From positions 1,550,001-1,614,000 of the forward strand of contig JAKZZE010000007.1 of the NCBI GenBank assembly GCA_024220505.1: a stretch of 64,000 nt of DNA, in the 5' to 3' direction. This document shows, one piece after another, positions 1 through 64,000 of this stretch (within the stretch, counting starts at the first letter, position 1; every line of letters begins with the position of its first letter). Origin of the DNA: Rhizopus arrhizus (Eukaryota > Mucoromycota > Mucoromycetes > Mucorales > Rhizopodaceae). The position numbers and the translations under genes are program-made. Below the pieces are notes generated by a model. That model had not been told where the DNA came from. It saw only the letters and a list, made by a program, of their open reading frames with translations, and did not search any database.

Positions 1-255
1 CTTCATTTGAACATCCTTGGCAGTCTTCCAGTAACCCGTGAGTACTTGTCTCTTGATGTATCGACGCGTTGATTTTGCCACAATGCTCGATTTATCTCCG
101 CTTTTACGTATTCTATTATGCATCCAGTTATTTGCATACCTATTAACGGTATTTCTATGCACTCAAACTCGTTTCCCAATGACTGTGGGGTCAACGCTAT
201 CTACCAATAGTGGTTTGATACTGTTTTGAACATCGAATGGAACCGTTTTGGGCAT
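1..255 (-). pseudogene. Tc1-like transposase N-terminus, broken
   Basis: Reading the minus strand from the ATG at 255-253 gives a helix-turn-helix type N-terminus (starts MPKTVPFDVQNSIKPLL). An in-frame TGA follows after about 30 codons. Past it the same frame continues with a second HTH-like stretch (HRNTVNRYANNW) and the typical segment GYWKTAKDVQ before the window edge. Order and spacing match the paired HTH DNA-binding region of Tc1/mariner transposases. The nonsense codon makes this copy probably dead. The catalytic domain lies outside the window. Assignment rests on residue pattern plus the TA-flanked TIR at 655. Confidence 0.6.
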
Positions 256-655
256 TTCTAATGATGGATAGACACTGGCGATGTATGATACGTTTGGGTA
301 AAGTAGGAAAGAAAAAAAAAGGAAAATAATTGCAAAAAAGTTTATTTTAAGATCCCAGTGTGACTACATACTCCACAGACTAATTTATATCTGCCGGAAT
401 GGCCTCAGTCCGGGCATATAGTGTCAAACCCACTTTTATTTTAAAAGTCAAAAAACTGCACCAACCGACCTCCGCTTTTTTCTGGGCTCGCTTTAAGTGT
501 ATACTCAGCTTCTGACTTTGAAAGTTTTGTCAATAAATCATAATACTATTAACTTTGTTTGGTTCAAGTTTCATAATGTTTGCTATAAAACTGACAGACC
601 TATGCTCTTATTTCCGAAAAATTAGGTTAGGTTGGTGCAGTTTTTTGACCCACTG
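1..655 (-). mobile_element. Tc1-like element A, 3-prime-truncated by window edge
   Basis: The right terminus ends at 655 with the inverted sequence whose complement starts CAGTGGGTCAAAAAACTG, followed by the TA target at 656-657. A second copy of the same terminal motif lies at 447-466 in the opposite orientation, so the end is a roughly 210-bp inverted-repeat unit. The element runs off the left edge, so the other end is not visible. Family placement follows from the TA target, the TIR and the transposase fragment at 1-255. Confidence 0.75.
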
Positions 656-1186
656 TATGTTCAACATCATGTATACATTTTTGGATGGCCCAGCCTCTGA
701 ATGATGCCTTTCTATTTATTTGTAATTAATATATGGCCACACATATTTATATATCAACTTTTTCAATATCTTACTAATATTCCAAAATCAAAAATGTATT
801 AAAAAAAAATTAAAAAAGCCCATTCCTGCAATTTCTGTATAGCGCTGTATAGAAAATGGAGTGGTTAATATATATGTAGTATATATACGTTAATAACAAA
901 ATTATTGTCAAATATTGAATAAAGACCGTTAGAATGCTGTGTTGTTATATTGTGACTATGTTTTCAAAAATATAAAAACTACTAATGAGTACCTCTACCG
1001 CGAACATCCTAGTATATTTCAGTAAGTATGTGTAGTTTTTGTCCTGGTTCATGACCAGTTTTTTTTAATATTTTTTGTTTAAAATTGAATTTAATATATA
1101 ATAAAAAAAGTATTATAAATGATTATCAATCAACTTTGGATACTGAAGAATTAGACTTATACAAAGATTATTGTAGGAAGAAATAG
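656..1186. other. AT-rich intergenic stretch
   Basis: I see no coding region, RNA gene or repeat boundary here beyond homopolymer-rich AT sequence. It separates the Tc1-A end from a decayed DDE transposase. Confidence 0.5.
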
Positions 1187-1980
1187 ATAAAATAATTTTA
1201 AACGGATGGGAGCCTTTAAATAAAAATTGGAAGCAAAAAGGTAATGAATATAAGCATCGTACAGAAATAAAAAATATAAAAGAAATTAATGACATTAAAA
1301 AAGAATTATTAGATAAGCTTGGATACACCGCTGTATTCTTCTTCTTAACCAAATTGTATACACATAAAGAATACTCTTCTTCTTATTTAGAAATCGAGAA
1401 AGGATTATATTTAATTTATCATTTAGTATCAGACATTACAAATAAAAATATTAAAAGAAACCTACCATATGCATCTTATTATTTGTTTTATAAAAAATTT
1501 TGGATAGAAAACTATAATAATTTAAGTAAGTGTGTTGATTTATGCTTGCAAAATATGTTTTCAAATATTGAAATTAGAATTTATTCAGCTAGAATAAAAA
1601 ACCAAATAATTTTAAAAATATTACACTTTTATTAGATGGGCATGATAGCACCATTGATTATAGTGAACCAGATATAAGTGCACAAAAAAGATGGTCTTAT
1701 AAGCTAAAAACTAGTGGTTTAAGAACTCAAATTCTAGCAGGTGTTAATAATATGGTTTTAAGTGTATCTAAAAGTGAATTATGTCGTGTAAGTAGTGACG
1801 GAGGTATGTTCAAACATGAAATTACATAATAAAGTAGACAAAAGAGATGTAATTGCAGTTGATGGTAGTTGTAATTTATTTATAAATCAATTTGAAGAAT
1901 TATGTAAAATAAAATACTTTGTTAAGTGATAACCATTTTTTCTATCCAATATAGAATTAAATAAACAGGAAAAACATTTT
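1187..1980 (+). pseudogene. Decayed DDE-superfamily transposase
   Basis: An open frame from about 1187 to 1635 encodes a Lys/Tyr-rich N-terminal domain. After a frame change near 1600 comes LLLDGHDSTIDYS (first catalytic D in a DG motif) followed by QKRWSYKLKTSG, resembling DDE_Tnp_4/IS4-like transposases where the first Asp precedes a Tyr-x-x-Lys strand. Further on, in yet another register, is DVIAVDGSCNLFINQFEE (second Asp region) and then ELNKQEKHFN, resembling the third-acidic-residue helix. At least two frame changes and several stops separate the pieces. The family (PIF/Harbinger-like versus another DDE family) cannot be fixed by eye. Its 3' end is fused to the truncated CACTA-A element. 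Confidence 0.55.
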
Positions 1981-2291
1981 AATGGGATACACTAGATGCC
2001 AAAGGCACAAAAGATAAAAAAGAAAGCTCAAGCATTGGTCAAATGTAAGTTTATAAAATAACAATAATAATAATTCAAATGTAATGTCGGTTTTGTTTTC
2101 TTCTTTTCCCTTTTTTTTTTTTTTTTTTACATTAGGAATTCCTAATGGGACACATTTGGTTGATGAACATGAACCTCATGAGCAAAGTTGTTCTTTTTAA
2201 CACGATATAACTATAAAAATATCAAACTTATATTGTTGCTTGTTGTTGAAAAGCCCTTTTTGGTAAAGGAAGTTGGCAATGTTAACATCTC

Positions 2292-2375
2292 TAATGGCTA
2301 ATGGCTAATGGCTAATGGCTAATGGCTAATGGCTAATGGCTAATGGCTAATGGCTAATGGCTAATGGCTAATGGC
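2292..2375. repeat. Heptamer tandem array TAATGGC x12
   Basis: Twelve perfect head-to-tail copies of TAATGGC. The homologous position in CACTA-B (37886-37920, opposite strand) has five copies, so copy number varies between element copies. It sits in the subterminal region of the CACTA-like element. Confidence 0.9.
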
Positions 2376-2741
2376 AAATTACACCCATGTGCAAACATAA
2401 AGTAAGTAATGAACTAGTATAAGCTTAAAAACATATATTCTTTTATATTATTTGCCATAAAAAAAATAATAAAGCACTTTATTTACTTGAAAAACAAAAA
2501 AAAACTGTGCATGTACACTAGGTGAAAAAATAGGGACAACCTACCCTAAAATAATTTTTAACTTTTTTTTTTCTCTTCCACTCCGTACGACATCCAAGCC
2601 ATGCCTATAGAGCGTAACCTTAGGTAGTGAGTATTACGTTTCCTGCATATAAAACTGATCAGGATAACATATGGCGGAAGAAAAGAGGAAATAGTTGCAA
2701 TAATTTTATAAGTGTTATATTATAAAATGGGTAGTATTTAT

Positions 2742-4348
2742 TTAATAACGAGTAAATCTCCCTTTTAATTTGATTACCGCTGCTATGCGATCAGACATGC
2801 TGTCAATGTAACTTCTACAAACATCTTTATCTAGCTTGTTCCATTCAAAGTCCACTCGTTCCCATAGCTCGTCGATGTTTCTGGCCTTTCGTTCATAAAG
2901 GCTTAACCTAAGTTTCAGCAAATGCCACACATGCTCTATAGGATTCAGATCCGGACTATTAGGTGGCCAATCGTTAATGTACTGGACCTTGTTTTGTTGG
3001 AGCCATGACATTGTTGATTTCGACTTGTGCTTTGGGTCGTTGTCTTGTTAAAAGTAAATAGTGCGCTTGTTCATACCATAGTACTTTAACGTTTCCATGT
3101 AAGTTGTTCCAAGAATATGCTGGTACACCAAGGAGTCCATAGTACCATCGTATACCTGGCACGCATATCCTGATCACTCACTGGTTATACATCCCCACAT
3201 TACCAATTTGCCGCCACCATGCTTCACTGAAAGACCTATGTGGTGTGGACGAAGGACATCACCAGGCTGGGTCCAATAGTATCTGCAGCCATCAGATCCC
3301 CAAATGTTGATCTTCGTTTCATCGGAGAACACTACTTGATGCCACTATTGCATACACCAACTTTGATACTTTTTTGCCCATCCTAACCTCTGCTTGCGGT
3401 GGTTATTAGTTAAAAGAGGCTGCTTCTTTTTACGCCTAGCATGAAAATTCATTGATACAAGGACGTTTATTGCTGAACGGTAAGTCATAGAATACCCAAG
3501 TTGTATGAGCATCCGATGTACATCCTTGGCTGTATTTGGGGCTCCTTTAATCAGTAATACCTTGATATATTCCTTCGTAGCAGATGACACAAGTGTATGC
3601 CTACCACGTGTTGCGGGTACCATTGGCCCAAATAGCTTGTTTCTATATCTCCTTGTTGTAGAACAGCGTCTGATCATAACGGACATTGAATAATCACAAC
3701 TAAAAGAAGTATATTAAAATTGATAAAAGATAATAATTTAAATCTTTATCAAATAAAATATATTCTTCTTCTTTTTTATATAAAACTATCACAATTAGAT
3801 TCATTCTATAAAGTAAACATGAACAATAAATAAGTCATGACCTTTACTATTCATCATTTCTGTAAATGAATAATAATGGATCAGGTACCTAGTCAACTTT
3901 GATCTGACTGGAGGCATTTCATATAAATATATCTTTCCTCTCAATGAAGACGGGACAATTCTCCCAGATCAGTTAAAGAACAATAAGATCTATAAAACAA
4001 CGAATTAAAAATTTTCATAATCGATTCAGTGATCATTCTTCAATCAAACATGTCAATTATTGGATCTACGCTCATAACTACTCATTTACCCGCCAACTGA
4101 TAGAAGAATATAAATAGTAGACTTTGTAATGATTTCTTTTTAAACAATTAAGATTGTCTTAAATAAAGTTCAGTCTCAAAAAGTATTCTTTGGTTTTTAT
4201 CGCTACCTTAATTACTTTACCAGAACATAACACTCCTAACTGTCTTGGGATGAACACCAAGCTCACCAGCAATATCCTTTGGGCTTCTATTGCACATCAG
4301 TGCAGACTTGATGCTGTCTTGCGTTCCTTGAGGTAAAGCGCGAGGCAT
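2742..4348 (-). pseudogene. Tc1-like DD35E transposase, disrupted by LTR and frameshifts
   Basis: The minus strand starts MPRALPQGTQDSIKSALM (ATG at 4348-4346) and runs through an HTH (PKDIAGELGVHPKTVR). It is cut by the solo LTR and resumes as RRYRNKLFGPMVPATRGRH when one CTCCT copy is counted. Later pieces include KKKQPLLTNNHR, DNDPKH and SPDLNPIEHVW. I count 35 residues between the second catalytic Asp and the Glu, as in the intact Tc1-C protein. Frameshifts and stops near 3050 and 3345 break the catalytic domain. The C-terminus GRFTRY precedes the stop at 2742. Not functional as it stands. Confidence 0.8.
3654..4232 (+). repeat. Solo LTR, 579 bp, in Tc1-B transposase
   Basis: Begins TGTTGTAGAACAG and ends CAGAACATAACA, with TG..CA ends and a TGTT/AACA inverted repeat. 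It is flanked by a 5-bp duplication CTCCT (3649-3653 and 4233-4237). A near-identical copy lies at 42676-43255, in front of a gypsy gag fragment. Internal TATATAAAA and AATAAA motifs suit LTR promoter and polyadenylation roles. A single LTR with an intact target duplication indicates LTR-LTR recombination after a full insertion. Confidence 0.9.
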
Positions 4349-5360
4349 CAGTAAGAGAAATTTCGCAGGAAGTAAGATGAATATAATGAAAAAAAAAGAA
4401 TGTATGAATGAAGGAAAGCAGCACCCATTTTATATTATTAATTATAGGAATGTGCATAGCTAAAATTAGAATTGGTTTGCATTTTAATTGTAGCTGATAT
4501 TCCAGGTCAAATTAGAAGAGTACGAAATATGGTCTAAAACTGAGCTGTGGAGTATCTAAAATTCTACCAATTATACATGCATTACTCCCTCATTTTCCAT
4601 ACTTGGCTCATCATATTTTGATGAAATACTTTACTCATTAACCTCGTTTTAACATATTGCTAGCGTCATGAGGCGACCTTCTCTTAATGCTACATGCTGC
4701 ATGAAATGAAATTTTCGAAAAGGTTGTCCCTATTTTTTCACCTAGTGTATCTATTAATTATAACTGCCTTGTAACAAGATGTTAACAAAGCCTCTTTTTT
4801 TTTTTATTCTTTTTAGAATATACACATAATCTTTTGTTACAATGTAAAAGCATTTGTATTTTTATAAAACATGTTTACTGTTAGGTTATTGTTTTCATTT
4901 GAATAAGTAACATTTTATTGCTATGCCCTTTTTTTTTTTTCACTAGGTCTTTTTTTTTAACTTTGTCTTTTTTCTTTACTTTTAATTTTTCAGCTTCTTT
5001 TTTTTTCCCAAACGCAACTATTTTGTTACATTCTGTTACACGTTTCTAATGAGCTAAGCTAAAAAGCACAGACTGCCTTCCTAATATGTATTCTTCTGAT
5101 CAAAATAATCGCAGAATGCTTTTGATTTCCGCATTTTGCCCTCAAAAATAAAAAAAAGAAGATATCGGTCTTTCAACGATAGAGGAGAACAAGCTTTCCA
5201 AAAAAAGATCATCTGTAAAAAAAAAAAGACATTTTTTTAAAACGTGAATAACTTTATGAATATTACCTTACAATGAAAAAAATAACATTACTTAATTTCT
5301 TTATTTTTTTCGCATCTAAATCTTTTTTCATATTTCGAAAATGACCAATACAGCAAGATA

Positions 5361-7021
5361 CAGTGAGTTAAAAAACCGTTTCAGTAAAATTGAAACTCAC
5401 ACATTTATTCTTTTTTTGGAAGAAATATTTAGAGTATACGTGTTCTTTTTTATTATGTTATTATATGGCTTTTTTGCAACAAAGCAATGTACATCTCATC
5501 TTAATCTATGAATTACATCTTCAGTAATGGCCATTTTAAAAAAAGGGGATGACTGAAACGGTTTTTTAACTAGGTAAAAAAATACTAATATATAGTATTT
5601 CCACCCTTAGCTTTTATTACAGCTTGAACTCTAGCCGGCATACTATCAATATATTTACAGCAAATATCTTTATCAAATGTTTCCCATTCAATTTTGATTC
5701 TTTCCCATAGTTCATGGACACCTCTTGCCCTTTGCTCGTATAAAGCTAATTTCAACTTTAAGTGTCGCCACATGTGCTCAATTGGGTTCAGGTCAGGCGA
5801 TTGAGAAGGCCAAGGCAATACTGGGTACTTTGCTTCTTCTATAAGATAAGTCGTCGTTATCTTGGCAGTGTGTTTCGGATCGTTATCATGCTGAAAGATG
5901 AAATCACCATCTCCTAATCGGTAATAATGAAGGGTATCTGCCAGTTCGGTTTTTAGGATATGGATGTAATCGGATGCAGTCATTCTGCCGTCGTATATCT
6001 CGCAGATATATCCAACTCCATGGGAAGTCATACAGGCCCACACCATAACACTTCCACCGCCGCGTTTTACGGTTGGGATTACATGATGAGGCTGTAATGG
6101 GCTTCCAGGTAGACTCCAATAGAATTCAACTCCATCAGAGCCCCAAACATTGATTTTCGACTCGTCAGAGAAGATAACCTTTCTCCAGTTGTCAATAGTC
6201 CAGTACCTGTGAGCAAGTGCCCATTCCAAGCGTGCTTTCCTGTGTTTTGCTGACAAAAGAGGTACCTTTCTTTTTGGTCGGGCTTTGAATCCTAGGCTCT
6301 TTAAGGCGTTTAGGGTGGTGTTGTAAGTCAACCTTGGATAAATGGCCTTAAAATAATCGAAGACCTCAACACCTGACTTCAATCGTCCTAAGATTACCAT
6401 TCTCTTCATGAGGGACTTGCTTGCTTCAGTTAAGATCTGAGGTCGTCCGCCAGTGTTATCAGGTCTTTGGATATTCCATTTTTTGCAATATCGATGAACA
6501 GTGGCTTTAGAGAGAGTCAAGCGATTAGCAATCTCTTCATAAGACAAATCAGACTCTAAGAGCACTCTCAAATCATTTTGAGTATCTTGGGAAATGGAGC
6601 GAGTCATTTTTAATAAAGATTGGGTTAAAAATGTAAAATGAAAAAGGATGAAATTTGTTACGCGTCTATTAATAAAATAACGTGTTTATATACTCGTTTT
6701 TTTAATAAATGCAAAGTATTATACTCTTCCCCTAACTTTATGTGTATTGCATAAATTAAAAATGAAGTCTCCATAATTGTAATTGGTATTTATGTTTTTT
6801 TTAATGGAGTTAAAAAACCGTTTCAGTGCACCGACTGTAGTAATTTTATACGTTTTAGGGAGCAAATATTGAAAAAGCAATACTATTTTTATATTGTATT
6901 ATACATCAGAACTAGTGCTTTCATATGGTGTATGAAATGTAGCATTTTATTTAGTATATCAGTAGTTATGGTAGCAAAACCATATTTAGGAAAAACACTG
7001 AAACGGTTTTTTAACTCACTG
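5361..7021 (-). mobile_element. Tc1-like element C, 1661 bp, apparently intact
   Basis: The TIR CAGTGAGTTAAAAAACCG starts at 5361 after TA (5359-5360). The inverted copy ends at 7021 before TA (7022-7023). The homologous empty site in CACTA-B (near 37130, opposite strand) has one TA. Each end also has an inner, inverted copy of the motif (5551-5571 and 6807-6829), making each end a roughly 210-bp inverted-repeat unit. It carries a full-length 340-aa transposase, so it is the only Tc1-like copy here that could be autonomous. Confidence 0.93.
5585..6607 (-). CDS. Tc1-like transposase, DD35E, intact (340 aa)
   Basis: Catalyses cut-and-paste transposition into TA sites; it would act in the nucleus. 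The N-terminus has two HTH motifs: SYEEIANRLTLSKATVHRY (residues 22-40) and a second around 50-110 with the GRPQ linker. The catalytic domain shows D148 (FSDES), D241 (FQHDNDPKHTA) and E277 (SPDLNPIEHMW). Thirty-five residues lie between the second Asp and the Glu, rather than the 34 of classical Tc1. Length is typical of the family (about 340 aa), and there is no internal stop or frameshift. The ATG at 6607 is the first in frame and leaves about 200 bp to the inner terminal repeat. Possibly active; the related degenerate Tc1 copies in the window have other TIRs, so this protein need not mobilise them. Confidence 0.93.
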   Translation of the reverse strand: MTRSISQDTQNDLRVLLESDLSYEEIANRLTLSKATVHRYCKKWNIQRPDNTGGRPQILTEASKSLMKRMVILGRLKSGVEVFDYFKAIYPRLTYNTTLNALKSLGFKARPKRKVPLLSAKHRKARLEWALAHRYWTIDNWRKVIFSDESKINVWGSDGVEFYWSLPGSPLQPHHVIPTVKRGGGSVMVWACMTSHGVGYICEIYDGRMTASDYIHILKTELADTLHYYRLGDGDFIFQHDNDPKHTAKITTTYLIEEAKYPVLPWPSQSPDLNPIEHMWRHLKLKLALYEQRARGVHELWERIKIEWETFDKDICCKYIDSMPARVQAVIKAKGGNTIY

Positions 7022-7118
7022 TATATTGTTTTTTTAAAAAAAAACTTTAAAATCTGTGGACCTATGACTGTCACCGATATCAGAATTTTACGTCAAAGGC
7101 GCAACATTATTTGCAGTG

Positions 7119-7954
7119 TCAAAAAGGAATCAAAGGCGATCATCGACCAAAATCCGACTTTGTCAACCTGTGAATTACGCGGTAGTTTAGACTATGAAAG
7201 TGAAGGACTTGCGGGTAGTTAAGAAATAAGGAAAACCGTTAACCAAGAAACCGGTAAGTGTTCGTTAGTTAGATTTTAAGAATACCAAAGAAAACAGCAG
7301 TTCACCAGAGAAAATAACCTTGTCTATCCAGACAGAAAACCAAAGACAAAAAGTTAGGCCTTCGAAAAAAGGTATCGTTTATTGATTCGCATAAGTTATT
7401 CTTTTATACATTATTGAAAATAAACTAAATTAACAAATGATATCAAACATAACACAATTGAAGGAATGATGTAAATGGGAATGAGTGAATGTAAACTAAA
7501 CTTTGTGGCATAAGGAGATTTAGAACAATATAAACTATTTTAGCGTCAAACATGTCAGGGAAATACTAGAATAAAAATGGTAAATCAAAGGAAAGAAATT
7601 TAAGCTTTGAGCAATGATCAATGCTGTTGAAGCTCCGCCGAGACAACACCGAAATCAAACCCAGATTTCTTACACCCCGTCATCGACTCGCTACCGACCC
7701 CCCAGGTCACCAACAGACATCTTTCATTTTCTCGAATTTCTTTCACATTGACTTACTCATTCCATTCGGCCATGACCAAGTTGAGCTAGACCCAAGAAGA
7801 AGACGACCCAAAGCTTCACCTCTTTAAGGCGAGTATTACTGCACCAAAAAGAAACTAGCTTAGTTATCCAGAACTTCTTTAAAAAGAACTAAAAATTTTG
7901 CCACACAAATTGAGTTTATTATCTTACATTTCGGGTACTGTCAAACCCGCACCT
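7119..7954. other. Unassigned sequence between CACTA-A terminus and tRNA-Gly
   Basis: This is flanking DNA outside the CACTA-A terminus. I see short open frames without recognisable motifs and no repeat shared with the rest of the window. It may be unique host sequence. Confidence 0.4.
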
Positions 7955-8025
7955 GCGCGGATGGTTAAGTGGTATAATCTTCGCCTGCCACGCGAAGGGC
8001 CCGGGTTCGATTCCCGGTTCGCGCA
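7955..8025 (+). tRNA. tRNA-Gly (anticodon GCC)
   Basis: The 71-nt sequence folds as a full cloverleaf. The acceptor stem pairs GCGCGGA with TTCGCGC, with discriminator A. The anticodon stem is TTCGC/GCGAA with loop CTGCCAC (anticodon GCC). The T arm contains GGTTCGATTCC (B box) and the D arm region TGGTTAAGTGG (A box). No intron and no encoded CCA, as expected for a eukaryotic tRNA gene. The LTR-derived cluster starts within about 100 bp downstream. Confidence 0.96.
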
Positions 8026-8079
8026 TTCTCTTCATATCATGTTGTAGTACAACAACCTACTGTCATACCTTTTGCTCCG

Positions 8080-9760
8080 CTTTTGGTATGTAACACTGTA
8101 ATTTTTTGTTGCTTCAATGGTGTAGCACTGTAACAAACAAGAATGAAACGTCGGAATTTAAATCGTTGCAGTTTACAATGTAGCTTTGTTGCCATCAACG
8201 TCCGGTTATCCTTACACTACTTCCAAAAGAGGTTTAGCCAGAAATTAGCTTTTATTGATTTACTTTTACAACAGCAAATGTTAACAAAAAAAATAGAAAA
8301 CGTGAGAAAAACCAAAAACATGAGAAGATATAAAATACTCCCCTTTTTCAACTTTACTTTTGACTTACTTAACTTCCCTCATATATTTTTATCAAATAAA
8401 TATCAAGTTACCTTTTTATAAAAACCTCTGAATTATTCATATCGAGCACGAACAAGTCCCTTGAAGCCAATATATCTTCATTGTAATCCCTTTTTATTTT
8501 ATTCTTTTACTTTTAATTTTTACTCTATCAAACTCAAGTCTGATCTGCTTAACAAGATCTGGTGGTCACTCTTACAAGAACCGAAATCAATTCTACTTAG
8601 TCAAGAACTACCTTTATTCCAAGCAAACGCGCTTATATTTTATCTATCTCAATTACTCAAACTCTGTGAACGCCAGCTTTTACAACAACAACCACCTTAC
8701 ACTATACAACAACCGCCTCTTATGTTATAACAACCATTCAAAATACCAAAAACAGAACAAAATCATAAAACCCAAAACATATAAATAACCTCACATAATA
8801 ATCTCAAAAAATATGACTTCACTTCTAACTTCCTAACTTCTCTCTTATTTTATTTTTACTTTTTCTTTTTATCAAATAAATATTCTTTTAAAGAGGCAAA
8901 CTATCTCTTATTTTATTTAACATCAAGAACAAGAAGTCCCTTGAAGCTATTATACTTCATTGTAAATCCCCTTTTTTATTTTACTTATCTTTTTATTTTT
9001 ATTCTACCTTAACTAAAACAGTTTGATCTACTTTATAAGATCTGGTGGTCACTATAACAAGCGAATCAAGCCAATCCAACTCATATAAAAGCAATTATTA
9101 TACCAATTACAACTTAAATCTGTTTATTTAAACCTCAACTCAACACACTCAAGCGAACTAGTAAAAATTTATTACAACACAATGCAGCAAACTTTTGCAG
9201 CATTTGACTTTTCTCTCTCCAACTAATTCAAATCCAGGAAAATACAAACAAATACGTATGAATACAGATAAATCCAGAAAAATACAAAAAAACACAGAAT
9301 ATCCACAAAATCATCAAAAACAGCATATAATCAGAAAAGCCAAAAACATATAAATAACTTCAATATTTCTTATACTTTTAACTTACTCTTGACTTACTTC
9401 ACTTTTAACTTTTGTTTTACTTTACTTACTTTACTTTTGATTATTTTAATAAATATCATACAAAGTAAATCTCTTTTGTTTTTCTTTTATTTTATCAAAT
9501 ATCAAGAACAAGAAGTCCCTTGAAGCAAATACACTTCATTGTAATCCCCTTTTTTTTTTATCTTTTTACTTTATTTTATTCACAACAGTTTGATCTACTT
9601 AACAAGATCTGGTGGTCACTTATTACAAGCGAACTTATATTCAAATCATTACTCTTTTTGGAATCAAAGCCTACCTAAACCTTTGATCTTATATCAAGAC
9701 TCTCTTAAATCAAACCTATTTAACACTATAAAAACCTTACAAACTCCAATCTCACATCTG
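8080..9760 (+). repeat. LTR-derived module cluster, left side
   Basis: Three copies (about 8440-8575, 8925-9062, 9490-9622) of a shared module: AAGTCCCTTGAAG, a short spacer, TTCATTGTAA, a T-rich stretch, GTTTGATCTACTT and AGATCTGGTGGTCACT. The TGGTGGTCACT is placed like a primer-binding site after an LTR end and recurs at 9761, just before the gag gene. TATAAATAA motifs precede the modules. About 8690-9180 recurs inverted at 16983-17500. I read these as LTR plus leader fragments of one retrotransposon family, but exact LTR borders are not resolved. Confidence 0.65.
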
Positions 9761-9916
9761 GTGGTCACTACGAGGGGAAATAAAACATCAAATCAAGAAA
9801 TCACTACGAGGGATCAAAATTGAAAACTAGTTAAAAACTATCAAGAAATCAACAGACTTATTCAAAAAAAATTTACTCAAATCGAACCAACAATCTCAAA
9901 ATACTTATTAGCAGCA

Positions 9917-11190
9917 ATGACAACTACAGGACCTAACGTGTTGGCTTCAGTCAGCAACCAAAGCGTAATACAAGGTTATAGACCAAGACTCATCGAATTT
10001 TACGGATATGAAGGAGAAGATTTCCGTCATTTTCAAGAAATCCTAGACTCCTACCTTGCAGTTAATAATACACAGGGAGAATCAAGAAAAATAGCCATTC
10101 TCAAATCACAACTAAGACGTGCTGCCAAAGTCTACTTTGAACGTGTTATTTTAAAAGAACAGCCAGAGATCAAGTATAACCAAGCAATAGAAGCACTCAA
10201 GAATCATTATATCACCCCGGAACTAATACAAAGCTATGAAATGGAATTTAATGATATGTTCCAAGGAGAACAAGAGCATCCACAATATTTCTTGCAAGAT
10301 TAAGAGAAGCAGCCGATTTGGCCAATATTGATAATGAAGCATTGATAGAAAGCAGATTCCGTGCTGGATTACTAAACGAAATAAAAAATTTCTGCATACA
10401 AAGCAGTTCCAAGAACTTTAAAGACTGGCTCACACATTCTGAAGGATGGTGGAACGCAAATAGACCTCGTAAGATTGCCATGGTCGACAACCCCTTCATA
10501 CCTCGAAACATTAACAATGCCTTGATATATCACAACGATAATGCACATGCTGGTCGATACAACATAAATAATCATAATGTTGAGCTTGTAGATATTGATG
10601 AAAGACCTGCACAAATTTTACCAGTCAGTGATGTTCAAATATTTGGTAAATCATCAGGAAATCTAGCTACCAATACCAATGTTACAACAGGAGTTAATCG
10701 GTTGTCAACAATGGAAGTAGTAGGTTATCCTAATGACACCCAATATCATGTGAATTATTCAACTAGGTATCATCACGGTCATACTCATCTCAATAATCAA
10801 CAAGAGATTCTTAATATGATTCAACAAGCTATGCGCAACGAATTGAATATACATGATCAACATAATCGACCTTACAATCGCAATGCTCGCAACAACTATA
10901 ACAATTTCAACAATTATAATCCCAACGTTAAAGACAATTATCAAAGATATAACAACAATAATAATAGTAACCATAACTATTATAGCAATAACGGTTATAA
11001 CAATAATCGAAACATCGACTACAACGGAAATAACAACTATAATGAACACAATAATAGATTCAGAAATAACTATAATAATGGATATGAAAGATCTAATTAC
11101 AACAGCCGATATCGTAATCAACCCAACAGTAATCAAAATGATGAACTTCCTTTGCAACCATCTGCACAAAATCAGCCTTCAAAAAACTAG
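9917..11190 (+). pseudogene. Retrotransposon gag with Asn/Tyr-rich tail, one frame break
   Basis: The ATG at 9917 opens a frame of 128 codons that resembles a retrotransposon gag capsid region (LIEFYGYEGEDFRHFQEIL; ALKNHYITPE). Near 10285 the homologous reading moves to the -1 frame (continuing FLARLREAADLAN), which runs as an open frame to the TAG at 11188-11190. No slippery heptamer is visible at the first shift, so it is probably a mutation. The C-terminal 100 or so residues are extremely rich in Asn and Tyr (NNYNNFNNYNPN type), with no zinc knuckle. The stop codon sits inside a -1 frameshift signal. Upstream at 9761 lies the TGGTGGTCACT primer-site-like sequence. Confidence 0.7.
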
Positions 11191-11238
11191 ATGGGTCGAT
11201 TGTTTTTAATAACGAAAGCAATGGTCAATCGAATACCC
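11181..11238 (+). promoter_or_regulatory. Programmed -1 ribosomal frameshift signal
   Basis: The slippery heptamer A AAA AAC (11181-11187) is in the gag frame and is followed at once by the gag stop TAG (11188-11190). After a 5-nt spacer comes a stem: GGGTCGATTG (11193-11202) pairs with CAATCGA (11226-11232) and, across an ATA bulge, CCC (11236-11238). The loop is 23 nt. This matches the classical eukaryotic -1 frameshift layout. The -1 frame stays open for about 105 codons until the Tc1-D1 insertion. Confidence 0.8.
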
Positions 11239-11502
11239 AAAATCAAACAAAATCCATTAACGAAACCAAACAACAATCACAAAAACAAACACAACATTTA
11301 AATGCCATCCTAACAGAAAATGAAAATAGATACGAGAAAGACTTATATACCGCCATCAGACCTGATAAACCACCCGAAGTTACCAGAGCAGTTCCTTATA
11401 CTAAAACACGTACCACTGCTCAAAAGAAAACAGCCAAACCGACAGTTGTTACCAAACGCGTTACTACTAGAAGTCATTTGGAAGAAATCAAACCTTCAAA
11501 TA
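11187..11502 (+). pseudogene. Open -1 frame after gag, truncated by Tc1-D1
   Basis: After a -1 shift at the slippery site, translation would continue as LDGSIVFNNESNGQS and on through a Gln/Asn/Lys/Thr-rich stretch to SHLEEIKPSN. The frame is then cut by the Tc1-D1 insertion at TA 11501-11502. If the Tc1 is ignored, the frame continues about 23 codons past 13141 to a stop. I recognise no protease or RT motif, so this may be a linker or the remains of a pol start. No pol is present downstream, so the element is gag-only here. Confidence 0.5.
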
Positions 11503-13138
11503 CAGTAGGTGAAAAAATACGAGCAACCTCTGTTCGAATTGTCTTCATATCTTTTTATTTTCGTGTGTACATTCGCCAGAGCTTTGTTATCACATACGCT
11601 AACTAAGATAGCAAAAGTGCATATAATACACTAAAGTGATTGACTGTACTTGAAGTACAAGCGTTTTAAAAATGGAAAGACAGTCATAAAAAAGCCAATG
11701 ATGATTTTTCAAAATTCGCTATGTTTATTTAATATTTTGTATATCTTCCCTTTGCTTTAAGAAGTGCTTCTACTTTGGCTGGCATACTATTGATATACCT
11801 CTTGCAAGCATTTGCATTGAGTTTATTTCGCTCTACATCCACAAATGGCTAAAGCTTTCTGACACCTCTTTCTCCGACTTCATGTGGTGTCAGATTAAGT
11901 TTGAGCTGATGCCAAACATGCTTTGTATGATTTAAATCCAGACTTTGAGCATACCAATAGTTTATATACCTTACACTGATACCGCGTACCTATACAGTTA
12001 TGATTTTTAATTTATACTTTACGCCGCTATCACTCTGAAGGTATACATCGGACGTCTTCAAATAATAGTACTCTAACGTATACATGTAAATAATGCTAAG
12101 TATATGCAGACAAGCCGTTGAGTTTATGTTACCACCATAAAGCTGACATGTCTAAGCTGGTCCCGGAGTAGTTATGTGACCGCATATGTTGGTCCTACGG
12201 CTGCTGTGCTTTACTGTAATGTCGATGTCATGAGGGAGCAAAATGTCATTTTATACTTCCCTATAGTACTTTACTCCATCCGATCATTAGATGCTAATCT
12301 TTGCTTCAGCTGAGGACGCCACTCGTCGTCACTATTGACTTGACCAGTTGCGATGCCTTTTGCTCAGGCCATCTGCTTTTTTCAATGATCCATTTTTAAA
12401 AATGCCTTCTTTTTTTTAGCTCTCGGTGGCACTTTATGGATCTCAGCGCATTTACTCCTGAATGGTACATGAACAAGTAACCAAACTTACCTAACTCCCT
12501 GAATAGCTCTTTCGCTACTGTTCGATGACCAGTAATAATACACAGCTTGATATAGTGCTTCATGGCATAAGAGACAATAGTATGTCTTCCAGCCGACAGG
12601 TGTGAATTTCATGGAAAAAGCTTCCTAGTATACCTTTTAACTGTGCGAGAATAAACGTAATATTTATCTGCGATATCCTCTAGCTTCATACTATTTAGTG
12701 ATATATCTTTTATTTCTGGATTACTTTTCCATTGATATAGATTTAGGCATGATGATGAGAAGTAGTGAGAGAAGTTGAGTAAAAAAAAAGAAACCAAGGG
12801 CTCTTGAAGCCGCACTTGCTTTTATATGAATACAATAAGGAAGACTCACAGCTCCATACAAGTACGCTATATAGTCTTCCGATATGTTCTTTGTTGACTT
12901 AAATGTAAACGTATGATTACCGTACATAATTTAAGCTGGTCGGAAGTCAAATTTTTAAATTCGCGTTCTTATCTCTCTCTCAATTTCCAGCATTGCTACA
13001 TGAGACCTTTACTGTTTCAAGACACATGACCCCTAAAATACACCATAGGAGTCTCAAGCCGGTAGTTGGCATGCTCCTTTTGATATAGCGAAAAAAGTCA
13101 ATTTTGTCAAAAGGTTGCTCGTATTTTTTCACCTACTG
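11503..13138 (-). mobile_element. Tc1-like element D1, 1636 bp, non-autonomous
   Basis: The TIR CAGTAGGTGAAAAAATAC starts at 11503 after TA (11501-11502). The inverted copy ends at 13138 before TA (13139-13140). It is closely related to D2 at 19325-20961 along its full length. The transposase on the minus strand (11729-12750) is riddled with stops, so it needs transposase from elsewhere. Confidence 0.92.
11729..12750 (-). pseudogene. Tc1-like transposase, degenerate (D1)
   Basis: The minus strand starts MPKSISMEK and soon hits a stop. Another frame has SMKLEDIADKYYVYSRTVKRYTRKL, an HTH-like segment. The C-terminal end reads MPAKVEALLKAKGRYTKY, the standard Tc1 C-terminus (compare MPARVQAVIKAKGGNTIY in Tc1-C). 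The catalytic region in between carries many stops and frame changes. Dead gene. Confidence 0.75.
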
Positions 13139-13140
13139 TA

Positions 13141-13440
13141 TATCCCATCTTTTTGTGAAGAAATTATTAGTCAGTTTAAATAAATCATATATTTTTACTC
13201 AATAATTAACAAACTTTAACAAGAAAGTCCCTGTTCACTTAAACTTTTTACTCTACTTTAACTTTTATCAAGAAACATCGTATTGATCTTACAAATAAGA
13301 TCTGGTGGTCACTACTTAACAAGCATCTGCTTAAATTCTATATAAAACAACAACTTACAAGGCTATCTTAACCTTACAATCAAGCTTTACAAGCAAACTT
13401 TACTCTATTAAAACACAAACCTACAAGCCAACCATATAAA
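13141..13440 (+). repeat. Inverted-repeat arm, pairs with 14323-14622
   Basis: A roughly 300-bp near-identical inverted partner lies at 14323-14622. The arm includes the module AGATCTGGTGGTCACTACTT. The spacer between the arms is about 880 bp. Both arms belong to the LTR-derived family of 8080-9760. Confidence 0.8.
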
Positions 13441-13558
13441 ATAACAACAATTACAGTTTGGATGAAGAACATGAACTTTAATTTACAGTTCAGGACAAGA
13501 GACAAAAGACACCCCATATTTTTTATATAAATAAGATGAATATTTTGAACAAAATAAA

Positions 13559-13930
13559 AGACATCCAATTTGAATCCAATTCACATCCAATAAATCATAT
13601 CTTCTTGGGCTTAAAAAGCAATCTCTTCTTATTGGGTCACAATTACCTTTTCTTTTCTTTTTATTTTTACTTATTCTGTCTGATCTGATACCTGAATTAT
13701 CACGAATCAAGAAAGACCCCTTTTATTTTTATCTTTTATTAAACAATCTTACTCCTAACCTTATTGATCTATAAAGATCTGGTGGTCACTACTTAAAATC
13801 AAAATACTTTATCAAAAGAACTGTTAAACGTTCAGTCAAGTTAATCAAACTCAAGTCATTCAAGGCTTCAAACTTCAAATTAAACAAATCTACAACACTT
13901 TAATACAATCCAATTCCCAAGTACTAACAA
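13559..13930 (+). repeat. Inverted-repeat arm, pairs with 15758-16130
   Basis: A roughly 370-bp segment with module AAAGATCTGGTGGTCACTAC. Its reverse complement is at 15758-16130, with only small differences visible. Confidence 0.8.
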
Positions 13931-13984
13931 GTTACACCAGCAATGGCTGTGGTTTGTGATTTTTTAATTTTGAACCTTATTCTT

Positions 13985-14080
13985 TTTTGAACTTTATTTC
14001 GAAATCAAACTTTATATCGAAATTAAACCTTATATCGAAATCAAACCTTATATCAAAATGAAACTTTATTTTTCTTTGTC
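13985..14080 (+). repeat. Imperfect ~22-bp minisatellite
   Basis: About four imperfect copies of a unit resembling AACCTTATATCGAAATCA, located between the LTR-like start and the TATA-containing part of one module copy. Other module copies carry different short tandem repeats at the equivalent place. Confidence 0.6.
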
Positions 14081-14322
14081 TATAAAATAGACAAATTTTT
14101 ACTTTTTATTTTACTTCACTTCTCTTAACTTACATATCTTAACTTTACTTATTTTAAATATATTTTATCCAATAAATTAAGTATCTTTATCCTTGAATCT
14201 TTTGGTATAACACTCTTAAAACACAAGCAAGACAAGTCCCTTGAAGTCAATTATCTTCATTGTAAACATTCTTAAAACTCTTATCAAGTTACTTTATTAC
14301 AAAAAAGTTTGATCTACTGTTA

Positions 14323-14622
14323 TATGTATGGGTTGGCTTGTAGGTTTGTGTTTTAATAGAGTAAAGTTTGCTTGTAAAGCTTGATTGTAAGGTTAAGATA
14401 GCCTTGTAAGTTGTTGTTTTATATAGAATTTAAGCAGATGCTTGTTAAGTAGTGACCACCAGATCTTATTTGTAAGATCAATACGATGTTTCTTGATAAA
14501 AGTTAAAGTAGAGTAAAAAGTTTAAGTGAACAGGGACTTTCTTGTTAAAGTTTGTTAATTATTGAGTAAAAATATATGATTTATTTAAACTGACTGACAA
14601 TTTCTTCACAAAAAGATGGTAT
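14323..14622 (-). repeat. Inverted-repeat arm, partner of 13141-13440
   Basis: Reverse complement of 13141-13440, including AAGTAGTGACCACCAGATCT. Polarity of the modules switches from + to - at about 14323, so this is the symmetry point of the cluster. Confidence 0.8.
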
Positions 14623-14862
14623 ATATATATGAATAATATTTTTTTGTTTTCTTTTTAGCTTTTCTTATTTTTTTGACTTTTTCTATATTTTCAACTTTTT
14701 TTATCTTTTTAACATTTTTTATATTTTTAATTTTTTTTATCTTTCTGACTTGACTCGGCTAATCTCTGTGTATCCTTATTACCATTTTCGTTACACTGTA
14801 AATTACAGTTCATGTTCTTCATCCAAACTGTATCGGGGACTAAACCATTGTTCGTGTTACAA

Positions 14863-14908
14863 TATAAAAAGACTATTGTCGTGTTTGATCACGAATAGTC
14901 TTTTTATA
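14863..14908. other. 20-bp stem hairpin
   Basis: TATAAAAAGACTATT plus TCGTG pairs with CACGA plus AATAGTCTTTTTATA, with one bulged G and a TTTGAT loop. It lies next to a segment (14795-14862) that is repeated at 16252-16320 without the hairpin. Function unknown. Confidence 0.75.
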
Positions 14909-17641
14909 GTAATTAACAAAGGTACCGATAACTTATTAAGTAGTAAAAGATTGATAGATTTTATTTAATAAAGATAATGTCTATTTATACTATTTTACAT
15001 TTGCTGCGGTGGTGATGTTGTTGTATATTGTTATAATGTTAATATTGAAAGTACTGCGACATTGCTGCGACTATGCTGCGACTATACTGCGGATGACAAC
15101 TGTAGGTAGAAGTATCAAAAAAGGAATATTTGTAACACTGTGAGATTGGAGTTTATAGGGTTTATATAGTGTTAAATAGGTTTGATTTAAGAGAGTCTTG
15201 ATGTAAGATCAAAGATTTAGGTAGGATTTAATTCCAAAAAGAGTAATGATTTGAATATAAGTTGCTTGAGTAAAGTGACCACCAGATCTTATAAGTAGAT
15301 CAAACTGTTTTGAATAAAATAAAAATAAAAAGGTAAAATAAAGATAAAATAAAATAAAAAGGATTTACAATGAAGTGTATATACTTCAAGGGACTTCTTG
15401 TTCTTGATGTTAAGTAAAATAAAAGAAAAACAAAAGAGATTTACTTTATATGATATTTATTAAAATAATCAAAAAGTAAAGTAAAACAAAAGTTAAGAGT
15501 AAGTTAAGAGTGAAGTTAAAAAAAAAGAATAAGATACATTGGGCTATTTATATTTTTTTTTGGTTTTTCTGATTATATGTTGTTTTTGGTGATGGTGTGA
15601 TAAAAGTTTAATTTTGTATGAATTCATAGAGTTATATGAATTCACAGAGTTGTATCAATTCAGGAAGCTGTATGAATTTGCATGATTGTATGAATTTAGG
15701 CAAGATTCGTGGCACCAACAATTGAATTTTCCACGGTTGTTGTGCTACAACACTGTAACTTTTTAGTACTTGGGATTTGGATTGTGTTAAAGTGTTGTAG
15801 ATTTGTTTAATTTGAAGTTTGAAGCCTTGAATGACTTGAGTTTGATTAACTTGACTGAACGTTTAACAGTTCTTTTGATAAAGTATTTTGATTTTAAGTA
15901 GTGACCACCAGATCTTTATAGATCAATAAGGTTAGGAGTAAGATTGTTTAATAAAAGATAAAAATAAAAGGGGTCTTTCTTGATTCGTGATAATTCAGGT
16001 ATCAGATCAGACAGAATAAGTAAAAATAAAAAGAAAAGAAAAGGTAATTGTGACCCAATAAGAAGAGATTGCTTTTTAAGCCCAAGAAGATATGATTTAT
16101 TGGATGTGAATTGGATTCAAATTGGATGTCTGTATTTTGGTTAAAAATATTCATCTTATTTATATAAAAATATGGGGTGGCTTATTGTTTATGTTGAACG
16201 ACATCAATGTCGCTGGACATCAAAATTTGTTCTTGTGATCATCATTGTTCTGAACTGTAAATTACAGTTCATGTTCTTCATCCAAACTGTATCGGGGACT
16301 AAACCATTGTTCGTGTTACATTGCTAAGTACTTCTTGTGAGTCATCAATGGTAACTTGCTAATAATTACTTGAAAAGGAATTCTTGTTTAACATACCAAA
16401 AGTAGTGTAATTTTTGTTGCTTTAATGGCTTGTAAGAGTTAATGGTTTTGAAATAGAGTAAAGTTGATGAAAATGGATAAAAAAATAAGAGTTGGGTAGA
16501 GTATTGATATTAGGTTCGCTTGTAAGTGACCACCAGATCTTGTTACGTTGATCAGACTTGTTTTATATTCAGATAACTTGATAAGAGTATTAAAAGGATT
16601 TACAATGAAGATAATTGGCTTCAAGGGACTTGTCTTGCTTGTATTTTAAGAGTGTTATATCAAAAGATTCAGAGATAAGGATACTTGGTTTATTGATAAA
16701 ATATATTTATATTGTTAAGAGAAGTAAAGTCAAGAAAAAAAGCGAGGTTTTGTCAAGAGAATAAAAAGCTAGGCTTTTTATAGGCAAAGATATAAAGTTC
16801 AATTTTTACAAAATGTAAAAATATCAAAAGGTTAAAAAAATATCAAAATGTAAAAAATATATCAAATGGTTAAAAATTTGTCAAATAGGAAAAATAATGA
16901 CAATTTGTAAAGTGATTTACAAATCGTCAAAAATTAAAGCTTGAAAGAAGGTTCTGAGTTCAAATCTTCATAATCATAGTGTAATAAATTTTTACTAGTT
17001 CGCTTGAGTGTGTTGAGTTGAGGTTTAAATAAACAGATTTAAGTTGTAATTGGTATAATAATTGCTTTTATATGAGTTGGATTGGCTTGATTCGCTTGTT
17101 ATAGTGACCACCAGATCTTATAAAGTAGATCAAACTGTTTTAGTTAAGGTAGAATAAAAATAAAAAGATAAAGTAAAATAAAAAAGGGGATTTACAATGA
17201 AGTATAATAGCTTCAAGGGACTTCTTGTTCTTGATGTTAAATAAAATAAGAGATAGTTTGCCTCTTTAAAAGAATATTTATTTGATAAAAAGAAAAAGTA
17301 AAAATAAAATAAGAGAGAAGTTAGGAAGTTAGAAGTTAGAAGTTAAGAAGTTGTTAAGAAGTCATATTTTTTGAGATTATTATGTGAGGTTATTTATATG
17401 TTTTTGGGTTTTATGATTTTGTTCTGTTTTTGGTATTTTCAATGGTTGTTATAACATAAGAGGCGGTTGTTGTATAGTGTAAGGTGGTTGTTGTAAACTG
17501 CAAGGCGTTCGTTATAAACTGCAACGATTTAAATTCCGACGTTTCATTCTTGTTTGTTACAACAATTTGTAAAGTGATTTACAAAACGTCAAAAATTAAA
17601 GCTTGAAAGAAGTTTCTGAGTTCAAATCTTCATAATCATAG
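14909..17641 (-). repeat. LTR-derived module cluster, right side, inverted
   Basis: Modules in minus orientation occur at about 15272-15405, 15897-15995, 16524-16650 and 17102-17235, each with GTGACCACCAGATCT followed by TTACAATGAAG and CTTCAAGGGACTT. The block 16983-17500 is the inverted partner of 8690-9180. A roughly 75-bp direct repeat occurs at 16906-16981 and 17567-17641; gypsy1 is inserted at the end of the second copy. No coding capacity seen. Confidence 0.65.
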
Positions 17642-17913
17642 TGTCATATCTTTTTATTCTATATATGGATATTTGTGTTGCTTTCCTTTTAATGAAGTTT
17701 GTATTCAACAAGTTACATGCTATGACTCACAAGAGAGTTGTTTATATTCAATATCAACATGACTCATGAATTATGACAATACTTGTATATATCTTAGTTT
17801 TGTAAAGTAATATAAATAGACATAATAATTATTAGAAATAAAAGGAAAAGATCCACTACCTAATCTTTAAGACTATATTTCCTTTTATATACAATACTAT
17901 AAAGAACACGACA
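17642..17913 (+). repeat. gypsy1 5' LTR
   Basis: Starts TGTCATATC and ends ACACGACA. Same sequence and length as the copy at 30763-31034. Confidence 0.92.
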
Positions 17914-17960
17914 ATTGGTAGCATCTGTTGTAAACATTCCAATTGCAACAGAATTTATTT

Positions 17961-19324
17961 ATGTCAAGTAGCAAGCCAACAATATCGCAAGAACAAAGAA
18001 TTTTTGAAATAGAAGAAAGAGTTTACAGATTACTAGCACCAGAATTTAGAACAAAATACCTTGCTTACAGAAAAGTCCCAACATACCCTGAAGATCAAAG
18101 AATCAATTACGGAAGAAAAACAGCAGAATACTTTGAGACAATAGCAAACAAATTCGCATCAGATTTTATACTTAACAACAACAGACAACTTATTTTAGAA
18201 GAAGATATTAATTTAGAAGAATCGCCTATGAGCTACAATAACAATACCAATATTAACATGGAAAATTTAGCACAACTGATCGCGTCAGCAATAAGCTCAG
18301 CAATGCCTAAAAACACAGAGAACACAAACAGCCATATCAGGATCCCAGTTCCCTCGACATATGGTGGAGATAGAAATGCTGCAACTATCAACATTTGGAT
18401 ACAAGAAGTAGAAAGATATTTGCAATTTTACAATGTACCCAGTAATCAATGGATTCCTTACGCAGTCACTCTTATGAGAGACAGAGCCCAAAAATGGTGG
18501 AACAGACTAACAGAAAGGAATGAACAATCGACTACTTGGGAAAGATTTAAGTTAGATATAGAATATGCTTTCAAACCCTCCTATTCTCAACAAGCTGCAA
18601 GAGATAGATTAGCTAACATCAAACAATCATCATCGGTTATTGAATATGTGGATGTTTTCCAAGACATTTTACTAGATCTTCCAAATATTTCGGATGATGA
18701 ATCCTTGGATAGATTTGTTAGAGGATTGAAAGACAATGTTAGAATCCATGTATTGACTAAAGAACCTCGGACACTAGAAGAAGCTAGTAAATTCGCTATT
18801 GCATTTGAAAGCGCACAACAAGTAGGAATGATGCCTGTAAAAATCCAACAAGATAGATATGTCAACGATCCTATGGATTTATCTGTATTGTTACATCAAC
18901 TCAATGCAATGGTAGCCTCTAACAAGGACAACAACAATTTTCAACAAAACAGACAGAATAATGGATATGCAAGACGATCTACGATAATTTGTCATTGGTG
19001 CAATAAACCTGGACATATAATGGCTGATTGTAGGACAAGAATACGTGATATCAAAGAATTTGAGCAGTCAAGAATACGGCAAAATCGACAATACAAGCGA
19101 ACAAGGCCATTTAGGAATCACTTAGTCAACAATATTGATTCTATGGAATTTCACACAAGTAATAATGACACTTTGCCTAAACGAAATAATGATTGCTCTT
19201 TTGATAGTGTTAATAAAGATTCTTTAATTGACCTTTCCCCTTATTCCTTTGACTTTTCACAAGATCGTGCTTTTTTGTTAAATACCAATGCAAAAAATTC
19301 AACATTACCCACGTACAAAATCTA
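17961..19324 (+). pseudogene. gypsy1 Gag, interrupted at its C-terminal side by Tc1-D2
   Basis: The ATG at 17961 starts MSSSKPTISQEQRIF. A Retrotrans_gag-like capsid region follows (NIWIQEVERYLQFYNV; MRDRAQKWWNRLTER; FVRGLKDNVR) and then a CCHC zinc knuckle CHWCNKPGHIMADC. The frame is cut at codon KIY by Tc1-D2 at TA 19323-19324 and resumes with the protease at 20964, in the same frame once the insertion and one TA copy are removed. The sequence is otherwise intact. Structural protein of the virus-like particle. Confidence 0.9.
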
Positions 19325-20961
19325 CAGTAGGTGAAAAAATACGAGCAACCTCTGTTCGATTTGTCTTCATATCTTTTTATTTTCGTGTGCATATTCGCCA
19401 GAGCTTTAATATCACACACACTAATTAAGGCAACAAAGATACATACAATACACTAAAGAGATTGACTCTACTTGAAGTACAAGCTTTTTAAAAAGGGAAA
19501 GACAGTCATAAAAGAGCCAATGATGATTTTTCAAAATTCGCTATGTTTATTTAATATTTTCTATATCTTCCCTTTGCTTTAATAAGTGCTTCTACTTTGG
19601 CTGGCATACTATTGATGTACCCCTTGCAAGCATTTGCATTGAGTTTATTTCGCTCTACATCCACAAATTGCTAAAGCTTTCTGACACCTCTTTCTCCGAC
19701 TTCATGTGGTGTCAGATTAAGTTTGAGCTGATGCCAAACATGCTTTATATGATTTAAATCCAGACTTTGAGCATACCAATAGTTTATATACCTTACACTG
19801 ATACCGCGTACCTATACAGTTATGATTTTTAATTTATGCTTTACGCCGCTATCACTCTGAAGGTATACATCAGATGTCTTCAAAAGATGATACTCTAATG
19901 TGTTCATGTAAATAATGCTAAGTATATGCAGACAAGTCGTTGAGTTTATATTATCATCATAAAACTGACATATCTAAGCTGGTCCCGGAGTAGCTATGTG
20001 ACCGCATATGTTGGTCCTACGGCTGCTGTGCTTTACTGTAATGTCGATGTGATGAGGGAGCAAAATGTCATTTTATACTACTCTATACTACTTTACTCCA
20101 TCTGATCACTAGATGCTAGTCTTTGCTTCAGCTGAGAACGCTACTGGTCGTCACTCTTGACTTGACCAGTTGCCATGCCTTTTTGCTCAGGCCATCTGCT
20201 TTTTTCAATGATCCTTTTTTAAGAATGCCTTCTTTTTTTTAGCTCTCGGTGGCACTTTATGGATCTCAGCGCATTTACTCCTGAACGGTACATGAACAAG
20301 TAACCAAACTTACCTAACTCCCTGAATAGCTCTTTCGCTACTGTTCGATGACCAGTAATAATACACAGCTCGATATAGTGCTTCATGGCATAAGAGACAA
20401 TAGTATGTCTTCCAGCCGACAGGTGTGAATTTCATGGAAAAAGCTTCCTAGTATACCTTTTAACTGTGCGAGAATGAACGTAATATTTATCTGCGATATC
20501 CTCTAGCTTCATACTATTTAGTGATATATCTTCTATTTCTGGATTGCTTTTCCATTGGTATAGATTTAGGCATGATGATGAGAAGTAGTGAGAGAAGTTG
20601 AGTAAAAAAAAAGAAACCAAGGGCTCTTGAAGCCGCACTTGCTTTTATATGAATACAATAAGGAACACTCACAGTTCCATACAAGTACGCTATATAGTCT
20701 TCCGATATGTTCTTTGTTGACTTAAATGTAAACGTATGATTACCGTACATAATTTAAGCTGGTCGGAAGTCAAATTTTTAAATTCGCGTTCTTATCTCTC
20801 TCTCAATTTCCAGCATTGCTACATGAGTTCTTTACTGTTTCAAAACACATGACCCCGAAAATATACCATAGGAGTCTCAAGCCGGTAGTTGGCATGCACC
20901 TTTTGATATAGCGAAAAAAGTCGATTTTGCCAAAAGGTTGCTCGTATTTTTTCACCTACTG
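19325..20961 (-). mobile_element. Tc1-like element D2, 1637 bp, non-autonomous
   Basis: The TIR CAGTAGGTGAAAAAATAC starts at 19325 after TA (19323-19324). The inverted end at 20961 is followed by TA (20962-20963). Nearly the same sequence as D1, including the shared disabling stops in its transposase remnant (19551-20573). Removal with one TA restores the gag-protease frame of gypsy1. Confidence 0.93.
19551..20573 (-). pseudogene. Tc1-like transposase, degenerate (D2)
   Basis: Same remnant as in D1: a start resembling MPKSIPMEK, an HTH fragment ending KRYTRKLFP and a C-terminus ending GRY plus a basic tail, with multiple stops and frame changes between. Since D2 sits in a retrotransposon with identical LTRs, this dead copy moved recently and so used transposase supplied in trans. 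Confidence 0.75.
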
Positions 20962-20963
20962 TA

Positions 20964-21360
20964 CATAAATGGTCATGCATTCAATGCTTTGATTGACAGT
21001 GGAGCCAGTTCAAATTATATTCACCCAAAGGTACTCAAATTTGTGGAATCATACCATCCAGTTAAGAATCAAGCTGTTGAGACTGCTAATGGTGAACAAA
21101 CGATTATTCATGGTGAAGCTACATGCAAAATGGAAATAAGGGGGGAGGAAAGGAACTTTATTAGCACTTTCAAGGCCTTCGTTTTTGAATCGAAGTTTGA
21201 TATCATTTTGGGGAACTCATGGTTAAAGCAAGTAAAGCCAAAACCCGATTGGTTTGATAGTACATGGACGATTGCGCTTCCTGACTCGTCAATGGTAGTA
21301 CTACATCCAGTTAAAGAACCAACATCACTTATAAGAAGCAGAATGAAGTCAACTACTTGA
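20964..21360 (+). pseudogene. gypsy1 protease, continuation of Gag frame
   Basis: The frame resumes as INGHAFNALIDSGASSNYI, with the D-S/T-G-A aspartic protease triad, followed by FDIILGNSWL, the typical second conserved block. It ends at TGA 21358-21360. The RT frame overlaps it by about 46 nt in the -1 register (open from 21315). No slippery heptamer is visible in the overlap, so a one-base deletion near 21335 is the simplest reading. Confidence 0.85.
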
Positions 21361-23590
21361 TATCTGCCAAACAATTAGAAAGACTTTACAAGACCAAACA
21401 AATTGAAGAATGCTATTTTGCTCAAGTACATCTTAAAGAAAATGAAATGGTATATCTAAACAATATAAATGATATTGATGCTTCATGGTCTACAGAATTT
21501 AGCAAGGAGTTCCCTGAAGTATTTAAAGGCGAAATCACAGGATTGCCTCCAATGAGGGACACTCAAGATATAATTGTGACAAAGCCTGATACTGTACCGG
21601 TATCAAGACCACCATACAAAATGTCACCTCTAGAATTTTCTGAACTGCAAAAACAACTGAATGAACTGCTAAATAAAGGACTGATTGAGCCATGTGCTTC
21701 GGAGTGGTCAAATCCTGTGCTTTTTGTTAGAAAACCAAATGGTGATTTAAGAATGTGCTGTGACTATCGTATGCTGAACAAGGTTACTTTAAAACAAAAG
21801 ATACAACTACCAAGGATAGATGAATGTTTAGAGAGACTACACAATGCTAAGCATTTTACCTCTTTGGATTTGACTAATGGATTCCATCAACAGAGAATAA
21901 CCGAAGCTGACTCTATCAAAACTGCAATAAGTACTCGTTATGGTCAATTCTGTTGGAAAGTGGTACCTTTTGGTTTGTCTAATAGTGGTCCTGCGTTCCA
22001 AAAAATGATGAATTCGGTATTATCGGAATATATTGATAAGTTCGTAATGGTCTATCTTGATGATATTCTGATATTTACAAATGGAAATGAAGAACAACAT
22101 AAAGAGCATGTACGCTTAGTGTTGAAGAAACTAGACGAAGCTAAGCTTATTATAAACAAAAAGAAATGCAAATTTAATCGAAAAGAACTAACCTTCCTTG
22201 GATTTACTATCAATGAAAAAGGCATTCATCCTGACAACAAAAAAGTTGAAGCGATTCAGTCATGGCCAGTTCCAAAGAACGTCCAACAAGTTAGACAATT
22301 CATTGGATTAGCACAACACTATAGAAGATTTATTCCGGGCTTTGCAAGTATTGCTGCATCCTTGACAGATTTAACAAAAGGTACTGGTCACAAATGTCGT
22401 GCCATCACATGGAATGATGAATGTCAAAAGAGCTTCGATTTAATCAAGAAAATGATTTCAAGTGCTCCAGTCTTGATGACCCCTGATATGAACAAACCAT
22501 TTCGAATTGAATGTGATGCAAGTGATTTTGCGATTGGTGCTGTACTCATGCAAGAAGAATCTGAAGGAATATGGAAACCATTGGCTTTTGAATCGAAGAA
22601 ATTGTCGCAAGCGGAAAGAAACTACCCTGCACAAGAGAGAGAACTACTCAGTATATTGCATGCTCTGAGAACTTGGAGATGCTTTATCGAAGGTAATTCT
22701 TATCAAATATTCACTGATCACTTGCCCTTAAAGTACCTACGATCTCAAAACAAGCCGACTCCCAGATTGGTAAGATGGTTAAGTGAAATTGAGCTATATG
22801 ATCCTGAAATCTTGTACAAACCTGGTGCTGACAATCAAATTCCTGATCTACTATCGAGAAGAGATGGCCCTGACTCAATTCCTGACCCTAAATCTATACA
22901 ACCGAGATATGTCTATCATATAACTGCGGCGCTCAAGTCACTTCCCATATTAGAGCAAGATCCCATACAAGATTGGCCTCTGCATTACTTGAATGATCAA
23001 GATAAATGGCCTGAGAAGCTAAAGGATAGTTTAATCAAGTTGAAACACCATTTCGTGATTAAGGACAAGCAGGTTTATAGAATTGAAAAGATACAAAAGA
23101 CTGACAATCATATCGAACTTAAGTTTATACCCTTTTCAAGAAGAGCTGACTTAGTAAATGATTTTCATGCTGGATATGGTCACTCTGGTCGAACCACAAT
23201 ATATCATTTGATGAAGACACGTGTTTGGTGGCCTCGTATGCAAGAAGACATCAACGCTTGGATTTCTAAATGCCCAAAGTGTCAACTGGCTGCTTCTCCT
23301 GATAAAAACAATCACCATGCTCCTATGAAGCCTTTGGAAGTACCTCCAGCTTTTTCAAGATGGCATCTTGATTTTATAGGTGAACTGCCTATTACAAGGA
23401 ATGGAAACCGATGGCTTCTGATGGCTGTAGACTATACTACCAATTGGCCTATTGCTAGAGCACTGAAAAATGCAACAGGTGAAGAAATTGTAAAATTTAT
23501 ATATGAAGAAATAGTTATGCGTTTTGGGTGCCCACAAGAAATCATTACAGATAGAGGACCAAATTTCATGTCCAAGGTTGTGAAGCAATA
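21315..23590 (+). pseudogene. gypsy1 RT, RNase H and integrase (N-terminal part)
   Basis: RT blocks: MCCDYRMLNKVT, FTSLDLTNGFHQ, FGLSNSGPAFQ and the active site VYLDDILIF. RNase H: FRIECDASDFAIGAVL, ERELLSILHALRTW, QIFTDHLPLKYL. Integrase: zinc-binding HAGYGH...HLMKTRVWWP...CPKCQLA, then the core start RWHLDFIGELP and DRGPNF. The frame is open from 21315; the gypsy2 insertion at 23591 (target CAATA) cuts the integrase core. The downstream piece is at 29990-30688. Together they would give a complete integrase. RT copies the element's RNA in particles; integrase inserts the DNA in the nucleus. Confidence 0.9.
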
Positions 23591-24239
23591 TGTTAAGGAT
23601 ACATAAGATTATAGTCACTTTATTTTAGTAAAAGGAATCATATATGATCCTGAATAATATGTTGACATAACTTGGAATCATTTATAACATTATTCCCAAC
23701 ACAGATAAATAAAATACTTTGATTAGATTTTTATATTAAGCTTTATTCATATTAACTTCACATAGTCAAATAAGATGACATGGTTGTAATATAGTTTAGT
23801 GATAGTATGAGCATGTTGAATAAGGAATGACGATTACTTACCGGATCATCATTAGTCATGAAAACATTTATCCTGACTGAGATATTATTGTTAACAATGA
23901 TATCCAATCACGGAACTAAAAGTCTTTATATTCATCCGTACCGTCTCCTTAAATAGTTATATCTGAAACCATCCCAATAGCATAATTGACAATACAAGCT
24001 AGGAACAGGCTAAACTAATAATTAGAAATAGTAATCATCTATTCTGTCAAATTGATTATAAATCTGTCCTAATTCTTTATCCGTATCATGTCTATAAATA
24101 CTCTCACTTTTTACATGTAGAATTTATTTTTATCATATAATAGTTATCTTAACTTAATAAAGAGATACCAAGTTCTAACAGTATTTCTTTATCTTTGATT
24201 GCTATATTATATTTACCTAAAACTCCCCTTTCCTAAACA
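23591..24239 (+). repeat. gypsy2 5' LTR
   Basis: 649 bp. TATAAATA at about 24092 is a candidate TATA box and AATAAAG at about 24157 a polyadenylation signal. The LTR is followed directly by TTTTTTACTGTTAATTAC, not by a TGG-type primer site. Confidence 0.93.
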
Positions 24240-24263
24240 TTTTTTACTGTTAATTACTTGCAA

Positions 24264-27200
24264 ATGAATTCTACTGTTGAAAACTCTGGTGTTAATACTG
24301 CTGAAACTAATTCTATGGCCGCAGCAAGTGGTTCCAATGACTATTCACAAGACTTCAATGAAGATTCTTCCTTGTCTTCTGCTGGTATGTCTATTCAAGA
24401 TGATTCAGCTATGGTTGTTGACTCTGTTTCTGGTTTTGTACCTTCTTCTGTGGTGACAAATAAGAAGGAGGACAACGTTGCCATTAATCTCACGCAACTG
24501 CGCAGTGAGATGGATGAGCAGTTGAAGATGTTTTGTCATGTAAGGGCTTCAGGTGATGATGCAACCATTGATGAAGCACTTCGAGGGATAGATAAAACAA
24601 AGCGCAGAATTGCAGCAATGTTAGAATGTCAATCCTTTTTCAAGAAACTTGACATGCATCAAAACCCCACTGGAGGTAGCAATGCGGTTTCTGCTGGGCT
24701 TTCCTTGTCTCATAGGGATTTGCCTAAATTTCAGTTGGCTACCAGTGTCCTTAGACCCTTTCCAAATGAAGAGGTTTTTGAATCTGTGGAGCACTTCTTG
24801 ACGAAATTTGAAAACATCATTGAGGGTTCCTCATATCAGAGTGTTGAGCATGTTTGGAAAAAGTTTTTACCACTTTGCTTACCTTACAGTGACAATGCCT
24901 GGGTAGAGACCGAGCTCAAAAGATGTAGGAATTGGTCCGAAGCAAGACAAGCATTCGTAGATCATCATGGATCAAGCATGTCTAGTAGCTATTACAATGA
25001 CTTGGTTTTTACAATGACGATGAGCAGCAAGGAATCTATTAGTGATTATTCTAAGAAATTTCTGCAAGCTGTTTTTTATGCGGGACTTCCTAAGGATGAT
25101 CCACGTATCGCTGATCGTTTTTTGGCATCGTTGACGCTACCTGTCCAAACAATCATCCGTATGACTGTGACAAGAGTAGAAGGAAAACGAAGCAGACCCC
25201 ACAATTGGACGGTCGAGTACTTATCGCAAGTGGGACGTGATGTCCTTGGTGACGATAACAGTCTGTATGCTGAAGCCACTGCTATGATTCCTGGTGCAAA
25301 TCGGGTAAAGAAGCAAGAAGGTGTAGGTCATGGGCTTGCAAGCAAGCATCGCATTAGCAAGCCTATCAAGGCAAACAAGTTGGCCAAATCTTTCTTTTGT
25401 TCCCATCATGGAAAAAATAACACTCATAATTCCAATGATTGTTACAGCCTGAAGAATAGAGCTGAGAAGAGCACGGAGAAAAAAGAAAATAATTGTTACA
25501 AGTGCCATCAACCATGGTTTAAAGGCCATGTATGCAAAAAAGATGAGCCTAGAAGAGTTCTTGCTGTTTCCAAGATAGAGAAACAAGAAGACAGTCAAAT
25601 TGACAAGGCCACTGCCGAAGTTGAGGCGATGATGGAAGACTTGAGTTACGATTGTAAGTATCCAAGTAAAAACAAGGATAAAGCATGTAGTGATAACAAT
25701 GCATTTAACTTATTGACTCCCATCTTTATAGAGAACGTAAAGCTTATTGGTTTGATTGATACTGGAAGCGATGCAAGTTTCATTGATATCATTTCTTTGA
25801 ATAAAAAGTTAAAAATCAATAAAGTTAATAAAATTACTGGTTCCTATAATTTTTTGTCTCATAATAATGAAATTTCTCGTATTGGGATTACTGATCCGTT
25901 GCAATTTAAATATGCAAATGGTATTCAGTTTAAACACTCATTAGAAGTAATAAAGTTTAACAAAGAATTCGAATTTGATATTCTTCTTGGAACTGATATC
26001 TTGCCTAAAATGAATATTGGTTTAACTGGTGTAGCATTTAAATTGGATGGTGAACATTCACACTCTGATACTACAGCCAACGATAATCTAATTTTAGAAA
26101 ATATCAATATTGATCGTGAAAATAAATATGAGCCTGATAATTCGCCAGCTGGTACTCCCAGTCAAAGGGCAGAATTTTTCAAAATAATTAAAGAGGCCAT
26201 TGATGAGAACCAGAGCATTCCTATTGAATCTTCATGTCCAATGCCTGAGTCCATTATCCACCTTCCCACTAAAGAAGGCGCTACGGCTTATAGACGGCAA
26301 TATCCAATTCCGCACGCTTTAAGACCAGTATTAGACAAGCAAATAAAAGAATGGTTGGAGACTGGTACCATTATCAAGTCCAAAATCAACACATCTTTTA
26401 ATAGTCCACTCCTTCTCGTTCCTAAGAGAAATAAAGCTGGTGAAATTGTTAATCATCGGGTGTGTTTGGATGTGAGACTGTTGAATAAAATATTACCTCC
26501 CACTTTCAATTATCCTGTTCCATTGATCAGAGATATCTTTGATAACCTGGCTGGTAAAAAGGTGTTTACAACACTTGATTTGTCTAATGCATACCATCGA
26601 TTCAAAGTTGCATCTGAAGATGTACATAAATTAACCTTCACACATAACAATGCCCAATATTCTTTCATTAAAGGATGTTTTGGAGTAAAAATGCTAACTT
26701 CCCAATTCCAAAAGTGCTTAGCAACCCTATTTGATGGGATTGACTGTGTACAAAACTTTGTTGATGACTGTATTATTGCTAGTGATAGTCATGAACAGCA
26801 TGCAAAAGATGTGAAATTGGTGATTGATAAGCTAACCTCTGTGAATTTAATAATAAATCCAGAAAAATGTGTATGGTTTCAACAATCAGTTCGACTTTTA
26901 GGCTTTGTTGTAAACACGACAGGCACTAAAGTAGATCGTAAAAAGCTAACAAATGTTGAAAATTGGCCACTTCCTAACAAAAGTAATAAGCAAATCCAAC
27001 AATTTATGGGTTTGATCAACTACTTTAGAGAATACATCCCAATGATTTCCAGAGTAGCTGAACCAATCACAAGATTGAGTAATGCTGCCAATGTGGAAGA
27101 GTTGTGGACTGATGAGCAAACAAACAGTTTTTATGCTTTAAAAAAGATCTTGCAGTCAGACATGATTTTGCATTATCCCAATTTAAATAAAAAGTTCTAT

Positions 27201-29183
27201 GTGGCTACAGATGCATCGTTATATGGTGTTGCGGCAGTTCTTTATCAAAAAGACGAACATGATCGTGACAAGTATATCAGTTTTATCTCCTCTTCGTTGA
27301 CACCTTCGCAAAGACGTTGGAGTACAACTAAAAGAGAGCTGTATGCAATCGTATTAGCACTCAACAAATTCAGGAAATTTTTATGGGGCAGACACTTTAC
27401 CGTTTATAGTGATCATAAAGCCTTAGTTTATCTACATACCCAGAAAATTGCTAATCCTATGATGATCGGCTGGATTGAGACACTTCTTGACTTTGATTTT
27501 GATGTAGTCCATATCCCTGGTATATTGAATAAGCTTCCTGACATGTTAAGCCGTTTGTATCCACCTTTACAGGATAGCTACAAACTGGTGGAGGATAATG
27601 TGCCAAGCAAATTAGATAACCGTAACAAGAAAAGAGTTATTGCTAAAAGAAAGAAATATAGCAGAGACAAAATTATTAATGTTCTTGCTACAAAATTGAT
27701 AGAAACTAAAAATGAACGTACCGATTACATGACTCCTCCTGAAGAAGAGAGAGATGCTATACTTAGAGAAACACATTCCTTTGGACATTATGGATACCAA
27801 GCAATAGTCAGAGACATTCATAGTCGAGGCATGCATTGGACTAATATTTATGATGAAGCAAAGAGTATTGTGAGTTCCTGTACCGAATGTCAGAAACATA
27901 ACATTAGCAAGAGAGGCTATCACCCTTTGACTAACGTTATGGCTAATAGGCCGTTTGATCATATAGCTATTGATCTTGCAGGACCACTTCCAGTGACGGA
28001 TGAGGGTTACTTGTTCTTATTAGTTGTCACTGACATTTGTACAAAATACGTTGTAATCAGGGCACTAAAAAACAAACAATCAGATACCATTGCAAAACAG
28101 CTAATTAATATCTTTGGAGATTATGGATTTCCACGAATCATCCAAAGTGACAATGGAACTGAATTCAGAAATGCTTTAATGACAAGTATATCAAAAAACC
28201 TTGGAATAGATCGTAGATACTCTACTGCGTATCATCCACAAGGTAATGGAAGTGCTGAAGCTAGTGTAAAAATTGCATTGAATACATTGAGAAAGATGGT
28301 ACAATCCAATAGTAGAGATTGGGATCATTATCTTCCAATTGTACAACTCTGTATGAACAGATACATAAAAAACAAATCACTAAGCTCTCCATTCTCACTC
28401 ATGTATGCTCGCAGAGTAAACTTACCTGACGATTATACAAATAAAGAAAAGTATCCACTCCCAAAAGATGTAATGACCATCAAAGAACTTGAAGAACGAG
28501 TCAATTACATGGAAAATGTTATATTTCCTGCCATAAATGAAAGAACCCAAAAAATTAATGAGGAGTATAGTAAGAGATACAATGATAAAAATATACTTGT
28601 AAATATCCCCAATGGAACACATGTAATGGTTAGACTGAATAGTAGAAGTGGGAAACTTGCACCACTATACGAAGGACCTTATACAGTGGTTCGAAGGAAC
28701 AAAGGAGGATCATATGAGTTAAAAGATGAGCAGAATGAATTAATGCATCGTAACTATACGCCATCTGAATTAAAAATAGTGCATATAGATGAATCTAATA
28801 TTGAAGATGAATACTATGAGCTTGAAGACATTAGAGATCATCGTGGACCTTCTGGCAATAGAGAGTATTTGGTAAAATGGGCTGGTTATGGTGAGCGTGC
28901 CAACACATGGCAAAAGGCCGGTGATTTCACAGACCCAACTATCATACAAAAATATTGGGATAAACAAGACGAACTGAAAAAGTTGGAACATGAGAGAGCT
29001 GAACAAATTGTGAAAAAAGCATCATCCAATTCCATATATAATAAGTCCAATAGAAATTCCACACCTAAAGTGAGTGATGAGAAGAAAGTAAATTCTGTTG
29101 AGACAAAGAAAAGAACTCTTCCTACAAATCTTAGCAGAGAAGAAAGATTGTTAAAGAGAAGACTTAACAAGGAGAAAAAATAA
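24264..29183 (+). CDS. gypsy2 Gag-Pol polyprotein with chromodomain (1639 aa)
   Basis: One open frame from the ATG at 24264, only 24 bp after the LTR. Order: gag capsid (about 150-370); zinc-knuckle-like CYKCHQPWFKGHVC (about 412); protease LIGLIDTGSDASF (about 495); RT with VCLDVRLLNK, FTTLDLSNAYHRF and the active site FVDD (about 832, instead of the usual YxDD); RNase H (FYVATDASLYGV, STTKRELYAIVLAL, VYSDHKALVYL; about 975-1060); integrase with HHCC zinc finger (CTECQKH) and DDE core (AIDLAGP, QSDNGTEF, AEASVKIALN; about 1165-1400); then a chromodomain (YELEDIRDHR, YLVKWAGY, NTWQ; about 1512-1567) and a basic tail. Chromodomains of this clade steer integration to particular chromatin. No frameshift between gag and pol. 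Intact and possibly functional. Confidence 0.95.
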   Translation: MNSTVENSGVNTAETNSMAAASGSNDYSQDFNEDSSLSSAGMSIQDDSAMVVDSVSGFVPSSVVTNKKEDNVAINLTQLRSEMDEQLKMFCHVRASGDDATIDEALRGIDKTKRRIAAMLECQSFFKKLDMHQNPTGGSNAVSAGLSLSHRDLPKFQLATSVLRPFPNEEVFESVEHFLTKFENIIEGSSYQSVEHVWKKFLPLCLPYSDNAWVETELKRCRNWSEARQAFVDHHGSSMSSSYYNDLVFTMTMSSKESISDYSKKFLQAVFYAGLPKDDPRIADRFLASLTLPVQTIIRMTVTRVEGKRSRPHNWTVEYLSQVGRDVLGDDNSLYAEATAMIPGANRVKKQEGVGHGLASKHRISKPIKANKLAKSFFCSHHGKNNTHNSNDCYSLKNRAEKSTEKKENNCYKCHQPWFKGHVCKKDEPRRVLAVSKIEKQEDSQIDKATAEVEAMMEDLSYDCKYPSKNKDKACSDNNAFNLLTPIFIENVKLIGLIDTGSDASFIDIISLNKKLKINKVNKITGSYNFLSHNNEISRIGITDPLQFKYANGIQFKHSLEVIKFNKEFEFDILLGTDILPKMNIGLTGVAFKLDGEHSHSDTTANDNLILENINIDRENKYEPDNSPAGTPSQRAEFFKIIKEAIDENQSIPIESSCPMPESIIHLPTKEGATAYRRQYPIPHALRPVLDKQIKEWLETGTIIKSKINTSFNSPLLLVPKRNKAGEIVNHRVCLDVRLLNKILPPTFNYPVPLIRDIFDNLAGKKVFTTLDLSNAYHRFKVASEDVHKLTFTHNNAQYSFIKGCFGVKMLTSQFQKCLATLFDGIDCVQNFVDDCIIASDSHEQHAKDVKLVIDKLTSVNLIINPEKCVWFQQSVRLLGFVVNTTGTKVDRKKLTNVENWPLPNKSNKQIQQFMGLINYFREYIPMISRVAEPITRLSNAANVEELWTDEQTNSFYALKKILQSDMILHYPNLNKKFYVATDASLYGVAAVLYQKDEHDRDKYISFISSSLTPSQRRWSTTKRELYAIVLALNKFRKFLWGRHFTVYSDHKALVYLHTQKIANPMMIGWIETLLDFDFDVVHIPGILNKLPDMLSRLYPPLQDSYKLVEDNVPSKLDNRNKKRVIAKRKKYSRDKIINVLATKLIETKNERTDYMTPPEEERDAILRETHSFGHYGYQAIVRDIHSRGMHWTNIYDEAKSIVSSCTECQKHNISKRGYHPLTNVMANRPFDHIAIDLAGPLPVTDEGYLFLLVVTDICTKYVVIRALKNKQSDTIAKQLINIFGDYGFPRIIQSDNGTEFRNALMTSISKNLGIDRRYSTAYHPQGNGSAEASVKIALNTLRKMVQSNSRDWDHYLPIVQLCMNRYIKNKSLSSPFSLMYARRVNLPDDYTNKEKYPLPKDVMTIKELEERVNYMENVIFPAINERTQKINEEYSKRYNDKNILVNIPNGTHVMVRLNSRSGKLAPLYEGPYTVVRRNKGGSYELKDEQNELMHRNYTPSELKIVHIDESNIEDEYYELEDIRDHRGPSGNREYLVKWAGYGERANTWQKAGDFTDPTIIQKYWDKQDELKKLEHERAEQIVKKASSNSIYNKSNRNSTPKVSDEKKVNSVETKKRTLPTNLSREERLLKRRLNKEKK

Positions 29184-29340
29184 TAATAAAAAAAAGAAAA
29201 ACGGACAAAGATAGTCACGGTAAATTACCCCGCAATTTAGCATGAAAATGATCTACCAAATTGATTAGACATTTCATAACGCATACTTATTCACTTTTAT
29301 GCCGAATCAACAAGGTGTTGTTGAATCTGGTGGAGGATAA

Positions 29341-29989
29341 TGTTAAGGATACATAAGATTATAGTCACTTTATTTTAGTAAAAGGAATCATATATGATCC
29401 TGAATAATATGTTGACATAACTTGGAATCATTTATAACATTATTCCCAACACAGATAAATAAAATACTTTGATTAGATTTTTATATTAAGCTTTATTCAT
29501 ATTAACTTCACATAGTCAAATAAGATGACATGGTTGTAATATAGTTTAGTGATAGTATGAGCATGTTGAATAAGGAATGACGATTACTTACCGGATCATC
29601 ATTAGTCATGAAAACATTTATCCTGACTGAGATATTATTGTTAACAATGATATCCAATCACGGAACTAAAAGTCTTTATATTCATCCGTACCGTCTCCTT
29701 AAATAGTTATATCTGAAACCATCCCAATAGCATAATTGACAATACAAGCTAGGAACAGGCTAAACTAATAATTAGAAATAGTAATCATCTATTCTGTCAA
29801 ATTGATTATAAATCTGTCCTAATTCTTTATCCGTATCATGTCTATAAATACTCTCACTTTTTACATGTAGAATTTATTTTTATCATATAATAGTTATCTT
29901 AACTTAATAAAGAGATACCAAGTTCTAACAGTATTTCTTTATCTTTGATTGCTATATTATATTTACCTAAAACTCCCCTTTCCTAAACA
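29341..29989 (+). repeat. gypsy2 3' LTR
   Basis: Same length and, as far as I can read, same sequence as 23591-24239. Preceded by TGGTGGAGGATAA, a purine-rich candidate second-strand primer. Confidence 0.93.
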
Positions 29990-30688
29990 CAATATATAAA
30001 AAAAATTAAGACTCGCCACAATTTGACTAGTGCCTTTCATCCAAGAACAAATGGAAAATGCGAGAGGCTCAACCAAACATTCAAGAAAATGCTCACCAAA
30101 TATGTTGATGGTGCTGTTCACAGTTGGGACGAGTATATAGATGCTGCTTTATTTGCTTGTCGCATTCGAAAACATACCACTACCGGCTTTAGCCCATTTT
30201 ATCTAACTTATGGAGTTGATCCTCGTATTCCTGGTGACCATCAAAGACCTTTTATACAAGAATTCGTTGAACAGGATGCCGAGTTGATCTCCCAAAATGC
30301 TTTGGACTATCTTAGGCGATTACGTGAAAACCGTTACCTTGCAGAAGAAAGATTAAGGAAACAATCTGCTATTGACAAAGCTCGTTGGGATTCACTGCTG
30401 AAAAATCAGAACATACAAGTGTTTACTGTTGGTGATTACGTATTAATGCGGCATGAAAGCAAGAAAGGTTTGGAATACAATTGGATGGGTCCTTACAAGG
30501 TGATCAAGCGAAACTTAGATTTTAACACATATCAACTGCAAGAAGTTTCGGGCAAGATCTATTCCTCTTGGGTACATACTGACAGACTACACCTGTGCAA
30601 ATACAATGGTTCTTCTATAAACAAAGCCTGGTACGTTCCTAGAGCAGCTCGAAATGAAGACGACACACATGTTTCTGCTTCGACTTAA
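29990..30688 (+). pseudogene. gypsy1 integrase C-terminal part
   Basis: Continues the integrase core split by gypsy2: SAFHPRTNGKCERLNQTFK holds the third catalytic residue (E in CERLNQ). The tail GVDPRIPGDHQRPF and a GPY/F-like module (YNWMGPYKVIKR) follow. Stop at 30688. The CAATA target copy at 29990-29994 gives the junction codon. No chromodomain is visible, unlike gypsy2. Confidence 0.9.
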
Positions 30689-30762
30689 TAATCTGATTTC
30701 CTTTGGTTTCCTTCTCCTTACTTAGTTGATAAGAGACTATCAACATTTTGGAGAGGGGGTAT

Positions 30763-31034
30763 TGTCATATCTTTTTATTCTATATATGGATATTTGTGTT
30801 GCTTTCCTTTTAATGAAGTTTGTATTCAACAAGTTACATGCTATGACTCACAAGAGAGTTGTTTATATTCAATATCAACATGACTCATGAATTATGACAA
30901 TACTTGTATATATCTTAGTTTTGTAAAGTAATATAAATAGACATAATAATTATTAGAAATAAAAGGAAAAGATCCACTACCTAATCTTTAAGACTATATT
31001 TCCTTTTATATACAATACTATAAAGAACACGACA
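30763..31034 (+). repeat. gypsy1 3' LTR
   Basis: 272 bp, same as 17642-17913. It ends 94 bp from the 3' end of the tRNA-Gln gene. The polypurine tract lies immediately upstream. Confidence 0.92.
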
Positions 31035-31128
31035 ATAGCTACAGTAGAATCAAAAGATGTGACACAACCACGACAGTATGTGAGACGAAAAAAATTAGCA
31101 ACAGTTTATCAAAAATGACTGAGTTATT

Positions 31129-31200
31129 AGGTCCCACCGAGAATCGAACTCGGATCACCGGATTCAAAGACCGATATGATAACCATTACACTATAGGACC
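31129..31200 (-). tRNA. tRNA-Gln (anticodon TTG)
   Basis: The minus strand starts GGTCCTATAGTGTAATGG, with 7-bp acceptor pairing GGTCCTA/TGGGACC (first base pairs strong, one wobble). Anticodon loop CTTTGAA (anticodon TTG), and T arm with GAGTTCGATTCTC (B box). Discriminator T. Overall pattern is that of eukaryotic tRNA-Gln. One T-T mismatch closes the anticodon stem. No intron. Its first 14 nt are the target duplication of the LINE, so the LINE begins at the next base upstream of the mature tRNA. Confidence 0.92.
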
Positions 31201-31626
31201 ACTTTTCTTTCGTATTTCGAAACTTTTACTTGGCTCCGCCACCGGATAAAAGTTTTGCCATCAAGCGATTTTCTTAAAGAAGAGTATTAGCACAGTATAC
31301 ACAGTAAAGACGTACCTGTAAAGATACAGTCAACCACACCCAAAGCACCCCAAGACCTGCCAACACTCTCAGGCACTAAGATCTCTGACATCCGTAGCAC
31401 CATTTCGACATCTCAAGATCTTGATTTGGAATCATTAGCAAAGGTAGATCAACCCACATCAGGAAGCATCCATCCGTCTACACAGACTCACCAATCCGTC
31501 TCTGTAAACACTCCTGAATCACCCTCACCACTCACTCCAAGCAAGCGTCTGTTCTCTGTCCGTACGCCACCACTTGTGCCAATCGACATTCGCACCAGTC
31601 CAGCTCCTGCCATTATTACTTCCGTA

Positions 31627-32760
31627 ATGTCACAACAACCACCTGCCCACAACTTCGCCGTCAACGTGACCGGACCCTTCGACTTTGGTGTAGCCACTGC
31701 TCCTCCTACATCACAAGTTGCATTAGACAATGTAAAGGAAACCACCCCTTTACCTACTTCTCCCCAGGTACCAACCTGTACTCCCGCTGTACCTGCCCAC
31801 GACTGGGTTTCAATCTTCCAGGCACAATTTCGTCGCTATGATGAAAGACTGGCCAATTTTGAGCACCTGCTTGAAGAAAACCTGCGCCTGCGTGCTGCCC
31901 TTGAGACCGCACAACAGCGTATAGCGACTTTGGAGGCTGACCGTGCCGTTCACTCCAAACCCACCTCTGCACCTTCGACACCAACACCACCCACGACTAG
32001 TCAAGGTACACCTGTCTCCCGCTGGTCCTCACCAGAGTCTGCTCCAGTTGTGCCTGCCGCTAACAAGTCCTATGCTGCCGTTAGTGCCGCCACTGCCACG
32101 TCTCCTGCACCACCCAAGATGTCCCAACCTGTTCGACGACGTCGTATCACGCCTCGGCAGATGAAGGCTGTCGCTCGTACCTTTGCTCCTCTTACTGGTG
32201 GTCATGGGTATCAGTACATATACCTGCCTTGCCGTTTTCGTGAGGCTTACTCTAGCCTTCGAGCTAAATTGAATAAGCTCAAAATCAATAATGCTCGTGT
32301 GCTAGATGTTCACTATCCAGATAACCACGTTGTTGCTCTTCTTGTGCACAACAGTTATGCTGCTGAACTGCTGGATCACTTTAATAAGGCTGGTGTTAAG
32401 CCTTTGGAGTCATTCGATCCTCTTGATACTGCCCGTCTGCGTAATCCTTCCTTCGCTTCTCTACCTGAAGAGGAACGTAAGACTAAATGCGTCGACCTCC
32501 ACCAACAACGTCTCTCTCGTGCTCTTAAGCATATTCGTTTACCTGTTCGTTTGGCTGTAGCCCGCTTCTTCCACCAGCAAGAGTGGATCACCAAGGCACA
32601 GTACGATCAAGCTGTGGTTGTTGACTCGGGTTCTGTTGAGCACGTTGATAACCAGCACACTGATGATGATATGACCGATGTCATCAACACCTTTACCGAT
32701 GACACCCAAGCTTCCTCTGACAAACCTTCAGGTGTTGGTGAATCTGTCAATAACTATTAA
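31627..32760 (+). CDS. LINE ORF1 protein
   Basis: The first in-frame ATG is at 31627 (MSQQPPAHNF), giving 377 aa. The frame is open back to 31291 without an ATG, so translation could also start at a non-AUG codon or the element's leader may have changed. The N-terminal half is Pro/Ser/Thr-rich. A predicted coiled coil (RLANFEHLLEENLRLRAALE and on to about ATLEADRA) is followed by a basic patch RRRRITPRQ and a roughly 150-aa globular C-terminal domain (YIYLPCRFREAYSSLRAKLN), possibly an RNA-binding fold. I see no CCHC knuckles. By family analogy it coats the element RNA. The stop TAA (32758-32760) shares its last A with the ORF2 start. Confidence 0.85.
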   Translation: MSQQPPAHNFAVNVTGPFDFGVATAPPTSQVALDNVKETTPLPTSPQVPTCTPAVPAHDWVSIFQAQFRRYDERLANFEHLLEENLRLRAALETAQQRIATLEADRAVHSKPTSAPSTPTPPTTSQGTPVSRWSSPESAPVVPAANKSYAAVSAATATSPAPPKMSQPVRRRRITPRQMKAVARTFAPLTGGHGYQYIYLPCRFREAYSSLRAKLNKLKINNARVLDVHYPDNHVVALLVHNSYAAELLDHFNKAGVKPLESFDPLDTARLRNPSFASLPEEERKTKCVDLHQQRLSRALKHIRLPVRLAVARFFHQQEWITKAQYDQAVVVDSGSVEHVDNQHTDDDMTDVINTFTDDTQASSDKPSGVGESVNNY

Positions 32761-35700
32761 TGAGTTTTGACAGTAACACATATATCACTAACCCTATACC
32801 ATCTATGTCCCAGTCCACTCCTTACCAAGAACTCAACATCACCATATGGAACGCTAATGGTTGTGCTCGCCACGCTATTAGTGCTATCACTGATTCACTT
32901 TCTTCTTCGTCGCTCCTTTTTATGTCAGAGACATGGCTGCTGCCACCTCTGCGGTATCCAACTCACTGGCAGCAATATCACACCTATGGCCTTCCGGTTG
33001 AGGATTCATATCGTGGTAAAATGGGCATCACACTTCTTGTCAACCCTGAGTGTCCCTACCCAGTGACCCACTTTCCGTCTTCCTCTCCCTATGTACTTTC
33101 TTGTCAAGTTGCCTCTCTGTTAATACATTGTGTGTATTTACCTCCTTCCACTCTGTCTGACACTGAAGCACTTGATATCCTACGCTCCTTACCTACTCAA
33201 ACGCACCCATCACAGTCGAACACTATTATCTGTGGCGATATTAATGCTCGACACCAACTACTACTAGGCGACACTCGCACCACCACCAGAGGCACATTGC
33301 TCCAGGAATGGCTTGAAGACACGGGTCTCACCTGTTGGAATTCACGTCTGGCGTTTGGGGTCCCCACCTACAGCTCACAGTCAAGAGTACATCATCAGTC
33401 TGGTGTTCAGTTCAAGAGTGTCATTGACTTGTTCATCAGCACCCAAGAACTTGTCGATCCTACACTGGTTGTAAGAGAAGACCTAAACATGGGCTCTGAT
33501 CATCATCCTGTGTCATTGACTTGTCTACTTCCAGAACTACCACCACCACCGCCTACTCACCCTCGTAAGCTATGGAATTTGTCTCGCCTGACTGAAGAAG
33601 ATTGCACCTATGTGTCTATCTTTAGTGATCGCATTCTCTCCTTTCATGAACGATTGCTAACCTTCTTTGATCCACATAGCCAATCCTATCTTCAAAAACC
33701 TGACCATGATGCGTTAGCTGCTGAATTGACTGGTATCATTCATTCCTCTCTCGATGATTCAGTCGGTCGCAAGAATCCTAAACAGTCTAACAATTCTTGG
33801 TTTTGGACTCCACTGCTGCAAGATGCCTTTGACCACCGTGAGCACTGCCGTAAGGAATGGCACCGTGCTGTGGGAATTGAGAAGTGTCAAGCATGGGACA
33901 GATACCAGCTCGCTTGTCACTACTTCAATCGTGACATGAAGCGTCGTCGACGTGAAACTTGGCGACAATTCTGTAACAAGCTCTCCTCTGGTCCATTGCA
34001 AGAGACCGCATCCATTGTTCGTCGGGTCAAGCGTAATCGAGCGATTACCCCAACGTTCAATCATCCTAATGGTCCCCAAGCTGCTGCTGATACTATGGCT
34101 AATCACCTCAAGCAAGTTTTCTCTGGTGCGTCGCTCCCTGCTTCTCGTTATCCAGCGCCTCCAATTCCTTCTGGCCCTCATGCAATTGACCTAATCACCT
34201 GTCCTTTCACAGAATCTACGGTACGTGATACTTTGGTCAAACGCCTGTCCCGTCGCAAAGCTCCTGGAGTTGATGATCTAAGAACAGAAATGTTGTTACC
34301 AATTGCTCCAAAGTTGGTACCTGTACTTACTCTCTTGTTTTGTCTCTGTTGGAAGTGGTCCACTGTTCCTGCTGCTTGGTGTACTGCCCAGGTTGTCCCA
34401 ATCTATAAGAAGGGTAACCCGCTAGAACCAGGCAACTTTCGCCCTATCAGTCTGACCTCGGTTCTACGCAAGCTGCTTGAACTCTGCATCTTTGATGACC
34501 TTGAATCCTCGGCACCCCCTCTTGATACTGTTCAAGGTGGATTTCGCCGAAGCCGTAGTACTCTTGACCAGGCTCTTTGTCTTCATGAGCTGTGTCGACA
34601 ACATGCAGAGGATCATTATGGTGAAGCCCCTGTTTTGGCGTTCTTAGATATCAAATCTGCTTACGATACTGTTGACCGTGCGATCATCTGGAGAGCACTT
34701 GAAACATACATCTCTGAACCCCTCCTTGGTCTTCTTCAAAGCTTGTTTGACAAAGTGAGTATACAGGTACTAATCAACGGTCATTCTTCTCGTTCCTTTT
34801 GGCCCAAGACTGGCGTGCTTCAAGGCTCTATCCTATCGCCTTTCCTGTATTCCATATATATCAATTCTCTTCCTGCTGTCCTCCGTGCTGTCCCTCTACC
34901 AATTTCCTCCCGTGTCTTTGGTACCATGCCACGTAGAGAATACTCTGGGTTATGGATCAATTGCCTGCTCTATGCCGATGATGTGGTAATTATCGCTGCA
35001 CCTGACGTAATGCCCCGTCTTCTTCGTCGAGCTGCTCAGCATTCTATGGAACTTGGTTATCGATGGAACCCAGCAAAGTGTGTGGTAGTTAACTCACCTA
35101 CGATCTATGGTGCCCCTCCTCTACGTTTGTATGGTGATCCAATACCCATTGCTGACTCTTTTCCATATTTGGGTATTCCTTTCGACTCCAAAGGCGCTAT
35201 TGCTACTGACCAACTGCTTAAACGCAACATTGCCTCTGCCTTGCCTGCCATGCGTAATACATTGCAGCCTCTGGGCCTCCATGCTCCAAGCTTCTCTCGC
35301 CTTACTGCTAGCCGCTTGTACGCGATATTTATCCGACCCAAGCTGGAATATGGTTTGTGTCTCTGTCTGTTCACAATGAAGAACCTGAAGCTGCTTGACA
35401 AGGCTCAAGACCAATGTCTACGTCTCGCTTTTGGTGGACATCGTACAGCCTCTACCACGGTGTTTCGACACATGACATCCCTCCCTGCCATGCACGAACG
35501 AGCCCATACTTTGGTATTGAAGTTCATCCTACGTACTCACTTCTTGCCAGAGGATACGCTACTGCACACCATTCGCTCCTTTACTGAAACGGCCCCCCAG
35601 TACAAACGGTTCCGTTGGCCAGCCCTTTTACGTGCTAATCCTATCTGGCGAGATCCTCAGTATAATGGTGCAACCACTACGGTAGAAGATCGTCTAGCCT

Positions 35701-36269
35701 ATTACACACAGTCAAAGCAGCTGCGTCAATCGATCCTAGACTACCGTACTCGCTCCTTACGATTAATGCGTGCTTCTTCCTTCCCTCCGGTGCTGTTGTG
35801 TGCCTGCCGTGGTGTTCTTGGCGTCGACCCCATTTTGTTTATCCCTATGAGCAAGTATGAGCGAAGTCGTCTCCTTCGGTGGAAAATGGGCTGGTTGCCT
35901 GGCCGTCCTGCTCCGTGTAGCTGTGGACACCCTCATGCGTCCCGAAACCATCTCCTCTCTTGTTTGTCTGTCGCTTCTCGTCTGGATGTGGCTATTCTTA
36001 CGCCTCCTAATCCTTTGGATTACGTCTTGAATACGCTGCCCAGTACACCAGCCAAGAAAAACACTGCTAACACTCACGTTGTCTCTCGTTGGTCGACGTG
36101 GTGGCCAGAAATCAGCAAAATACTCCTGGAAATAGATCAAATCTGCCATCCTGATGAGACGTTCACTGGCGATGCTTTGGACACTTCAGGCTCAACATTT
36201 CTCAATTGGTATTATACTAATGGTAAACCTTCTCTGCTGTTGCCGCAAGTCCTTGACGTGACTGAATAA
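32760..36269 (+). CDS. LINE ORF2: APE endonuclease and reverse transcriptase (1169 aa)
   Basis: The ATG at 32760 overlaps the ORF1 stop (TAATG). The endonuclease domain shows IWNANG (N31), SETW (E57), CGDINARH (about 160) and SDHHPV (about 246), all APE-type catalytic motifs. The RT domain shows PGNFRPISLTSVLRKLLE, GFRRSRSTLDQ, FLDIKSAYDTVDR, TGVLQGSILSPFLY and the active site LLYADDVV (Y738-D741). A C-terminal cysteine-histidine cluster PCSCGHPHASRNHLLSC may bind nucleic acid. No RNase H domain seen. Nicks the target and primes cDNA synthesis on it. Full length and uninterrupted, so the element may be active. The clade cannot be fixed without a phylogeny. Confidence 0.95.
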   Translation: MSFDSNTYITNPIPSMSQSTPYQELNITIWNANGCARHAISAITDSLSSSSLLFMSETWLLPPLRYPTHWQQYHTYGLPVEDSYRGKMGITLLVNPECPYPVTHFPSSSPYVLSCQVASLLIHCVYLPPSTLSDTEALDILRSLPTQTHPSQSNTIICGDINARHQLLLGDTRTTTRGTLLQEWLEDTGLTCWNSRLAFGVPTYSSQSRVHHQSGVQFKSVIDLFISTQELVDPTLVVREDLNMGSDHHPVSLTCLLPELPPPPPTHPRKLWNLSRLTEEDCTYVSIFSDRILSFHERLLTFFDPHSQSYLQKPDHDALAAELTGIIHSSLDDSVGRKNPKQSNNSWFWTPLLQDAFDHREHCRKEWHRAVGIEKCQAWDRYQLACHYFNRDMKRRRRETWRQFCNKLSSGPLQETASIVRRVKRNRAITPTFNHPNGPQAAADTMANHLKQVFSGASLPASRYPAPPIPSGPHAIDLITCPFTESTVRDTLVKRLSRRKAPGVDDLRTEMLLPIAPKLVPVLTLLFCLCWKWSTVPAAWCTAQVVPIYKKGNPLEPGNFRPISLTSVLRKLLELCIFDDLESSAPPLDTVQGGFRRSRSTLDQALCLHELCRQHAEDHYGEAPVLAFLDIKSAYDTVDRAIIWRALETYISEPLLGLLQSLFDKVSIQVLINGHSSRSFWPKTGVLQGSILSPFLYSIYINSLPAVLRAVPLPISSRVFGTMPRREYSGLWINCLLYADDVVIIAAPDVMPRLLRRAAQHSMELGYRWNPAKCVVVNSPTIYGAPPLRLYGDPIPIADSFPYLGIPFDSKGAIATDQLLKRNIASALPAMRNTLQPLGLHAPSFSRLTASRLYAIFIRPKLEYGLCLCLFTMKNLKLLDKAQDQCLRLAFGGHRTASTTVFRHMTSLPAMHERAHTLVLKFILRTHFLPEDTLLHTIRSFTETAPQYKRFRWPALLRANPIWRDPQYNGATTTVEDRLAYYTQSKQLRQSILDYRTRSLRLMRASSFPPVLLCACRGVLGVDPILFIPMSKYERSRLLRWKMGWLPGRPAPCSCGHPHASRNHLLSCLSVASRLDVAILTPPNPLDYVLNTLPSTPAKKNTANTHVVSRWSTWWPEISKILLEIDQICHPDETFTGDALDTSGSTFLNWYYTNGKPSLLLPQVLDVTE

Positions 36270-36575
36270 CTCTACTTCTGCCTCTCTCTCAACCCTCCCG
36301 TGCGTTCAACCCAACAAACAAACTATACTTTGTTACAACTTTTCTTTTATTTTGTTCTTTTGTTTTGTTATTTTATTTTCTTTTTGCAAACCCACTACTT
36401 TTTTGTATTTTCTACCTTTTTCTAGTCAGTGACTAGTTTTTTTATTTCACACACCGCTTCATGCACACTACAATTGCCTTTAATTTATATATTTTTTGTA
36501 CCTTGGGTGAGCCATTTTACCCCATTGGGCCACGGCTAAGTAACCCACTATCATTTTAAATAAAAATCTTTTGTC
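36270..36575 (+). other. LINE 3' untranslated region
   Basis: Pyrimidine-rich, then a perfect palindromic hairpin CTAGTCA-G-TGACTAG (36422-36436) and a candidate AAATAAAAA end. A 12-nt word ACCGCTTCATGC at 36453-36464 recurs at 36587-36598 across the target-site junction. Confidence 0.7.
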
Positions 36576-36594
36576 TACACTATAGGACCGCTTC

Positions 36595-36825
36595 ATGCGT
36601 GTCAAGACCTTCCTAGAGGAAACCCAACCAACCAGCGGGATGTCAAATCAGCCAATAGAAGTTGAATATAACCTTCCATTCAGGTACCGACCGAACAAAC
36701 GGAAGTTCAAACCAACAATACCAAATCGGGAAAGGAAAAAGGCGCGTCTGTATCAACTGTACCTTAGGCATAAGCAAAGAATGCAAAAATTAAAGAATGA
36801 ACTATATCCCTTAGACAATATTTGA
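36595..36825 (+). CDS. Orphan 76-aa frame, basic C-terminus, function unknown
   Basis: Open frame just downstream of the LINE: MRVKTFLEETQPTSG, ending KQRMQKLKNELYPLDNI. The second half is strongly Lys/Arg-rich. An AAATAAAG polyadenylation-like motif follows at about 36863. It may be the tail of a gene whose front was displaced when the LINE entered, since the frame has no clear start of its own. I recognise no family. Confidence 0.3.
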   Translation: MRVKTFLEETQPTSGMSNQPIEVEYNLPFRYRPNKRKFKPTIPNRERKKARLYQLYLRHKQRMQKLKNELYPLDNI

Positions 36826-36938
36826 ATATCCATGAATATAAATAGCATTCACATTTTCATTAAATAAAGAATCATCTTTTAACATCATTTTATTATTTTT
36901 GTGTTAAGTCAAAGTCTTGAAGAACTGTTGACTTACCT

Positions 36939-37031
36939 TTATATCTATCCTCATCTACAATTGTCTGTTAGTGCTCTTCACATGCGTTGTGTGGAGCACC
37001 AACAGACAAATGTAGACGAGGATAGATATAA
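36939..37031. other. Long hairpin, 38-bp arms, 17-nt loop
   Basis: Arm 36939-36976 (TTATATCTATCC...) pairs with 36994-37031 (...GGATAGATATAA), with about four mismatches. The hairpin ends 3 bp before the CACTA-B terminus. It could be a small MITE or a small-RNA-type foldback. Confidence 0.85.
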
Positions 37032-38054
37032 GCCCACTGCAAATAATGTTGAGAATTTGACGCAGAATTCTGACATCGGTGACAGTTATCGGTCCGCAGG
37101 TTTTAAAGTTTTTTTTTAGAAAAACATTATATCTTGCTGTATTGGTCATTTTCGAATTATGAAAAAAGATTTAGGTGCGAAAAAAATAAAGAAATTTAAC
37201 AATATTATTTTTTTCATTGTAGGGTAAATATTCATAAAGTTATTCATGTTTTAAAAAGAATGTCTTTTTTTTTTCAAATTGTCTCTTTTTGGAAAGCCTG
37301 TTCTCCTCTATAATTGAAAGACCGATATCTTCTTTTTTTTGTTTTTGAGGGCAAAATGCGGAAATCAAAAGCATTCTGCGATTATTTTGATCAAAAGAAT
37401 ACATATTAGGAAGGCAGTCTGTGATCTTTAGCTTAGTTCATTTGAAGCGTGTAACAGAACGTAACAAAATAGTTGCGTTTGGGAAAAAAAAAAAGAAGCT
37501 GGAAAATTAAAAGTAAAAAAAAGACAAAGTTAAAAAAAAAGACCTAGTGAAAAAAAAAAAAAAAAAAAAAAGAGCATAGCAATAAAAGGTTCCTTATTCA
37601 AATGAAAACAATAATCTAACAGCAAATATACTTTATAGAAATACAAATGCTTTTACGTTATAACAAAAGAACACTTGTATATTCTAAAAAGAATAAAAAA
37701 AAAGAAGCTTTGTTAACATCTTGTTACAAGGCAATTATAATTAATAGATACAAGCACAATTTTTTTGTTTTTCAAGTAAATAGATTGCTTTATTATTTTT
37801 TTATGACAAATAATATAAAAGAATATATGTTTTTAAGCTTATATTATTTCATTACTTACTTTATGTTTGCACATGGGTGTAGTTTGCCATTAGCCATTAG
37901 CCATTAGCCATTAGCCATTAGAGATGTTAACATTGCCAACTTCCTTTACCAAAAAGGGATTTTCAACAACAAACAGTAATATAAGCTTGATATTCTTATA
38001 GTTATATCATGTTAAAAAGAACACCTTTGCTCATGAGGTTCATGTTCGTCATCC

Positions 38055-38225
38055 GAATGTGTCCCATTAGGAATTCCTAATGTAAAAAAAAAAAAAAAAA
38101 AAAAAAAGAAACTGACATTAGACTTGGTTATTACATTTTTTTTATAAACTTACATTTGACCAGTGCTTGAGCTTTCCTTTTTATCTTTTGTACCTTTGAC
38201 ATCTGGTGTATTCCATGAAACAAAA
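38055..38225 (-). CDS. Small spliced frame in CACTA element, partial
   Basis: On the minus strand an exon encoding KGTKDKKESSSTGQ precedes a GTAAGT donor (near 38155); the intron runs to TTACATTAG next to a T tract and a second exon begins GAATTCC. The CACTA-A copy (1980-2045 onward) keeps this frame with only conservative changes (I for T before GQ) and the same splice sites, which suggests a real coding exon. Start and end codons are uncertain; with the splice as drawn the frame stops soon after. Function unknown. Confidence 0.35.
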
Positions 38226-38316
38226 CAAGAGAGAAAAAAAAATTGTTTTACTGCCTTATTTCATTGTTTAAGCACCGACTGTTTTTGCAAATTTACTACT
38301 CATTTTTTATCGGGCG

Positions 38317-38353
<37 letters not shown>

Positions 38354-38391
38354 CCTTCTTTATTTCTTTACAAAATACTAAATTCTTCAAA

Positions 38392-38545
38392 ATGAACAAC
38401 ATCAACAACATTAAAATCGCTTGCACTTGTACCGAATGCAGCATGCATCCTGGTGGATTTAGAAGACTTGCAAAGAGAACTGTTCTTACCCATAAGCGTC
38501 TGGACAGATGCAGAGGAAGAGGTTATATTTTTTTTTCGTATAAAC
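38392..38545 (+). pseudogene. CACTA-like transposase, N-terminal remnant
   Basis: The ATG at 38392 starts MNNINNIKIACTCTECS; the motif C-x-C-x2-C followed by HPGGFRRLAKRTVLTHKRLDR looks like the short Cys/His N-terminal domain of tnp2/Plavaka-type transposases. After about 47 codons the sequence jumps to the 3' trailer (TAGC plus a T run, then AACAAATGTTTATTC) that in CACTA-C follows the transposase stop. All catalytic sequence is therefore deleted here. Junction at about 38540-38550. Confidence 0.6.
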
Positions 38546-38633
38546 GTAGCTTTTTTTTTAACAAATGTTTATTCAATTTGAAAAGCGACGGCAAAACAAG
38601 GAACAAAAAGGAAAGAAAAAAAAAAGTGGATGC

Positions 38634-39940
38634 CTATGGCATTGGGTTGACGGCGGCAAAGGAGGAAGAACCAGAAACAGAAGTTGGGAAGCCAAGAGCA
38701 GGGGAAGAAAAAGCCCAGGAAGGGTAATACTCATGGTCGAGTTTATCGGGGAACTCCACCTCAACGGTTTCTATTCTTCTTCTAATAGTTGGTGGAGCCC
38801 CCTTTTTCTTTAACAAGTCTTTGTGCCCTTTCTGCAGCTCTTTGTGGAATTCCAACACCTATAGGCAATTAAGGTATATTAGAAAATGAGGTTTATTGAT
38901 ATGTTATACTTACTCTTTCGCTTCTGAATGATGGCCGCTTGACAATAAATGTACGGCCATCTTCATCTTCTGGGCCATCCTCCTCATCAGAGGTCCAAGC
39001 AACCGTCAAGATCTTTTCGGCAAATGGGAACCGGGCGTGGTATGCTGCTGCGTTGGCGTTGTAAGTAATCCTCCTGTTAAGGAGTTTCTATCATAAAATA
39101 TTGATGTAAGTATTATAGGCATTTTATATTATGATTTTTTGAATATCAAGTACTTACTGCATTTACGCGGCTGCGGCAGGCTGACGTTGGTGTCGCCACA
39201 GCTTTCCCATTTGCCTTATCCACCATGTAATAGAACTTACTTCTAATCATGGTGAATATCTGCGAATCAGTCAGGTAATTGAAGCGTTTGTGCTTCCTGA
39301 CTTCATCGCGCAACAGATTTTTTACTTTTCTGTTGGCCTTGTCGGTGATGGACTTGAGCGTATCAAACTTGATGCCACGGCCAACCAAGTATTCACGGTA
39401 GTGATCAGCTATGTGATCCTATAATGTAAGTGAAAAAATTAAGAAATAAAGTTACTAAATTGAATTTGCTAATTGATACTTTAATTTTAAACTTACACTA
39501 CACTGCTTTTTGATCTTGTTGACCTCAGCCACAGAAACATGCTGCTCCCCTTGCTGTGGCTGTTGAACTGGATGTTGCTGCTGCTGCTGCTGCTGTTGCT
39601 GTTGCCACATTTGAGCAAAAAACTGCATTTGGGCAGTCATCATCTCTGGTGTGAAACTAGAGGCTGCTCCAATGGCCTCTGCACCAGTATGACTGCCAAA
39701 TGTTGCAACAGGAGCGGCCACAGGAACAGAAAAAGGAACAGAAGCAGAAGCGGGAACAGGAGCAGAAACGGGAACAGGAGCAGGAGTGGGAACAGGAGCA
39801 GGAGCGGAAACAGGAGCAGAGAAAAGAGAAGAGGAAGAAGGAACAACAGTGGATGATGATCCAGCGATATTTGAAGAAATTCTTGCCCTTTTAGGGGCAT
39901 TACTGGGAACGTTGATGGGGGTGGCAGCACGACGAGACAT
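38634..39940 (-). CDS. CACTA companion gene, four exons, 367 aa, function unknown
   Basis: Exons on the minus strand: 39497-39940, 39158-39418, 38914-39087, 38634-38858, each intron GTAAGT...AG. The splice model keeps one frame of 367 codons plus stop. The start MSRRAATPINVPSNAPKRAR (ATG 39940) carries a basic, possibly nuclear-targeting stretch. Residues 36-85 are Ala/Pro/Val/Ser repeats and 113-122 are polyGln. Then comes a folded-looking region (residues 149-293: DHIADHYREYLVGRGIKFD; RRITYNANAAAYHARFPF; VKRPSFRSER). Exon lengths 174 and 225 recur exactly in CACTA-C. It lies tail to tail with the transposase. Presumably an accessory or DNA-binding protein of the element; no known domain recognised. 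Confidence 0.8.
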
Positions 39941-41433
39941 TTTTTAAAACAAATTATATAAGGAAAAAAAAAGAAAAAACAGGGGTACAAAATAAATTGA
40001 AGACGAGTACAAAACAAGGTGATACTTTCATTTATTTTACAAAAAAAGCAAAGAAAAAAAGTCTTTGGTGTTAAAAGATATTACATTTAAATAAAAAAAA
40101 AAGAATTTAAACTGTTTATGAATAGCCTCTCTGAATGTTTCAATAGTTAAACAGTGTTAAAGAAAACTTATTGTTAACCGTTAATGGGTAATTGTAACCC
40201 ATGTAAAATGAGGCTATAAAAATTGTACTTTTTTTCCTTTTTTTTTTCTTTTCTTCTTTTTTTTTAAAAAAACATTCTTTCTAAAAGGTAAGTTCTTAAC
40301 ATTATATATATTCTATTTCTATTCTTATGGTATTTGTTCTTTAGTAAATTTGTGTTTGTTCCTTTCTTGATGTTTTAAATGGTCTTTATAAAGTCTCTTC
40401 CAGGATTATCATTGCTTCTTTTATTTTTAGTATAAGCTTGGCTGGTGTCTTTTTTTCTTTTTTTTTTATCTCATGGTCTATCTAAAGCAAGGTACTATTA
40501 CTTTTACTATATACTCGATAGCTAATAATTATTATAGATGCGTACTGCTTCCTTTTTTACTTGTTGGTAAAGCTTAGCAAGGTTTTTCTCAGCCCATGTA
40601 AAGAAAGGTACTATTACTTTTATTACATATACACGATAGCTAATAACTATTATAGATGAATGCTGCTCTGCTTTGGCCTTTTCTATCTCTTTTTTGCCTT
40701 TGCTTTGGTTCTTAAGTACTGATGTCTTTTCTTTTGCTTTAAGTGCCCAAGTCCTTGAATCCTTGTGTCTCTGAATCCTTGAGCTTGGCTTTTTTTTTAA
40801 AATTTTTTTTTGAGTTCCACGAGATTAATTGATGTATTTTTAGATTAGATGCTGCTATCCTGATGACATTAGGTAAGTCAAGTACACTTTTAAAACGCTA
40901 CAAGCAAAGAAATACTATGTATTATTATTATTTTATTTAAATAAAAAAAAGTATTTTTTATAAACAAAATCCCTATTTTTTTGTATATATAAAGCAATAT
41001 TTATTTCAATATGAATGGTCGGTAAAGAAGTATATAAAGCAATATGAGTGGTTCATAAAGAAGTATATAAGGCAATATGAATGGTTTATAAAGAGTAAAA
41101 AGACAAATAAAGTAATAATTTAAAAAGTATCATTGGTTGCCAAATTATTTATAACGTAGAATAGACTATGAAAAGCAGCTAACAAGAGAGACGCCTTCGC
41201 AGAAGGACAATTGGGTCTGTGTAAATCTACTTAGAGCTATGGATTATCTTTTTCGTTAATATCGGCACCAAACAGGGACGCAGAATATATTGACAGACTT
41301 TTTGGTATGTAAAGGGTGCCGATATTGACGTCGGCATAAATACCGATTCAATCACAGCGTTTGGCATGGTTAAACAGAAAAGCATATTGTTAAAAATTAA
41401 CAGTGTGCAGAGTTTGCACGATTATTTGCAGTG
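39941..41433. other. CACTA-B right subterminal region, non-coding
   Basis: About 1.5 kb T-rich, no gene. Contains two copies of a roughly 65-bp segment (about 40490-40555 and 40610-40670, with CGATAGCTAATAA and TTATAGATG), three copies of a roughly 35-bp unit with AAGCAATATGA and TAAAGAAGTATATAA (40992-41095), and paired motifs around GCCGATATTGACGTCGGC near the end. Such repeats are expected as transposase-binding arrays. Confidence 0.65.
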
Positions 41434-41436
41434 GCC

Positions 41437-42675
41437 ACACTGCACCCAATCACCGTTATCCAAGTTGATAAAGTTGATCTTTTTTGATAGTGGTAATTCT
41501 ATTAAATGAGTGAGAACTCGGATTTAAATGTTAGAAAGCTGATTTTTATATCAGAAGAAAGCTTGAAAAAAATAGATTGTAAATCTATAAAAATAATCAA
41601 AAGTATATAATATGTTTGTTGAATAAAAAGACATTGTATTTTTTAAAAAAATAAATAATTTTCTGCTGTGCTACATGATGCCATACAAGATTACAAATTG
41701 GGAAGACTATGTTTTTTCAACTTCAGTGCAATATTTTTTAACTTCAACAAAGATCGAAAACACAGTTCTATTGGCCTACAAGCTCGGAAATCCAAGTGAT
41801 TGAGTCGTGGCGTTTTCTTTTCAAGCATTCTTCGGCTCTCATGTCGTATTTTACAAAAAAAAAAAAACTTTGTTTAATACAAAAGGAGATTTATTTTGGT
41901 TACTAATGAACAAAAGAAAAAAAAAAAAAAAGAAAGAGTAAAGAGGTACATATGAATAAGAGGGATGAAACTCTTATATAAGTGCATAATATCGCTATAA
42001 TAATAAGTATAAAAGTATGTGTTTATAAATTAGAACAAAAAAAAAGAATGTGAATATAGTAGAAAATTTAAAAGATTGAATAAAATATATAAAAAAAGAA
42101 GGATTCTTTTGGCTCTAAAGAAGTTAAACTTGTTTTAAAGCTGAAAAAGATATATTTTAAATAGTAAGATCACGGCATAAAAAAGACAGAGTATTTTTGA
42201 TAATCATTTTTATTTTTTGAGAGTAAAGAAAAAAAAGGTGGCAACGGAATGAATGTCTATTATGCTACACGTCTTGAGATTTCTATGAAAAGGTTAAAAA
42301 ACAAAAGAAAAAGTATATTGTTACTGAGTACTTTTGAAAAAAAAAAAAAAAAAAGTTGCAATGTTGAAATTGTAAAAAAAAAAAAATTACACTCCCAGCA
42401 TTGACATTACAAAAGGAATCTCCATTCAATGTATTGTTTAAACTTGAATAAAAAAAAGGAGTGTTTTAAATTTGGGTTTTAAAAAAAAAGTACTTTAGAA
42501 ATTTTTTCATTAAAAAAAAATAAAAGTGGACCAAATATGACGAAGGTGGAAAGCATCAAACAGAAATCTAAAATAAGATTCAAAGACCACAATACAAACG
42601 GCAAACTGATTTTATCTGTAACCAAATCTAGAATGAAACAAAGGTAAAAAAAAAAAAATTAAATTTAAAGATCTA
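41437..42675. other. AT-rich flank between CACTA-B and the LTR
   Basis: About 1.2 kb of A-rich sequence with many homopolymer runs. I see no gene, TIR or tRNA. Confidence 0.5.
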
Positions 42676-43255
42676 TGTTGTAGAACAGCGTCTGATCATA
42701 ACGGACATTGAATAATCACAACTAAAAGAAGTATATTAAAATTGATAGAAGATAATAATTTAAATCTTTATCAAATAAAATATATTCTTCTTCTTTTTTT
42801 ATATAAAACTATCACAATTAGATTCATTCTATAAAGTAAACATGAACAATAAATAAGTCATGATCTTTACTATTCATCATTTCTGTAAATGAATAATAAT
42901 GGATCAGGTACCTAGTCAACTTTGATCTGACTGGAGGCATTTCATATAAATATATCTTTCCTCTCAATGAAGACGGGACAATTCTCCCAGATCAGTTAAA
43001 GAACAATAAGATCTATAAAAACAACGAATTAAAAATTTTCATAATCGATACAGTGATCATTCTTCAATCAAACATGTCAATTATTGGATCTACGCTCATA
43101 ACTACTCATTTACCCGCCAACTGATAGAAGAATATAAATAGTAGACTTTGTAATGATTTCTTTTTAACAATTAAGATTGTCTTAAATAAAGTTCAGTCTC
43201 AAAAAGTATTCTTTGGTTTTTATCGCTACCTTAATTACTTTACCAGAACATAACA
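42676..43255 (+). repeat. LTR, 580 bp, abutting gypsy3 gag fragment
   Basis: Same family as the solo LTR at 3654-4232: starts TGTTGTAGAACAG and ends CAGAACATAACA. The 5 bp before (ATCTA) and after (ATGAT) do not match. The next base begins gag coding sequence in mid-protein. This suggests a 5' LTR whose leader and gag N-terminus were deleted, or a recombination junction. Confidence 0.85.
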
Positions 43256-43587
43256 ATGATGATTGGATCGAGAAAGAGCTCAAAAGATGTGATACATGGA
43301 ATACAGCTAGAATTGTATTTACAAACAAATTCTTGACTGATAATGCTAGAACAGATGCTATGCATCGTCTATTCACAATGACCATGAATAAAAATGAATC
43401 TGTCTCCTCGTATATGACCCGATTTTTAAGCACTTGTATTGAGGCTGGGGCAAATAAAAATGATCCTATGGTAGCTGCTAGATTTAAAGCATCATTCTCT
43501 GAACCTGTTCTTGAGAAGTGTAAGACAGCTTTTGTTTTGAAAGAAAATAAAAACATACCATGGACTGTAGAGAGAGCTGCTGAAATA
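43256..43587 (+). pseudogene. gypsy3 gag fragment
   Basis: Starts in mid-protein with DDWIEKELKRCDTWNTA, equivalent to NAWVETELKRCRNWSEA in gypsy2, and runs to WTVERAAEI at the Tc1-E1 insertion (TA 43586-43587). The capsid N-terminus is absent. Confidence 0.88.
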
Positions 43588-45217
43588 CAGTAGCGGACAA
43601 AACTGGTGCACAAAACTTTTTTTTAGCTTTTAACTACCATTACCTGCTCATGGTAATTGCAATAGTCATGAAACTGTACTAGAAGGAGGATATACTAGTC
43701 ATTGTAATCTATGTATGTTCTAAGCATGACATTGTTAAAACTGAGCGATAAGCGTGCTTTGAATTTATAAAATCTTATATTTTCTAAAAACCGCAAAAGT
43801 GGCTAAAATCTTAGACTTTATATAATCATCTCATCTCTTGATATTATCGGATATTCTTCTTTGCATATGCTAATAATATGCGTGTATATCATTTTCAGTA
43901 AAAGAACCCGGCTCTTTAACTATTCTTTTCCAAAGATCATCGTCCCTTTTTCATCTAGTGTCGTATCATCATACCTTTGCCATCAATTGCCACCTGGCAT
44001 GCTTAAGCGGACTTAGGCCGGGATTAGTGGCGGCTAAACTTGTAGCACAGAAGCGCTGTTATCAAATATTGAGTTTGTGACATGCGTTGACTTGTGCCTT
44101 GTGTCATTGTCATACTGAAACGAGAGATTACGACGTTTTAGACTACTATACGCTAGGCTTTTGTGGTATGAAGTAAGCGAAATATATGTGTATATTTATG
44201 AGTTCATTATACCATCGTATACCTGACACACATATTCTGGTCCTCAATATCTAATACAGCCTTAAAACATAACAGAGCAGCCAGCATGCTTCATTGTTTG
44301 ATCACCGTGAAAAAATCGCTAAGGTTGCTCGACTTGCTTTCAATATTAGTGTATACTGTCTGCATCCATAATGTTCATATTTGTTTCATTGCTAAAGATA
44401 GCAGACTTCCAGCCCTCTATTGTATACAATGGCTTGTTGTGATACCACATTCATCGCTTTTTCCGACTTATACAGCTGATGAAATTCTTCGATTCCTTAC
44501 TTCCAGACTCAAAATCTAGCTTCCTACTGTGCCTTTAGACTGACAGTCTGCTAACACTGTATCTTAAGATCCTCAAAATGTGCTGAGCATCAGGAACTGT
44601 GTGTAACGGACCTTGTCCAAGCTTTAGGTTGATGACTGAACTAGTAACTTTTCAGACTAAAAGCGGGAGACCTTCATGATCACAAGACATTAAGTTTCTT
44701 TCTTCCCTCTTTCTCCTGTTGATTGTCCATTTAGAGATTCTTGTTATTCTAGAAATATCTGTTGTCGTACGAACTAAGTGTATTCGAGATCTCAGAGTTT
44801 CGTTTTTACAGTTGCTTATTTTCTTAAACATATAAGGCTAGTACTTTGTTATAGTGAATAGGGTAAAAACAAAAGGGGGGACTCAATGGGAAACACAAAA
44901 TAAGTACAGTTTTATATATTTTTTAAGAGCTACTAAAATTTACTAATATGCTGTGAAATCTGAAAGCAAACGGGAGAGATATGGGGAAAATTGAAAGAAG
45001 GCTAGACAAGCACTACATTTTTGGCGAAAATTGAAATATGCAAAAAATCACTAAAAATGACCTTATGCCTGAAGGATGTCCGGCACAGTTCCGGTTTACA
45101 TAACATAATGTATATTTTGGACTGTCTTTCAGATGGTATATGCCACAAAAGTCGCAGACATATGGCGGAGATACAATGTTGATTTTAATTTTTGTGCACC
45201 AGTTTTGTCCGCTACTG
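43588..45217 (-). mobile_element. Tc1-like element E1, 1630 bp, non-autonomous
   Basis: The TIR CAGTAGCGGACAAAACTGG starts at 43588; the inverted end is at 45217; TA on both sides (43586-43587, 45218-45219). The minus strand has scattered transposase remnants, for example a FQYDNDTRHK-like piece (around 44110) in place of FQxDNDPKH. No long frame survives. Confidence 0.92.
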
Positions 45218-46717
45218 TAGCTAGAAATCTGCTAGGAGATGATCCAAGGACATATGCAAGCTCATCCTATGCCAATGTTGCCAGTGGTAATAAAAGAATT
45301 CACACAAATGCTGGTCCTTTTAGTATTCAAAAAAGAAACAAAGGTCATGGTTCGTCTGGTGCTTTCTTTTGTTCAAGACATGGTGGTGCTAATGCAAATC
45401 ACAATGAAGATGATTGCTATAGTAAAACAAACAAGAAAAATGATGCTGCGTCGACCATAAATAACAAGTATTATGGCAATAAAAATTTTCCTCATAAGGC
45501 AAGCACAAGTAAACCCTGTCGCTATTGTGGTAGAAGTTGGTCCCATGGCCATCATTGTCAAGAATATGCAGACTATAAAAGAAAACTTCATGTCGATCCA
45601 AAAAATCCAAGAGATTCGGACAAGTCAATTTATGCCATTGTTCGTACTGCAAATGAAGAAAATGATAATGATCATGATATGACAGAAGCTGAAAATCACT
45701 CATATGACTGTAAGGCATTATGAAATAAAAAAACTGAAGATGAAGATACTAATCCATTTAAACTTTTGACTCCTATATTAATAGAGTGCAAGAAATTAAT
45801 TGGAAAGATTGACACTGGCAGTGATATCACTTGCATATCAAAAATTTGTTCGAATAATAAATTGAATATTGACAAAGTGAATTCTGTAAATGGTTCTTTA
45901 AATTTTTTGTCTTCAGATAATAATTGTAAACGAATTGGACAAACTGATCCTCTCACTTTAACATATATGAATAACATCTCTTTTAAACATTCCTTTGAAG
46001 TTGTAAATTTTAATGAGACAATGACACAAGAATTTGATGTCTTGCTTGGAACTGATGTTCTTGGAAAAATGAATATCGGTCTCACTGGAGTAGCATACAA
46101 GTACCCAGGTAATGAAGATGATTATTCAAATAGATTAAAAGAAGACGCACAATTCCTTAATATGAATTTTGACGCTAACAATGAGATTGAACCTAACAAC
46201 TCGCCTTATGGTACCGAAGATCAACAAAAGCAATTCATGGCTTATATCCAGAGTGCAATTGATGACAGCCAAAATATTCCTGCTGGATCTTTCTGCACAG
46301 TACCAGAATCTGTAGTAGAATTACCAATGGAAAAGGGAGCAAAGTCCTTTAAGAGACAATATCCAATTGCTCACCGACAAATGCCTGAATTAGAAGAGCA
46401 AATAAATGAATGGTTAAAAGCAGGTATCATGAAAGAGAACCGCGCTAACACATCATTTAATAGTCCTTTATTAATGGTACCAAAGAAAGATGAGAACAAT
46501 GAGATAACGAGCCACAGAGTATGTTTGGATGTTCGTGGTATCAACAAACTAATCCCTGATGTCGTATATCCTGTTCCAAAAATAAGAAGCATATTTGACA
46601 ACTTAGCTGGTGGTGAAGTATTCACTAAGATTGACTTGAAGAATGCATACAATAGTTTCCTTGTAGCCCCTAAAGATCAACACAAACTCTCCTTTCAATT
46701 TAAGAATCGAACATATA
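45218..46717 (+). pseudogene. gypsy3 gag C-terminus, protease and RT start
   Basis: Continues gag as ARNLLGDDPRTYASS. Cys/His clusters FFCSRHGG and CRYCGRSWSHGHHC (zinc knuckle) follow. An in-frame TGA at 45721-45723 separates this from the protease (KLIGKIDTGSDITCI, near 45800) and the RT start (VCLDVRGINKL, FTKIDLKNAYNSF). The same frame is open on both sides of the TGA. Cut at NRTY by Tc1-E2 (TA 46716-46717). Confidence 0.88.
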
Positions 46718-48347
46718 CAGTAGCGGACAAAACTGGTGCACAAAAATTAAAATCAACATTGTATCTCCGCCATATGTCTGCGACTTTTGTGGCATATACC
46801 ATCTGAAAGACAGTCCAAAATATACATTATGTTATGTAAACCGGAACTGTGCCGGACATCCTTCAGGCATAAGGTCATTTTTAGTGATTTTTTGCATATT
46901 TCAATTTTCGCCAAAAATGTAGTGCTTGTCTAGCCTTCTTTCAATTTTCCCCATATCTCTCCCGTTTGCTTTCAGATTTCACAGCATATTAGTAAATTTT
47001 AGTAGCTCTTAAAAAATATATAAAACTGTACTTATTTTGTGTTTCCCATTGAGTCCCCCCTTTTGTTTTTACCCTATTCACTATAACAAAGTACTAGCCT
47101 TATATGTTTAAGAAAATAAGCAACTGTAAAAACGAAACTCTGAGATCTCGAATACACTTAGTTCGTACGACAACAGATATTTCTAGAATAACAAGAATCT
47201 CTAAATGGACAATCAACAGGAGAAAGAGGGAAGAAAGAAACTTAATGTCTTGTGATCATGAAGGTCTCCCGCTTTTAGTCTGAAAAGTTACTAGTTCAGT
47301 CATCAACCTAAAGCTTGGACAAGGTCCGTTACACACAGTTCCTGATGCTCAGCACATTTTGAGGATCTTAAGATACAGTGTTAGCAGACTGTCAGTCTAA
47401 AGGCACAGTAGGAAGCTAGATTTTGAGTCTGGAAGTAAGGAATCGAAGAATTTCATCAGCTGTATAAGTCGGAAAAAGCGATGAATGTGGTATCACAACA
47501 AGCCATTGTATACAATAGAGGGCTGGAAGTCTGCTATCTTTAGCAATGAAACAAATATGAACATTATGGATGCAGACAGTATACACTAATATTGAAAGCA
47601 AGTCGAGCAACCTTAGCGATTTTTTCACGGTGATCAAACAATGAAGCATGCTGGCTGCTCTGTTATGTTTTAAGGCTGTATTAGATATTGAGGACCAGAA
47701 TATGTGTGTCAGGTATACGATGGTATAATGAACTCATAAATATACACATATATTTCGCTTACTTCATACCACAAAAGCCTAGCGTATAGTAGTCTAAAAC
47801 GTCGTAATCTCTCGTTTCAGTATGACAATGACACAAGGCACAAGTCAACGCATGTCACAAACTCAATATTTGATAACAGCGATTCTGTGCTACAAGTTTA
47901 GCCGCCACTAATCCCGGCCTAAGTCCGCTTAAGCATGCCAGGTGGCAATTGATGGCAAAGGTATGATGATACGACACTAGATCAAAAAGGGTCGATGATC
48001 TTTGGAAAAGAATAGTTAAAGAGCCGGGTTCTTTTACTGAAAATGATATACACGCATATTATTAGCATATGCAAAGAAGAACATCCGATGATATCAAGAG
48101 ATGAGATGATTATATAAAGTCTAAGATTTTAGCCACTTTTGCGGTTTTTAGAAAATATAAGATTTTATAAATTCAAAGCACGCTTATCGCTCAGTTTTAA
48201 CAATGTCATGCTTAGAACATACATAGATTACAATGACTAGTATATCCTCCTTCTAGTACAGTTTCATGACTATTGCAATTACCATGAGCAGGTAATGGTA
48301 GTTAAAAGCTAAAAAAAAGTTTTGTGCACCAGTTTTGTCCGCTACTG
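46718..48347 (+). mobile_element. Tc1-like element E2, 1630 bp, inverted relative to E1
   Basis: Same TIR as E1 at 46718 and 48347, TA at 46716-46717 and 48348-48349. Same length and almost the same sequence as E1 in opposite orientation. Only a few substitutions seen (for example near 47885 and 47985). No intact transposase. Confidence 0.92.
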
Positions 48348-49140
48348 TACCTTCCAAGGATGTTGTTTCGGTCTAAAAACAGTTACTGCAATATTCTGTA
48401 AAGTGATGAAAATACTCTTTGCAGATATGGATTTCATCGAGACCTATGTTGATGACTGTGTAATTAAAGGAACAGCTGAAAACCATGCTTCGAATGTAAG
48501 AAAGGTGATTGAACGATTAACTTCCGTCAACCTAAAAATCAATGTAAAGAAATGCAGTTGGTATCAACGATCAATCTATCTTTTAGGATTTGTAGTTGAA
48601 AGTGGTGGTATCATCAAAGTAGATCCACGCCGCTTAACAAACATTGATAGTTGGCCTATACCACGCAATAAAAAAGAAGTAATGCGATTAATGGGCATTG
48701 TATCATATATGAGAGACTTTATACCTTTAATCTCTCGTGTAGCTGCACCTATCGACAGACTTCGTAATGATCCTTATGTAGAGAACAACTGGACACAAGA
48801 ACATACTGATGCATTCATTGCTTTGAAAGAGATTCTAAAATCAAAGACACTGTTGCACACTCCAGACTTATCCAAAAAATTCTATGTGGCTACTGATGCC
48901 TCACAATATGGTGTTGGTGCAGTATTGACCCAAAGAGATGAGCTGAATAGAACTTTACATATTGCATTTGCATCTAAATCTTTGTCACCCTCTCAACGTA
49001 AGTGGAATACAACTAAACGTGAACTGTACGCGGTAGTGTTTGCACTAGAAAAATATCGTGAGTTTTTATGGGGGAAATAAATTTGAATTACGTACTGACC
49101 ATAAGGCTTTAATGTATTTACATACCCAAGAACAAGCAAA
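48348..49140 (+). pseudogene. gypsy3 RT and RNase H fragment
   Basis: RT resumes as FQGCCFGLKTVTAIF, active site ETYVDDCVI (near 48450), then RNase H FYVATDASQYGVGAVL and TTKRELYAVVFALEKY. A one-base frame error near 49072-49078 (GGGGGAAATAAATTTGAA) ends the frame early; the next register continues LRTDHKALMYLHTQ. The Merlin terminus then cuts the gene at 49141. Confidence 0.88.
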
Positions 49141-49632
49141 GGGTGATTGGGACTTCAGGCCACGATGGATAAATCATTAGATATACAGTTCAATCGGAGA
49201 TATATTTACAGTCCAAATATGGAAACAAGGGTTTTTGAGTATGGAGAATACGATGCCGCAGTTTAAATATTAAAATTCCGACATATTGCTGCTCTAATCG
49301 CAGAATTTGGCACTTTTTCCATGTTCCGTAAATGTAGTCCAATCCTGTTATCACGTAGCTTATCCATTAGGTACCAGACATTGTAATTAATGCACTCAAT
49401 CATAAAACTTTTGATTTTCTCTGCATCACTTCGGCTAGCTTTTTTAAAATACGTATACACGAAATTTTCTTTAAATTTGGCATAAAATAGTCATTGAAAG
49501 TAATGAAAGAGATACACAGAACAATATTAGTATTTAGTTACGGTTAAAAAGCATCTTGCAACCCATGAAGAGCATAAATTAATTTAACTGTAAGTGGGAC
49601 ACAATCATATTATTTTCTCGTTCTGACAGATA

Positions 49633-49704
49633 GTTAAAATAGCTTGGTTGGAAAAGTGTGGTCTTCCCAAAGTGATGATCCTGGGTTCGATACCCGGATG
49701 TGGA
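49633..49704 (+). other. tRNA-derived sequence in Merlin (Gly-CCC-like), with A and B boxes
   Basis: A box TAGCTTGGTTGG (49640-49651) and B box GGTTCGATACC (49684-49694) at tRNA-like spacing. D arm GCTT/AAGT and T arm CTGGG/CCCGG fold. The loop TTCCCAA would give anticodon CCC. The acceptor and anticodon stems do not pair, so it is a decayed or SINE-like derivative. Present in all three Merlin copies (inverted near 54587-54655 and 61257-61325). Confidence 0.6.
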
Positions 49705-49997
49705 TGATTGTTTTTATCGGAAATTTTGATCCTTCAACATTTTTGTTCACGGAATTTTAATTCGACGTAAGCCACAAAGGAAAAGAAGTTATCCCTTAAA
49801 ATTTTTTTCTTTTCTCTTTCGTTTTTTTTTGTTTTCTTTTTTTCCTTTTTTTTTTCCTTTTTTCTTTTTGTAACTGAAGGTAAGTTTAATATAGTATTTA
49901 ATGTAGTATTGTTTTCAATACTAATTTTTATCATCTTTGTAAAACATTGAATTGTTTAAATATTTTTATTCAAACTGAACGCAGAGTATTATACAAG

Positions 49998-51711
49998 ATG
50001 TCAACAAACAACAATAATTTAACTTCAAATGGACCAAGCTCAAGAGTCGTACCAAACGGTGAATTAGAAAGAGAAGCAATTACAGTTTCTTACGAATCTT
50101 GTTGGAAGTAAGTGTCTTTTTTTTTTTACAAAAATATGTTTACTAATTTTTTTTTAGTTTTTTAAGACGTATTGGAGCTATTTCTACTCAACCAGAGGTT
50201 AGATGTCCTAAGTGCAGCGAAATAATGCGTGGTCCAACATGGAGAGCATCCCGTAACCAATACCAATTTCGTTGTTATAATCGTGCTGTGCATCCTACAG
50301 AAGTATCTCAATCTGTTACAAAAAGTTCGATGTTTTACCGCAAGAGATGCGACATCCGTATCACATTGAAGGTTATATTTCGCCTTACGATGAACCAAGA
50401 AAGATTTTCAACGATATACAGAGACCTTTCCATTGACTACAAGATAATATCCCAGCTATACCGAGATCTTATTGTTGTATTTGAAAGCGATTTGTTAAGA
50501 CATAATCCAATTATGTTAGGTAAGTTATAAATATTTCTTTTATATCTTTATTAATTTATGTGATATAGGTGGGCCAGGTGTAGATCATGTCCAAATAGAC
50601 GAATCGAAATTTGGTAAAAGAAAGTACCATAGAGGCCATCGAGTAGAAGGTGTATGGGTTTTGGGCATGGTCGAAGCTATTGCCCTAGGTACAAATAGGG
50701 TTGTGACAGTATCACAAGCAAACGGCGTTACTGAAACAAGATTGGTACCTCAGTTCAAAGCAGGCCGCAGGTTTTTATGCACTGTTCCAAACAGAAATGC
50801 ACGCACCCTTATACCAATCATTCGAAAGTATGTTGTTCCAGGTACAACAATCCGAACGGATGGCTGGCGTGCCTATAGTGGCTTACACCCTAGGGAGCGG
50901 TACAATGCCCGCACTGGAGCGCTTCAAGTTGCAATGATGGATAGTGAGCAACATATTTACAGGCATCAAGTAGTTAATCATTCCCTTGGGTTTGCTACGG
51001 AAGATCAAGTTCACCAAAATAATACTCAAGGGATGATTAACACAAACATTATAGAAGGATTGTGGGCTGATGTCAAAAGAGAAATGCAAGCTAGGCATCG
51101 TACAAAGCTCGAGTGTCCTTATAGACTAATGGAATACTTGTGGCGTTACGAAAACCGTAACCAAATTTGGAGGGCTTTAGTGCGTGGTCTAGGGGAGGTA
51201 TCGTTTCCTGATATGCCAAGACAAAGAAACAGAGATGTAGAAGTTGAGAATTATCAACTCATAACAGAAGAAGAAGGAAGTGAAGAGGTGATGGAAGGTG
51301 ATCCAACTGATGAAATGAACAACAACCACGAAATTGACAGTAAATATAAAAAAAATGTGATAGTCTTATATTTGTCTAAATTAACATAATAATAATTTCT
51401 GCATAATAGTCGATATTGGTGAAGACACAGATACGGATGATATTGATAATGATCCAGATTATCAAGCAGAAGTACAGTCACCTCCATTACGTCGCCGTAG
51501 GCTTAATAGAAGAACTGATGTTGCAGTTGTGATAGAAGACGAGAGCAGTGCTTTACCTAATTCTGACAACAATAGTGTCCTTTCGGTCGAACAAGCTACA
51601 AGTAGATTACTGGAAGTTGTGCGAAACCGAGATATAGATAACTTTCAAGCAGCATCAGAAGCATTGTACAATGCTATGATCACAGAGCAAAGTACTTCAA
51701 ACGCAACATAA
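49998..51711 (+). CDS. Merlin transposase, four exons, 514 aa
   Basis: Exons 49998-50107, 50158-50519, 50569-51339, 51410-51711; introns start GT(AAGT, AAGT, AAAT) and end TTTAG, ATATAG, AATAG. The phases join to one frame from MSTNNNNLTSNG to the TAA at 51711. An N-terminal zinc-ribbon-like part has CPKC (53-56) and C76. The DDE domain of the ISXO2/IS1595 type shows D168 (VQIDESKFGKRKYHRGHRV), D255 (IRTDGWRAY) and E320 (NIIEGLWADVKR). The last exon is acidic, then basic (RRRRLNRR). Promoter and the tRNA-like sequence lie upstream. It cuts the element at its GG-starting ends and makes 9-bp target duplications, as seen at 54121 and 55141. Confidence 0.88.
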
Positions 51712-54120
51712 TAAACGTAAAAGATATTAGAAAACACGAACATTTTTTTATAAAGATATCTGTTACATACCTTTTCGATGTGTTAGAGTTACTTTACTGT
51801 AAATTGCTTAAACTTATATGAAGCGACTACCCTTTATTTTATGTAATCAGTGCATAAATATAAGTTAAATTTTATTTGCAAACCAAAAGCACTATTATGC
51901 TCTTGCTTATAATTTTTCTTTGCCTAAATATTACAGACTATTTTAGTTTCTTTTTTATACCTATTATCGAATATAAATACACATGCAATAAAAAACTAAA
52001 TAGCAATGAAAAATGTATCGGATCGAATAACAGAATTTAACTTTTTTTGAATACGAATTATAATGAGAATAACACATTTAATAAGAACATTTTAAAATTA
52101 AATTAAAAATAAGTTTGTAATTAACAAAATATGCTAAAAACGGTATGAATTAATATTTTTAAAGTATATTCACGAATAATATCGCATTGTTATATAATAA
52201 TATATGCTCTTATCATTTTAGAACAGAATCTGATTGCAGTTAATACTGACAAATACAAGTCTTAATATAAGATCATAATTAAAATAAAATAAAACATAAG
52301 TTTATTTAAATAAGGCCATATAATCAATTCCAATTAAACATGTTCTTTCAGAATATGCTTTGTATTAATGAGAGTTCTTTGATAAGAAGTATTAACTAAA
52401 GTAACAAAATCCAATCAAATGTCAGGTATTTCTCTAATATTTTACATAATTGGAATAACGTTATTTAAATCAGTGAAAAAATCCCAGAGTAAAAGATAAT
52501 ATATAACAGGCGTACAAACGAACAGACGAAAGCTTTTTACAACAATAATTATAAATGACATTTGCTAAAGTACTTGCCAGTTAAAGGAACGCTTACAATA
52601 GAGAATATTAAGCCACTGAGAAACATTCTAATTCATATTATTTTTTTTACAAAATTAAAAAAGAAAACAAATACTAAAAAGATATTGTTTAATATAATTC
52701 ATACCATTTTCATAAATACAGTAAATTGGTGAGAAACAACTAATGTAAAAATAATAATTATTTAAATATTAAGAGTAAATTAAAAATTATCATAAATCCT
52801 AAAATTAATAAATGTGTGTTGTATTAGTATCAATATTGAAAACCTTACAAAGTCATATAATTTGCATAATAATATGAACTTATATTGACATTAACTTTTA
52901 TCATTTCGTTTAGATTTTATCTTTTTATAATGGAAATATTCCTCACTCAATAAGATATGAATATCTGCCTTCAGTTAGTGTAATTTTTACTTTTAACTTA
53001 AGCTGAATAAAGATTAGATCCAAAAGTGTTCAAATTGTTTCCCAATCTTTGTTTCCACCTTTTCTTTTATTATTTTAACAATTATGCAATAATTACAGTT
53101 AGTTTTTTTTTTTTTTTTTCTTTTTTACAACTAATATTGGAGCCATAGCCAAAAAATAAAAACCTTTTAAAAATCGAAGAAATAATCTGATTCTCGCATG
53201 ATAAAAATGATGCATTTAGCTAAAAGTATTAGTATTTATTTCATATTTTTCAAAAGATACTTGAGAACAAGCTTTTATGTGGCATGCATACCCGAACAAT
53301 GGATGATGCCTCTTTATAAGAAGCCCTAGTTATAGCATGTAAGCTACGAATCCTAATTAGGTCGGAAAACTTTTGGCAGTCATAATGATGTTCTCTATAA
53401 CAGCCATTAATTAGTGCAATTAGAGTCCAAAGAACGTACAAAGTGGTTTGGGAGCATTAATCCTTCACAAAAGTAAACAAGGCCAAGCTGAGGAAACCAG
53501 ATGCTTACAGTGCCGGAGTGCCCAAAACTCAATTTTTTAGATTCTGTTAAAAATTTTACCACACGCAAAGCATAACAAGATAAGTAGTTTCCCAAAGTCT
53601 CGGAGTGTGAAATCAAATATTCGCTCCGCAATGTTAACAAAAGTGCGAATATGCTACAAATTTAGGAGCCCTATAAACCTACCATATCTTGAAAGTTTTT
53701 TATAAACTATTGCAGACCAAACGATACGGTTATCAAAAATAGATGTACAAACTTTCCGCTATAAACTCCGACATTTATATTTTTTTGCGTTAGTTTTTGA
53801 CCTATTTCTCTACCACAAATGGTAATAAATAAAACAAAAATTTATGCCTATTTTTGGAACATATTGTTACACAATTGTTCAAAATTTCATTAAAATCCAT
53901 AAAGATCTCATGGATATCAAGAGCGCCAAAATTTTATTCATACCGCCTATTTTCAAATGCAAATACTGATAACAAAAAGTCGGAATTTGAATACAAAAAT
54001 AGTTTCAATGGATGCACAATGACCTAAAGTATATGTTTTTGTTCTTAGATTGCGATTCTAGCTCCGATTTAACTCCAGATCCAAGGATTTATCCATCGTG
54101 GCCTGAACTCCTAGTTGTCC
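51712..54120. other. Merlin 3' non-coding region
   Basis: About 2.4 kb AT-rich. Minus-strand frames at 53250-53640 encode two overlapping short segments (YREHHYDCQKF; SYALRVVKFL-like) that could be an eroded second ORF, but no family is recognised. No RNA gene seen. Confidence 0.4.
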
Positions 54121-54171
54121 AACTAAAAAAAATTAGTAAACATATTTTTGTAAAAAAAAAAAGACACTTAC

Positions 54172-54281
54172 TTCCAACAAGATTCGTAAGAAACTGTAAT
54201 TGCTTCTCTTTCTAATTCACCGTTTGGTACGACTCTTGAGCTTGGTCCATTTGAAGTTAAATTATTGTTGTTTGTTGACAT
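54172..54281 (-). pseudogene. Merlin copy 2 transposase exon 1, inverted
   Basis: Same 110-bp exon as 49998-50107 but on the minus strand, separated from exons 2-4 by the inversion. The copy cannot make the full transposase. Confidence 0.9.
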
Positions 54282-55147
54282 CTTGTATAATACTCTGCGT
54301 TCAGTTTGAATAAAAATATTTAAACAATTCAATGTTTTACAAAGATGATAAAAATTAGTATTGAAAACAATACTACATTAAATACTATATTAAACTTACC
54401 TTCAGTTACAAAAAGAAAAAAGGAAAAAAAAAAAGGAAAAAAAGAAAACAAAAAAAAAACGAAAGAGAAAAGAAAAAAATTTTAAGGGATAACTTCTTTT
54501 CCTTTGTGGCTTACGTCGAATTAAAATTCCGTGAACAAAAATGTTGAAGGATCAAAATTTCCGATAAAAACAATCATCCACATCCGGGTATCGAACCCAG
54601 GATCATCACTTTGGGAAGACCACACTTTTCCAACCAAGCTATTTTAACTATCTGTCAGAACGAGAAAATAATATGATTGTGTCCCACTTACAGTTAAATT
54701 AATTTATGCTCTTCATGGGTTGCAAGATGCTTTTTAACCGTAACTAAATACTAATATTGTTCTGTGTATCTCTTTCATTACTTTCAATGACTATTTTATG
54801 CCAAATTTAAAGAAAATTTCGTGTATACGTATTTTAAAAAAGCTAGCCGAAGTGATGCAGAGAAAATCAAAAGTTTTATGATTGAGTGCATTAATTACAA
54901 TGTCTGGTACCTAATGGATAAGCTACGTGATAACAGGATTGGACTACATTTACGGAACATGGAAAAAGTGCCAAATTCTGCGATTAGAGCAGCAATATGT
55001 CGGAATTTTAATATTTAAACTGCGGCATCGTATTCTCCATACTCAAAAACCCTTGTTTCCATATTTGGACTGTAAATATATCTCCGATTGAACTGTATAT
55101 CTAATGATTTATCCATCGTGGCCTGAAGTCCCAATCACCCTTTTTAG

Positions 55148-56701
55148 TTTTTTAAGACGTATTGGAGCTATTTCTACTCAACCAGAGGTTAGATGTCCTA
55201 AGTGCAGCGAAATAATGCGTGGTCCAACATGGAGAGCATCCCGTAACCAATACCAATTTCGTTGTTATAATCGTGCTGTGCATCCTACAGAAGTATCTCA
55301 ATCTGTTACAAAAAGTTCGATGTTTTACCGCAAGAGATGCGACATCCGTATCACATTGAAGGTTATATTTCGCCTTACGATGAACCAAGAAAGATTTTCA
55401 ACGATATACAGAGACCTTTCCATTGACTACAAGATAATATCCCAGCTATACCGAGATCTTATTGTTGTATTTGAAAGCGATTTGTTAAGACATAATCCAA
55501 TTATGTTAGGTAAGTTATAAATATTTCTTTTATATCTTTATTAATTTATGTGATATAGGTGGGCCAGGTGTAGATCATGTCCAAATAGACGAATCGAAAT
55601 TTGGTAAAAGAAAGTACCATAGAGGCCATCGAGTAGAAGGTGTATGGGTTTTGGGCATGGTCGAAGCTATTGCCCTAGGTACAAATAGGGTTGTGACAGT
55701 ATCACAAGCAAACGGCGTTACTGAAACAAGATTGGTACCTCAGTTCAAAGCAGGCCGCAGGTTTTTATGCACTGTTCCAAACAGAAATGCACGCACCCTT
55801 ATACCAATCATTCGAAAGTATGTTGTTCCAGGTACAACAATCCGAACGGATGGCTGGCGTGCCTATAGTGGCTTACACCCTAGGGAGCGGTACAATGCCC
55901 GCACTGGAGCGCTTCAAGTTGCAATGATGGATAGTGAGCAACATATTTACAGGCATCAAGTAGTTAATCATTCCCTTGGGTTTGCTACGGAAGATCAAGT
56001 TCACCAAAATAATACTCAAGGGATGATTAACACAAACATTATAGAAGGATTGTGGGCTGATGTCAAAAGAGAAATGCAAGCTAGGCATCGTACAAAGCTC
56101 GAGTGTCCTTATAGACTAATGGAATACTTGTGGCGTTACGAAAACCGTAACCAAATTTGGAGGGCTTTAGTGCGTGGTCTAGGGGAGGTATCGTTTCCTG
56201 ATATGCCAAGACAAAGAAACAGAGATGTAGAAGTTGAGAATTATCAACTCATAACAGAAGAAGAAGGAAGTGAAGAGGTGATGGAAGGTGATCCAACTGA
56301 TGAAATGAACAACAACCACGAAATTGACAGTAAATATAAAAAAAATGTGATAGTCTTATATTTGTCTAAATTAACATAATAATAATTTCTGCATAATAGT
56401 CGATATTGGTGAAGACACAGATACGGATGATATTGATAATGATCCAGATTATCAAGCAGAAGTACAGTCACCTCCATTACGTCGCCGTAGGCTTAATAGA
56501 AGAACTGATGTTGCAGTTGTGATAGAAGACGAGAGCAGTGCTTTACCTAATTCTGACAACAATAGTGTCCTTTCGGTCGAACAAGCTACAAGTAGATTAC
56601 TGGAAGTTGTGCGAAACCGAGATATAGATAACTTTCAAGCAGCATCAGAAGCATTGTACAATGCTATGATCACAGAGCAAAGTACTTCAAACGCAACATA
56701 A
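55148..56701 (+). pseudogene. Merlin copy 2 transposase exons 2-4
   Basis: Exons 55148-55509, 55559-56329, 56400-56701 match copy 1 and keep the three catalytic residues and splice sites. The first exon and promoter point the other way (54172-54281). Without a new start, expression is unlikely. Confidence 0.88.
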
Positions 56702-59110
56702 TAAACGTAAAAGATATTAGAAAACACGAACATTTTTTTATAAAGATATCTGTTACATACCTTTTCGATGTGTTAGAGTTACTTTACTGTAAATTGCTTA
56801 AACTTATATGAAGCGACTACCCTTTATTTTATGTAATCAGTGCATAAATATAAGTTAAATTTTATTTGCAAACCAAAAGCACTATTATGCTCTTGCTTAT
56901 AATTTTTCTTTGCCTAAATATTACAGACTATTTTAGTTTCTTTTTTATACCTATTATCGAATATAAATACACATGCAATAAAAAACTAAATAGCAATGAA
57001 AAATGTATCGGATCGAATAACAGAATTTAACTTTTTTTGAATACGAATTATAATGAGAATAACACATTTAATAAGAACATTTTAAAATTAAATTAAAAAT
57101 AAGTTTGTAATTAACAAAATATGCTAAAAACGGTATGAATTAATATTTTTAAAGTATATTCACGAATAATATCGCATTGTTATATAATAATATATATGCT
57201 CTTATCATTTTAGAACAGAATCTGATTGCAGTTAATACTGACAAATACAAGTCTTAATATAAGATCATAATTAAAATAAAATAAAACATAAGTTTATTTA
57301 AATAAGGCCATATAATCAATTCCAATTAAACATGTTCTTTCAGAATATGCTTTGTATTAATGAGAGTTCTTTGATAAGAAGTATTAACTAAAGTAACAAA
57401 ATCCAATCAAATGTCAGGTATTTCTCTAATATTTTACATAATTGGAATAACGTTATTTAAATCAGTGAAAAAATCCCAGAGTAAAAGATAATATATAACA
57501 GGCGTACAAACGAACAGACGAAAGCTTTTTACAACAATAATTATAAATGACATTTGCTAAAGTACTTGCCAGTTAAAGGAACGCTTACAATAGAGAATAT
57601 TAAGCCACTGAGAAACATTCTAATTCATATTATTTTTTTTACAAAATTAAAAAGAAAACAAATACTAAAAAGATATTGTTTAATATAATTCATACCATTT
57701 TCATAAATACAGTAAATTGGTGAGAAACAACTAATGTAAAAATAATAATTATTTAAATATTAAGAGTAAATTAAAAATTATCATAAATCCTAAAATTAAT
57801 AAATGTGTGTTGTATTAGTATCAATATTGAAAACCTTACAAAGTCATATAATTTGCATAATAATATGAACTTATATTGACATTAACTTTTATCATTTCGT
57901 TTAGATTTTATCTTTTTATAATGGAAATATTCCTCACTCAATAAGATATGAATATCTGCCTTCAGTTAGTGTAATTTTTACTTTTAACTTAAGCTGAATA
58001 AAGATTAGATCCAAAGTGTTCAAATTGTTTCCCAATCTTTGTTTCCACCTTTTCTTTTATTATTTTAACAATTATGCAATAATTACAGTTAGTTTTTTTT
58101 TTTTTTTTTTCTTTTTACAACTAATATTGGAGCCATAGCCAAAAATAAAAACCTTTTAAAAATCGAAGAAATAATCTGATTCTCGCATGATAAAAATGAT
58201 GCATTTAGCTAAAAGTATTAGTATTTATTTCATATTTTTCAAAAGATACTTGAGAACAAGCTTTTATGTGGCATGCATACCCGAACAATGGATGATGCCT
58301 CTTTATAAGAAGCCCTAGTTATAGCATGTAAGCTACGAATCCTAATTAGGTCGGAAAACTTTTGGCAGTCATAATGATGTTCTCTATAACAGCCATTAAT
58401 TAGTGCAATTAGAGTCCAAAGAACGTACAAAGTGGTTTGGGAGCATTAATCCTTCACAAAAGTAAACAAGGCCAAGCTGAGGAAACCAGATGCTTACAGT
58501 GCCGGAGTGCCCAAAACTCAATTTTTTAGATTCTGTTAAAAATTTTACCACACGCAAAGCATAACAAGATAAGTAGTTTCCCAAAGTCTCGGAGTGTGAA
58601 ATCAAATATTCGCTCCGCAATGTTAACAAAAGTGCGAATATGCTACAAATTTAGGAGCCCTATAAACCTACCATATCTTGAAAGTTTTTTATAAACTATT
58701 GCAGACCAAACGATACGGTTATCAAAAATAGATGTACAAACTTTCCGCTATAAACTCCGACATTTATATTTTTTTGCGTTAGTTTTTGACCTATTTCTCT
58801 ACCACAAATGGTAATAAATAAAACAAAAATTTATGCCTATTTTTGGAACATATTGTTACACAATTGTTCAAAATTTCATTAAAATCCATAAAGATCTCAT
58901 GGATATCAAGAGCGCCAAAATTTTATTCATACCGCCTATTTTCAAATGCAAATACTGATAACAAAAAGTCGGAATTTGAATACAAAAATAGTTTCAATGG
59001 ATGCACAATGACCTAAAGTATATGTTTTTGTTCTTAGATTGCGATTCTAGCTCCGATTTAACTCCAGATCCAAGGATTTATCCATCGTGGCCTGAACTCC
59101 TAGTTGTCCA

Positions 59111-61830
59111 TATTTATGCACTGATTACATAAAATAAAGGGTAGTCGCTTCATATAAGTTTAAGCAATTTACAGTAAAGTAACTCTAACACATCGAAAAG
59201 GTATGTAACAGATATCTTTATAAAAAAATGTTCGTGTTTTCTAATATCTTTTACGTTTATTATGTTGCGTTTGAAGTACTTTGCTCTGTGATCATAGCAT
59301 TGTACAATGCTTCTGATGCTGCTTGAAAGTTATCTATATCTCGGTTTCGCACAACTTCCAGTAATCTACTTGTAGCTTGTTCGACCGAAAGGACACTATT
59401 GTTGTCAGAATTAGGTAAAGCACTGCTCTCGTCTTCTATCACAACTGCAACATCAGTTCTTCTATTAAGCCTACGGCGACGTAATGGAGGTGACTGTACT
59501 TCTGCTTGATAATCTGGATCATTATCAATATCATCCGTATCTGTGTCTTCACCAATATCGACTATTATGCAGAAATTATTATTATGTTAATTTAGACAAA
59601 TATAAGACTATCACATTTTTTTTATATTTACTGTCAATTTCGTGGTTGTTGTTCATTTCATCAGTTGGATCACCTTCCATCACCTCTTCACTTCCTTCTT
59701 CTTCTGTTATGAGTTGATAATTCTCAACTTCTACATCTCTGTTTCTTTGTCTTGGCATATCAGGAAACGATACCTCCCCTAGACCACGCACTAAAGCCCT
59801 CCAAATTTGGTTACGGTTTTCGTAACGCCACAAGTATTCCATTAGTCTATAAGGACACTCGAGCTTTGTACGATGCCTAGCTTGCATTTCTCTTTTGACA
59901 TCAGCCCACAATCCTTCTATAATGTTTGTGTTAATCATCCCTTGAGTATTATTTTGGTGAACTTGATCTTCCGTAGCAAACCCAAGGGAATGATTAACTA
60001 CTTGATGCCTGTAAATATGTTGCTCACTATCCATCATTGCAACTTGAAGCGCTCCAGTGCGGGCATTGTACCGCTCCCTAGGGTGTAAGCCACTATAGGC
60101 ACGCCAGCCATCCGTTCGGATTGTTGTACCTGGAACAACATACTTTCGAATGATTGGTATAAGGGTGCGTGCATTTCTGTTTGGAACAGTGCATAAAAAC
60201 CTGCGGCCTGCTTTGAACTGAGGTACCAATCTTGTTTCAGTAACGCCGTTTGCTTGTGATACTGTCACAACCCTATTTGTACCTAGGGCAATAGCTTCGA
60301 CCATGCCCAAAACCCATACACCTTCTACTCGATGGCCTCTATGGTACTTTCTTTTACCAAATTTCGATTCGTCTATTTGGACATGATCTACACCTGGCCC
60401 ACCTATATCACATAAATTAATAAAGATATAAAAGAAATATTTATAACTTACCTAACATAATTGGATTATGTCTTAACAAATCGCTTTCAAATACAACAAT
60501 AAGATCTCGGTATAGCTGGGATATTATCTTGTAGTCAATGGAAAGGTCTCTGTATATCGTTGAAAATCTTTCTTGGTTCATCGTAAGGCGAAATATAACC
60601 TTCAATGTGATACGGATGTCGCATCTCTTGCGGTAAAACATCGAACTTTTTGTAACAGATTGAGATACTTCTGTAGGATGCACAGCACGATTATAACAAC
60701 GAAATTGGTATTGGTTACGGGATGCTCTCCATGTTGGACCACGCATTATTTCGCTGCACTTAGGACATCTAACCTCTGGTTGAGTAGAAATAGCTCCAAT
60801 ACGTCTTAAAAAACTAAAAAAAAATTAGTAAACATATTTTTGTAAAAAAAAAAAGACACTTACTTCCAACAAGATTCGTAAGAAACTGTAATTGCTTCTC
60901 TTTCTAATTCACCGTTTGGTACGACTCTTGAGCTTGGTCCATTTGAAGTTAAATTATTGTTGTTTGTTGACATCTTGTATAATACTCTGCGTTCAGTTTG
61001 AATAAAAATATTTAAACAATTCAATGTTTTACAAAGATGATAAAAATTAGTATTGAAAACAATACTACATTAAATACTATATTAAACTTACCTTCAGTTA
61101 CAAAAAGAAAAAAGGAAAAAAAAAGGAAAAAAAGAAAACAAAAAAAAAACGAAAGAGAAAAGAAAAAAATTTTAAGGGATAACTTCTTTTCCTTTGTGGC
61201 TTACGTCGAATTAAAATTCCGTGAACAAAAATGTTGAAGGATCAAAATTTCCGATAAAAACAATCATCCACATCCGGGTATCGAACCCAGGATCATCACT
61301 TTGGGAAGACCACACTTTTCCAACCAAGCTATTTTAACTATCTGTCAGAACGAGAAAATAATATGATTGTGTCCCACTTACAGTTAAATTAATTTATGCT
61401 CTTCATGGGTTGCAAGATGCTTTTTAACCGTAACTAAATACTAATATTGTTCTGTGTATCTCTTTCATTACTTTCAATGACTATTTTATGCCAAATTTAA
61501 AGAAAATTTCGTGTATACGTATTTTAAAAAAGCTAGCCGAAGTGATGCAGAGAAAATCAAAAGTTTTATGATTGAGTGCATTAATTACAATGTCTGGTAC
61601 CTAATGGATAAGCTACGTGATAACAGGATTGGACTACATTTACGGAACATGGAAAAAGTGCCAAATTCTGCGATTAGAGCAGCAATATGTCGGAATTTTA
61701 ATATTTAAACTGCGGCATCGTATTCTCCATACTCAAAAACCCTTGTTTCCATATTTGGACTGTAAATATATCTCCGATTGAACTGTATATCTAATGATTT
61801 ATCCATCGTGGCCTGAAGTCCCAATCACCC
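59111..61830 (-). mobile_element. Merlin copy 3, inverted and truncated (2720 bp)
   Basis: Reverse complement of copy 1 from its left terminus (at 61830) to the position equivalent to 51860. The right 2.3 kb is missing; the truncated end joins the right terminus of copy 2 at 59110/59111. The right flank is CACTA-C. Confidence 0.9.
59260..60973 (-). CDS. Merlin copy 3 transposase, four exons
   Basis: All four exons are present on the minus strand: 60864-60973, 60452-60813 (approx), 59632-60402 (approx) and 59260-59561, with the same splice sites and catalytic motifs as copy 1 (VQIDES, IRTDGW, NIIEGLW). Stop TAA at 59260. The coding region looks intact although the element's right end is lost, so this copy could supply transposase but not move by its own two ends. 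Exon borders in the middle are inferred by alignment to copy 1. Confidence 0.85.
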
Positions 61831-62163
61831 ATTATTTCTATTGTTCAACTTCAGATGCATATATTAGAACATCGACAAGCTTTAGCTTAATCATTGGTTC
61901 TTCAGCACGACATCGTGACCGAGTCTATATCTTTTATATCTACGCTCACAAAGAATGTAAATAGATGCCAACTTTTTATCCATAAAGCGAGGCCTTTTCG
62001 CAATATAAAGAAATCTGCAATAAAGAAGGATTTTAATTTTATATTGCTGCTATTGTTTTTTTGTTTAATTTTTTATTTAATCTTGCGATTAAAACAATGT
62101 TCAAGCTAACAATTATTTTTTTTTTAAAAAAAAAAAGCCAAGATTGAAAGTTGTTTCAGTAAC

Positions 62164-63252
62164 ATGAAATCAGACGAGTGGAGAACGTGGTGCGTTGTGC
62201 TGTCGCCATTTCTCTTGAAACAGAAACTGGCAAGAGAGCACTTTGACAATTGGATGCTGTACGTTGAAGCGGTGAAATTGGTCACTGGGCCCCTTGTTAC
62301 AAATGAAGACATAGACATAGCCCATTCACTCTTTAAAAATTTTGGCAAGACTTGTGTTCGACTATATGGAAACTCTATGGCAACACCAAACATGCACATG
62401 CATATGCATCTCAAGGAATGCTTTTTGGACTTTGGTCCTTCTTATGCCTTTTGGCTTTATGGTTTCGAACGCCTTAATGGTAACATAAAAAATATAAACA
62501 TTAATTTTAAGACAGGCTTCGAAACAACCTATGCAATTATGTTTATCCAAAATGTTCATACACAAGACCTCATACACTCATTACATTCATTCATTAACAC
62601 AACCAACAATGACATGCTCCTATTAGTGAAATCTATAGAAAAGATAGGCGAGGTTACGAGTGATGAGAGTGGTTTAACGCCATTTGACTACTCTCGTTTC
62701 ATAGACGGGCCTAGTTTATTCAATTCGACGATTACTGGTAGTGAGCCTCTGCCACCAACCTCCTATCCTTTAAAATACAACAAAAAAATACACCTTATAT
62801 GCCATGAACATTATGAAGCTTTAAAAGCCTATTATATCTACACCTATGCAACTAATACATACATCGATACTACTATACATTCATTTAAAAATATCACTTT
62901 GCTTGGACAACTTTATCAGCCAGCAATTAACGATTCCTTTTCATCATCACCTTCATCATTCATTCAGGCCATTGTCGACAATCAACTGCGCATTGGTCAA
63001 ATATCATATCTTTTCACACATTCATTTAACAATATGACTCATTACTTTGCATTTGTCAATTGGTACAGCCATGCGACCCAGCATTTCCCCACCTTCGATG
63101 GTACTGGCATCCAAGTGTGGAAGAATCAATATGAACCAGTGTCAAGACTTAGCATACTTCCAATTCATCGAATTTATAACCCTGTTGCTGTCAAATCATA
63201 CATCGATAACCACATCCTCACTCTCTCTCTTCCAAGAAAAATTTATATGTAA
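62164..63252 (+). pseudogene. CACTA/tnp2 (Plavaka-like) transposase, C-terminal part, 5'-truncated
   Basis: The frame contains MKSDEWRTWCVVLSPFLLK, then TPNMHMHMHLKECFLDFGP and YGFERLNGNIKN, which resemble the C-terminal region of tnp2/DUF4218-type CACTA transposases of fungi. A splice acceptor TTGTTTCAG lies just before the first ATG, so that ATG is internal and the real start lay further 5'. The catalytic N-terminal two-thirds is missing because the Merlin array joins at 61831. Ends at TAA 63250-63252, tail to tail with the companion gene. This is the part that CACTA-B lacks. Confidence 0.75.
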
Positions 63253-63437
63253 CAAATATGCAAAACCATTAAATCATTCATTTATCTATCGATATTATTA
63301 TTATTATTTTTATTTTATTACATATTTTACTAAAGAATCATTCAATAGACTAGCTTTTTTTTAACAAATGTTTATTCAATTTGAAAAACGACAACAAAAC
63401 AAGGAACAAAAAGGAAAGGAAAAAAAAAAGTGGATGC

Positions 63438-64000
63438 CTATGGCATTGGGTTGACGGCGGCAAAGGAGGAAGAACCAGAAACAGAAGTTGGAAAGCCAAG
63501 AGCAGGGGAAGAAAAAGCCCAGGAAGGGTAATACTCATGGTCGAGCTTATCAGGGAACTCCACCTCAACATTTTCTATTCTTCTTCTAATAGCTGGTGGA
63601 GCCCCCTTTTTCTTTAACAAGTCTTTGTGCCCTTTCTGCAGCTCTTTGTGGAATTCCACTACCTGTAGGCAATTAAGGTATATTAGAAAAAGAGGTTTAT
63701 TGATATGTTATACTTACTCTTTCACTTCTGAATGATGGCCGCTTGACAATAAATGTACGGCCATCTTCATCTTCTGGGCCATCCTCCTCATCAGAGGTCC
63801 AAGCAACCGTCAAGATCTTTTCGGCAAATGGGAACCGGGCGTGGTATGCTGCTGGGTTGGCGTTGTAAGCAATCCTCCTGTTAAGGAGTTTCTATCATAA
63901 AGTATTGATATAAGTATTATAGGCATTTTATATTATGATTTTTTGAATATCAAGTACTTACTGCATTTACGCGGCTGCGGCAGGCTGACGTTGGTGTCGC
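63438..64000 (-). CDS. CACTA companion gene, second copy, partial
   Basis: Exons 63438-63662, 63718-63891 and 63962-beyond the window, with the same exon lengths and splice sites as 38634-39940. Protein differences are few (for example A for T in GAPPTIRRR, N for T in RIETVEV). Frame intact over the visible part. Conservation of splicing and reading frame between two copies supports a real gene rather than chance ORFs. Confidence 0.85.

Follow-up and report, generated by a model that had tools for sequence, protein, structure and literature searches.

Rearranged Merlin array within a Ty3/gypsy element of Rhizopus arrhizus: a candidate case of alternative transposition

The window analyzed here, a stretch of 64,000 nucleotides of Rhizopus arrhizus DNA (C39:1550001-1614000), comes from an assembly of 50.3 Mb in 41 contigs. 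It contains a 12.7-kb array built from a 4,980-bp Merlin-type element, in which a full copy is followed by an inverted 1,020-bp left part of a second copy, the remainder of that same copy and an inverted 2,721-bp left part of a third (Table 1). Every join of the array, internal (three) or outer (two), coincides exactly with an element tip, and the repeat spacing in the array is 4,990 bp. By BLAST, 54121-55143 matched 49138-50159 in inverted orientation at 99.7%, with three gaps and no mismatches, while 55141-59110 matched 50151-54121 directly at 99.8%, with four gaps and two mismatches. An earlier note on this DNA had described the inversion with joins at 54120/54121 and 55140/55141. The inversion was recovered and both joins were exact to the base, with the right tip at 54120 and the left tip at 55140, but the further inverted left part that extends the array to 61830 had been missed. 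The join at 55140 also creates an open frame of 138 amino acids (window 55104-55520), which begins within the terminal repeat and continues into the second transposase block. When this frame was searched against a protein database, the part encoded by the terminal repeat was present in none of the five matches.

Table 1. Coordinates in the window of the Merlin array, its internal target sites and the gypsy element around it (e, position in the 4,980-bp element)
Feature	Position	Strand	Remarks
Ty3/gypsy pol (RT, RNase H)	45766..49140	+	interrupted by a 1.6-kb element at 46716-48349; copy 1 starts after ACAAGCAAA
Copy 1, full element, e1-e4980	49141..54120	+	left tip 49141, right tip 54120
Copy 1 transposase, IS1595-type DDE domain	50034..51338	+	three blocks: 50034-50108, 50153-50521, 50565-51338
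TTTTTAGTT in copy 1, e1011-1019	50151..50159	+	equivalent of the target site
Copy 2, inverted left part, e1019-e1	54121..55140	-	left tip 55140
9-bp target, inverted copy	54121..54129	-	adjoins right tip of copy 1
9-bp target, direct copy	55141..55149	+	adjoins left tip of copy 2
Copy 2, remainder, e1011-e4980	55141..59109	+	right tip 59109
e2713-2721 beside right tip of copy 2	59110..59118	-	putative site at which copy 2 inserted into copy 3
Copy 3, inverted left part, e2721-e1	59110..61830	-	left tip 61830
Distal end of the same gypsy family, interpreted as LTR part	61831..62096	+	downstream of the left site by 2,119 bp in an array-free copy

The transposase of copy 1 scored 46.7 bits against PF12762 (cut-off 27 bits) and 39.8 bits (E 4.3e-10) against NF033547, the latter below a curated cut-off of 75 that was set for prokaryotic proteins. 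The terminal inverted repeats are imperfect, being identical at 31 of the first 38 positions and 47 of the first 60, and both tips begin with GG. The available portion of PMC8101967 gives Merlin elements target duplications of 8 or 9 bp and terminal inverted repeats of 24-462 bp with a GG start; it records Merlin in Rhizopus, and the word “inversion” does not occur in it. The DDE transposase, the 8/9-bp target duplications and the GG terminal repeats place our element in the Merlin superfamily (IS1595/IS1016-related). Seventeen database matches were obtained with the transposase, and the ten with a named organism came from R. arrhizus (six), R. delemar (two) and Thamnidium elegans (two).

We searched the genome with patterns for the element tips, allowing up to three mismatches, and obtained 23 left and 21 right tips, each of the 44 without a mismatch. 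The flanks of all 44 tips were compared in 483 left-right pairs, and 18 pairs had a common flank of 8 or 9 bp. Twelve of these pairs were both ends of one copy, with 8 bp in nine copies and 9 bp in three; the proposal in the earlier note that nine bp fits the target size of the family thus holds for three of the twelve, nine being one of two sizes. Three pairs brought together ends from different copies within a single locus; two of them are at C27 and one is in the array (AACTAAAAA, 9 bp). The remaining three joined ends across loci (C3/C14, C39:952953/C14:1035748 and C5/C39:956271). As a control for chance, 58,443 off-register comparisons of left flanks with right flanks gave one 8-bp match and no 9-bp match. 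The 9-bp match in the array, which joins the left tip at 55140 and the right tip at 54120 as ends of different copies with the common flank in inverted position, is more than chance.

The word at these breakpoints, TTTTTAGTT, occurs on the plus strand of the window at 50151 and 55141 and as its reverse complement at 54121, 60812, 7887 and 27704, giving two direct and two inverted occurrences within the array. The earlier note had it direct at 55141-55149 and inverted at 54121-54129, exactly where we found it, and had also listed the occurrence in copy 1 at 50151; the one at 60812, which is the same site in copy 3, was unmentioned there. Comparison with a database transposase suggests that the site in copy 1 lies at the acceptor end of the first transposase intron. 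A run of 8 A adjoins the target word in the inverted copy, where copy 1 has 9 T on the other strand.

Seven left and three right tips among the 44 had no partner. The array holds left tips 49141 and 61830 and right tip 59109 of these, and the other five left and two right tips lie at C8, C14, C20, C25, C31 (twice) and C37, two of them belonging to copies that run off contig ends. As partnerless tips are also present elsewhere, they do not set the array apart. Merlin sequence flanking a tip, when 600 bp of flank per tip was compared with copy 1, was found at three of the 44 tips, all within the array.

We analyzed the flanks of the array for its site of insertion. The search with 61831-62096 gave at least 40 scored matches; seven pairs of these had like orientation, a spacing of about 5.6 kb and a pol match in between, and the matches outside the seven pairs, among those listed, were single. 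On the strength of these pairs around pol, we read 61831-62096 as part of an LTR. In an array-free gypsy copy at C40, 2,119 bp separate the two outer sites, whose order and orientation are unchanged. Both outer flanks therefore match one gypsy family in order and orientation, which places the array within one gypsy copy with 2,119 bp replaced. An unrelated locus was considered for the right flank, as the 266 bp initially matched only itself among the best 40 of 330 matches, and was rejected when a search with the 266 bp alone returned the gypsy family. The copy of the 1,634-bp element that interrupts the gypsy RT (46716-48349) has an inverted counterpart at window 43586-45219; the two are 99.7% alike and have 33-bp terminal inverted repeats. 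Elsewhere in the window, identical 650-bp direct repeats at 23590-24239 and 29340-29989, 5.75 kb apart, are possibly the LTRs of a young retrotransposon.

We attempted to locate the missing partners of the outer sites and of the internal e2713-2721 site. Genome-wide, no partner end was found for ATATTTAT, CAAGCAAA or GAAATAAT: neither right tips with the other halves of the two outer sites nor a left tip with the other half of the e2713-2721 site turned up in pattern searches that tolerated 0-2 extra bases and no mismatch, or when the flanks of all 44 tips were compared. The loss of 2,119 bp of gypsy sequence and the absence of these partners fit an excised segment, and a deletion by recombination predicts the same.

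To characterize the origin of the array segments, we compared them at e1880 with 13 other loci, six of which gave no match at the position. The base was T in all three array segments that cover the position and C in all seven other readable loci. The common base indicates that the three covering segments arose from one copy, and it counters the independent insertion of elements from other loci. The array segments otherwise vary at a T-rich tract (e690-706), in how long their short one- or two-base runs are and in where a C falls within a T run at e3980. For a test of chimerism, the array offers the one common base and run-length differences, which are too few sites.

We modeled the history of the array with blocks for the left, middle and right parts of the host and for the element, divided at its two internal targets, and sought the shortest histories; the breakpoints permitted were those observed. 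Ordinary insertions alone, up to four insertions and 14 blocks, did not reach the array. Ordinary insertions together with homologous exchange reached it from an empty site in six events, four insertions and two exchanges. When a left and a right end from different copies, or from sister chromatids, were permitted to pair as hybrid ends, three steps after the first insertion (four events) were sufficient, with 18 labelled paths. Two of these paths have a single hybrid step, which takes place within one chromatid in the first and between sisters in the second. The two models are about equally selective: of 143,360 arrangements of the same blocks, three steps with hybrid ends reached 49, and six events of insertion and exchange reached 64. 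The path with a single hybrid step also needs three close insertions, so that clustering alone does not separate the models, and the preference for hybrid ends over recombination rests mainly on the event count. A plain head-to-tail tandem was rejected as the precursor, as it leaves the inverted third copy and the lost gypsy segment unexplained. The precursor in the earlier note, neighboring copies of an array, probably needs to be changed as well: the shortest history with a single hybrid step starts from copy 1, about 2.1 kb of gypsy and an inverted copy 3 with the neighbor nested in it.

We propose, with a probability of about 0.55, that the array is the product of alternative (hybrid-end) Merlin transposition, most simply with reversed ends on one chromatid. 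In the putative precursor, copy 1 would lie in gypsy, with an inverted copy 3 in the same gypsy 2.1 kb downstream, and copy 2 would be nested in copy 3 at e2713-2721 in the same direction as copy 1. The transposase would pair the right end of copy 1 with the left end of copy 2 and cut both from the approximately 4.4 kb between them (by arithmetic), and the intervening piece would be lost, presumably as a circle. The joined pair would then insert at e1011-1019 of copy 2 and duplicate 9 bp, which would leave the first 1,019 bp of that copy inverted. With this single reversed-ends step, the gypsy segment would disappear, as would the right half of copy 3 and each partner of the three orphan ends. 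We infer the order of these events, the lost circle and whether the ends belonged to the same chromatid or to sister chromatids. The reversed-ends reading had been offered in the earlier note; the left and right ends of different copies at one 9-bp site, the gypsy loss and the three orphan ends speak for it, but a nested inverted insertion followed by recombination between the 1-kb arms gives the same block order.

We evaluated the flanks of Merlin copies elsewhere for signs of exchange. The copy at C14 has the right flank of the C3 copy (99.0% over 1.5 kb) and the same left flank as the copies at C31 (100%) and C37 (99.6%). These regions (C14:1051384-1060302, C3:1628501-1633480, C31:353630 to the contig end and C37:1-8178), in which the copies at C31 and C37 extend past the ends of their contigs, suggest segmental duplication or ectopic exchange. 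The flanks of the copy at C39:952953-956271 are discordant, the right flank being that of C5:1569654 (98.9%, 1.5 kb) and the left 8 bp being the right flank of C14:1035748. From such flanks, homologous exchange between Merlin copies in this genome appears likely. At C27:518414-526569, two inverted near-identical Merlin copies 585 bp apart have exchanged target duplications of 8 and 9 bp. The pair can be read as an inversion by recombination or as a hybrid-end insertion, and in the block model the arrangement was made in one sister-chromatid step. The C27 copies differ by one base and are too alike, also to two others, for a chimerism test of the Galileo type.

A history of nested insertions and homologous recombination would involve an inverted insertion at e1011-1019 of another copy, an exchange across the 1-kb inverted arms that flips the segment between them, and a separate exchange between direct copies, by which the 2.1-kb gypsy segment was deleted together with the right half of copy 3. 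Its product has the identical block order, and it predicts equally the left and right ends of different copies that share one target duplication in the array. Exchange between copies is suggested at C14/C3 and at C39:952953/C5, and the inverted pair at C27 is a classic exchange product, albeit one that is also expected from hybrid-end insertion. We regard this history as the main rival, but as less likely than hybrid-end transposition, as it takes six events compared to four, and four insertions within about 7 kb of a 50-Mb genome compared to three (single-hybrid) or one (all-hybrid); the confinement of Merlin-in-Merlin flanks to the array also argues against it.

An error of the assembly, or chimeric long reads, in an array of near-identical repeats is a poorer explanation, and we regard it as improbable. 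The 12.7 kb consists of repeats that are 99.7-100% alike, the differences between segments are length changes in one- or two-base runs, and the segment between the inverted arms could have its orientation mis-set; however, the joins are all at exact tips and one pair has an exact 9-bp target, which is unexpected of random chimeras. We also considered that the ends of an excised copy inserted into its own e1011-1019, generating an inversion circle of about 4,989 bp that recombined into a resident copy. The 4,990-bp spacing, within one base of that element plus a 9-bp duplication, agrees with such a circle, and self-insertion of Sleeping Beauty yields inversion circles according to the available part of PMC3952818. 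The circle is very improbable: one more recombination step would be required, and neither the lost gypsy sequence nor the three orphan ends would be explained without further events.

The proposed hybrid-end transposition of Merlin has parallels in known systems, as described in the available portions of the papers cited here. With Ac, the right end of one element pairs with the left end of a nearby element that has the same orientation, the segment between the ends is excised, and matching target duplications are present at both breakpoints (PMC3744419, PMC8225341). The array differs from the Ac cases in being of Merlin/IS1595 type, fungal and deduced from a genome, with a target inside a partner element. 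In hybrid element insertion of Drosophila P elements, the ends of two copies, which may lie on sister chromatids, insert close by and can yield inverted identical copies with exchanged target duplications (PMC3744419, PMC2775673); P elements belong to another superfamily, and a version with sister chromatids is possible for the array but not required. Galileo of Drosophila buzzatii, with inversions by ectopic recombination, resembles C27 in that its inverted copies have exchanged their target duplications, but the Galileo copies are chimeric at many variable sites (PMC2775673), whereas such sites are too few here. In the self-insertion circles of Sleeping Beauty, the ends attack the interior of their own element with a target duplication (PMC3952818). 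Those are the two ends of one excised copy, whereas the ends in the array come from different copies. Impala of Fusarium is a Tc1/mariner element with a target size other than that of Merlin. Like the history proposed for the array, it represents fungal rearrangement via non-standard transposition (named in PMC8225341).

Alternative transposition is named for Ac/Ds, P elements, impala and Sleeping Beauty in the portion of PMC8225341 at hand, complex Ac alleles are described in that of PMC9910405, and a fungal review, in its available part, has Merlin only within a list of superfamilies (PMC6679389). No case of alternative transposition, rearrangement, reversed ends or hybrid elements was found for Merlin in the open-licence literature searched, in agreement with the earlier note, which knew of no description for Merlin. 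The array is probably the work of a known mechanism in a superfamily for which we found no report. We put forward more tentatively, at rather less than even odds, that reversed-ends or sister-chromatid hybrid transposition by the Merlin transposase has recurred in this fungus with strongly local targets that include the element itself, the array and the C27 pair being independent outcomes and the first Merlin/IS1595 case found in our search.

Where clustered ends are found without partner target duplications, the array suggests a rule for reading them, namely to seek one excised segment that bears all the partners. Alternative transposition rearranges chromosomes directly, without homologous recombination, and the Merlin case, if true, would suggest that this is a general property of DDE cut-and-paste elements, including the kin of bacterial IS1595.
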